DNA from: Sipunculus nudus
Taxonomy: Eukaryota > Annelida > Sipuncula > Golfingiida > Sipunculidae
Length of the DNA: 64,000 nt
Assembly (NCBI GenBank): GCA_026874595.1
Contig: CM049308.1
Coordinates: forward strand, 17,542,001 to 17,606,000
Reading direction: 5' to 3'
The position numbers and the translations under genes were made by a program. The notes under the pieces were generated by a model. It worked only from the letters and a program-made list of their open reading frames with translations. It was not told the DNA's origin and searched no databases. Positions 1 through 64,000 of this stretch are shown here, piece by piece. Every line of letters starts with the position of its first letter. Position 1 is the first letter of the stretch.

Positions 1-705
1 GAACTGTTTGACCGATCAGGCTAAAAATTTTATACAAATGTAGCCCTTGGATAGCTTTATAACATACACTAAAAATGGTGGCACCACCTGCAACCATTTT
101 TGCACAGCGTCCGTCTGTTTGTCTGCCGTGGGATAAAATCACTCATATCTCGGCAGTGGTTTGACATATCCACCTAAAATTTGCAGGTTTATACATCCTG
201 GATAGCTTTCTTGATTTTGTGACAGGTGGCGCCACCTACATTCACGTTTACGCTGCAGACATCCAAGCTCAAATTTCGGGAACTGTTTGACCGATTGTGC
301 CAAAATTTTGCATGTGTATAGATCTAACATAGCTCTTCATCATATGCAAAACTGGAGGGGCCACCTGCAACCATTTTTGCACAGCGTCTGTCTGTTTGTC
401 TGCTGTGGGCTATATTCATTCATATCTCTGTAGTAGTTTGACTTAAGTGCCCAAAGATTTTGCGTGTTTATACATCTTGGATTGCTTTCTTGATTTTTTT
501 TGGCAGGTGGCGCCACCTACATTTATGTGACAGGTTTCTGCATTTGTGGTAGGTGGCGCAACCTACATATACATTTTGGCTGCAGACATCCATGCTAATA
601 TGCAATACACCTCGCTCTATTTTCCCTTGCCACTCAATCCATGCCTCACTTCACCCGTTCCACTCTGATTTCGGCTGATACACGTAGTCGCCTGTATTCT
701 AGTTA
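1..705 (+). mobile_element. Family A element, 3' part (tandem-repeat core plus 3' end)
   Basis: Diverged ~280-bp units with GTTTGACCGAT, TACATCCTGGATAGCTTTCT and a GGTGGCGCCACCT palindrome (about 228-240 and 507-519) run into a unique tail, from about 600 to the TATTCTAGTT end near 700. The same tail closes the copies at 20820-20940 and 44400-44530 (inverted), so this is a repeat with a defined 3' end. Its 5' end is before base 1. Confidence 0.75.
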
Positions 706-894
706 TTTGGTGCTATCTGTTGGATGGCCATATATTGTTAGTATATAAACACAGATATACCCGATGATATTGACATGATATTTGACTTTGTATCATGATA
801 TATCATGTACAGGTGAATTGTCACAGATCAAATCTAAATATAATGAAACTTGAACAAAAACAAATGTTTGGCCAATAACCTTTTCCTCTTACAG

Positions 895-3800
895 GACTGC
901 CTCAGTGATGTCACAATCAGACCCCGGGGATCTAGTCAAGGAATGCTGTCTCAGCTGGCCTTGAGAACCTACTGGTGTATCTCTCGGCAGCGTGTATGGG
1001 GTGTCCCTATTCCTGTGTTTTACCAGAAAGATACAGGGCAGCTATTATTAACAAAGTGAGAGGATCTCTTTGTACAAAAAGACTTTTTAGATAAAGGTGC
1101 ATTAATGACAGATTTAATATGTTTTAATGAAATAGTGTACCTGTTATTTTAATTTCTGTGTGTCAAGAATTATACATGTGTGTTGCCTCTTTGTTCCCAA
1201 AGGTTTCAAATTCGCGCTATTCATTAAAAGGAAATTATAACAAAAATAAAACCTTTATGAATAAGACGACACATCTGCTCATTTGAACATTCATTTATTC
1301 TATATCCTCAATGGTATCTCACGTATATTGTGCCTGTAGTGCTAATATTAGCACACATTGTATGTTATCCATAATTCAGAGATTGATTAATTAAATAATA
1401 TCAATTTTTGTGTATATCTGCCACTGTTCAGCATTCCCAGAGCTCCTTGTGCAATTGTTAGACTTTGCGTACACATGGGTTATTGATATAATAATGGTTA
1501 TGTACTTGTGTAAGTGACGGTCTGGTAAATCACTGAAATTAAACCCTCACTAAACAGTAAGATGTGTAAATTGTGAATATTTAACCTTGCAAATATAAAG
1601 CCGACCTAAGTATTCGTTCAGAAAAAAATTACATTAAAATATCACCATGATTGGCCATATGCAAAAAACAAACACTATCAACCAGTACTCATTGTATGCT
1701 GTCTTTTAAACATGCCATTAAAGTGTCATTTGCCAAATTAAATATAGCTAGAGGGGAGCCATTCAACCTAGATGATAGACTTAAAGGTCCAAATAGTTTG
1801 TGACAGAAAATTTGAAATTGTTATTTGTTTTAAAGAAAAGTTGTTTTAAAGATTGGGAAGTTTCTTAAATAAGACTGCTGGATAGGGGGTGATGAAACAG
1901 CAAAATCAGAGAGAATGAAATGAGTGAGAGTGAATGTACATAACAAGGTGTTTTATTCTGTATTATAGGGCCTCTGTAGACCACATACAACAACTAATAA
2001 AACAACATGGCTCAGACTGCTGGTGGACTCTCTCTCAAGATAAACTGCTTCCTAAAGAGGTCATCAAACAGGTATGTCAAGGTCACAGTTGTCACAACCC
2101 CAGTCAATGGCTGTCCTGAATTCATTATACTTCTATATAGACAGGGACTATACATTCTCTTAGTGAGGGCTCTGACCTCACTGCAATCCCACTCTAAAAT
2201 AAAAAAAAAACAGCACAAGACTGTATGTAACAATAAACAAGTGTATTAATGAACATTAAATATGAGAGCACATAGAAATGAACTTATCAGATACTGTGCC
2301 TTCTGTCTAGCTGCATCTATATAAACTTAAGTAACAAACAAATAGATAATTCATGTTCAAAGTATGTCCTGCAAGACATAAAAATAAGTGATCTGAGAAA
2401 GATAAGACCACAAAGTCCAATGCTGGTATGAGGTTTGTTTAGGAATGCATTTTAAACAAAACTTTTCATCCCAAACCTTCTGTCTTCCACGTGGCGCACC
2501 TGCCAATAGGGGAAGGTTCCTATTGATTTTGGGGTCATTAGGTCAAAGGTCAAGGTCACAGGGCCCATCCCTTGACAAATTAATTTATGGATGAAAACTC
2601 CAGTTTGGGTAGACAGGTTGGCTTCAAACTGATCAGAAGAACCATATTTTGAAAAAAAAAATCATAAACCTATCCTTATAGACAAATTCAGCTGAGCGTC
2701 GAGACCCTTTATGTCCCTAGTGTTTGCCAGGGTCACAATAAAAAAAAAACTCTCTTCAAGCCATGTATTTTACACTGCCATTTTGATTATGAGCTTTTAA
2801 AGTTACTAAATATTATGTTTCATCAAATCAGGGTAATTTTGGGAAAAAAAAACTGAATGAATAATTCCATTGTCATGTTAGATTCTGGTACATAGAACAT
2901 GCAAACTTCTGACATTCCTAAAGTTTTTACATTTGTGTCAAAGTGCTGTTGATCCTTGAGCTTTTTTATCTTATATATTTTATGCAGGTGAGAGTCATGA
3001 TATTTGTATTACAGTTATCTATAGTGTACATTAAAATAAACCTTTTTTTCCAGAGTGGATTCGACCCTGATGCTGAATATGTAAAAGGGACCGACATCTT
3101 TGATATCTGGTTTGATAGTGGATCCACATGGGCTCAAGTTCTAAAAGGTAAGGTTTATTTAGCAGATAACATATTTGTAAATAAATAAAAGAGAATAGAC
3201 CTATACTGATAGGAGGACAAAGAAAGTAATTCAACATTTTTGGAAGTATTCTATATGTTTCAGATTCCATGCCTGTGAGGAGTTCGCTAATATCTCAGTA
3301 GGACCATAATATAATGTAAACATGGAGCATGGTGTAACTGACACAACTTACAGAGTTACATTGGAACAGCATCAGAATATGATGTTAACATGGAGATTTC
3401 TTCATTTAAAATGTTGTGGTCATTATGCCATTATGTCATTATGTGGTCACAACCAGTATGCATTATATTATTACTGATACAAGTTACAGAGTTATATCTG
3501 CATTACTAACACAATTTACCGAGTGACGTGGATAAATGTTTTTAAAAGAGTTACATCCCTTTACATTGAATAACAAATGTTAAAAGCATCATTTTCTACA
3601 CCCTTAAATGTCAGGTGCAGAATGTGCCAAATAAAAATATTCCATCTATTAGAAAAAGAAACGTTTGGAAAGTGAGGTAGTTGCATTGTAATTTCTAAGT
3701 CTTCCACTAGGTTTCACCTTGTACAAAGGAAAATGCGGGATCAATAAAGGAATTAATGGATTTATCTGTATGCAAAAAATTACCAATATACCAGAAATGT

Positions 3801-6042
3801 AATAGTTTTTATCAGGAATCTTGACTGACTAATATTCTGAATTTTTTAGTCGTGTATCTCCACACAGGTGATTTAGACTATCAATCAGAAACACATGTTT
3901 ATGCCCAAACACAGTATAGATGCATTGGATATGCTTATAATTGTAATACAGTATTTATGTAGATGCATCATGATCACAAACATGGGTAAAGAGTTACAAT
4001 AATTATAACATTGATTTGTAATGTTATGCATTAATTCCAGTGTTTGTTTGTCATAGGATGATTTAATTCTTTCAGAATATAATGGTGAGGCAGACTTGTA
4101 CCTGGAGGGGCTGGACCAGTTTGGGGGATGGTTTCAGTCCTCTCTCCTTACCAGCGTGGCTGTGAATGATAAAGCACCTTACAGGTAAATGAACTAAAAA
4201 ACTATACATATTTACAGACGTGCTAAAGTCAGCCTAGATTTCATAATTGTATCCCCAGACACAGAATACTATGGCTTAGGCAAGGTTGCACTGCTGCCAT
4301 AGAGATTTCTTTCAGGGGAGATAACTCTAAAAATATTTTATAAAACTAGACATGTGCATAGAAATTTTGGCATGTTTATCCGTCTTGGATAGCTGTGTTG
4401 TATACCAGATAGGTTGCCTGTTTTTATATTATACATTGATGTACTTTTTCACAAAAGTGGATTGGTGTTTCGGCCTGAAATCTTGCATGGTGTATCCATC
4501 TCTAGATCTGTTTTTGGTGAAAATTGCAAAAATATGAGGAGTTAATTGGTATAACTGGTGCCACAAATTCTGAGTCATGTCATGTCAGGAACATTCCATG
4601 CCTTACTTTTTTACCCATGCCTCTTTGATGAGGCTTGATAGTTGCTTGACAACTACCCGTATTCTAGTTAAATTGAGGTCATGATCTTGAATATTTCCTT
4701 ATTTTGTGAAAATCACACAAAGTCTTAAATATCTCAATAAATGATGAATGGATTGGTCCAAAAATCAAATTGACTGAAGATCTTTGACCGCTTTCTCAGT
4801 TTCTCTTCAGTGGAAGACAGTTTGCACCACCTTCTGACCTTTTCTAGTTTTTCACACCTTTTAATACACCTTTTGTGTAGTGGACCTTTTGGTAAAATAA
4901 AGTGTAGATATTTCAAAATCAGATTTTTTGAGAAGACCCAAGTGTTTTGTATGGGCAGGTAATAGACCTGCTCATTACTGGACAAATTAATAAGCAATCT
5001 GCTCAATGGTCAGTAAATTCTTAAACAGTGTTAGTGTCTTCTAAACCCAGCCAATTTAATTTGAAGTAATTATGGGCCCTGCTTCAACGGAACGGGGGAC
5101 ATTGATTTGGGATTTTTCTGTCCTTCTGTTTGTCTGTCATTCTGTTTGTCTGGCTGTCATGTTTTCGTTTCCCTGCAATAACTTTCCTAAACGTTATCCA
5201 ATTTCATTCAATTTGGGTCAGTGTTTGATCTCATGCTCATGGTTTAGGTTTTTCTGTCTGATAAGATAATAATACAATAGGATCTTTCCTTGTTTATTTG
5301 ATGAATCAGCTCATTTAGTGTCACTAATCGCCATCAGGTGTCACTAGCGGAGGACATAAATTCCTTGAATTTGCTTGTTTATTTATTTTAGAGTATAATT
5401 TAAAGAATATACTCAGCTTAAGGCTAACTCTACTGTACAAAACACCGCTGGAGTGTGAGTGCTCTAGTTGACATGACCTTTAATACTCAACAGAAGACTA
5501 CAAACTGTACAAACCACATTCTACCCCTTGAACTGTGTGGACTCAAGTTGACTTTGTCTTATTGCTCAGCTGAAGACTACCCCTGTGAGCCCAGCAGTGA
5601 CACCGCAGTTGATGGTCTCAGACACCCACAGGTTTTGTTTACACAACATTTACATAATAAAGGTTGTAAAAACAATCCCTCTGATGTACTGATATGACAG
5701 GCTAAGATATCATTTGAGAAACAAATATTTTCCCTGGGAAGAAATGGTAGGAAGAAAGTATTTCTTCCTTGCTTTCCTTTCCCTCTGGGAAGATTGTGTC
5801 AACCCCATGACACAACCCTGATTGTGTCAAGGGTATAGGTTTCTTGTTGGTTATCATTGGTGTAGGTCTCTCCTGGTTCATGGATTTGCTATGGATGAAG
5901 AAGGAAGAAAGATGTCAAAATCCCTTGGCAACGTGGTTGATCCTGAATCTGTGATCCTTGGTACCAAAGTGAGTTATTGATCAAGGTCTCATGACTGATT
6001 ATTGGTGTAACTCTAAATGAAAGTAAGTCCTAATAATTCTGG

Positions 6043-6110
<68 letters not shown>

Positions 6111-9100
6111 TAAAACCCTGGGCTCCAAACACCCTTCTGGGGCGGACACCCCTCCTAACAGACAGTTTTGGGGCCGACCAAGCTTTTTTCTCTTTTAAGA
6201 ATCCCTTTGGGGCGGACACTCGCTATTAAGGACAACCAGCACTTTTTGTCGCCCAATTGCTAAAATCACCCCGGCTATCCGACATCCAAGAGGCCGCCCT
6301 GATCAGTGTCTGCAGAAATACCTTGAAATTACAAATATGGTCTGTTTCTGGTACGCCTTATATAAATTAAATGTTCTTATCATTTAGGCATATATCGTCA
6401 AGACTATATGACCTGGGCTAGTTTTACTCAATTTACCTTATTTTTCAGCTGGATCATTTAAAGATATTTATCCTTTTATCCATAGCAATGCCCGCAAAAT
6501 GACAGAATTCACAGGTTTTCTAATGAGCTGAGCTTCCAGTGAAGCTACATATTCATTCTGAAGTCAGGCCACATTATTCAAACATAGGCCCAGGAGCGAG
6601 GACAATGTTGTATCTGTTACACATCCGGACGATAAAAGTCACGGGTCATGACCTCTCTTCCGGAATGAGGGCTCAGCTGGTCTTTAGATCAACGACGATC
6701 AAAGACATTTATAATGCACTTTTAAGGCAACTTCTGCGTTCAGTCATAGTTCAAAATGATTAACTCACAATAACACACTTGGACGAACATTGTCATGCGT
6801 CATGACCTCTCACCTTGGCTAGGAGCCAATCCCCAATCCTGTAACATTTACATCACGGAAATGAGTCCCACCTACCAGTCATAAGGCTCATATGATATCA
6901 TACATTTATTCATTATGTTTGATAATGATCACGTGGGTTTTTTAACAGAACTTGAACGAGATGAAAGAAATGAATTTATTTCATAATCGATTCTTTTAAT
7001 ATGACAAAAGAGTAAGTAATTAAGAATTTTACGGACCTAGTGCAGGATTCCTACATTGAGACGCCAAATAGTCCAGTCGATGTCGATCAGTGTTAGAATA
7101 TTATTTTCTCACAAGTAATGCCGATAATGTTCCAGTTTATAATAAAGCCTCATTTTAAGATAAGAATAAAACACAGCAACTGGTTGCAATGAATTTTATT
7201 CACGTATAACATATATGTAAGATCAAATATTAAATAAAAAGTACCGGCATTCATGGTTGATTTAGTCCCATACTTGGTCTCAACCGGACCTCATGGGCCT
7301 GACCCCCTCTGGGGCAGACACCCCGCTATAACGGACAAATTGTTGGGTCCCGTGACTGTCCACCCCAGAGGGATTTCACTGTACATGAATAAATTGTATC
7401 ACCTATCATAAAGAGGTATGCAGAATACACTGCACAGTATGCAGCATATTGGATGCTGCATCACTGATCTGTTAAGTCGTGATTGTTACGATGTGGAATG
7501 TAATGTTTTATATAATTAGCATCTTGAATGATGTAGATACCAAGTGATTGGCATTGGTTAAAGGGGCCTATTCTGATATCTGACCTCTATTGATGGAAGA
7601 TAATGCCTTGTACCTTTTATAAAAATAGGCCAGAAGACATTGATCCCACCATGTACATGCTGTTCTTTGTACTATTTATATTTATCTGTTTATAACATTA
7701 TAACATGTTCAAAAACATTGAGCAAAGGCATACTGGTGAAGCAGAGTTTTGCTTAGTGCATTTTGCAATTAGGGACCTTTTAAATGCTGCAGGTCATTAA
7801 AATGTACACAGAGATAACCAGAAGTCACAAAAATTCTTTAGAAAAGACAGGTGAAAAGTTGGCTTTAAACAAACCTTTTAAAACAGTTTAATATAAGTAG
7901 AAGTCACATTGGGAAGACTGAATCATAAAACTCTTTAGACATCTTCAGGTATCTCTTACCAAACTTAGAGATAAAGTATTAATATTAATCCAAAAGTACA
8001 TACTGAACACAAAGAGATTTTAGATGAAATGCTTAGTGATCAGTCAATTAATCTAAGATTATGATCAATACAAATTGTTTATATTTCCCTCCTTTTGTCT
8101 TCAGTGTGTGTGTGTTTTGTGAAACATACTTTCTGTATTATGTAAATGACCAGTTTTTTTTAGCTCAACTGACTGTAAGTCATCTGAGCTTTAGCAATCA
8201 CTCTTTGTCCGTCGTCTGTCCGGTCATCTGGCTGTCTGTCCGTTAACAGGGCACAAATCGTAACCGCTGGACCTAGAATCTTCTTACTTGACATCCAGAG
8301 AGGTCTATGAAAATTCTCCTTTGAAAATTCTCCTTGTTACCCATATTCACCCAGCTATGAGGCTCCCAACTAACCCCCCCCCCCCCCCCAGAATAATGGA
8401 AAATTTCATACAAAAGCTCAAGTATCTGAACAACTAACGCATTGATCACCATGATTCTTTGCATGGATATTGATCATGGAGAGTTTCATCAGTTTCTGCA
8501 GACAGGTAGCGCCATCTTTATTTTTTTCAATTTTTTACGATTTTTTTTTTTCTATTTTTGAGACCTTTAAAGATGTGGTGATCTGTTAACAGGGCACAAA
8601 TCGTAACCGCTGGACCTAGAATCTCCTTGCTTGACATCCAGTGAGATCTTTGAAAAATTTCCTTGGAAACCGGAAATTAAGTCTTTGTTACCCATATTCT
8701 TCCAGCTATGGGGCTCCAAAGTACCCCAAGAATAATGGCAAATTTCATAGAAAAGTTCAAGTATTTGAACAACTAATGAATTGATCACCATGATTCTTTG
8801 CATGAATATTGATCATGGAAAGTTTCATCAGTTTCTGTAGACAGGTAGCGCCATCTTTATTTTTTCAATTTTTTACAATTTTTTTTCTCTATTTTAGAGA
8901 CCTTTAAAGATGTTGTCATCTGTTAACAGGGCACAAATCGTAACCACTGGACCAAGAATCTTCTAACTTGACATCCGGTGAAGTCCATGAAAAATCTCCT
9001 TGGCAACCTGAATTAAGTCTCACTTACTCATATTCTTCCAGCTATGGGGCTCTGAAGTATTCCCCAGGATAACGGAAAATTTCATAGAAAAGCTCAAGTA

Positions 9101-12100
9101 TCTGAACAACTAATGCATTGATCACCATGATTCTTTGCATGGATATTGATCATGGAGAGTTTCATCAGTTTCTGCAGACAGGTAGAGCCACCTGTATTTT
9201 TTAGCTCAGCTGACTGTAAGTCATCTGAGCTATAGTGATCACTCTTTATCCGTGGGCCGTCTGGCCATCATGCCGTCTGTCCGTTAACAAGGCACAAATC
9301 GTAACCACTGGACCTGGAATTTTCTTACTTTACATCCAGAGAGGTCCATGAAAAATCTTCTTGGAAACCTGAAATTAGGTCTCTGTTACCCATATTCTTT
9401 GAGCTATTGCACTCCAAAGTACAGCTCAGAATAATGGAAAATTTGATACAAAAGCTGAAGTATCTGAACAACTAATGCAGAGATCACCATAATTGTTTGT
9501 ATGGAAATTGATCATGGAGTGTTTCATCAGTTTCTGCAGCCTGGTGGCACCACATATATTTGTTGGGGCTTTTTTTCGAATTTTTTTTCTCTATTTTTGA
9601 GACCTTTTAAGATATGAACATCTGTTAACATGGCATAAAATCATAACAACTGGACCTAGAATCTTCATTCTTTTCACACAGGGAGACCCATGAAAAATCT
9701 CCATGGAAACCTGAAATTAGGTCTCTGTTACCCATATCCATTAAGCTGTATGGCTCCAAAATACTCCCCAGAATAATGAAAAATTTGATACAAAAACTCC
9801 AGTATCTCAATAACTACAACACTGATGCTCATGATTTTTTGGCATACATATTGATCATGACATGTTCCATCAGTTTTAGCAGACTGGGTGTGCCACCTCT
9901 ATTTTTTTTCAAATTTTTACCAATTAATTTCTCTATTTTTGTGATCTTTAAAGATGTGGTTATCTGTCAACAGGGTACAAATTGTAACAACTGGACCTAG
10001 AATCGTCATTCTTGTCATGCAAGGTTGCCCATGAAAAGTGTCTATGGAAACCTGAAATTAGGTCTCTGTTACCCATATCCTCCAAGCTATAGGACTCCAA
10101 AGTATCCCTCAGAATAATGGAAAATTTAATACAAAAGCTGAAGTATCCAAACAACTAATCCAGAGACCACCATGCTTCTTTGCATGGATATTGACCATAT
10201 AGTATTTTTATTAGTTTCTGCAGACTGGTGGAGCCACCTGTATTTTTTTTAAAGTTTACGCATTTTTTCCCTATTTTTGAGATATCTTAATACAGACACA
10301 ATCTCAGCCTGTTGGTTAATCTCTTTGATGCTTCAGTTGAATGGTTATATACTACCATTCAGATGATAAAATTTCCTTTTGCAAATCTCTTCCCAGTCAG
10401 CTGAGCGTCATGACCCATTGGTCACTTGTTTTATGTAATGATTATTTTTTGAGACCTTTAAAGATGCGGTAATCTGTTAACAGGGCACAAATCATATTGA
10501 TTGGACTTAAAATCTTTCAACTTGACATCCTTGAAGGTCCATGAAAAGTCTCCAAGGAAACCTGAATTAGGTCTCTCTTACCCATACCATTTGAGCTGTT
10601 GCGCTCAAAGTGCCCTCAAAACAATTAAAAGTTTTAAACAAAAGCAGTGCACAAATCATAACCATTGGACCTAGAATCTTCTGATTTTACATCCAGTGAG
10701 GTCCACGATAAGTCTCCTTGCAAACTTGAAATTATAGGTGTCTATAACTCATATTTTCCAATTTATGCGGCATGTTTGAGGACCCCAGAAATAATGCAAA
10801 ATACACACACATTGCGAGATTCCTCAGGAATTGGTGAATAGATTGTATTAAAATTTGGTGTGCTTATGCGTCTTAATGAACTTAAGCATGAATGATGGTG
10901 CCACCTCCATTATCTTAATTAGTTCCCTATGCAAGGACATATTGTCAACAAGTAAGTCGGCTGAGCGTCATGACCCATGGGTCACTTGTTTTTTTTTTTT
11001 AAATGCTTGTTTGACTGTGATTATTGTTTTGATTATAGGGTATTGTATATGTTTTGTATTTATTATAAATTATGTATTTAAATGCATCTTTTTTGCAGAC
11101 AGGAGAACATGTTTCATTAGCCATTATGGCTACTATGTAATCCGGTTAAAATAAATATGTTTAAATTAAACTAATTGGGCCACATTAGCTACACCTCATA
11201 CAGGAAGTTACAACTGCATCTGTCACAGGTAGTTTCCAGGTATTCAGTTCCAGAATGCTTTAAATATTTTGAATCCTCCAGTAAAGGTTAATTACTTTCA
11301 GTCACCAGAAAAAGATAAAAAAATTATGATTATGGCAACAAATTTTATCAGTATATCAATTTATTGTTTTCATTATTGGGCCCAGACCAGTAATAGATCT
11401 GATGTTAATATACAGCCTTGCTCATCATATATTAAGACAGTGTCTTTGTTTGACAGGAGCAGCCAGGTCATGGTGCTGACGTATTGCGCTGGTGGGCGGC
11501 CCGAGCTCACCTGGACTCTAAGGTTCATATTGGTCCCCAGGTGTTAGAACAGTGTAAGGAACAGGTGTTCAAGGTAAAAACTCGTGTTTATAAAACAAAT
11601 ATAGTAAACCACATTTTAATTGACCTATTCATGAAATCTATATGACCTGAATGGCATATTTATTCAATGAATAATCATAAGCATAATGGACTTATGAGCA
11701 GCCAATCAGGTGTCTGTAAACATTGTAAAGTGTCATTCAACCAACAAAAACAAAATTTGCATAATTTGACAGAGCTCTGTCAAACAGAACAAGTGTAATC
11801 TGTAACAGTACCCATGTCAGCATGTTTTCCGGGGTATTTTGTCATACAAAGAAGACAGTATAAAAAGTTCAAGGCTAAAGGTTGCAGGAGCCATTCCTCC
11901 AACTACAGAGTAAATAATAATATCTTACCTGGCACATAATTCATTTGAGACCAATATTCTAAAATATTGCAAGACTTCACAGTGACTACGATACATTCAA
12001 TAATGGAGGACAGTGATACCAGATGATGAAGTCAGTCATTGGGACGTCATCTGCATCGACCTTTGTGACATCATTATTATGTTGTAAGCAGCTCTCGCTA

Positions 12101-15100
12101 TCATGGGCATGGAAGACCTTCTGTGTAGGAGTGTTTTGGGGCTCATATATAAAAATTAGGTTAAAGGGGAGAGTATTTGGGCTGTGGTGGATAGGTCAGT
12201 TAGTGCTGCACTGGCCACCTAAAGTTGGATCTTTACCAGGAGGCCACCCCATATTCATCAGCTATTTTAGCGAACCTGTGAGCTTATGCGTTGGTGTGGC
12301 GTCGTCCGGCGTCTGTCATCCGTCGTCTGTCATCCGTCGTCTGTACGTTAACCCATACTATCTTGAAAGCAGCAAGAGTTAGCATCACGAAATTTTATGC
12401 AAAAATTAGTCATCTAAAAAACTCTATAAGATTTTGCTAATTTTTTGGCTATCTGCATTTTCTTAGATTTTATAGGGAAAAAGCTAAAAAAGCTTTAAAA
12501 ATTTTCTTCTCAGAAACTGTTTGGCCAAATTGTCAAATATTTCACAGAAAGATTTCTGGAAAAATCTTTCTAAGTTTGTTCGAATGGTTAAAGTTTGTTT
12601 TTTTTGGTCGAGTTACAGGAAGTTAGTCATCTGTCCAAAAAAGCATACTAAAATTACAATCTCAGAAACGGCTTTAGCTACCATCACCAAATTTTATGCC
12701 AATGTTGGTCACATGAGTTATATCTGAAATTGAGGTGTAGGTGATGCCACCTGCATCGGCCTTTTTTTTGTTTTTAAGACCCTTGATCTAGTCATACCAA
12801 ATTCTTCTACAAGCCCAAATGGTAGTTTCTTGCTGTTAGACAGATACATTTACAATTAAAATAAGTTATTCACATGTGAATCTTGATTCACTCCAATATC
12901 TGATATACTTCCCTTCCTTATGAGCACTTTCAAAGTATTTCCTGTTAAGTCTTATGAGTAAAGTCAAATATTGATAATCATGATTGTTTAACTTACATAA
13001 AGGATCACGACTGTCAAGTTCACCTGTTTGAATGAATTTCACAGTGATTTCAGTGATTTCACTGATAATATTTTTCAGGTCAGGAAATCTCTACGCTATC
13101 TGCTAGGAAATCTATATGACTTTGATAACACCAGCAACCAGGTAGAACCAGCAGATATGCTGCCACAAGATCAGTACATGCTTCATCTTCTAGCTCAGTT
13201 CATCTCCCAGGTAAATGTTACCAGTACATGCTTCATCTTCTAGTTCAGTTCATCTCCCAGGTAAATGTTACCAGTACATGCTTCATCTTCTAGTTCAGTT
13301 CATCTCCCAGGTAAATGTTATCAGTACATGCTTCATCTTCTAGCTCAATTAATCTCCAGGGTAAATGTTATCAGTATATGCTTCATCTTCTAGTTCAGTT
13401 CATCTCCGAGGTAAATGTTATCAGTACATGCTTCATCTTCTAGGTCAGTTCATCTCCCAGGTAAATGTTATCAGTACATGCTTCATTTTCTAGGTCAGTT
13501 CATCTCCCAGGTAAATGTTACCAGTACATGCTTCATCTTCTAGGTCAGTTCATCTCCCAGGTAAATGTTATCAGTACATGCTTCATCTTCTAGGTCAGTT
13601 CATCTCCCAGGTAAATGTTACCAGTACATGCTTCATCTTCTTGCTCAGTTCATCTCCCAGGTAAATGTTATCAGTACATGCTTCATCTTCTAGGTCAGTT
13701 CATCTCCCAGGTAAATGTTATCAGTACATGCTTCATCTTCTAGGTCAGTTCATCTCCCAGGTAAATGTTACCAGTACATGCTTCATCTTCTTGCTCAGTT
13801 CATCTCCCAGGTAAATGTTATCAGTACATGCTTCATCTTCTGGCTTAGTTCATCTCCCAGGTAAATGTTACCAGTACATGCTTCATCTTCTAGTTCAGTT
13901 CATCTACCAGGTAAATGTTATCAGTACATGCTTCATCTTGTAGGTTATTTCATCCTTGAGGTAAATGTTATCAGTTCATGCTTCTCTTGTAGCTTAATTA
14001 ATCTCTGGGTAAATGTTATCAGTACATGCTTCATCTTCTTGCTCAGTTCATCTCCCAGGTAAATGTTATCAGTACATGCTTCATCTTCTAAGTCAGTTCA
14101 TCTTCCTGGTAAATGTTATCAAATCATGTTTCATGTAATCAGTACATGCTTCATCATCTTGCTTAGTTCATGAATGTTATCAACATTTTTATTACCTATA
14201 ATATTTATTATTGAAATTTTTATTCATCATCCCAATTCATATATTAATGTTCAGTGTAAATATATATTGAATCCAGCTCACAGTTACATTATCTAACTGA
14301 CTCTGATTAAGTTGCAGGCTTAAGCTTTAATAAAATAAGTACTGCTTGTATGATATGCCTTTCTTTTTATATGAATGTCCAAGGGCCACTTGTAAATCAT
14401 TTTTTTTCTGATGCTCTAGAAGTAAAATTAAAAGAACACTTAAGCTTTTTAATGATTAATGTCTGTTCAAATAAAAAAGGGTATTTGATATGGTACTGAA
14501 AGGCATTTAAATGTTACTATGTCTTTCCAGGTTACATCCAGTTATGAAGAATTTAATTACGCTAGAGTTTTAATCCTTGCAGAAAAATTCATCAACGCTC
14601 ATGTTTCAAGTTTTTACTGCCATATCACCAAAGACAGGTAAAGGTCATTGATTGTACTCATGGCCATGGCTGAGCTTTTCATTTAGATAACCATGCATGC
14701 ACCAGTATTACAAAATCATTGAATTTTATATTGTAATATACTGAACAACAAACTTGACGGCTAGAAGTTGAGTGCTTTCAAGAGAAATTTATCTGTGAGA
14801 CCAAAGAACAAGCAAGAATACAAAATTAAAGACAAATGGACAAACATACTGACAAACTGACACAAAGTGGAAGACAAGTGACTGGACGATATCATGAAGA
14901 AGGTACAAATAAAGAAAATGAGCTATAGATTGAGGACAACTGACAAAGGGACTGACAAACTGAAGGAGTGGAAGACAGTCGACTAGATCATTTCATAAAG
15001 AGGACAAGGAGGAAGAAAATGAGCCATAGTTTGTGAAGATAAGACTAATATTGACAAAGCTATGAGGGATATAAGTTTTGAACTTGTTTTGATGTTCCTG

Positions 15101-18100
15101 TCCTTGAACTTTGGCATATTTAAAAAATACATATGCAGCTTTGAGAAATTGTTCCGCTATATGATAGGTGTAAGATACAAAGTGATGATGTATGTCAGAG
15201 GCAAGAACAGGCTAGCAGGTGAAATTGAGGACAACTGACAAACAAACAGATATACTAACACAGAGTGGAAGACATGTAACTCGATTTTTTTTATAATGAA
15301 GACAGAGGAAGAAAATGAGCCATAGTTTGTGAAGAGAGGACCAATATTGACAAATTTATGAGGGAAATAAGATTTAAATTTTTTTTTAACTTTGACCTTG
15401 AACTTTGAACTTTTAACAAAATACACTTGGAGCTTCCAGAAATTGTTCAGATTGTGATATAGGTAAGTTACAAAGTGATCCCTGTAGAATGCTATATGTA
15501 AGACACAAGAACCAGCAAGCGGGCAGAATTTGGGACAACTGACAAACAGACAGACATTCTGACAAAGTGACACAAAGTTCAGACCAGATGTTAGACCAGA
15601 ATATTGAGAAGATACAAACAAAGAAAATGAGCCAAAGTGTGTGAAAATATGACCAATATTGACAAAGTTATGATGAAAATAAAATGTTGACATTTTTCGA
15701 TGACCTTGACCTTTGACCTATATTGACCAAAAACAAGAGGCCTCCAGGACTTTTGATTGTCATTCAACTGTGTAAGTTTGAAAGTGAATGTTGCAAAATT
15801 GTGGCCAGTAGAGGTGGGACAAACAAACACAAACATATATGCAACTGAACAACTTGTTTGCAGAAATCTTTGATTTTTCTGCAAGCAATAAAAATAAAAT
15901 AGCATTGTTACATGTGGAGGATTACTGCCATCAGACAATATGTGGGTCATATAGCTGCAGAATTTGTTCTACACCGAAGGTTCTGCTGTGGGGTGTAAGG
16001 TGCCCTGTACATTGTGTAAACATTTTTTGGTAAATATATAGTTTTAATGTTGGGATGAGTGTTATTTGATATTGGCAGACAAATGTGTTTCAGTGTTACT
16101 GTGATATTTTCTTAATGCAACATTGTTTATGTGCCTTGTCTTGTCCTGTGATTTGAACAGCCATGTTATAAAATTGAAAATTGTTGTGGTTATAACATAG
16201 ATTTAGGTGGCTTTTACACCTTCAGTACTGGTCATGAATAGTGAATAACGGTAGCGGTAGGCTTCTTCAAAGGAATGCACTATTATTTTGTATTCAATCA
16301 TATTCCTTTTATATTCAAGATGTTATTGTTAGAGCCTGTCCTGTGTCACATTAGCTTTACTACATTACTACCGGTAGTTATTTTTTTTTTAAGTGCAGGT
16401 CTGCTTTATGAGGCCTTAACTGTTTCTTTGTGAGGCTTTTACAGTTCCCTTTTATCTGTAGCCATTAGTTTATATATTTTAGGTTGTACTGCGAGGTTCC
16501 TGACAGCTTTGCTCGTCGATCAGCACAGACAGTTATTTATCACCTTCTTCACAATGTCACCATCATCCTCGCCCCAATCATCCCCCACCTGACTGAAGAG
16601 GTCTTCAGCTTCATCACGCACAAAGGTTTGTATCAGCATTCCTCATGTTATGGAACAACTACCAACTGGTGGTTGGCCATTAGGTTGTTGCATGAATAGA
16701 GCAAACTGCTTTGAATAATTTAGTATAAAGACAACATCTTAATTTTCATTTAAAATTAAGTTGATTAATTGATTAGTAATTTGGCAAGACTTTATTTTAT
16801 TTCTCACACCACATACTTCAAATGCTTTATTTTAGTAGCATCTTACAGATGGATTTCTGGTGAATTGGATGGTTATAAAAGAAGCAATGGGTAATTTATG
16901 TAAACAATAGCGCCATTTCATGGATACAGGAAATTGAGGGGGGGGGGGGGGGGGTCAGGAGGGAAGTATCATCACAGACACTTTTGCACTCAAGTGTACC
17001 ATTGTAAAAGTGTAATTGTTACAAAGGGCTAGCACATTATTATATTGAAACATATCCTCCTTTTCTACAATTAGTTTCAAATTAATTATATCAATTAATA
17101 ATTAATTATATTAACTAAAAATATCCCCCTGTTGGTGCTTTATAAACTTGAATAATAAAATTTATGTTCTTCTGTTGGTAAAACCAATACACGATGACTG
17201 AACATTTCCTTTCAATACAGACAATGTAGTTGAATTAAGAAATTTGACAAAACAAAACTTTTGCAGATGTTGACAGTATTTTCAAGACAAGCTGGTGTAA
17301 GCAGGTTGATAAGTGGACAGCGCCAGACTTGGAAGAAATCTTTGACTTGACTTTCATCTTGAAAGATGCCTTTTATGGTACCATTGGAACAGAGAACCCA
17401 CTGGAGTTTGACTTAGTCTTCAGTTTACAGGACCATGCCTTCAAAAGGATAAAGGTAAAACAATCTATGTACATTATACTTATATTGCACCTATGGGGCT
17501 CAGTATGTCTCAAGAACTTATTACATATCATATGTTTTCAATAAAGCAAAAATAAATATTATTCTTTTGAGTTAAAAAGGACCAAAAACAATATTTTCCC
17601 AGTGTTTATGTATTGTATTGAAGTTTGTTTTTCAGATATGCTTTGAAAAGTATCTATATTTGCCATGAATTATGGGAATCTTAGAAAACTTGGATACTAA
17701 TGAAATTTTGTGTTGACTGGGTATGGAAATATCTATATTGATCTAAAATCTTTCTAGTGGTCTTTCAATTAAAGCACAGAGGTTTGGAGTTGGTACTCAA
17801 TGCAGTCCTGCCATTTTCCCCTTTTACCTTCTCAGGTCAGAAATTTTTTTTGCCTGCATACTATACTTTTTAGCTCAGCTGACTGTAAGTCATCTGAGCT
17901 ATAGCGATCACTCTTTGTCTGTCCGGCCGTCTGTCTGTTAACAGGGCACAAATCGTAACCACTGGACTGAGAACCTTGTAACTTGGGATTCTGAGAGGTC
18001 CATGAAAATTCTCCTTGGAAACCAGAAATTAGGTCTCTGTTACCCATATCCTTCGAGCTATGGGGCCCCAAAGTACCCCCCAGAAAAGTAAAAAATTTCA

Positions 18101-21100
18101 TACAAAAACTTCAATATCTCATTAACTACTTCACTGATGGTCATGATTTTTGGCATACATATTGATCATGAGATGTTCCATCACTTCCTGCAGACTGGTA
18201 GCGCCACCTGTATTTTTCGAATTTTTACGAATTTTTTTCTCTATTTTTGAGACCTTTAAAAATGTGAACATCTGTTAACAAGGCACAAATCGTAAAGACT
18301 GGACCTAGAATCTTAATTCTTGACACACTGAGAGGTCCATGAAAAATCTCCTTGGAAACCAGAAATTAGGTCTCTGTTACCCATATTCTTCAAGCTATGG
18401 GGCCCCAAAGTACCCCCAAGAATAGTAAAAAATTTCATACAAAAACTTCAATATCTCAATAACTACATCACTGATGGTCATGATTTTTGGCATACATATT
18501 GATCATGAGAAGTTCCATCAGTTCCTGTAGACTGGTGGCGCCACCTTTATTGTTTGATTTTTTTTTACAATTTTTTCCTCTATTTTTGAGACCTTTAAGG
18601 ATGCTGTCATCTGTTACCGTGGCACAAATCATAACGACTGGACCTAGAATCTTCATTCTCAACACACTGAGAGACCTATGAAAAGTCTCCTTGGAAACCA
18701 GAAATTAGGTCTCTGTTACCCATATCCTTCGAGCTATGGGGCCCCAAAGTACCCCCCAGAATAGTCAAAAGTTTCATTCAAAAATGATTTTTGGCATACG
18801 TATTGATCATGGAGTGTTTCATAAAGACTGGACCTAGAATCTTCATTCTTGACACACAGGGAGACCCATGAAAAGTCTCCATGGAATCCTGAAATAAGGT
18901 CTCTGTTACCCATATTCTTTTAGCTGTATGACACCAAAATACCCCCCCCCCCCCCCCCCAGAATAATGGAAAATTTGATGCAAAAACTGCAGTATCTCAA
19001 TAACTACAACACGATTTTTCTGAAACTTACACCAATTATCAGGTCACATGTGAATTGGTGCCTAACCAGTTTGCGTTGACCTCTGACCTTTCCTGTCTGC
19101 CCAGTATCCATTTGTGCGTCTGTTTCATCACATAAACCCTCATATCTCAGGAGCCGTTTGACCGATCAGGAAATAAAATTTATACAAATGTAGCCCTTGG
19201 ATAGCTTTATAACATACACAATAAATGGTGGTGCCACCTGTAACCCTGTTTGCACAGTGTCCATCTGTTCATCTGCCTTGCGTTAAAATCACTCATATCT
19301 CTGCAGTCAATGACTAATTCACCTGAAATCTGGTATGCTTATACATCCTGGATAGCTTTCTTGATTTTATGACAGGTGGCACCACCTATATTCACGTTCA
19401 CGCTGCAGACATCCAAGCTCATAACTCGGGAACCGTTTGACCTATCAGGAAATAAAATTTATACAAATGTAGCCCTTGGATAGCTTCAAAACATACACAA
19501 AAAATGGTGGTGCCACCTGTAACCATGTTTGCACAGTGTCCATCTGTTCATCTGCCTTGGGTTAAAATCACTCATATCTCTGCAGTGAATTGACTAATTC
19601 TCCTGAAATTCAGCATGCGTATACATCCTGGATAGCTTTCTTGATTTTATGACAGGTGGCGCCACCTTCATTCACGTTCACGCTGATGACATCCAAGCTC
19701 ATATCTCAGGAACCGTTTGACCGATCAGGAAATAAAATTTATACAAATGTAGCCCTTGGATAGCTTTATAACATACACAAAAAATGGTGGCGCCACCTGT
19801 AACCATGTTTGCACAGTGTCCATCTGTTCATCTGCCTTGGGTTAAAATCACTCATATCTCTGCAGTGAATTGACTAATTCACCTGAAATTCAGCATGCGT
19901 ATACATCCTGGATAGCTTTCTTGATTTTATGACAGGTGGCGCCACCTACATTCACGTTCACGCTGATGACATCCAAGCTCATATCTCAGGAACCGTTTGA
20001 CCGATCAGGAAATAAAATTTATACAAATGTAGCCTTTGGATAGTTTTATAACATACACAAAAAATGGTGGCGCCACCTGTAACCATGTTTGCACAGTGTC
20101 CATCTGTTCATCTGCCTTGGGTTAAAATCACTCATATCTCTGCAGTGAATTTACTAATTCTCCTGAAATTCGGCATGCATATACATCCTGGATAGCTTTC
20201 TTGATTTTATGACAGGTGGCTCTACCTACACTATAGTTTACGCTGCAGACATCCAAGCTCATATCTCGGGAACCGTTTGACTGATTGGGCCAAAATTTTG
20301 CATGTGTATAGATCTCACATAGGTCTTTATCATACACAAAACTGTAGGGGCCACCTGCAACCATTTTTGCACATTTTGCACAGCGTCTGTCTGTTTGTCT
20401 GCTGAGGCCTAAAAATCACTCATTTCTCTGTAGTGGTTTGACATAACTGCCTAAAATTTTGCAGGTTTATACATCCTGGAAAGCTTTCTTGATTTTATGA
20501 CAGGTGGCGCCACCTAAATTCTAGTTAACGCTGCACTCATCCAAGCTCATATCTCAGGAATTGTTTGACTAATTGGGCCAAAATTGTGTATGTGTTTAGA
20601 TCTCACATAGATCTTTATCATACACAAAACTGGAGGGGCCACCTGCAACCATTTTTGCACAGCGTCTGTCTGTTTGTCTGCCGTGGGCTATAATCATTAA
20701 TACACATGTAGTGGTTTGACTTTTCTGCCTAAAATTTTGCATATGTATACAACTTGAACAGCTTTCTGGATTTGTAGTAGCTGGCACAACCTACATACAC
20801 ATTCAGGCTGCAGACATTCATGCTAATATGCAACATACCTCACTCTATTTCCCCTTGCCACTCAATCCATGCCTCACTTCACCCGTTCCACTCTGATTTT
20901 GGCGGATACACATAGTCACTTGTGGGCTACCCATGTTCTAGTTTTTAAAGTTTACACATTTTTTCTCTATTTATAGATATATTAATACAGACTTAATCTT
21001 GGCCTGTAGGTTAATCTGTTTAATGCTTCAGTTGAATGAGTATATACTACCATTCTGGTGATAAAATTTCCTTTTGTGAATCTCTTCCCAGTCAGCTGAG

Positions 21101-22504
21101 CGCCATGACCCATGGGTCACTTGTTACTGTTTCAACTCACCTCTTCAGCACCGTAGAATTTTTTCATGGACTTACATTGATTTTTTACTCTCGTTGAGCC
21201 ATTTATGGGAATTCTCCCCCAAACATTGTTTGTAATGTTTTTACTTCAAAACTGGTCATTCTTCATTTTCTCTGAGTACACTTTTATCCCTTAATTCAGT
21301 TATTTTATTATGCACACACATTTGATAGTAGGCTTTATGACATTAAAGGGTAACCTTTTCAGGCAAGGTATGATCTTGTTAGTGCATATTCCCAGATAAA
21401 CACAAGAATTAATTATCTCTTCCATTCTTCAAGACTCATCTAAAAATTTCTTGGAAAACTATCTATTACTTTTTTGGATATTCTTACTTTTGAGATACAG
21501 ACAGGAAAATAATGACAGATGTGTATAATAAGATGTGGCTGACACTAGTGTAACTGTAATAACCAGGTGCTCCAGACAGACATGACTGGAATCAGCTCTC
21601 CGCTGGCGGAGGTGTTACAGGCAGCAAGTGTCACCATCCTCTCCAGGCCACCGCTGGTCATCCCTGATGACTCAGAGCCAGTAGAGGGCAGAATCAACAT
21701 CAAACTACAAGGTATTATACCATACACACAGCTATTCAGCCATCTGTTAGATCTTCTCATTTTTCTGTACTTGAGTACGCGAAGTTTTACTAATTCTAAC
21801 CCATAAGCAGAGTTCAAAATCAGGTCTTTAGATTTCATGTAGGCCTACTTACTTATCTACAGTCTCACATCTCGAGTCATTATACATTCAGAAGAACCTG
21901 TAACATTGGATGTCACACTGAAGAAAAAGTGCCATGAATCCAGTCTGTACATACTATTATCTGTTGAAATGGAATTTTAAAGAGTTCACATGGCAACAAG
22001 TACTGGAGTCTAAGTTTGGTAATTATATGCTGTTCTGAAAGTATCTACTCATTTTAGCCTATGAAAATATCCATATATTATATTCAGCCAAGCTCCATTG
22101 GTCACATTTTATAGTTTGTGTGATACAGATCATTTATACACTGTTGATTTTATTGTTTTCTCTGAACTGAGGTCCATTGGCTAAGTGGCAATTGTGTTAT
22201 TATATGTTCTTCATTACAGTATCGTGACAGTCTCTCCTCTGTTAATACCAGTATGTCCATTAAATTATATTCAACAGCATTTACTTGGCCACATGGTGTA
22301 TTTATCAGAAGTAATTTACAAACCAGTACTATCTTTGTTGATGTGTATATTACAGATGGCTCTGTTAAAGAGGAACACTACTTAATGCTCCTGCTACCCT
22401 CTATGGCCTACATCTGTGAGCGCTGCCGACGTTACACGTCAGAAGCTTACGGGAAACCTTGTGGGCGATGTTTGGATGTCATGGCCCAAGGCTGGGCAGA
22501 CTGA
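895..22504 (+). CDS. IARS2: Mitochondrial isoleucyl-tRNA synthetase, 3' part (12 exons)
   Basis: Class I aminoacyl-tRNA synthetase that charges mitochondrial tRNA-Ile with isoleucine in the matrix. Exons seen: 895-1055, 1969-2071, 3054-3147, 4076-4184, 5866-5968, 11457-11573, 13079-13210, 14531-14637, 16483-16625, 17267-17454, 21567-21711, 22356-22504. All have AG acceptors and GT donors, and the phases join into one 516-codon frame ending in TGA. Diagnostic motifs are [44 protein letters not shown] and a C-terminal CxxC...CxxC zinc site. The mitochondrial-type IARS2 is preferred over the cytosolic IARS1 because the C-terminal anticodon-binding region and terminal zinc finger follow the bacterial/mitochondrial layout. 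Start codon, transit peptide and the first half of the protein lie upstream of base 1; base 895 is an internal exon start. The gene converges on RAB3GAP2. Confidence 0.95.
1182..1606. mobile_element. Family F small TIR element, copy 1
   Basis: It starts GTTGCCTCTTTGTTCCC and ends with TTGCAAATATAAAGCCGAC, whose reverse complement resembles the start (GTYGGCTTTxTxTT). The interior is shared with 32697-33149 (ATAAGACxxCACATCT, TATGTTATYCATAA, GATTGATxAATTAAATAA). It lies in an IARS2 intron. Confidence 0.55.
4330..4675 (+). repeat. Decayed family A fragment
   Basis: It contains TTTGGCATGTTTATCCGTCTTGGATAGC-like sequence (compare the A unit), then CATGCCTTACTTTTTTACCC and a terminal ACCCGTATTCTAGTT, matching the A tail order. 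It is strongly diverged. Confidence 0.45.
6044..6107. repeat. (TA)n microsatellite
   Basis: About 64 bases of alternating TA directly adjoin the left end of the TA-flanked element at 6108. Confidence 0.95.
6108..7381. mobile_element. Pogo/Tigger-like non-autonomous DNA transposon
   Basis: The left end CAGTAAAACCC and the right end ..GGGATTTCACTG are inverted repeats, extending into CTGGGGCGGACACC versus its complement near the right end (GTCCACCCCAGAGG). The flanks are TA at 6106-6107 and 7382-7383, the Tc1/mariner-superfamily target duplication. CAGTxxAACC termini are typical of the pogo/Tigger group. The 1.27-kb interior has no long frame, so it needs a transposase from elsewhere. Confidence 0.75.
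8162..10990 (+). mobile_element. Family B tandem-core elements (two heads, two tails)
   Basis: Heads at 8162 and 9203 start with AGCTCAxCTGAC, a 5-base loop, then GTCATCTGAGCT. Cores consist of ~345-bp units with GTTAACAGGGCACAAATCGT, ACCCATATTCTTCxAGCTAT and CAGACAGGTAGCGCCATCT. Tails end near 10430 and 10990 with GTCAGCTGAGCG, TGACCCATxGGTCA and CTTGTT. The head arm GCTCAGCTGAC is the reverse complement of the tail's GTCAGCTGAGC. No coding potential is seen. The layout resembles the HINE/pearl-type Helentron derivatives of bivalves; that class is an inference. Confidence 0.7.
12260..12775 (+). mobile_element. Family C element, forward copy
   Basis: It opens TTTTAGCGAACCTGTGAGCTTATG, then GTCGTCCG-type Pu/Py triplet repeats. 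It continues through blocks ending TTACAGGAAGTTAGTCATCTG, TCTCAGAAACGGCTTTAGCT and GTGATGCCACCTGCAT. The reverse complement of 45895-46435 has the same blocks in the same order, which defines the family. Confidence 0.65.
13171..14178 (+). repeat. 50-bp minisatellite built from an IARS2 exon/intron junction
   Basis: Each unit is 40 bases of the end of the IARS2 exon 13079-13210 (TCAGTACATGCTTCATCTTC...CATCTCCCAG) followed by 10 bases of intron (GTAAATGTTA). GTAAATG recurs at 13211, 13261, 13311 and so on every 50 bases to 13961, then at about 14009, 14059 and 14109 (19 in all), with decay at the far end. The first junction is the authentic donor. Confidence 0.95.
14790..15840. repeat. Diverged ~300-bp tandem repeats in an IARS2 intron
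   Basis: The landmark AATATTGACAAA recurs at about 15050, 15344 and 15655. GAAAATGAGCCAWAGT and GACAAACTGACACAAAGTGG recur with the same spacing. About 3.5 diverged units are present. Minus-strand open frames across it are not supported as genes. Confidence 0.7.
17872..21125 (+). mobile_element. Family B element interrupted by family A
   Basis: The head AGCTCAGCTGAC begins at 17872. Three B units follow, to about 19011. The B tail resumes at 20941 (TTTTAAAGTTTACACATT) and ends at 21125 with CAGCTGAGCG, TGACCCATGGGTCA and CTTGTT. The tail matches 10250-10430 throughout. Confidence 0.7.
19012..20940 (+). mobile_element. Family A element, nested in family B
   Basis: The head (TGAAACTTACACCAATTATC...CACATGTGAATTGGT) is followed by about six 280-bp units (GTTTGACC at about 19435, 19714, 19994, 20274) and the shared tail ending TACCCATGTTCTAGT. 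Units carry GGTGGCGCCACCT flanked by TGACA and ACATTCACG. No protein is encoded. Confidence 0.78.
22356..22504 (+). other. IARS2: IARS2 last coding exon with zinc-finger tail
   Basis: The split codon G|AT joins this exon to 21711. It encodes 49 codons including TGA. Cysteine pairs CERC and CGRC, about 11 residues apart (visible residues 488/491 and 503/506), form the C-terminal zinc-binding finger known from bacterial and mitochondrial isoleucyl-tRNA synthetases. The protein ends ten residues after the last cysteine. Confidence 0.93.
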
Positions 22505-22640
22505 TGCTTAGATACACACCTAGGCAATATACATCTTGCTCATATCCAAGTGATCTTGAAGTATTCTGTGGTATTTTTGTTATAATATTTTATTTTTACT
22601 TTGGTGCTTGCAGTACAGTTCATAAAATGATTACTGCAAG

Positions 22641-22646
22641 AATAAA
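22641..22646 (+). terminator. Candidate IARS2 polyadenylation signal
   Basis: AATAAA lies 137 bases downstream of the IARS2 stop and is the first canonical hexamer after it. Actual use is not shown by the sequence. Confidence 0.4.
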
Positions 22647-24811
22647 AACGGAGCAATGTGATAATTAAGTACAAATATGGATATATATACACTACTGAAG
22701 ATGACCTGTGCAAGATTATAGAATGGTCTGAAAATGAAACAAGCTGAAGTTCTTTTCATTTTGAAGAAGAGACTCTGTAATTGTGGGTTAGTACCCCACT
22801 GTGAAAATGGCCATGAGGTCACTATGCTAATAGCCTGGATATCTTGTATTTGTTAGTTTACACCAGTGTTACTAAAACAAGAGAAAAGGCAGAATATGGC
22901 GAATAGAGAACATATTCCTGACATTGATCAAACATTTATATTATTTAAAATTATTAAAATAGTACATTTTAAATGTTCACGTACAGATTCAAAGAATTAG
23001 AAATGGAAACAAGTGGTTCCATTAAATGAAAAATCTGACCCAGAACATACCCAACTGATATAAGGGAGGGTTGTAAAGGCCAGGTTTCCCAGGGACTGAC
23101 ATAACCTGTTTTTTTTTTTTTAAGAAAGCATTTTTCTGAAAACATGCCTTTCCATCAGTTTCCTCTGATTAGTCACAGCCAGTTTACATTTGTCTGATGT
23201 TGTGACCATTATTTCTGTATCCCACCAACCATCCCCTATGTAGTCGAATACCCAAGGGTACGTAGGACTTGTCCTAATGGGGGATTCTCATCCCTGAAAT
23301 CCCTGGTTTCTAATCCCTGAAATAGTTATTGTTAAAAACATGCAATCCATAAAGACTTTAATTTTATTTCATCATTAACTGGACTAATGATTTTCTTTAA
23401 TGGCAGGACAGTTGCTGAAAACTGCTCCTCAAGGGTCTGATTTCTTGCCATGATATAAATATCTGCTCTAAGGATATTCCATTCATATATATTAAGTCAT
23501 GGTTGTTTAAAATATTGTTCTTCTTCCAGGAGTGAATTATGAAAAATTACTTGAAAAGATCCACAACTGATGCAGCAGGATTATGCACATCCTGTTTATG
23601 GGAACCAAAAAATTGTCATTTAAACTCTTGTATCTTTAAATAACATCAAGGCTTGTGCATCATTAGTATTTCCAAACTGTTTTTATGTGGTTTATACAGA
23701 CAGTGAAAACTTCCAACCATAACCTGTCTTATGATATTTTGTACTTTTTAAGCTGTACATATCATACCAGGTAACTTATTAAACAGTGCCTATACTGGAC
23801 AGCTTCAAGTGTTATTGGTATATCTTTTCTTTATGAGTTAATTGAGAGGTTCTGTGGTAAATATTTACATACATCATTAAAATATATTGTTTTTCATTTC
23901 ATTTATTTTTTTGCAAAAAAAGCTGTTGTGTGGGACCAGCATGAGAAAAATGTGCTTCAGTGGCTATAATTTATTCATTGTGTCCACATAATGACACAGA
24001 AATCTTTGAAATCACTGAAGGGAACAGTGTGGAACAAAGGAATGGTGAGCACCCATTTGTCTGCCTGTTCAAAATATTATGGTGTTGGCACAATCACATT
24101 GGCACTTCTTGATCCATCGACTTCTGCTGCTTTTTCATATATGAAGGAATAAAATGATGACAGTGCTCAATTTGAAGAATTTAGTGCCTGGCATACAGCA
24201 GCCTAAATGGTCATACACGTTAGCTTGATTTACTGCTTCTTAAGGGTCCAGACACACCTGAGCTATGATAGCTGACTGTGAGTAGGCCTATTTGACATAA
24301 AAGCAGATGCATTACGATAAGACTATCCCACAAACATCACACAACCACTAATGACCACCTTCTGCTCATCCAGTGACTTGTCCTATGACCAGCATAAGAC
24401 TATTGATGACAATTTTGTGACTGGTCATGTGACAGTCTTGCGACTATCATCAGACCACCTTTATTTCTGATTGCTGGTCTTAAGAGGCATATTGTTGGTT
24501 GCGACTGGGAAAGACCATTGTAAGATTTCGCATGAGTCTGCCACAGCTTAAAGATGACTTCAGATTTACTTTGAATACCCTTACCCATGCCGGTCAAAGG
24601 GAAATTGCTGTGCAGGTTCAAAGATAAACTTACAATCAACTTTCCAAGTGTTATCTTTTGTGACCACTAGTGAACACCCGTGACTTGTTATGCAATTGTT
24701 TTACAGCTTCCCACAAGTACAGGTCATATTTATAGACAACTGGGGGTATCCCCTAGTGTAACCACTGATTTAGACTGATCAAATCTAGTGCTCTGAAGAA
24801 CACTAGCTCAC

Positions 24812-24817
24812 TTTATT
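24812..24817 (-). terminator. Candidate RAB3GAP2 polyadenylation signal
   Basis: TTTATT on + reads AATAAA on the minus strand, 376 bases past the RAB3GAP2 stop. A weaker ATTAAA lies nearer, at 25060-25065. Confidence 0.35.
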
Positions 24818-25192
24818 TAGTTTTCTGAAATAATTGACAGTAATTGATTGGTCCCATTAACCATAGTGCCTTGATGAACACTTAGTTTATCTGATCAGTA
24901 AAATTAAATGGGTGGTTAAGTTGGAAAAAATTATCAAAAGTAGAAAAAAGTCATTCAGGTTACAATAACAGTGAAGTTACTTAATTTATATCAACCACTG
25001 TAAACAGTTATAATACTTATATTTAAAAATAACAAATATCCAAATAAAGCAGAAACCACTTTAATATTCTCACTTCTCGACCACCACATCTGCAGGAATG
25101 GCAGAATTTTTTTCATGTTTTAAAACGACACATACTGATAAAATCATCTATTGACTGTGTATTATGGCTCATTTATCATTAACAACCAAGAA

Positions 25193-28100
25193 TTACATAA
25201 GAGATTGTACAAGATCTATAAGTGATATCGCTAAGTTGTATTCTGAGTGAGACTCCGGTAACTGGTTGACAGCTTGACCCACCAAGGCCAATGTGTCTTT
25301 CATGGCAATATTGGCATGTCGAAGGTCTTCAGGTTTCTGGAAGACAAAATAAGGATCCTTCTTTATCAACTGATGCACAGACACATTAGATTCTTCAAGG
25401 TTCATGTAATGAATTCATAGCACATAGTCATTTGTTTTGTAAATACTTTTTGTAAAGAATTCTCTTTTTGTTACTGATAATGATTTGAACTTGCAGACAA
25501 ACAAATACTTAAGGTCTTCTGTACAAAAGTGAAATCAGTTTATATTTTTCTGTAATTTTTTTAACTGGAGAAAAGGTGATTTTTCTGATTCAGTTTGGTA
25601 CTATAAACACCAAGTAATTTGATCTAAGAATAACCTTCCATCAATAATTATAACATTCAGATTTCTGTGAATATATAGGCCATAAATTGCACAATAAGAA
25701 AACATTTATATCTAAAATTTAGGTACATTCTTAAGTTTCCTTGTCAAGTTTCATGCAATAACAGAGTCACTATTGTTTATAGAGAAAATTTACACAAGTA
25801 ATAATACATCCAATAAGGATCTATGACAAGTCATAGTTTATGATCAGTGAATGTTTATGATTGGCACCATTTAAACATGTTGTGAAAAATACACTTTTTC
25901 TCAGATACTGAAATTTCTAGTTAACTCAAAAGTTTCTATGAGGAACGATAGTTGGTAACAAATTTACAAGAGCCCCTTGTTTAATGGTATTTTAATCATG
26001 AACTGCCAATGTATTTAAATAATGATACTGAGGGCTTCATTTCATTGACTGAATGGATTGTAAATATTGGGAATAAACCGTGGATCATATTTTGGTTTCT
26101 TAGCACTCAACAGGTATAACGCAACTCGCAACTCTTAGTCCAAGGCTAGTTACTATGGCAAAACATTTCTTTGTACATGACATAATGTTTGACTGACCAT
26201 GTTTTTAAGCCAGGACGATACAGTAGGTGAGCACTGTGACAGTTTTTCCACACTGCCTGGCGGGTCACAAACAAAGATGAAGTGTGCTAAACGCTGGCCA
26301 GCAATCATCAACAGCTGAGAGCCCATCGTCCTGTGGTCATTCACTGTGCGAAGGACCTGCAGAAATTATACAACTCATCATCTGACCACAGCAACACTTA
26401 CACTTACTGGAGAGTATCTGCAATTTATAACTCAGAGAAATTATTAGAATAATGAGAATAAAGAAAGGTCTGGCAAAAAATTATCAAAATAAGTGAAAAT
26501 GCAGATAATAGAGCAATGTCCAGTAACAAACTATCATACGCTATACATACAAATGTTGAGAAGTTTCAAGAATGTAATGAATGCTTTCTTGAAATTGTCT
26601 TTCCAATAGTACTAAATATGTCCAGCTGATGTCAGTACCAGTGGCTGCTTTCATAAAGACGGTAAAGATGCTAAATCCTCTAGAGATCCAATTATTTAAA
26701 ATTAAACTGTTCATTGTCTTTCTTTGGAGTCCACGCTAAACTTACAGAAGCCTAAAACATAAAGTGACAGACAAACAGAATGAAAAAAAAGAATGAAAAT
26801 ATTACCTCTCTCCACTAAAATTGGAACTTAAAGGTCGCAAATTGCAAATTCAGGCAAGGTATATTTTTATCATCTTCAAGAGATGTGGACATTTTCAGGA
26901 AGAAATTACTTTTACTCAAGTGCAATGTTTAAAAAGTTGTGTGTGTTAGTTCAGATTAACACTAACCTCTTCTGCTTGTTTATCAAACCCACTGGAGTAG
27001 AGTTCACAGACGTGGTGACGACGGAACACATCTAGGTCTAAGTCCATCTGTCGAGCGATATCATACACTCTGTCTGGCCACACCACTGCCGGGAAGTCTT
27101 TCAGTGCAGACAGGGACAAGGGAGCCGTGGACAGGTTCATTAAGCTGTCATTAGGGGTGGCAGGAGGGTCCCCCAAAGTTAGAATGGCTTGTGTTATGAC
27201 ACGATTCAAGAACTGAAAGATATTGACCAGAAAATTCATATTTAGCACTTTTATAACGAGTTTATTGACAAAGGAAGGTAGCTAACATTACACACACCCC
27301 CATTTAACATATATTGAAATATCTATGAAGCTGGGTATTTTATTAGTTATTGTATTTTAATATCTTAAAATTCAGGAGCATCATGCTGTGAAGTTAGTTA
27401 CAAATTGTATTATTTATAGCAAAATATTACATGAACAGATTTTAATATAGAATATATACCAAATGGTTCTTTCTTAATATATAAAATATCAAACAATATA
27501 AACATTAACTTGTTTGTATACATACTCATATTAATTTCACAATGCCCCTTCCCCCTACACTTCCTCCTCTAATCTTGATAAGTACTATTTTATGTTCTTT
27601 TGTGTAGTACTCAAAATAAGTAATAATAAATCTTCGTCTAATTAATAGGTAAAAACCAAAAAAATTAATATCAGGACCTTAATTCATGATTGGATGTCTC
27701 ACCTGTGTTCGCAGATTAATGATCGCAGCATCCAGGGAGCTGTTTGCTGGTAAAGTTGGATGGCAGTGCAGAGGCCTGAAAAATGCTCCACGACCCTAAA
27801 TCAAGAAAATAAACTTGTAAATTCAGTATGAATGGCTTTAGACAATGGATGTGTCTTTTTAGTATAAACAATAACATTTAGTCTACTACCTGGCTAAAAG
27901 CAGATCTTCTGAAGCAAAATTAGCATCCAATCTGGTGCACTAGAGGACAGACAAATCTTGTACGTTTGAGTATCCAAGCATATAAAGAAAAATTACCACC
28001 CTTATTTTTACCTGTGTGTGTACAGGTTAAAATAAGCGACAAATTATTCTTAATTGGCAGGGATTATGATTTGCATACAAGAGGTATTAAACATACTAGA

Positions 28101-31100
28101 ATGACTTCTGGAAGCACACACATCTGTAACCTGTGATATCAAAAAATAAAATTACACAAAGATCTATGATTCAGTGTGAATTCACATTATCAAATTCACA
28201 TTTGATAAAAGAAAACCTGCACACAGACATTAACCAATGTTACAGAGGCAATTATAATTATCCCTGTGCCAAAATTTACATTTTTGTACTTTCTGACTAA
28301 ATTTTTATGATACACATGTACATGGTCAGTCATATAAGGACATCACCGCATTGTACACGTACTAGAAATATATTAGATATCAGCAGAAGAGGTATCACTG
28401 AAACATGATACAGTATCATACAGGGATATCATACCGCAGTATCATAGAGACTGAGAGGCTTCAGGGTCTTCATGTTGAATGTCAGGCCAGCATTCATGAT
28501 GAATGCTAAGTGAGCATGGTGTTGTACAAGGTCAAGGTTACTCTCCTTCTGTTCTACTGCCAGTTCTACAAGAGGAGTTGGGCCCTGAACATTCTGCCAT
28601 GGGTCCTCCATGGCCGGAGGTGGGAACTCACTTGTTGTGGCACTAGCCTGAAAACAAACACAATCACTTACTTGAAATATCACTAATCGGTACAACAAAT
28701 TAGTAGTGAAACAGATGAGAGATCAGATACATAAATTTTTACTGTTAAAAAGTTCTGTAGAAAAATTGATAATATTATCTTCATAAAGGATACTGAAATA
28801 ATACAGATCAATAATTTTAAAAGAACTAAATATTATTAACATTATTCTATACCCCATATGTGTATGTATTTTAAAATTAAATCAACATGTTTATTTACAG
28901 ATCTTGCCGACGTTTCACAGAAATGTCCCATTCCTTATTCTAACATGATATGGCAAACACAACACAGCCAAAGAACCAGGTGTTGATACATGACTATATG
29001 AGAAGTTTGGGCTCATTGCAGTACCAATTTTATTTTATGAGTAATTCAAGGTTTCTATGTGAAAAAAACTAGTATCCCATATGTCACTGGTAAAAACTGA
29101 AACAGAGCTAGTTAAAGATTCCAATCTGTAACCTGTGAACAGATGTCAGACATTCTACTGCCTTGCCAATAAAGCAAGCCACCCTGGCATGGCCAGAAAG
29201 AATACTTTTCTGTGCTTTCTGTACCAAAACTGCAGGAAACTATCAGAGGGGGGTCACGCACATCAACTGGAGGGAGGCATCATTGAATTGGAACCAACAT
29301 GCAGGTCCTGCAGGATGTGTCATAAGATATATAATGGGAGAAAGTAGAAACATGGCTGATCATAAATTCAAACCGATAACCTGTGACACATAAGTCAAAT
29401 GATATACGGCTTTGCCTATACAGCAGACTCCACTGACAAGGTCAGTAGGATGCTCGTGTGCATGGTGACACGTACATTACAGTAACAATTATACAGGGAA
29501 CATATCTGGGACCCAGTTATAGTTTTACTATGCTTTTATTCACTACTAATTAAAATGTCCTTAACAGAGTGCACCTAAGAGCCATTATTACAGATATATC
29601 AACATATAATATAACTCACCTGGATAATGACATCAAGGAGTTCGACAACTTGACCCATGAACCTCTGAAGGGCAAGGTCACTAAGACCTACATCCTGAAA
29701 AAAATGTCAAAGTCAATATAAAGGTCAAATAATATAAGGCAACTAACTCAAAGCTGTTCAGTGAATTTCAGTTTTTTTAAGGTATGTTGATTGAAATTAC
29801 ACAAGTTTGATCCTCGATGTCACCTACCCTTCTACAGAGCCTCTCTTTGGGGGCCTTGCCAACTTTCTCCATGAGGAAGGCAGCAGCAGACACTCTTTTG
29901 ACTAGAAACATGTTCCACAGCATGGAGGCCACCCCTGTGCATGGAAGAAAAATATGAGTAATTTTGTATATAAGTACCATGTTTAAATATAATCTACATC
30001 AGTCTAAACCCGTTCCTTGATTATTAAAATGTATGACTCAATTAAATTTTATTGGGGGGGGGGGGGGGAGATATGTGATTTAAAATTAGTCAGAAGTCCA
30101 GTTACTTGCATTGTCTTACATCTGCAGTATTCAAGTATGAATTATCACTGATAAATGAGACTTATATCCTGTAATCTCAAATAATGAAAGTACAAGATGT
30201 GTGAATACCCATACTTTTGAAGAATCATAAGAATCAATTTCTGTTCAATGCAGAAATACCAATGTTAATTATGTTTCATTGTACTTGAGAAATAAACAAG
30301 TCATCACTATATTACCAGTATCTGAGGTGTCCATGGCCTATGTTTATTTGTTACAAATACTTGACTAACCATGTGCCAGACGTGGATTCTGTATCAGTTT
30401 CAACAGATTCAATGACTGCTCCAACCTGGACACCACCTGTAGATAACAAATTAGTTGTTAGGCAAAAAAAAATAATAAGCTTTGGTTCTTAGGCACTTTT
30501 TTCAGAGGTCAATGCTGGCCTATGGTTTTTTTTAACCCTTTTTGTATGTTTCAATAAAAATGTCATATGATCAGGGAAAAGCTTGATAATAACAGATTTT
30601 TTTTGCCAAACAAGTAAAAGCACTACATAACAAAGGAAGTTTTATCAAAATTGTATAATTTTATATTCTTGAAGAAATGTCCGATTGACTGGAGCCCACA
30701 ATTGGTAAGTTTCTATTGAAAATCAAAATAAAAAATTTTGATGCGGTGGTTTAAATTTATGCCAGTGGTGCCTGAGAACCATACCTTTTATTTTTTTCGG
30801 CATGGGTACACACTGATTTTACCATGCAATCAAGACTGCAATTAAATCAAATGACTGTCATTTTCTAAGAAACAAGTACAGTAAAGCCTCACCTAATGAC
30901 CATCCCACTTTAGTGACAACCTCAAAATAATGACCACTTGTTCACGATCAAAATACTTTTATCCTCTGTGCAAGACCTCGCTTGGATGACCAACCCAAAT
31001 GTGACCATTTTATCAAGGTCCTGTTGGTGTTACTGCATATGTAACAAGTAACAGAGCATGATGCTGTGTGATACAATTACAGGGAACATCTGGCATAGGA

Positions 31101-34100
31101 ATGCAGCATCAGGCTTTATCACTAATTAATATATATCATATAATAACTGACAGACTCCTTTGTTCATGATGACCAAGTGGCAGGTCCTTTCTGAGTAAAA
31201 ATATGTGCAAGCAGAGGACTGCAAAGGATTCTTAGATAGCTTAAAACAGGGTCTGACCTCTAGATCTTTGTTCCACAGTACAGCGTACTCCCAGCAGCAG
31301 TTGGCCAGCAGTATGTCTACATCCAGGCTGTAGGGAAGCTTGTGTTGTACTCGGAGTAGCTGATCTGAAACAGAGATAGAACATTAAATACCTGGCTTTT
31401 GTGTGATAAATAAACATAGGACATAGGATACATAGGACTTCTGTTATCAGAACTGTTACAACCAGCCAGATATGGATCTTTATAATAGCATTGGTAAAAC
31501 GAGATCACACTGATTTATGACTGTGCCTCTGTGATATATTATGAATAAACAAAGGCATCAGCTCAGAGAATCTGCAAAAAATAAACTAACACAGGATATG
31601 AACTTTTAACAGATTCTACCTCTGACAAAAAAAAACATATAGTTCACTATAGTAAATGGTATACAAAACAGGCAGGAAGGTTCTGTAATATAAATAAATC
31701 AGTTATTACACAGATAAATAAAGATTGAATTCACTTTACCCTTTATGTCTTATATATGGTAAGCAGCTAATTATTTTGAAAATTTAAAACATGGGATAAT
31801 TTCAGGTTAACTACACAGAGAAATTAATTAGCAATATAAGCATGATCTCAAGTATCTAAATCCACTTTAGAAATACCTATGACTTGGTTTGGTGTTTCTG
31901 ACTGTGACGGTTTCTCTGTAGTTTCGGCCTCTGTGTCCGTCGTTTCACTGTCCTGGGTGAAGGTCATGTGATACAGCCTCGCCGCAGGTACAGCCTGACT
32001 TGCCACCCACTTAGCAACCAGTTCAGCAAAAACTCCTGAAGATAATATCAGAGGTTTAATGTAATGTTAAATCCATGCAACAATTTAAAGTACTTATATC
32101 AAATTTAAGAATCATGATCAAAAGTTAAAAGGTCATTTGTTCCACCTTTCATCAAGTAAAATACAAATTACTCATCTATGTGGTATAATTTATAATGTCA
32201 ATAAATGTAATATGATATCAATAAAAGTTTGCCGCTGGGTTTTCATATATGGTTGTCTTTCAATATATACTGCCTTATTACTGCCTAAGGCCTACCTGGT
32301 GACCTGCTTGTGGATGATCTTTTTTGACACCTGTAGGTTTTCTGCACTATTAGACCAACAAGCCGACACTGAAGCAGATATCCACCATGTGAAATCCATG
32401 TTACAGCCCTTACATCATGCAGGATATCACATGTGGGAGCCACATTGGGGGATATGCTTGCAAGACCTACACTGCTTCACGTCCCAATATGTACAAAGTT
32501 GAGAATTATCATGAACAAGTAGCATTTTTCCCTACAAGCTGGATATTTCAGCTGACAAGTGTCATACATGACTCATTCACTGGCTTGGATTGAACTAGGT
32601 CCCTTCAGCCCTAAATGTCCAGTTTCTTAACTGCTGGGTCACATCCTATCACAAAGGAGGTTGGACCATTTTTTTTATTCCAGAGGAAGTATTTACGTTG
32701 GCTTTTTGTTTGCAGGGATTTCAAATTCTCAATATTCATGAATGGTACATTATTGGGAAAATAAACCTCTGTGAATAAGACACCACATCTACACTGGTAA
32801 ACAATTTATTTTAACAGCCTCTATGGCATCTCATGAATTTTGTGATGGTAGCATTAATTTAAGCATACATTTTATGTTATTCATAAATCAAAGATTGATA
32901 ATTTAAATAAAATTAATTCTTTTATATATTTGCCCGTATTGCATGAAGAATTACCACCAGTTCAAGGTTCCCTTGGGTCCTCATACTGTTGTTGAGATTT
33001 TGCATGCATATTAGGTAACTGATATGGTAAATGTTATGGCTAATGGTTATGTACATTGTGAAAGTTACTGTATGGTATTTTAAGAAAATGAAACCATTAT
33101 GAAACACTGAAGGATTGTGAATATTTATTCATGGTAATATGAAGCCAAGCACAGTAATTAATAATCACCTCTGCCTCCCTCCATGACATGTCTGACTGAC
33201 ACCACGGCTGGCTCTGTGTCTGCAGCCTTCAGGTTCATGTCCACATCCTGAGGCCTCATCTTCAGCAGACACTGGAGCTGTAGCAGGTCCTCCAGTTGCT
33301 TGATCAGCAGTGTCCACTGTGAGCCATCCAGCGTCACCGTCTCCCACTCACTGCTCGAGTCTGAACTTGACGTCAGCTCAGTGTCTGCCTGTATAATGCA
33401 AACAAGTAGATATATACAATCAAGTGTTTACTTGGAAAAGATTAAAGCGTCATTTATAATCAGATAATACAACACATTTAAGACAGTTGTTAAAAGTTAA
33501 CACCAGGTGGGGCTGCTATGTAGGTGAGGTATTATGTATTAATCATTAAAGTGATTTTATGCACACACAAAGTAGCCTGTCACTTCCCAACGTGTACAGT
33601 CAGTGATGTAGCACAAAAAGTACCAACACATATTATATACTTGTCACTTCAATGATGGAGATTGAGATCTGAAAAAGTTTAAAGCATACTTCACATGAAT
33701 GACACAATCAGTTACTGAAGGGAAAAAAATGGATATTTTACCTTATGACCATTGAGTGTTTCTATGGCAACAGTTCTTCCAACAAGTGCTGCCAGGAGAG
33801 CAGCCAGGATGTTCTGGGATTGAAAACAGTGTGATCGTAAAAGCTGCCACCAGGGGGACACCTTGCTGTTTTGCATGCAGACATCTGCAGCATCTATAGA
33901 AGAGACAAATAAAAGCGCTGATCTAACTACTCAACAACAGTGCTGACTTGTTCACATATAGACTGGTTTACACATACAGTCTGGCCACACAAAGTCGGTG
34001 CTGTCAGTGGCTCTGATCTAGTAACAGTGGCCATGTGCAAATTTGTCCAATCAAGTAACCATGCTAACATAGCATGTCTAATCAAATATCAGTGGGCACA

Positions 34101-37100
34101 TTGTCTGTCTAATCAAATAACACTGCTAAAATGTATGTCTAATCAAATAACAGTGCCCACATTGTCTGTGTAATCAAATAACAGTGCTAAATTAGTATGT
34201 CTAATCAAATAAAAGAGCCATCATACAGTCTATCTAATCAAATAGTAGTGCTAACACAGCATGTCTAATCAAATAACAATGCTAACATGGTCCAAATAAT
34301 CAAAGGACAGTGCTAACATAGCATGTCTAATCAGTCCAATCAAATAACAGAACTACCTAAGCAGGGCCAAACCACAGTCTGTCAAATCAAACAGCAATGC
34401 CAAAATACAGCATCTCTAATATATTGCCCACTTTGTTATGTCTAACCAAATGACAGTGTCTACATACATCCTGCCTGATAACATAACAGAACCAAGTTAT
34501 AATACAAACCAATACTGCTAAAATACAGTCAGTCTAATTAAATACCAGTATCCATTTACAGCCTGCTTAACCACATAACAGAACAAAGTTTTGGTATAAT
34601 TAATGCTAAAATAAAGTCAGAATATCAAATATCAGCCTCAAGTTATGATACAGCCCAATGCTGAAATATAGTCGGTCTAATAAATTACACTAGAGTCAAA
34701 CAGTTTGTCCAACCAATTACAGCCTGTCCACTAAATCAACAGTTGAGCACTGCAAACATATTGTTCACAATATATACATGCCAAATATATATTGCTTAGA
34801 AATGATACATATCATTGTCATAAAGCCCAGTGCTATTAAGCCTGAAGTAGTATAATAAACTGGGTTATTACCAAATCACCTTTGTTTACTTTCATTATGC
34901 TTGGTTTCACTGGTCATTACCTCTCCTTGTATCATGCAATGATGATATAATAGAACTAACTGAACAAATGTTTTTTACTCAACAGGTTATGTACAAAGAT
35001 GTTAAAAACAGGACATGTCAATCAAAGCAAGGTGAAAACAGGTACCATAACATATAACTTAACATATAACTGTCAATGCCACACTGTTATATCCATAACA
35101 ATCCATAACAGTAAAACTTGGTCATCTCTATCACTCTTCTTGGCCAGTGTGCCAGAATACAAAATATGGAAGCCAGGTTTGTCCACTGACTCTACTAAAA
35201 TGACCATCACTAAACACTGCAAAGTCATAAACATATGTCATTGCCAATGTTGCTTATTTGCCATGAGAAAAGCAGCTCTAGGATATGACAAAATTACATA
35301 ATGTGTCAAGATTATTTAAAATTATCAGATACATCACAAATACTTTTATGCACAGAAATTTCTGGTCTTTTGATCAATTTGTTTAGGTATTTTTGAGGTT
35401 GTCAAACTTTGCATCAGACACAGGGTTTTGGAGACAAGTTAACCAGCCAGTACAGATTATACAATCAGGAAGATAAGAAATGCACAACAAAACGTAACAA
35501 ATAATCTAAAAATGCAGATTCATGACAACAAACCTTGACAACATAACTTGACGGTCTGTAAGACTGATCCTGTGGGAGAGGATACAGGGATCATCCATAC
35601 ATGTCAGGTACCGTGACCAGTTACATAAATAATCATCACAAAATACAAATAAAGACATACTGTGGTTAACTTTATATCTGTGAGGCTGAAATTTCATGGT
35701 TTCTTCATTTTACTTCTTCATACCTCACTAATTTCTGGTTCAGTACCTAACTTATGACAACACAAGGCAATATAGTCTATATTAATTTAGTGCAGAATAT
35801 TTTTGTCTGTTTTTACATTTGCATCCAGTAACTTTACACCTTGGTGAGAGCTTGGTATCACCACAGTCACACAAATAAATATTAATCAACAGACTCTGGG
35901 AACAAAAAATAAAGTGTGAGCAGGTAATTATTTTTAAATCACTTGAGGCACAACAATAGGAATTTCACCAGTTTGCCTCAAAAATATAAAACATTTGCTT
36001 CAGTTCTGAAATGGAGTATATGACCAACACAAAATTTACTTAGGGTATATGTTCCACAGCACAATTAAGCAATTTTACTAAAGCCTTGGACTACATTTGC
36101 CAAATGAAATTGACATTTGTAAAATTGGGAGCCACAAATCTGTAGAACCATAAATTTTTGGTCAGACTAAAAACCAAAAAGGACAAAAAAACACAGAAAA
36201 GGACTCAAAAGCACCAAATGTGCCCCAATATTCTCACCCATTTCAACTTATTAATGGTCTTAAAGCAAATATTTTGTTGAATTTGGTACAAATATTTACA
36301 CAATTGTCAAAATAATCTGGCAACTGTCACCACCATTATCAACTGTCACGGCACCATCTGGTAGCTACTTTAAATACAAAATCACCACAAGCCCGATCAC
36401 AGTTGTCAGTATTTCAGTTACGTTGACTTTCTCAGTTTAATCATTTTTGCAAGCCGATTTGTACTGGATCCAATCAAACATACAATTTAAGACCATTTGA
36501 AAATAGAAGTAAGTGATAATCTTGATGCTTTTTGGTCCTTTTTGGTGATTTTCAGTCTTTTTTGGTTATTAGTCTGACCCATAAATTTTTATGTATGGCT
36601 TTTCATGTCTGGTTGGTTGTGGCAATTAACAGGTGGGTATTTTGTTTTTCTCTTTGAGTGCTGTGCAGTTTAATATTGTCAGAGGCAGATTCAAGATTAT
36701 ATGAAGGAAGACATTTACAATTTACACAAGGGAATTATTCCCCAAAATCTCCACAATAAAGGAAAGGGGATTGAGCCTTAAAATCCAGAAAAAAACTGCA
36801 AATAAAGGTAATTTCAGTAACGGGCAGGTTAAACAAAGTCAATCACCCTCTTTGGGTCTACCCCTGACTGTTCCACATGTTTGCATCAGTTGGTGTCTTA
36901 CCTTTAAGACTAGTGATCTGTTTGATAAGATGGTAAAGTGGGATCACACTCTTAAGTGACCTTTTATCAGTGGACAACCACAGGTGTAGAAGAAGATGCT
37001 GTAAATGATGAGAAGCATCACCTATAGTACATTATAAAGTATAGCACTGATTTAAAGGAAGCATCAACTAGAGTACATTATAAAGTATAACACTGACCTA

Positions 37101-40100
37101 AAATAAGCATCAACTATAGTACTGCAAGGTTGAACGGCTATTCCCCTGGGGGATCCTAAAGTCAGGGTGCGACTTCTACAACAACTTTTACGGTACATTA
37201 TATCTTGATACAATGCTAATGATAAAGAAGTACAAAATTTTTGGTATTAATGTATCTAAGTCCAAGGTTAGTCTCCCAAATTTGCTGACAGGACTTGCAT
37301 AAAAGTCCCAGGTGAAACAGTTGTGAGAGAGACTTTCTACATTCTCTGTATTTGCTTAAACTACATCCATGAAAATAACATGATTCACTGATTAATAATG
37401 GCTCTTACAAGAAATAAATGTCATTAATGACGTGTCTGGCAAGACTCAAAACAATTAATGGTGTTTCAGACAAGGACCAAAAAAAAAAATAAAACCCTGA
37501 CCAACTTGTATGACAAACCAAACAAGCTTCTCAATTATCACAGAGAAATACTGCAACAAAGACTGTTAGTCTAAAAATGTTTTAAGCCATTTAATACCAA
37601 CTGAAACATGAAGCCAATTTCTTGTATTCTTCATGACAACCCAGTACTTAATCATTTAGCCGTTAAGTGTAAGTATACTTCAACTAGGCATGTTCATTTA
37701 AATATATTTTACAGATTATCTTTCCATGAAATACCAAAGTTATCTATAATCCACTTTTCCTCCAATGGCCAGTCTAACTGATACTACAGTTAAGCATGAG
37801 TTATCAATATTGATACTCACCAGGAAGCTTTCCGGTGGAATTCCAGATAACTTTAATGTTGTAGCAAGTTCATCAGGAACCTGACATGACTGCAGACAGG
37901 AACCATACAGGAATGCAGCTGTCATTAAAAGAGATCAGAATAGTCTTTTAAAAATACCAATAAAAAAAATTACATATTAAACATTTGTATAAAATACTTA
38001 AAAACTTTTATCTAGTCTAATAGGAAAGGCATTCTCAATTGATTTTAGCCTCAAGTTCTTTATCTTAGGTATGAAACAAGTTATCTCAAACACTGTCTGT
38101 TATGAAAATTTGTCATTATCCTTTAAAAAATCTGATTATGACTACTCATTTTGTTTGAAGTGGTTCCATTTTAGGTGTATGTGACACTCAAACTATCTTA
38201 CAATTCCATGTGATGGATGGACTGTTACACAAAATTCATGTAAGTCTGTCATCTGTGAATGTATGACAAGGTAAATATTGATATGGCAAACTTTCAGGTC
38301 AGCCAATAATCTGTTGCCTGGTAACTGTTAAACTATGGTCTCCTCTGGTCCACTAGCAGTGTCATTCTGCCTTTAAATTACAAGAGCTCATATCCAAGGA
38401 AAGCCTCTCACATGTTCACTGTTGAGAACAATATTTTTCATTTCCTAGCAAAAAAAGCTCAGAATACATCTGTTGAAGTACTTGGAGACAATCTGAGATA
38501 TCTTGAAAGTGAGATGGATAAAATGGAATATGGTGTGACCCTGTTAATCTTAATACAGTAAAGAGTCACTACAAAAAGGTACCAAAATCTGTGAACATGG
38601 AAATAATATTAGATCTGAACTGAATAGATGGAATATGTACATCACACTTAAAATATGAGTAAGTGTGCATGCTTATAAATGCTTTATCTACCAATGTGAT
38701 ATCTTTGGACTGAATGGTCCTAAATATTATAAGTATTTTGTCATTCACTTTGTTTGCTTACTCGTTGTATACAATCAATATACTGTTTGTGGTAAAAATA
38801 AAGATATAAATAAAGATATATATATATATATATACGTATTAAAAGAGGTAACTTAGGAGAATCTTTGACTTAAATTCCCACCTAAGCCATTTTGTTTCTC
38901 TTCACTGAGGCCCTCACGGATGGATACATGCGTGCTGCCTCCTTCAGTTCCCTCACTCCCCATCTCAAATGTGCTTTCAAAACACTGCAGGAATTTGACT
39001 GGAGACAAGATTTTATCTTCAGCAAAAGTGACATGGAAACCTTCATCCAGAATATTACTGTATGCATCCAGTTCAGTTTTCAGCTGACCCAGCTCAGTGG
39101 TGTTTAGACCCAGAGCACTACATAACATCTACAATACATACAAACAAACAAGCTAGTTCTGCTAAATTATTGTGAATACAATGACTAGATGGCACCTTTA
39201 AAGAGTACTTGTTAGAGGGAGAAATCAACTAAAGTGATTGCTTAAATTTCACATTCTATCATTAAAATATTATGTAAAATGAAGAAAATCTACATTTATA
39301 ACCATAACTTCAAAACAGTTCAAATCAGTGTACAGTAAGACCAGTGAATCATCAAATATAATATTTTCAGTAATGTACAATTTCAGAGAAACTCCTTACT
39401 TTTCCTGATAATTGTTTTCTTGTCTGTTAATGAAGCCATGAATGAGCCTATGTCTGGGAGCTACTAGATGTGTCGGAACGACACGAATGCCCCCGCCTGA
39501 GGCAAATTAGAAACATTTGTTAAATTTTGAAAAAATGTTTTAAGTTCAGGTGTCATATGGTCAAAAGAAGGTCAACAAGGGCAAAATGCAAACTCGATCT
39601 GTTACTGGTCATTATCAAGCAACACACCAAAAATCAGGCCAGTATCTGCAAGCACTGTGAAAAAAGTCCATACATGTGCATTTTACATAAAAATTTCTGT
39701 CTTTCATGAAATTTTCTATGTTTAGGAGCCGTAAAACAATCAAAAGTAGGTCAACCGGGATGAAACGCGAACTGGATCTGTAACTGTCATTATCTGCCCA
39801 CACATAAAAAATCAGGGTGGTAACTGCAGGCATTGAGGAAAAAAAGTGCATACATATTCATTTGTTATGAAAATTTCTTTTTTCATGAAACTTCCTATGT
39901 TCAGGAGCAGTCAAATGGTCAAAAGTAGGTCAACTGAGACAAAACAAAAACTTGACCTGTAACTGGTCATTATCTGCCTACACACCAAAAATCAGGCACG
40001 TATCTGCAGGCATTACGAAAAAAAGTCAGTACATGTGCACTTTTTTATGAAATTTTCTAGTTAGAGCACCATCAAACTCAAAAGTAGGTTAACTGGGACC

Positions 40101-43100
40101 AAACACGAACTCCATCAGTAACTGGTCATTATCTGCCCACACACCAAAAATCAGGCCAGTATCTGCAGGCACTGCGAAAAAAAGTCTGTACATGTGTATT
40201 TGTCATGAAAATTTCTATTTTTCATGAAATTTTCTAAGTTAAGGAGCCGTAAAACTTACAAAAATAGGTCAACTGGGACAAAAATACGAACTTGATCTGT
40301 AACTGGTCATTATCTGCCCACACACCAAAAATCAGGCCAATATCTGCAGGCATTGCGAAAAAAAGTCCGTACATGTGTATTTGTCATGAAAATTTATATT
40401 TTTCATGAAATTTTCTTAGTTAAGGAGCCGTAAAACGGTCAAAAGTAGGTCAACCGGGACAAAACACGAACTCTATCTGCAACTGGTTATTATCTGCCCA
40501 TACACTAAAAATCAGACCAATATCTGCAGGCATTGCGAAAAAAAGTCTGTAAAACTGTTTTACTTTGGAATGACGGAAGGACGGAATGACAGACATGGGT
40601 AAAACCATATCCCCCATAAAAATATGATGACCAACCACCAGTCAGCAAACTGGTCTTAAACAGATCACCTGTACTGCACCTGCACCTTTCAAGACTTGCC
40701 CTAAGAAATCAGTTAATATAAACTGCCAGTATACAAACCACAACTGAAGCCAGAAATCACAAAGAGAGCTGCTACCTCTAACAATGTCTGGATCTGCAGC
40801 CAATTCGAGTCCAAAATTCTAAAGATCCAAGCTAATATGTAATCAATTATGCCATGAACCACACTAAAAAGCTTCAGAAACACAAAAAGGGAGATCAAGA
40901 TCTGCCCAAAAAATTTAATACATCTGTCCCAAAAAATAATCAACCCTTCTTTTGCCCCTTAGCTCACATTTCCAAATTCACTGAGAACTGTTTTGACTAA
41001 ATTTTGGAGGTTCCGGGACTCTCAGGTAAAAATATTGTTGCATACCATGGGAATTGTTAAGATCCCAAGGGTAATTAAGATTTTAAGCTTCCATATGAAA
41101 TCAAATTAACATTTTTTTTATTATACAATTCATAATACCAAAAACATGACATATTGCTTAGATTTACTTTATTTCACAATATTTTTATCTGTGAGATCTG
41201 CATGTGGTCAAATCTGTATACCCGTAATATAGACCGGCTTGAGGTAATAGGTGCTAGTTAGCAACTGTAAAGGGATCCCACATTGATATTAGGGAAGTTC
41301 AACCAGAAAATGCGAGTCCCCTTTCACACTGGGGTCATCACCTGAGAGCTCCAAACCAACCTAGAGCATCGCTAAAAAATGCTCCCACATTCCTGTTCAA
41401 CAGGTATACAAAAAGCAACCTCTGCAAACTTTGTTGATGGAAGGAAACACCTAAAGGTCTAAAGGTGATTAAGACCAACCTGGTCCTGAACCTGTTGTTC
41501 CTGACTGGCTGGACTGCTGTTCTCAGCATTTAAACTGGACACGGCTGCATATGTGTCCAGCACAGTGCTTTTGGCTTTACAGTACTGTAAGAACACACGC
41601 GTCTCTACATCCTGAGCTGGTGACTGGTCCTCTTCTTCCATAGGCGTGCCTAACCCTGTGAGTGATAAAAGAGGCAGAAGCAAGTCTAAAATATGATACT
41701 TCCATCTGACAGTTTTTATAATTTTAACAATCATAACATGACATAGAGATTTTGTACAATCATGAAACAGAAAATTTCCAGTGAATGAAATTTCTATGAA
41801 GTATAATATTTCATTTAAAATTCTATGCAAGTGAATTTTAAACTTCTGCTCCTGATGATCTTCCTGATAATACTATTTCTCAATTAAGGCTGAACTTGGT
41901 ATTGGTCCAAATAGCTAATTGTTTTGTGATACAAATAACAGGTTAAAAGCCTTTTGAGATTGCAGATTTATTGACATAATCAACAACAAAATGTTACCTG
42001 GTAATGGTCCTGCTACGTTTTGTCGCACTGAAGTCAGGATGTCACTCATTGTTTTCACAGACAGGTACTTGCAGTGGAACACTCTCTCTAAACCCTGAAC
42101 AAAAGGAAGCAAATGCCTGAATGTATATCTGTGCATATGACATTTTAGTTACCAAATCATTTTCCACAATCATACATTGTTCAACAAGATTGGTCTTTTA
42201 ATGTTCACATCAGCTGAGAAGAAATGTAATTCATTGCTAAATAACAACAAAAACAGCTTCAGTCTGGTTTATAACAGCTTCTTTCTGAGACTGTGACAGA
42301 GTCAAATCAGTAAACATCATCAGTAAACATCTAAAGACTCAATCAATTTTAATGTTATAGAGACCTACGTCAAAGGGTCCATGGGTGGCCTTTAACAGCA
42401 TTGAATCTGGGTTTGCTGTTTGCTGCTTGTAATATCTCTCCCCAGCCAGTATCTGGTTTACCTGCTCGCCTGCAGTAGTTCTGATTGTTTAAATATGCCA
42501 GTGTTTTATGTGCTAACTGGCTAGGCTTGTCAGGAGCTGCTATGGTTATGGACATTTCTTGTATGGAATGCATCCGATCACAGCTTACTAGGGAGATGGA
42601 AAATTGTTTTTTAAATATCTAAATTTTCCAATTTATTTTTAAATATATTTTTAAATTTAATTCTTTTTCATTTAAGCTTAATAAGTCATTTTTACAACAT
42701 AAGGCAGGTTTTGGCCAAGGCAATCTTTGAAAACATTGGGTTGACAAAACATCTGGTTCCAGCATAAAGCCCAGACCAATGGGGTTTTCTGGTAAGTACC
42801 CATGAAAGGTTAAGATAGGGGATGAAATCTTAGGGAGAAACTTCAGAAAATTATGTATGATTAATATGTTTATATGCTCAAATATCTCACCTGCTGTATC
42901 AAACTGGGTATTTTGATCTCAAATAGAATATCAAGGATTTCTTTCTTCAGCTTTTCTGAAATAAAAAGTTTGAATTTTCTGCTATTTACTGTGGTTTAAG
43001 AAACTATATAAATGTTCACATCTCATACTTTCACTTATATATTATCACAGAAACATGACACATTACAGGATCAACTCTTGCCTGGTTTAAAATTTCAGAG

Positions 43101-46100
43101 CATCTCAACAAATAACTTATTGCTCATAATGCGTGCCTGATTATACTTAGAAAAGCTCACTGCTAAAATTAAAATTTATTGCATCAACAGTATTTATGGG
43201 GTTATACCATTGACGGCCATTCCACTACACATAATCAGCTTTTGGAAGTAGTTAAGGTTAAAAACAATTTTGTGTAATACCAAGTATATGTATATATAAC
43301 AGCATTTTGCTCCTCTGACGTAAGTAAGACTACTGAGATGTGAGACTGTATTGCCCTCTTATGCACTGTAAATGTTGATGAGGATGCAATTATATTCCTC
43401 ATTACTGACAATGCCTCACAACCTACAAGTATACTATCACTTCAAATAAACCAGACATGCTTGTGTACTTTCTACCAACACCTACCATGTGAGAAGAAGA
43501 TTCCATTTTGACTCGGCATGTTTGTAAATGTCCATGCATGTCTGTTGATTTTCTGACTGCATATAAGCATGTCTCAAATGATAAGCAATTGAAGCAAGTC
43601 ATGCAAAGAAGAAGAAATGAGATACCACCGAGATGTGATTTACACTTAAGTTTGTGCATTCACATGTATTATTTAATCTTTTTTCCTAGCCTAACATTTA
43701 GATCATTGCTTGTTTACAGCATTTATAGCTGCAACAGGATGGATTACCGATGCAGTGTAAGTTTCTCCTGTGACTGAGTATGGCCTATCAGTAATACATT
43801 AATGTCTACTCAGTTGTGTGTTCACCAACAGTAGGTAGAAATCTCTGTTAAGTGAACAAAAAAGATTCTTACCTGTTTCCATGCCACTGTCTTTCAGAGT
43901 CACCTTGAGCCGCTTTAGTAAATGCATGTCTCTCACTCTCTTACTGTTCTTGTCACTGTTTATGAATATAAGATAAAAATAAAGAATTTAACATATTTAA
44001 CACTAAATACAGTGGACACTGTATGAAAGACCACCTGTGAATTAAGACCACTTTTGGCCAGTCCCGGGGGGGGGGGGGGGGGGTTGTCTTATTACACTGG
44101 ATTCACTGTTTTTATGTATGTATGTATAGCCCATTTAAATGAGGAAATAATTTTACAAAATGAATGGACAGTTATGATTTATCACCCATGCAGAACATAG
44201 CAATATGTTCAAGATGTAAGACAATACACATTCTTATCATAACAAGGCCTACAGGCCTAATGCGAACCTGTGCAAAGTTTGGGAGTATGAATGGAGGTTT
44301 ATTTTTAAAATTTAATATTGATCCTTTTAAGTTCTGCATATCTACCTTAGTCATTATGATTTCAGCAAAATGGACATTTCGGACTAGGACATTTTAAAAC
44401 TAGAATATGGGTAGTCAACAAGTGACTGTGTGTATCCGCAGAAATCAGAGTGGGACGGGTGAAGTGAGGCATGGATTAAGTGGCAAGGGGAATAGAGTGA
44501 GGTGTATTGCATATTAGCATGGATGTCTGCAGTGTAAATGGGAATGTAGGTGGTGCCACCTGTCATAAAATCGAGAAAATTGTCTAGGATGTATAAACCT
44601 GCAAAATTTCAGGTGGATAAGTCAGACCACTGCTGAGATATGAGTGATTTTATCCCAAGGCAGATGAACAGATGGACGGTGTTCGTAAGTGGTTGCAGGT
44701 GGTGCCACCAGTTTTGCTTATGATGAAGAGCTCTGTGAGATCTATAGACATGCAAAATTTTGGCCCAATCGGTCAAACGGTTCCCAAGATATTTGCTTGG
44801 ATGTCTGCAGAGTAAACATGAATGTAGGTGGCGCCACCTGTCATAAAATCAAGAAACCTGTCCAGGATGTATAAACTTGCAAAATTTCAGGTGGATAAGT
44901 CAAACCACTTCTGAGATATGAGTGATTTTATCCCAAGGCAGATGAACAGATGGACGCTGTGCATAAGTGGTTGCAGGTGACACCACAGGTTTTGCCTATG
45001 ATGAAGAGCTATGTGAGATCTATAGACATGCAAAATTTTGGCCCAATCGGTCAAACAGTTCCCGAGATATGAGCTTGGATGTCTGCAGAGTAAACGTGAA
45101 TGTAAGTGGCGCCACCTGTCATAAAATCGAGAAAGCTCTCCAGGATGTATAAACCAGCAAAATTTCAGGTGGATAAGTCAAACCACTGCTGAGATATGAG
45201 TGATATTATCCAAAGGCAGATGAACAGATGGACGCTGTGCATAGATGGCTGCAGGTGGCACCACCATTTTTAGTGTATGTTATAAAGCAATCAAAGGGCT
45301 ACATTTGTGCAAAATTTTTAGCCTGATCCGTCAAACGGTTCTCGAGATATGCGGGTTTATGTGTGGAAACAGACGCACAAATAGACGCTGGGCAGCGAGG
45401 AAAGGTCAGAGGTCAACCAAAAATGAGGGCGCAGCAGTTCACATGTGACCTGATGATAAAACCCAATTCGCTTAAAATGCAAACCAATTTTTTTCAAACA
45501 GTTGAAAGATACAGTTCCAATAATCTGGGAATTCTGCATCTAAACATTGTGTCTAGACATCTAGACGCTATGTCTAGACGTCTAGACACATTGTCTTGAC
45601 ACCCCCCCCCCAGAGTCAGGTCAGTTGCCATGGTGATGTCTGGACCCCACCTGTTTGTACTGAGTGACCTCTTGACTTGGCTGCTGAAACTCAGTATGTT
45701 GTCAAATCTGTTTTCAAATACAGAGAGCCTTTTTCAATTGGCTACAATGTTTTTTTAAAACTGTATTTACCCAATCTATTCTTATAAAACTGGCAGAACC
45801 CTACCATAGAATAATTCTTGTAAAGTTTAAATCAATCAGCTTAACAATTTCATCATAAATCAGTGTATAAGCTAGAAGAGTTTAAAATTACATTTTCGCT
45901 TGTAAAAAAACACATCAATGTAGGTGGCGCCACCAATACCTCAAAATCAGATATGACATATGTGACAAACATTCGTACAAAATTTGGTGATTATAGCTCT
46001 AGCCGTTTCTGATATTTAAATTTTAGTGTGCTTTTTTGGACAGTTGACTAAGTTCAACCTCCTGTAACTCGGCCAAAAATCTCCAAACTTGAACCATTTG

Positions 46101-49100
46101 AACAAACTTGAGAGAGATTGTTCCAGGGATCATTTCTGTTAAATATTGGACAATTTGGCAGGACAGTTTCAGAGAAGAAGATTTTTAAATGTTTTTAAGC
46201 TTTTTCTCTATAAAATCTAAATTAATGCAGATACCCAATAATAAGCTCCAGGGCACCAAGGTACACATGTGACTAATTCTTACATATAATTTGGAGCTGC
46301 TAGCTCCGACGGTTTCTGACTTACAGCCATGGACGGCGGAAAGCCAGCCCTGGACGGCGGACGGCTGACGGCGGATGGCTGACGATGGACGGACGACGCT
46401 GCACCATCACATAAGCTCACAGGTTGGCTAAAAAATATTTAGGGAAACATAATCATATTTTAGTATCATAATCATCTATAGGGAAAGATGTAATAAGTTA
46501 AAACTTCTGAATGAGTAAGGCTGTATATAATACAACATATATAAGGTGAGTTCAAACACATATAAATGGAATCCAATACTTTAACAAGCCTGAAAACATT
46601 TGTACCTGAGAGCCAAATGAAATGGTACATTTATCAGCTTTATCATTCCATCAGGGTCCACCAGGGCACACTGGTACAGCTGCAGCTTCACACCACGGCA
46701 TGTGACGTTGTTCAATCCCATCATGCCATAACCTGGACAGAGCAGACGACATGTCTTGCTGACATTAAAAGCAGCAACTCTCATGCCCTTCTGTGCTGTC
46801 CATACCTATAAACACATTAAAATGGCACAAGACATTACATTAGGTACCCCTTTTTCCCCCATGGCATAATTTAATTCTTGTAATTTCTGTAGCTGCATTA
46901 GAGGTTTTGGAATCTTGAGGTTGTGTATGACTGTTGTGGAGCTAGTGTGTGTCTCACCCTAACATTTTCTGAGATTTCCTGCATTATGGCCTGAATTTGT
47001 AACATGTTGAAAAGGCTACATTAAGATTTGATTTCTTGCAAACAATTTATAAAAATATGTCTAAACAAGAATGTATCAAATGTTCCCTTTTTGAGGTATG
47101 CATGTGACAACCTGGTATCATTAATATCAATTTCATTTGAATTTGATTCATGACTTGACAGCATATCCCCGTCAGGTTTGCACATCTATCAAAGACATTC
47201 ACCTCCAGGATGCCTCTCCGTGGAGCGTAAATGATGAGGAAGAGGGCTTGTCTGGGATGCTGATGGGCTGCCTCATGTTGCTGACTCAGCTCTTCTTTCA
47301 CTGAAACCCAGCCCACCTGGGCATCACGGTAACCTGGCAAGAAAATAGCTCAACTGAAAAGTCATTCAAAGGTCGTTTGTATCTTTTGGTCACTCAAGAT
47401 ACATGTTACTTTTGTCAGTAATAAAATTTTTTAAAGAATGTTCAACCTTAAACATTCACATGATGCAAGTTTTGTCAACCATGATTTTTTGCTGGATTAT
47501 TATCTCTAATGCCTTAGCTACAGAGGAAAACTTCTGGATTATTCCTGGACCTTTGCATAAAATATGAAACCCAGATGGCAAAATCATTATCTATCATTCT
47601 TATTGTAAGATTTTCTTCCAATATTCCTATTTGAAGAAAAAGTCAGTCACCAAGTACTGATTATGGGACAGCCTGCAGGGATGATGATAGCAGTCATTAA
47701 TAAAGGACCTCTCCATCGCTGTCTCTGTAACTGCCTGTAAATAACATAGACTGGTACCTTTCCATATTCTGACAGCCATGCCTCTGGCCAGATCTAGCAG
47801 CATGACCCGACCAAAGCTGTCCGTTGTTGCTGCCAGATTGTTGTGTGGAGCCAGCACGATGCTCTCTCCCTGCCGCCTCTTGTCAGGTAGTCCAAATCTG
47901 ATTTAAAATATACACAAATCAATACCTTCAAAAATATCATACATTTTTATAATGATGATCTACAATGAAACTTATCTGATTTGCAACATCTTTAAAAGAT
48001 TAAAAGTAGACAAAAACTTTGGTAACTAATGTTTTTGTTGAATTGATTTGATCAGTTTTTGCCAGATATTTCCAGATGTCAACAGTTTACTGAATGGATA
48101 CATCATTAAAGTATAATGGATAAAAATATGTTAATATAAAATTCATGTTATTTTGCAAATTTCACCAGACAAACATATGTGAAATACAGAAATAAAATGA
48201 TGTTTCTGGCACGCTACCATTCTAAATAGTGAAGTTAACATGAAAGGAAAATAAAACATAGTAAAGCAGATTTAGTTTTTTAAGCTAATGCTGCAAATAT
48301 TTTTTTCACAATAGCTGACCTAGATGGCAGGGTCGTAGCAGGCTCAATCTTGGGTCTTTTTTTCTCCCTCTGTTCCTCAGTGTTCTGTTTGCTGCCAAAA
48401 CCGAACCAGCCACTGCAAACACAGCATTCAGCAAATAACAATACTGTTCCTGAATTTTATAACAACACAACTACTCACTGCCCTAAACAGCTCTAAAACC
48501 AGTGAGACAAATGAGTACAAACACCCAAGACTGTTATTCTACTTCAAAGTATAAGAATATAGAAAAGGTATCAATTATAAACTGAACAAAAGTTTTACCA
48601 GTGTTGGTTTGTTTTAACTGATTTTTATGTCAATATGGTGATTTTCACAATTTGAATTTTGAGTCACACCCTCTGACTGACTATAAAGAGAATTATTCTT
48701 TTTTTTACCAAATCAAATGATGTATTTCAGAGCCATCATCTTGGGAGACCAAAATTGATTTGATTAGTTTCAGTTTTGACAGAATATAATTAAGCTTATA
48801 AAATATAAACATTAACAGTAAAAAAGACCTACTAAACATAATAGAAATGGGCAGAATTATTTTATGTTGTGTAAAAATTGACCACACAACAAATTACCTT
48901 TAAGGATCTGATGAGAAAATATAAAACTCTCACAAATTTTCAAGCCCGGAATTCTGTGTTTCAAATTCCATGACTTCCAGGTTTTTTTAAGGAACCACAA
49001 AAACCTTAACTTTATTACCACATTTGATTCAAACAGTTAAAGAAATTTATTTCTCTACTCAAATCATGTTAAAATATTAAACATTATCAACTTATTTCGG

Positions 49101-52100
49101 AACTGAATGAAAAGTTACACAAAACATGCAGGGAAGACAGTAAAACACTGAAACTCATTGTTAAACTGTTAGTATTGAAATGATACAAAAGCTTGCTTGT
49201 ATCAAGATACCAAGAGTACAGTTAATAACAGCCACTACAGCAATAAAAATACAATATATACAAGACATGTAAAAAGGTCACTGCAATTAACAAATTAATC
49301 TTTAAAATGCTCATAAAAGAACAACCAGAGAGAACAACATATGCAATACAGCTTTATCTCTCACAGAGCCACATAACTGAACACATTTTTCAATTTATGT
49401 TTCATTTAATTATCTGAATACTGTAAGGTTAATAAAGATACAACATGACCTGTACATTATTAAAGAGCACTGTGATAAAGATGTAGAGTTACTAATTTAA
49501 CATCATTTTTATTAACATAGCAAGTTTCATTTCTTCTGAATGTTACAAGCCATTTATCACTCCCTTAATTGCAAGAAGCTACAAGCAAAGATTGGTTATA
49601 TTTCTGACAAGGCTATGTTTGCATCTTTTTACCTTAAGAAAAGCACAAATTTCAATAACATAATCAAACTGCAGTGCAAACTCATCTTAAATGTCTAGAC
49701 TGCAGAGAGTGCATCGCAAAGAAAGGAAATACCTCCATTTTTTACAGGGGGGGGGGGGGGGAGAGGGGGGTGCGCAATGCCTGTAAACTTCTATGCCTAT
49801 CCATAGTTCACATCATGGCCTTACTTCTGCTCTTGTCAGCTGACATAAATGCCGAATGTATTTCTATACATATCAAGAACAGTAACATATACCACTTTCT
49901 TCTTAATTAGTTTAGCATTCATATAAACCAAGAAGAGTAGAGAGAGGATATGTTCTGAACTAAGGATGGAGCAAGTCTACAAATATCCAGCTGATTTAGA
50001 TCTATTGTGGGAATTAATATTGCTGGGTACAAATCTATTTTTTTTTGTTCAAGCTAATATGTGGCCATCATATGAAAAAGTGACATGACATCCAATTTAA
50101 CAAAACCAAATTTTCCCCACATTTCATTATAATAGAATGAGTTTACTATATTCTGTTAAAAAAAAAATCTTATCAAAATTATCCTCACAAGTTGTTCTCT
50201 GTGTAATCACAGTTAATTATGATACAATTGGTTTGGGTGTAGAAGTGCAAGTGAATTTACTGTTCAAGAATTAGCCTTTGCTTTGGTACAAGAAGAATGA
50301 ATAGAATACAGAGGTGCAAGAAAAAGCAGTCAGCATTCATGAACTCTTAAAAAAGGTTCAAGTCAAAAGGTTAGCAGGCCAAAGGAATGAGGCCAATAAA
50401 TCAAATGTTAAAGGATTTTTTGTATTAAAGAAGGAATAGATGTATTAAAGCATAATGCAGGCAGAATAGCTTCTTTATTTATTTTTTTAATTGAGGTAAT
50501 CTGGATTAAGTGCTTATATTTAATTAGCTAATGTGACACTTTTAAATTTTGTATTTGCATGATTGTTTCAGGGAATTGGTCTAGTTGCAGCCTACAAGGC
50601 ATTAATATCTGAAGGCATTCCATCCACTTCACTTCTAAATAGGTATGAAATTTTCAGGTGAAGCTCTTGAATTGTGATCAGTGTGCAGTATTTTCTATCA
50701 TCAGATATTAGGACACAAATTTAGAAAAGGCTTAACATACAGAAACTGTCTTGACATAAATATTACAAATAAGTCAATGAAAGGTACAAAGATCAAATGA
50801 GGCTTCATTAGGGAATAATTAAATATATCTTGCCTTGGTTTTGGTATTTTTGGAATACTGACATATTTCCTGCAATCAAATATGCATGTTACTTCATTTA
50901 ATTACTGAAATTTATCCTAGATTAAACATTACTTTGCCATGCAATTATTTCTGAAAAAAAAAACAACACAAAGTGAAAATGTCCAAGCAAAGATATTATT
51001 CATTCAAAGTTGTATTAACAAAACACTGCATAATTACAGTAAAAGGTACCATTATTTACCATCAGTAACATTTGGTGTTAGTTTTTTTTTTTTAACAATT
51101 CATTTTAATACTGTTTGACAGGTGCTTAAATAATACTTACATGCTACATATTCATACTAGAATGAATTTAGAATCTGTATTTTAAATCCCCCTCATTCCC
51201 TCCCTGTGAATGGTGGTTTTGTTAGTAAACTGTTGTGAGCTTTTCCGTATTAATGAGAATTTTCTCTGTTAAAGTTTATACGCCAGAGTAAGCCAACCGA
51301 AAATTTTCCCTTATTGGGCCTATTATTGCCCAAACCCGCCTCGTTCCCGTGTATCTAGGTCACACTTCCGTTTCCTGTAATTACTTTTTTCGATGGCGGA
51401 ATGAAGTGGACTGGGAGGGAGCGTTGTTTGTATTACAGAAAAGCTCACAACAGTTTACTAACAAAACCACCATTCACAGGGAGGGAATGGGGGGTTTTTA
51501 TTACGTAAACATAATTGTGAGCTGTTTCTGTATTAATGAGAATATAACAGATAAACCTTGGGGAGGGGATACCTACCTGGAACGACGGAATGAGGAGAAC
51601 ATCACAGCAGTGATGTAGCTGCTGGAGATGTCGTTGCGGGAACAGATGCAGGAGGCGAGGACGGACTGGAGAATTGTAGGACCTCACCCGCCGTAATCAC
51701 GGGGCCCAAGGAATAAAGGCCCAAAGCTTGTAATTTGACATCCTTGAGATATAAGTGGATGAATGTAGAAGGCAACTTCCAATAGCCGTCTGGACCAGTT
51801 GGTTTGGGGATATCCCCGATAAATAGCCCAATGATGTAGAAAGGGCCCTGATGTCAGGAGCTTTGACGTGAAGCTGGTCTAAGGTTGATGGAGAAGCTGA
51901 TTCATATGCCGAGATAATGGTAGCTTTTAGCCATGCACTAATGGTGATAGGGCTAATTTATTTGTTTGAAATGGTGACTTTCGTTGAAAAAACAACTTCT
52001 TGCCCCCCCCCCCTTTTAGAATGAGTAGCTTTAAGAGAGTAACGTAAAGCATGAACAGGGCAAATGTTAGCCCCATAACGGTACTGTCTCTGAGGGAGGG

Positions 52101-55100
52101 CCGGAACGTGCCAGGTTAATGGAGGATCAACGAATGACGGTTCTTCTTATAAATTCCGTAGGGAAAGGAAGGTGGCCAATGAATCGTCGGCCGCAATGTC
52201 GTGTAAATTGTGAGTCAGCCACTAGGGCATGAACCTCAGAGTGGCGACCAGCATAGGCAATAGCAAGGAGGAAACCGTTTCCCTAGACAAATGTAGAAGA
52301 TGCGCCGACCGAAGCGGTACCTAAGGGGTTCCGCGGAGGTGATGGAAGACAACGTCCAGACGCCAGGAAGAAGGGACGTAGCGAGGACAAGAAGCCCGGG
52401 CATGTACCCCCATGAAAAATCCGTCACAAATGGATGATGGAGGACACGATCGTGACTCCACGGACGGAGGACCGACAGCAGGGCGGCACGATAGCCACTA
52501 AGAGACGGTTATGATAAATGTTGATCCTGTAGAAAATAACCAAAGAATACCAAAAGCGCCGCAAGCGATGGAACTAAAGGAGATTCCTTGGACGTCCAAC
52601 CAGTGAAGAGACGTCACTGGGAGTCAGAGATGCGGTCCGAAGAACGACGACGTGGAGCCAAGGCAAGGAGAGCAACTGGACTTGAAAGGACCGGATCCTT
52701 GAGATGACCGATGAGAGTACGCATGTGCACCAAGGGTACGGCATGCTTGTGGGAATGACGGGAGATCGATCCGGAGCGGTAGAAGAAGCGGCAGACGGGA
52801 GAAAATTGAGCGCCACAGGGAAAAGCAGGGAGTCGCAGGATGAATGGGAGGATGAGGAGGAGATCCGTCTGGTCCGCACGGGACAGACGGGGTGGATACG
52901 GCTGATGAGCCGTGGCACCGGAAACGCTTAGAGAAACCGGTGAGATCAAACGGAGAGCCGGTGGAGGCGTCACCGACGTGAAAGTGCGTCTGCTAGAAGG
53001 TTCGATACTCCCGGAAGATAAGATGCTCAGACCGAGGCGCGGAGCGTGATACATAGAGGGAACAAGAGGGAGGTCTCCTGCATCAGTGAGGGAGACCAAG
53101 GACCGCCCTGCCTGTTTAAACATGCCACCACCGTGGTGGAGTCAGGCATGACGAGTATGTGACGGCCTATTAGGCGGCGGGACCAACGGGAGATCGTGCG
53201 ATGGATGGCTCGAAATTGAGGACATTGATATGAAGGAGGCGGACCGACGGGGACCAGACCCCCGAGGCGCAGAGAGCGGCCATATGGTCACCCCAACCGA
53301 GGAGAGACGTGTCTGGGAATACCGTACAATCGATCTCCTGAGAAAAAGGAACTCCCTGAAGGAGAATGGGAAGGTCAAGCCACGGACGAAGGGTCCGCCA
53401 CAGGAGAGGAAATGGGAGGACCTGGGATGAACCCAACTCAGACGTAGAAGGCAGCGAGCGTGCAGGAGAGACTGAACCGGACAGAGATATAACCGACCGA
53501 ACGGAACAAAATTGTTGGCCTAGTTGAGAGTGCCGGGAAGAGAAGCAGCGGCACGAAAATCAATACAGCAGGACGCAAGAAAGGAACGAATCTGCGTCAT
53601 GAGTGTTCGAGCAATGCGAGCGGTAGAGACACAGTCCCTGATGTAAAATCACACCCAGAAATGGGTAGGACCGGGGGGGAGTGAGCTGGGACTTCTCTGT
53701 ATTGACAAGAAAGCCAAGGTTCCTGAGTAATCGAGAACCCGGGAGCGGTGCGCCAGTAAGAAAGAGCGAGCGGCCGCATGGACAAGCCAATCGGCTAGGT
53801 GAGGAAGCACAGATATGCCCTAGGAGCAGAGGTAACGAGTGACCGTGTGAACTGTATGAATATTGAACATGCAAAAGTGCGGCGGGTTAATGACTGACTA
53901 GAGGAGCTTGGAATCGATAATCGGGCGCCCCCGGCCGTGCAGTTCCGGAACCAGCAAAAGACGAGATTGGGGTAAAACTAAACGATGGGACGTTATGCTC
54001 GCCCAAGCGGGAAAAGTGGATGCTGAGACGAACGCCAATCGGACTTAATGAGTCATTTCTGGGTCGAACCACGGCGTAAGGAACAACCGCAAAAAGGCTG
54101 TGCACGACTGTTACGGCTGGAAGAACGGGAAGACGGAGCGGGGGGCGCGACGAGCCGATGAGAGGGCCGTACTGGAAGGCTGCGACCGCGGAATGTGGTA
54201 AGAAGGGCGCAGAGCAGGAGTGGCCGATTGGGAGAGGGCCAGCCGGTTGGAACGATCCAATGCACGGTCGAAGAGGGGCCGACGTGGGTCGCCAACCAGA
54301 AGATACCCTGTAAAAGGTTGAGCGTAAAGCTCAGCCAATGCAGGCGGAGTTCGTGTTGCAAGGTACGTTATGAATGGATGCAGGCCGAGAGGCGCAGTAA
54401 AATACAAATTGTACAATACGCCAAACAACCTGTTGGTGTTCAGCACAGTCTGGGGCTGACTCTTACCAGAAAACATTTAGTGTGGTCGGATCCGTTGAGA
54501 TAGTGAGGAGGCTAGTGTAATCATTCACTATCCCTGCCACCAGACGGTCGAGCCCCTCTAAATCAGACAGTGGACGGTCGGTTATCAGGGCGGATGAAGA
54601 ACTGAAGGGATTACCATCCGCGAATGGTAATTACCATCCTGCCCAGACTCTAGACGCATGAGTGCCTAAGGAATGGCCGGATGATCCAGAAAAGGGATCA
54701 AACGATCAAAACACGACGCCCGGTACCCTCGGAAGGTCCAGAGGGTGCCGGGGGACCACGCCTTATTAGACCCCGGCAGTACCGGGAACCCGGTAGCGGT
54801 CGAGATTGCCCCTGAGACGGCGGCATGGTGGTCCCCTTTAAGTTCAACCGTATTAACGGTGAATTCCATACACACCGGCAGTGTGGAGGAAGGTGATAGA
54901 AGGTGGCCGGAATCAATTAGAAACCAGACGCCTACGCCGGGGAAGTCTGAGGCAGTAGCTGACAGAACTTAGGACCGTCATTTGGCATGTATACATTTAC
55001 TAGTTGTGGAAGGTGAAGTCATCCCGGGCTTAATGTGTGTTATGGTTATAGAACAGACTTTAATGTATACAAAACAAGTGATATAATGGTCCTAGTTGTG

Positions 55101-58100
55101 TTTGAATGCCATGCCCACTGATTTTCAACTTCATTGACAATTTGACAGCTGTTTGAATTGTGCGCCTAAAAGAGATGTAGAAAACGACTGGTACCATGCA
55201 GCCAATCACAGACGCCAGCTCAGGGGGAAATCCATTCAGCCCAGGGTGACGTCAGCTTCCGCAACTAGTAAATGTATACAGGCCAAAAGACGGTGTCGCA
55301 GCTGGAATAAACGTTCTGGAATTCGCGGTTAGTGTGGGGAACTTTTATATTTGGAAGTTTTATCTTGTAAATAAAGATGTTTTCAACAAAAAGGCGCGTG
55401 ATCATACTTGTGAAGCGGATAATTCTCCGGAATTCGGACTTGTGAAAAAAAGGTGTCTTGCCCGCGTGGCGGTGGAGTTCATTACCTTGTTCTTTTATAA
55501 TGGGTATATCGCCCATACTCAATGTGTTTTCGGTTTCTAGGCCATTGTAGTGCTGATCAACGAGTGCCTGTGGGCGATGCCTGAGAACCCCTTGAAGCGG
55601 GATCCTATGAATCCCGTGGCGCCGGAACGACCGGAGGCTGGAAAATAAAGAAGCTGCGGTCAGCCAGGAGCAGGATCGAGCCGAGAAGCCACAGGAACCG
55701 GGCCACAGGCAGCACATCAGCTGGAGTCTGAAACAAAGATGTGGACGGCCGGCCAGGGATCACAGAACAGCCCGCCGGAGCAGCTTGAATCACAGGAAGC
55801 GAGGGCGGCTGAAATAAAGTGGAAGCAGGAGGGCTGGAAGTACCTACCTCAGCTCTATGAAGCCCCGAGGAATCCAACGTGACAGCAACAGCCAGCTCAG
55901 TAGACAAGGAAGGAAGCCGGCGGGGCCGACAGGGAGGGCAGAGGTCTATGGTGAGAGAACCAGGGTGGTGAGGCAACCGGACGAATGGACGCGGGTCTAG
56001 ACGAATCGTCTAGAGCCGACATCGGTGAAGAGCAAAAACTTGAGAGTTTACTCAAATTGGAATAAGCGGACTGGGGACCTAATGTGAAGCCGAGTGAACA
56101 GGGGAGGACATCGGCTTACGGGAAATGATAGTAAAGATATTTAGCGGTAGAACTACCGGGGAAGTAACTTCACAGGGTGGAATGGATGGGGAACATAACA
56201 CGGACGTGTCGCGTCCACCGATGGTAGGATCCCCACCCCCCCCCCCACCCCTCCGTGTGGGAACAACGGGACTAGATAAAGTCCCCGTGTACGGGGAACC
56301 CCTACAACCGGGGAATGGGACCATGCATGGAACATGGCCCCTTTGTCAGACGATCATGTCTGACAATAGTAGCAGGGATCTGCAGGGCCCCGGCAAATGT
56401 CATTGTGGGAACGGCAGGTGAAACAAGTGGGGTTAGAATTCCAAGTGGGGATTAATTAACCACAAGTAGCACAATAAGAGGGGTCTCCATGGTGGGAAGG
56501 GAAAAAGAATCACTACTTACAATTCAGTTGGCAAACCCGACTGTACAAACCAAAACAGTGGATGAATCGCGCAGAGCGTGATTACATGCCATTATGGCGG
56601 ACGCCATTGAAAAAAGTGATTACAGGAAACGGAAGTGTGACCTAGATACACGGGAAAGAAGGCGGGTTTGGGCGATAATAGGCCCAATAAGGGTAAATTT
56701 TTGGTCGGCTTACTCTGGTGTATAAACTTTAACAGAGAAAATTCTCATTAATACAGAAACAGCTCACAACTATGTTTATGTAATAAAACAATTTTTTTAA
56801 GAGTGTAACAAGCACCCCAAATGTGCATGATATGCCAACCATGTCTTATGACCTCTGACCTCATTAAATATGCTTGAGTTTTGCCAAGAATTTAAATCCC
56901 AAGATTTATAGTATTGGTTAACATATATAATGAATTTGATCAAAATCCAACATATTCCTGGTAAGTAATCACAGTGACACCACAAAGTAGCCTCATGACC
57001 TCTGACCTCATTTTATATGCATAGAATTTGCCAATTAACTAACTCAGGTGAGATAATCTATTGGTGAGTAGTTAGGGTGAGTTTCATAAAAATCCATCAA
57101 AGGCAAGCCCTGTAAGTTACTGCGGCAATACTGAATGTTAACAGACGGATGCAAGGTGACACCTCAAAAGTAGCCAGGTGACCTCTTACCTCATTATATA
57201 TGCGTGAATTTTGCTGATAATTTAATTCAGGTGAGAAATTGTATTAATTAATATTTACAATGAGTTTCAGGAATATCCATCAGTTTGCTGGTAAGTAATC
57301 ACAAGGTCTGGTGACCTCTTACCTCAATAGATATGGATGGACTTCGCCAGGAATTGAACTTACCGTAGGTGAGATACATATTGTTTAATACTTCTGTTGA
57401 GTTTCATGGAATTCCAGTCATGGGGTGTTTTATGAAAATGCATCTTATCCCTGGTTAGTTATCATGGTAACACTTAAAGTTAACAAACTGATGATTGGAC
57501 TGTGGGTATACCATAATATGTCCTGTCCCAGAAAGGTGAATAAAAATGATTTTCAAATTAATATTAACTCCTTCAGGGAGAATTAATTTTTAAAGCAATC
57601 ACTAGATGGCACTGGTGATAAAATAAGGTACATTTTACTGTAACTGTTTATGATAAAAAAAAAACTCCTATGTAGGAGACAAAACTTGCAATCCAATAAC
57701 ACACGCAATATACGGTAGATCAGGTTTAGCTCTGCTTTACACAGTAAAATCTCTTCTTGCTATTTATTACAAAAGGCATATTTGAAAACAAAATGTTAGT
57801 AGAAAATAGGGCTCCTTCAAATCAGTACCTGATAAAAGAAAAGGAAAATTCTTTTTACACAGATACAGTGTTTGGTATGAAATTGGCAGACAGGAGTTCT
57901 TTACTATATATGCAAATATTTTTATATAAATTAATCATGTGTGTTGTGTTTCTCTGTCTGTTCGTCTGTCTCTGTGTCTGTCAGTGGGTGTGTCTTTGTA
58001 GATCTGAAAACTGTGCCTTTGTGTGTATGTGTGTGCAAACAAACTTACCTAGCTGCTGAGATCTGGGAAAACAGTGCTGATTTTAGCTTGTGGGCAACTG

Positions 58101-61100
58101 CATGGGCAACATCTGACAGCATGGGTTGTGTGCTTCCCTGAAAATTGCAGGTCCAAAAATAATAACAGTATCTAAACTTTCTACTTAAATTGTTTTACAA
58201 AATAAAATAAATATCAATAAGATATACTAGATAACTGGCAAATAGAAATGTGAACATCTGAGGTCTGCATTTTTGAACTTGTTATGTATGAAAAACAGAA
58301 ACTATACAAGAAATTTAACAATTAGAATATTTATATATGTTTTTATCAAATTCCATAACACACTGTTATCACTTTTCTCATGAGTATGACACATTATTGT
58401 TCAGATTACTGGTTATGACTGCTAAATTATTCTAAACTTATTCTTAGCATACAAATCCACAATCTTAATTATCATATTTCAGTTTAAGTATACGGATGCA
58501 TTATATCATTCCCATTTGACAGACACAGAAAGACACATGCCACAGACCTACTGTAAAAGATACAAAAGATACAAAATGCGTAAGTATTTATTACTAGAAT
58601 GACACTCAGCAGAGCGCACCCTTCTGCCAAGATAAAATAACCCTAAAGGATCCATTCCTTTATCTGCAAACAACATTTAAAGGGATCTTCACTAGTCCAT
58701 ATCTTAACCCTTATTTTGCTTCATGGAGATTGGTTTGATAGATTTTGCAATGTCCTGCACAGTAACAATTTAACAAACCAATAAATATGCAAAATTATCA
58801 AATATAAATATTCACAGCCTACCTCTACAGCACAGTAGACCCCCACATAGGGACCTGAGCCAGCCGTCACATACTGCTGCATGGCTGGCGGTGTAGCACG
58901 GATAGAAGCGCTGTATCCGCCAATCATGGAGGCTGTCTGCATCTGGTCAAACGGATTGGGTGTCCTCATACCTGATGAACAATTGCAAAGAACACTAGAC
59001 TGTAGTAATTTTGCATTACAAAAATGACTTACTTGGGCAGACAATATTTTTCCATTCTCTGTATGTGTATGTATACTGTGGTTGCCTTTTTGTTCACGAG
59101 GGTTTTAATTTTGCGATATTCGCGAATGGGATAAAACCCTCGGGAATAATTGGCCAAATAAGTATGTCCTTCTTATTTAGTGTAGCCAATACTTGTATGG
59201 GAATAGGTTAGAACAGTGAGACATTAAACTACCTGTGCTGTGTGGATAGGCCCATTGTTATATGACAGCATATCACAAACTTGTTCTCATTTTATAATAC
59301 GCACAGGTATGGCTTTACCAAAGATTGGTATAGGTTCTGGCGAGATTTAAAAAAAAAAAAAAACCTTGCAAAACATTAAAAATTGAGAAATTGCAAAATT
59401 TCAGTCTTGTGAATATGAAGTCAACCAAAGTATATATCAGTCTCCAGTGTGGGATTTTCATAACCAAGTCATAATGTAAGCTGTTTTAAAAGCATTTTTT
59501 TTTATTTAAAATATTGTTTTACAGTATATCCATGAAGGTTTTTGTACATAGTTGGGCAGGCACACAACAATTCAACCAGTAATTTAAGCTATGTATGTAG
59601 CACAGTAACTTGATAATAACTACAGACTTACACTACAGTTTGGACAATCAGGCGTACTTTTATGTCAAATTTGAGAGTATTAACAGCAGTGATTATAAAA
59701 TGGGCAGAACTTAAATGTTGCTCTTAAGTTTTCAAACAAAACTGCTGTGACCTGTAACTCAAATAAAGCAAAACAGCTTAGTCCTGCCTGTATGCTGAAT
59801 CAGTGGTTTCTAGTTCAAATGATTTACTATATTTAATTAGCCAGAGAGATAGACAAGGACACAGCTACTGGTCAGCATAACTTCAGGTGATAAAGCTTAC
59901 CACAGCTGATGAAATCAGAGATGTTGTCTTGACCCTGAAGGTTCCATTTCTTGTATGCTAGTGGTGGTGGCTGCATCACTTCTGCCCCACTTGCTGCAGC
60001 TAAGAAAAATGTTTCTATATAAGCCCCTTCACCTTGTAAATTCCAGTACATAACTTGAGGGTTCCATTAGAATCATAGCATATCATAGTAAATACTCTTT
60101 GAAAGATTAGATAACAAAAATTTAAAAGCCTGGAAGATTTAATAAATGTTATACTGTTAAGAATATCCATCCAAATGTTTAATAAATGTTATACTGTTAA
60201 GAATATCCATCCAGATGTTTTGTCACATAAGGAAAAACACAAATATAAATTAGAAATATATATGTTATAATCATGTCCTCTTAAAGGTAAAATTAAAAAC
60301 AAAAAGTTCAAATAATACATCAGCCATTCTCCATCTGAGAAACAAGATAAAAGATTGCAAAAACTAATTTAAAGTTCTTGTCCCCTTTTCATCTTCTAAG
60401 ACTTAGAGTCAAAAGAACAAGAATGTGTAAATGATCTGCAGTCACAAATGTCATTGATGATCTTTATACAGCTTAACCTTTAAGATACTAACCACATCAT
60501 AGGATGGTTATTACCTCTTGCCACTTGGTTCCTGCAGGCTTTGAGAGTTTGGTACAAGCTGAATCCATCGATCACCACAAGGTGTTTCTTGTATAAAATG
60601 TTCAGTTCCTCATGCTGTAACACAAACATGGTACATTGGTTAATGCTGCTTTAATAGAACTGGAGCAAAGGGGTCGATGCCATTGTAACACATCTGAAAG
60701 CACAAGTGGTATTGATGATAATGTAATACAAATGAAGATTTTCACTAGGTGACATCACATTGACCATTTTGTTAATGCTGGTCATACATAAATGCCAGAT
60801 CAATATTTGTATCACTTCCATTCAATTTGTTGACTGTGATTGGACATGTTCTGGTGACCATGACAATTCTGTTTCAATTATTAAACCCCTTACCTATTTT
60901 TATTTGGAATTTCTAAAAAAATCTCTACAAATTTTTATCAAATTTTTGGGAAAAGTGTGCAGAATACCAAGCAATGACTGATTACTGGGGCGAATCAGTT
61001 AAATTTTGGGGTGGACCTGAATACAAAACCAGATTTTGTTGTAGCGCCGGATCAGCCCTCTGACATTATGGCCAGATCACTGGCTTGCCAGAGTGCCTGG

Positions 61101-64000
61101 ACTTCTAACTCTGAGGATCGCATTATGAGGCCCCATGAGGATGCAAATATTTTCGTCATTTTTGACAACGCCTCATTGCTTATAAGTATTGTGTCACTTC
61201 AAATAAACCCAATAGACCTTTTAATAAGTTTCTTATCTCTCCAACGACACCTACCATGTGTGTGAAATATTCCGTTATAACCAAATATATTCGTATATTG
61301 TTCTGCATGTATGGGAGATTTTTGCCTGTGGTCTGCCTGCCGACTGTATGTGGAGATATAAAAGCGTGGCGCGGACTTGCAGGGCGGTTCTTAATTTGGC
61401 TTGTGTCAAGACTCAGTAGAGGGTCCTGAGTCATGTTTGTCATGGCTAATTTTGTTGGTGGTATGTGCTCTCTGAGTATTCTATAGTTTATATGTTTGGT
61501 TATTTCTAGGAGACCGTCACACACCTTCTCTGCATCAGCTGAGTGTCTGGGAGGTTCGTACGTTCTACATTTTACTTGTTGTACCGGCTCCTCACTGAAT
61601 ATCTGAGACAGCAGCAAGGTCCCATTCTACAACCCAAGAATGAATAAAACATTAACATTTATTAAATATAAATAACTGATATGAATTACCTTGAGTGAAA
61701 AGTAGCAAAATCATCAATATTTTAATGACCTCATTAGATAACAGATATCGGTATATATATTATGGTTAATATTCATTTGAGTTTCATCAAAATCCATCAT
61801 ATTCCTGGTAAGTTATCTCAGCAACACCACAAAGTAGCCTCATGACCTTTGACCTCATTAAATATGTGTGGATTTTATCTATGATCCTATTGGTTAGAAA
61901 TTTTGGTGAGTTTTAAGAAATTCCATCAAATATAATATATTAACACTGATAAAATATTATCAAATGTTATTTGTTACCTTCAGAGAAAAGTAGCAAAATC
62001 ACTGATATTTCAATGACAAACATTTATTTACATTAACATAATTGGAATAAGTAATAGACAAAGCATTTATGGGGCATAAATACATATGCAGACCAAATAT
62101 TAGTATCATTCCAATAATAAACAATGCTAAAGAGCTTATCACTGTTTATAATACAAACACTCCTGTTAAAAGAATATTATGGTCAATAATGTCGAGTGTC
62201 TTTAATGGGTTAAAATACTGTTGAACACACATGACTTGGTATATATGAGGAATTTAACAAAGGTAACATCAATAAACAAACACTATTTACAACAGCTATG
62301 CTAATGAAGATCTAACCAACCTCAGTATACATCCTGACATATCCTGTGGAAAACCCAACTATCAGGCATGTCCAGTCAGGTCCACCATGGCTGCTCCTGA
62401 AACATTATATAACCAACAGTTCACCATATGATCATTATGGGCAAATAATTAAGAGTTAATCAAAGATGTCAAAGAAAACAATATGCACAGTGGGACTGAT
62501 CAGAAAGCATATTTGATATAGCTATCAATGATTTATTTTATGAATCAGCTTGCATTGATTAAGATTCTGATAAATCTATCATGTATCTGATAAAATCACC
62601 ACTATTCCATGGTAACTGACCTAACCATGAACTTTACGTGACCTTAATAGCATATTCATTTATTGAATAATCATTAGCATAACTGTTCCATGCAGCCAAT
62701 CAGATTAACAATATTAATGTAAACTGTCAGTCTTAATTTATAAATTTTTACATATGATGATCAAATTAATATGATTTTCATTAATTTAAGGTATCCTGAT
62801 GATATTTATGAAAATGTCAAATTTCTATATATCCACTGCTTACCTCTTTTGAGATGCCAGAGGAAGGCAAACCAAACTTGTGATCTCTTCACTGGATATC
62901 AAGGACAGTTTTAATGTATATACAGTTTACTCTGAACAGTAGTAATATGATACCTAGCTAACAAATGATACATAAACATGAAATAATTGGCTGTTTTCAA
63001 AATAACAAGCTACTTATTCTTCGCTTAAAACAATGGTATGACATCTAATGAATCTTTGCTGATGATCCATTTAAAAAAAAACACAAGGTTAGTTGACTGT
63101 TACCTTTGTTTTAATATACATTTTCAAGCATATTTAAATAATAACTTATTACATTGTTTCCAAAAATCTAGGTTTCAACAATAAAACATAAAATAGGATT
63201 AACAAAAGCTTCCTGTTCCATAAAAAAAAACCCTAGATCCACAAAGCTAAATATGACTTATTGTGACACTGATCTTTCAAACAGTTTTAGGATCAGTTCC
63301 CTAATTTTTCATTACCCTTCAAAAACAGCTAAGACAAACATGGGTGGCAGAAACAAATGCCTGGTAATACAATGTATCAGTATATGAAATAGACTCACTC
63401 TTTTTCCTCAGCAAGACTGGCCTGATACACGATAGAGAACCAGGCCTGTTCTTCACTGTCCTGGGGATCCCACTTCTCTGTAAATATGTAGCATAAGTAG
63501 TTTTTTTAATTGTCAACAGAACATAAGGTTTGACTTAAATATGAACTTGTTCATAACTATAAAATGGCTGAAATTTTGCCACATTTTATATTTCTCTGTT
63601 TAGCAAAGTTTACAATGAATGTACAATAATCTGGCTACCGGTAAATAATGTAACTTACTCTATATCTCAGGGGCTGAACAAAAGAGAAGTGACCCTGAAA
63701 CAACTCACGGGCCAGAACATTACACTAAAACTACAGAATAAATAGAAATATCATTCCTGTTAAATCATGAATAAGGGAAATTTTGTTTGGTATAAAATTG
63801 TCAAATTAAATAAAAGATAAAAGATTAAGTGCAAATATTTCACCTTATTTTACAGTCCTACTTGATGCCTGGAGACCATTGGGGTAAAGTTAGCAAGGCC
63901 TTACTCTATAAAGTGGCTGCACAAGATTCTAAGCTTTATAAACTCACGTGCTAGTAGGACAAGGCGGTCTTTGTGAGCGAGAGCCATGAACTCTGTAGTT
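25193..64000 (-). CDS. RAB3GAP2: Rab3 GTPase-activating protein non-catalytic subunit (32 exons, 5' end outside window)
   Basis: RAB3GAP2 pairs with RAB3GAP1. The complex stimulates GTP hydrolysis on Rab3 in regulated exocytosis and acts as exchange factor for Rab18 at the ER. I placed 32 exons, from 63948-64000 (continuing beyond the window) down to 25193-25336; all have AG/GT borders and phases that join into 1320 codons plus TAA. The family is recognised from several stretches, including [76 protein letters not shown] and RRHHVCELY. Human RAB3GAP2 is about 1393 residues, so only the N-terminal ~75-85 residues are missing. No frameshift or internal stop is seen. One intron (48413-58048) holds a DIRS retrotransposon. 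Confidence 0.95.
30879..31035. mobile_element. Short CAGTAA-ended MITE-like element
   Basis: It opens TA|CAGTAAAGCC and closes GTGTTACTG, with TGACCATCC/TGACCACTT-like internal repeats of the pogo-MITE style. The 3' flank lacks a clean TA. It lies in a RAB3GAP2 intron. Confidence 0.42.
32697..33149. mobile_element. Family F small TIR element, copy 2
   Basis: It begins GTTGGCTTTTTGTTTGCAGGG and ends GGTAATATGAAGCCAAGC, an inverted match to the start. It shares interior order with copy 1 (1182-1606). It ends just 19 bases before the RAB3GAP2 exon 33169-33388. Confidence 0.58.
33940..34740. repeat. Degenerate ~35-40-bp minisatellite in a RAB3GAP2 intron
   Basis: The phrase GTCTAATCAAATAACAGTGC, followed by TAACATAGCAT or CCACATTGTCT, recurs more than 15 times with substitutions. 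Confidence 0.75.
34741..36147. other. RAB3GAP2 intron sequence without recognised features
   Basis: AT-rich; I see no exon, long frame or defined repeat between the minisatellite and the foldback element. Confidence 0.45.
36148..36597. mobile_element. Foldback (long-TIR) element in a RAB3GAP2 intron
   Basis: The left arm at about 36148-36215 (ATAAATTTTTGGTCAGACTA, then ACCAAAAAGGAC) is the near reverse complement of the right arm at about 36515-36597 (TTGGTCC...TTGGTTATTAGTCTGAC, CATAAATTTTT). The ~450-bp element has ~65-bp arms and no coding potential. Confidence 0.6.
37013..37125. repeat. 54-bp short tandem duplication
   Basis: AGCATCACCTATAGTACATT is repeated about 2.2 times with the following ATAAAGTATAGCACTGA, directly upstream (minus strand) of the RAB3GAP2 exon 36902-36998. 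Confidence 0.65.
39500..40640. repeat. ~180-bp tandem array in a RAB3GAP2 intron
   Basis: The landmark GGTCATTATCTGCCCACACA, followed by CCAAAAATCAGGCCAGTATC, occurs at about 39608, 39789, 39967, 40125, 40305 and 40486. Each unit also has AAAAGTAGGTCAACYGGGAC and TCATGAAATTTTCTA. The array begins after a GC-rich leader (GAATGCCCCCGCCTGAGG, 39486) and ends in GACGGAAGGACGGAATGACA. Confidence 0.8.
43375..43508. repeat. Dispersed repeat E, copy 1
   Basis: It contains GAGGATGCAA, TGACAATGCCTCAC, CACTTCAAATAAACC and CACCTACCATGTG, in the same order as 61133-61280. Confidence 0.6.
44010..44108. mobile_element. Tiny CAGTG/CACTG-ended element with G-tract
   Basis: It begins CAGTGGACACTG and ends CACTGGATTCACTG, with an 18-base G run (44066-44083) in the middle. 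Only the left flank has TA. The match to the pogo-MITE style is weak. Confidence 0.38.
44400..45485 (-). mobile_element. Family A element, inverted copy
   Basis: Read on the minus strand it has the A head (CAGGTCACATGTGAACTG), units spaced 278 bases (GTGGCGCCACC-type cores near 44548, 44826 and 45104) and the A tail ending at 44400 as TATTCTAG. It lies in a RAB3GAP2 intron, in the same sense as that gene. Confidence 0.75.
45544..45594. repeat. Hairpin made of clustered TCTAGA sites
   Basis: The left arm 45544-45566 and right arm 45572-45594 pair at about 21 of 23 positions around the 5-base loop GCTAT. Each arm contains two CTAGA units. Confidence 0.7.
45895..46435 (-). mobile_element. Family C element, inverted copy
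   Basis: It is the reverse complement of the blocks in 12260-12775. It begins (on +) GTAGGTGGCGCCACCAATAC and ends with ACGGCGGATGGCTGACGATG, then ATAAGCTCACAGGTTGGC. It lies in the same sense as RAB3GAP2. Confidence 0.65.
46606..48412 (-). other. RAB3GAP2: RAB3GAP2 exons: N-terminal region, second part
   Basis: Four exons: 48320-48412, 47758-47897, 47203-47333, 46606-46805. They carry the most conserved blocks of the family: [56 protein letters not shown] and NVPFHLALS. The linker after [11 protein letters not shown] is shorter than in vertebrates. Split codons (AG|T, AG|A, G|GT) fix all joins. Confidence 0.93.
48413..51187. other. RAB3GAP2 intron sequence before the DIRS insert
   Basis: AT-rich sequence with a G-tract (49747-49761) and the exon-like antisense segment at 50572-50642. 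Nothing else is recognised. Confidence 0.5.
50572..50642 (+). other. Exon-like segment antisense to RAB3GAP2
   Basis: TTGTTTCAG precedes a 71-base open segment that ends AATAG|GTATGA. In frame it reads [16 protein letters not shown] followed by PSTSLLN. The codon content looks coding and both splice sites are canonical, but no neighbouring exon of the same frame was found and I do not recognise the protein. It could be a stray exon of a retrocopy or captured gene, or chance. Confidence 0.25.
51233..51397 (+). repeat. DIRS inverted terminal repeat (element 3' side)
   Basis: It runs from TGTGAGCTTTTCCGTATTAA to TACTTTTTTCGATGGCG and pairs with 56603-56771 at roughly 90% by eye. It is preceded by a 45-bp extension (51188-51232) absent from the other terminal repeat but repeated in the internal complementary region. 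Confidence 0.85.
51436..51545. repeat. DIRS internal complementary region
   Basis: 51436-51494 is the reverse complement of the outer end at 51188-51246. 51497-51543 is the reverse complement of the other outer end, 56735-56786. The two outer edges of the element are thus written side by side, as in DIRS1, where this region serves as template for joining the ends of a circular intermediate. Confidence 0.8.
51690..52620 (-). pseudogene. DIRS tyrosine recombinase remnant
   Basis: Read on the minus strand, segments in shifted frames include [14 protein letters not shown] (followed by a stop), [14 protein letters not shown] and, after a frameshift, [16 protein letters not shown]. These match the end of the DIRS-type recombinase catalytic domain. 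The HxxR box reads PDIR, so its histidine is lost; the terminal tyrosine context (LYLKD) remains. Confidence 0.72.
53150..54110 (-). pseudogene. DIRS reverse transcriptase / RNase H remnant
   Basis: On the minus strand the reverse transcriptase active-site segment reads HLADWLVHA at about 53784-53800, where YLDDWL is expected, so one catalytic aspartate is an alanine. [12 protein letters not shown] and a FLGV-type block follow. Downstream, [15 protein letters not shown] and HINVLNF mark the RNase H domain (about 53170-53436). Frame changes separate the blocks. Confidence 0.75.
56603..56771 (-). repeat. DIRS inverted terminal repeat (element 5' side)
   Basis: It is the reverse complement of 51233-51397, including GTGACCTAGATACACGGGAA and GGGCGATAATAGGCCCAAT. 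Confidence 0.85.
56838..57440. repeat. Repeat D, about four ~150-bp units
   Basis: Each unit has AGCCTCATGACCTCTGACCT (or a decayed form), then CATTxxATATGC, a TTTGCCAA block and GAGTTTCATxAAAATCCATC. Another unit lies at 61720-61940. Confidence 0.7.
59080..59426. mobile_element. Family F small TIR element, copy 3
   Basis: It begins GGTTGCCTTTTTGTTCACGA and ends TTGTGAATATGAAGTCAACC, near inverted repeats. It contains GCGATATTCGCGAA near the left end. It lies in a RAB3GAP2 intron. Confidence 0.58.
60138..60217. repeat. 40-bp direct duplication
   Basis: Two head-to-tail copies of the 40 bases starting TTTAATAAATGTTATACTGT, differing at one position, so probably recent. Confidence 0.9.
61133..61280. 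repeat. Dispersed repeat E, copy 2
   Basis: It has the same ordered blocks as 43375-43508 (GAGGATGCAA, TTGACAACGCCTCA, CACTTCAAATAAACC, CACCTACCATGTG). Confidence 0.6.
61720..61940. repeat. Repeat D, single unit
   Basis: It contains GTTTCATCAAAATCCATCAT, TTCCTGGTAAGTTATC and AGCCTCATGACCTTTGACCT, followed by CATTAAATATGTGTG, matching 56930-57030. Confidence 0.65.

Follow-up and report, generated by a model that had tools for sequence, protein, structure and literature searches.

A minisatellite at the 5' splice site of exon 7 in the mitochondrial-type isoleucyl-tRNA synthetase gene of Sipunculus nudus

The window analysed here, a stretch of 64,000 nucleotides from contig CM049308.1 of Sipunculus nudus, contains on its + strand nine exons of an isoleucyl-tRNA synthetase (IleRS). 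These exons follow each other in order from about 889 to 16625 and were identified in searches whose queries were three bacterial ileS proteins, followed by the peptide encoded in the window itself; all exon ends except that of exon 7 were assigned from reading-frame continuity. Judged by this organization, the gene is apparently an intact IleRS. The features surrounding its seventh exon are as follows, with a slash marking the boundary between exon and intron.

13079..13210, + strand: coding exon 7 of the mitochondrial-type IleRS, 132 nt long and in phase 0 at either end, identified by tblastn with bacterial IleRS
13208..13216, + strand: authentic donor CAG/GTAAAT, the sole donor of 19 with an open frame into exon 8, co-linear with a solved IleRS
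13170..14117, + strand: 19 repeat units, 18 of them 50 bp long and one 48 bp; the authentic exon end falls within unit 1
13258..14114, + strand: 18 decoy donors with their GT at 13261 to 14109; 13 are exact CAG/GTAAAT, the others carry GAG (two), AGG, TGG and CTG
13241..13243, + strand: in-frame TAG, reached from each of the 18 alternative donors and likewise if the intron is retained
13522..13841, + strand: repeated three-unit (150-bp) block, 13522-13691 being identical to 13672-13841
14118..14184, + strand: degenerate tail of two truncated, donor-less unit remnants; its 3' end is GAATGTTATCA, the presumed original start of the intron
14531..14637, + strand: exon 8, the next IleRS exon, 107 nt, with the donor CAG/GTAAAG

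Exon 7, which encodes 44 residues, is bordered by the acceptor ttttcag ending at 13078 and by a donor at 13211, and the following intron 7 extends over 1,320 nt (13211-14530). If joined, exons 7 and 8 encode a peptide of 79 residues that aligns gapless across the junction with a bacterial IleRS of solved structure (query 1-78, residues 649-726 of the target; phmmer E 6.8e-11). The same peptide matches Anticodon_1, a domain that begins in exon 7, and TIGR00392 ileS, in the latter case far under the cut-off for the whole protein, as is normal for a fragment. Together with the nine ordered exons, these matches uphold the identity of the exon as part of an IleRS proposed in a preliminary description of the locus, whereas the name IARS2 used there, a sound choice and the usual one when an animal IleRS is of mitochondrial type, is one that we infer from comparison with bacterial proteins. 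Other tandem arrays in the window include two with a similar 337-bp unit at 8242-10248 and 17991-18784, located about 8 kb apart with the first residing within an IleRS intron, and arrays of 278-280 bp at 19139-20829 and 44511-45271.

A protein search of the organism's own genome assembly returned 34 matches, nine of which correspond to the exons in the window and the other 25 to open frames with 26-42% identity on contigs C61-C115. A processed copy of the gene that could have recorded past splicing was rejected, as there is no recent retrocopy among the 34 matches. An intronless IleRS frame of 1050 residues recurs 11 times (on C61, C62, C66, C69, C71, C72, C75, twice on C89, C90 and C91) and is accompanied at a distance of 3.6-3.8 kb, on the opposite strand, by a frame of 495-937 residues with a weak match to IleRS (~29%). 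The two copies on C89 are separated by 2,049,773 bases, as though the circular genome of a bacterium (about 2.05 Mb), either symbiont or contaminant, were represented redundantly in the assembly. A single pattern-based scan across genome contigs gave six matches for the 1050-residue frame, only 36-42% identical, from Patescibacteria, Ignavibacteria, Bacteroidetes, Porphyromonas and an uncultured bacterium. An additional open frame resembling IleRS, at C115:55761-56784, is 42% identical to the gene in the window over about 252 residues and contains no introns there.

Within exon 7 begins a tandem array, to which Tandem Repeats Finder assigns the range 13170-14121, a period of 50, 19.1 copies, 92% matches, 0% indels (rounded) and a score of 1561, and whose degenerate tail reaches about 14184. 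These head-to-tail copies of a unit within the range of 10-100 bp constitute a minisatellite, in agreement with the preliminary description. Unit 1 combines 41 nt of exon (13170-13210) with 9 nt of intron (13211-13219). Its earlier definition as the last 40 bases of the exon plus the first 10 bases of the intron is an equivalent phasing, because ATCA-like letters flank the breakpoint on either side. Among the 19 units there are 14 different sequences, with the most altered being units 16, 17 and 19 and the tail, all at the 3' end, though not unit 18. Since the segment 13522-13691 is repeated identically, the array has grown by blocks, and the repeated three-unit block suggests multi-unit copying and an unstable array. 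The mean pairwise difference among the 17 full-length decoy units amounts to 7.4%, and given this divergence the array has probably persisted for some time, an estimate that the rate of homogenisation may distort.

When exon and array were used together to search the own genome at the DNA level, in a procedure that skips very common words, six matches were obtained, all at this locus, so that the array was found at a single genomic place. We consider it most likely to be a junction-seeded minisatellite. What is new about it is that a minisatellite, or AGGT tandem duplication, is located on a 5' splice junction that presumably functions. No minisatellite spanning a 5' splice junction was found in titles and the beginnings of abstracts of the open-licence literature searched with a few wordings, and none across such a junction is described in the available parts of PMC12783039 and PMC3549977. 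Published tandem repeats in a first intron resemble the array in having monomers inside a gene and a block structure. Here, in contrast, the unit begins in a coding exon and includes its donor, while a repeated junction is not stated in the accessible portions of that report.

As a consequence of its composition, the array displays 19 GGTAAATGTTA donors in register, spaced by 50 nt apart from the one 48-nt unit; an unrelated GGTAAATGTTA is found outside the array at 33027. The string GTAAATGTT is kept in all 19 units, although it also served to locate them, and the two remnants in the tail lack the donor. The preliminary description had counted about 18 decoy donors repeated every 50 bases, and 18 are indeed present, all containing GTAAAT and 13 of them the full CAG/GTAAAT, which brings the number of exact sites to 14 of 19 if the authentic one is counted. 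In the window this nonamer occurs 15 times on the + strand (14 in the array and one at another exon end) and not once on the - strand, compared to 0.4 copies expected per strand of the window from base composition. The lone + copy outside the array belongs to a different IleRS exon (GT at 4185), where reading-frame continuity indicates its use as a donor. The duplex energy of the exact decoys with U1 equals that of the true donor (-8.3), a value that is also shared by three of the eight other assigned IleRS donors, including the one with its GT at 4185. Within exon 7, a strong-looking internal site CAG/GTAGAA is located at 13142, 69 nt upstream of the true donor, with a U1 duplex energy of -8.0.

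We have considered RNA structure as a feature distinguishing the first donor. A hairpin of 5 bp with a loop of three, GGTAA-ATG-TTACC (or TTATC), can form over the donor at 13210-13222 and in each unit, with energies of -3.3 kcal/mol for the ACC and -0.7 for the ATC form, both of which are mixed among units. This hairpin was rejected as a factor favouring the first donor, as the true donor carries the stronger form. We likewise rejected a structure that would hide the decoys, as the folding energy of the array (-134.3) is weaker than that of 30 dinucleotide shuffles (mean -163.4, s.d. 7.0; z of the array +4.1). Local unpaired probabilities are low at all 19 donors (0.000-0.024), and the first is not separated from the others.

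The donors are distinguished by the reading frames they would generate. If donor 1 is joined to exon 8, the frame is open across 239 nt; if any of donors 2-19 is joined instead, which would give exons of 182 nt upward, a stop is encountered at codon 55 from the start of the exon (18/18). The claim that later donors read into the TAG at 13241-13243 therefore holds for every one of them. This stop precedes two or more further exon ends (14637 and 16625), and it would be competent for nonsense-mediated decay (NMD) by the usual 50-55 nt rule because exons 8 and 9 end in donors. The array thus has the composition expected for unproductive splicing, with each of 18 alternative sites leading to a premature stop upstream of later junctions. 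It follows from the sequence that a straightforward functional mRNA would require the first donor, by virtue of its frame and its co-linearity with IleRS. The preliminary description had gone further and left decay as the only alternative to this donor, which is too strong, because a second splice could remove the kept units exactly, and transcripts from wrong donors could in principle be re-spliced scarlessly. What it had overlooked is that the majority of unit boundaries read CAG/GTAAAT and hence resemble an acceptor as well as a donor.

The sequence variation among units was inspected for selection acting on the decoys. In 17 full-length decoys, with unit 1, the 48-bp unit and the two donor-less tail remnants omitted from the column counts, the donor nonamer is changed in 5 of 153 cells compared to 33 of 697 in the rest of the unit (Fisher P 0.52). 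GTAAAT is invariant in 17/17 of these decoys, and 10 of the 50 six-column windows of the unit are equally clean, its own window counted. Similarly, 30 of 50 nine-column windows contain as many change events as the donor or fewer, and 20 of 50 if variant cells are counted. Neither selection on the decoys nor their excess conservation compared to the rest of the unit is seen in these 17 copies. As the copies are non-independent and the donor string was used to locate them, such conservation statistics are weak in both directions and establish neither that decoys are purged nor that they are preserved. If read in the frame of the exon, decoys 10, 13 and 18 encode the peptide of exon 7 while the other 15 of 18 change it, with decoys 14 and 17 carrying a stop. 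The exon unit itself may be held by coding selection.

The ends of the array contain a possible trace of its origin. At the start of the unit (13170) the exon bears the letters ATCA (caagATCAgtacatg), and past the last remnant the intron reads gttATCAaca (gttATCAacattttt). A duplication between these two ATCA copies would give exactly a 50-bp unit, and the array was perhaps born at this 4-bp microhomology, although a match of four bases could be due to chance and the ancestral sequence is deduced from the remnant. The units hold 9 nt of intron and are followed by unique intron and a real acceptor, which suggests that the intron is older than the duplication.

The account that we consider probable is that of a junction minisatellite with intronic passenger copies, where the first donor is normally used and the copy number is close to neutral for coding. 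With respect to origin, first-donor choice and neutrality, we infer the following course. A short duplication across the junction between exon 7 and intron 7 would have seeded the 50-bp minisatellite, which would have been enlarged by copying of unit blocks, with copies 2-19 becoming intronic passengers. The first donor would normally be used because it is the sole one that ends the acceptor-defined exon at an ordinary 132 nt, and its earliest departure from the polymerase would provide another reason for its choice. U1 may bind to many copies, with the surplus being discarded; according to Hodson (2012), surplus U1 is reportedly removed from alternative sites during the E-to-A transition. Changes in copy number would be approximately neutral for coding, as after an in-register crossover a donor still stands behind an exon end. 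This neutrality would be incomplete because the crossover also brings in variant units, and among the 18 decoys 15 alter the peptide. The array would then be tolerated since the first donor is normally chosen and a change in copy number leaves exon end and donor in place, and occasional use of later donors would produce targets of NMD, expected as noise.

In classic work with duplicated donors, the intron-proximal of equal competing sites is often favoured. Such a preference, which speaks against the account above, would let wrong donors win at this locus and break the gene, and either the proximal rule fails here or correction occurs. The array shares with these duplicated constructs the presence of competing donors in cis. 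Natural alternative 5' splice sites, as described in the available parts of PMC2423196 and PMC5585400, show the same competition and share the risk that a wrong choice shifts the frame and invites NMD. Compared to either, the array is natural, nineteen-fold, and copies 41 nt of upstream exon each time. According to the accessible part of PMC5585400, the choice of donors is pushed in intron-proximal direction by SRSF1 and in intron-distal direction by hnRNP A1.

Correction would be inherent in a different reading, which we regard as improbable, where the boundaries TTCATCTCCCAG/GTAAAT act as acceptor and donor of a self-correcting splice ladder. Units kept after use of a wrong donor would be removed by a second splice: the true donor, spliced into any CAG of the array, would regenerate the same exon end, and after use of donor k the kept k-1 units would start with the authentic GT and end in CAG in 13 of 18 cases. 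In a form that we find quite unlikely, any donor could be used first, with the extra units lost in later rounds and the exon end restored, leaving the gene indifferent to array length. If true, the repeated AGGT units would constitute a built-in error-correction device of splicing. The acceptor-then-donor arrangement is that of recursive splice sites, whose RS-exons span about 50 nt, and in the parts available of PMC8605326 ratchet points similarly combine an acceptor-like AG with a donor and a next donor about 50 nt on. The pyrimidine fraction upstream of the 18 decoy boundaries (0.59-0.76) is comparable to that of four real acceptors (0.65-0.71), namely those of exons 4, 7, 8 and 9 with exact positions, with exons 2 and 5, defined by homology starts only, left out. 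Despite their AG/GT and this acceptor-like pyrimidine content, most units contain other AGs (CTAG, TCAG) less than 20 nt upstream of the CAG, which 5 of 18 decoys lack altogether. The units are short and tandemly repeated, and the intron of 1.3 kb is unlike the long introns that host most known ratchet points.

A related precedent is intron gain by tandem duplication of AGGT segments, which are spliced as introns in ATP2A1/ATP2A2 and in fission-yeast 24-bp repeats, and in which, according to the available part of PMC4974935, AG/GT copies bound a removable, coding-neutral piece. In the array, the AGGT of the duplicated segment equally provides new GT and AG ends. Unlike the few exonic copies in the published cases, there are 19 copies of 50 bp, and the segment straddles a real exon-intron junction in a probably pre-existing intron.

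The decoys might instead compete with the true donor, with the TAG-bearing fraction of transcripts degraded and copy number thereby tuning IleRS output, as the preliminary description had envisaged. The same early stop behind all 18 alternative donors and the equal U1 pairing of the 13 identical decoys are in line with such competition, and the duplicated 41 nt of exon would bring along any local enhancer. As the decoys lack excess conservation, and any retained intron commonly has a stop soon past the exon end, we think this improbable as well. With 19 U1 sites, the array might also serve as a U1 platform that strengthens exon definition or shields polyadenylation-like signals in the intron, of which AATAAA at 14329 and 14470 and ATTAAA at 14427 lie downstream of the array; base composition predicts 0.7 AATAAA and 1.0 ATTAAA in the intron, making these signals not notable and such a role very unlikely. 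Finally, an assembly artefact, with really one or two units in the genome, is hardly credible for a 1-kb array of 14 different sequences among 19 units inside contig C3 of a contiguous 1.43-Gb, 153-contig assembly.

Most studies of how a spliceosome selects one of several equivalent donors have relied on engineered duplications with two or a few sites. The locus presents a natural experiment on this choice in the gene of a mitochondrial protein-building enzyme, where one correct donor precedes a series of false ones that are almost identical to it. In this presumably working gene, 14 identical donors recur in a 50-nt register, each with a very similar exon flank, leaving position as the main distinguishing factor. 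Whichever the outcome, the locus would thus be a useful natural test of donor choice.
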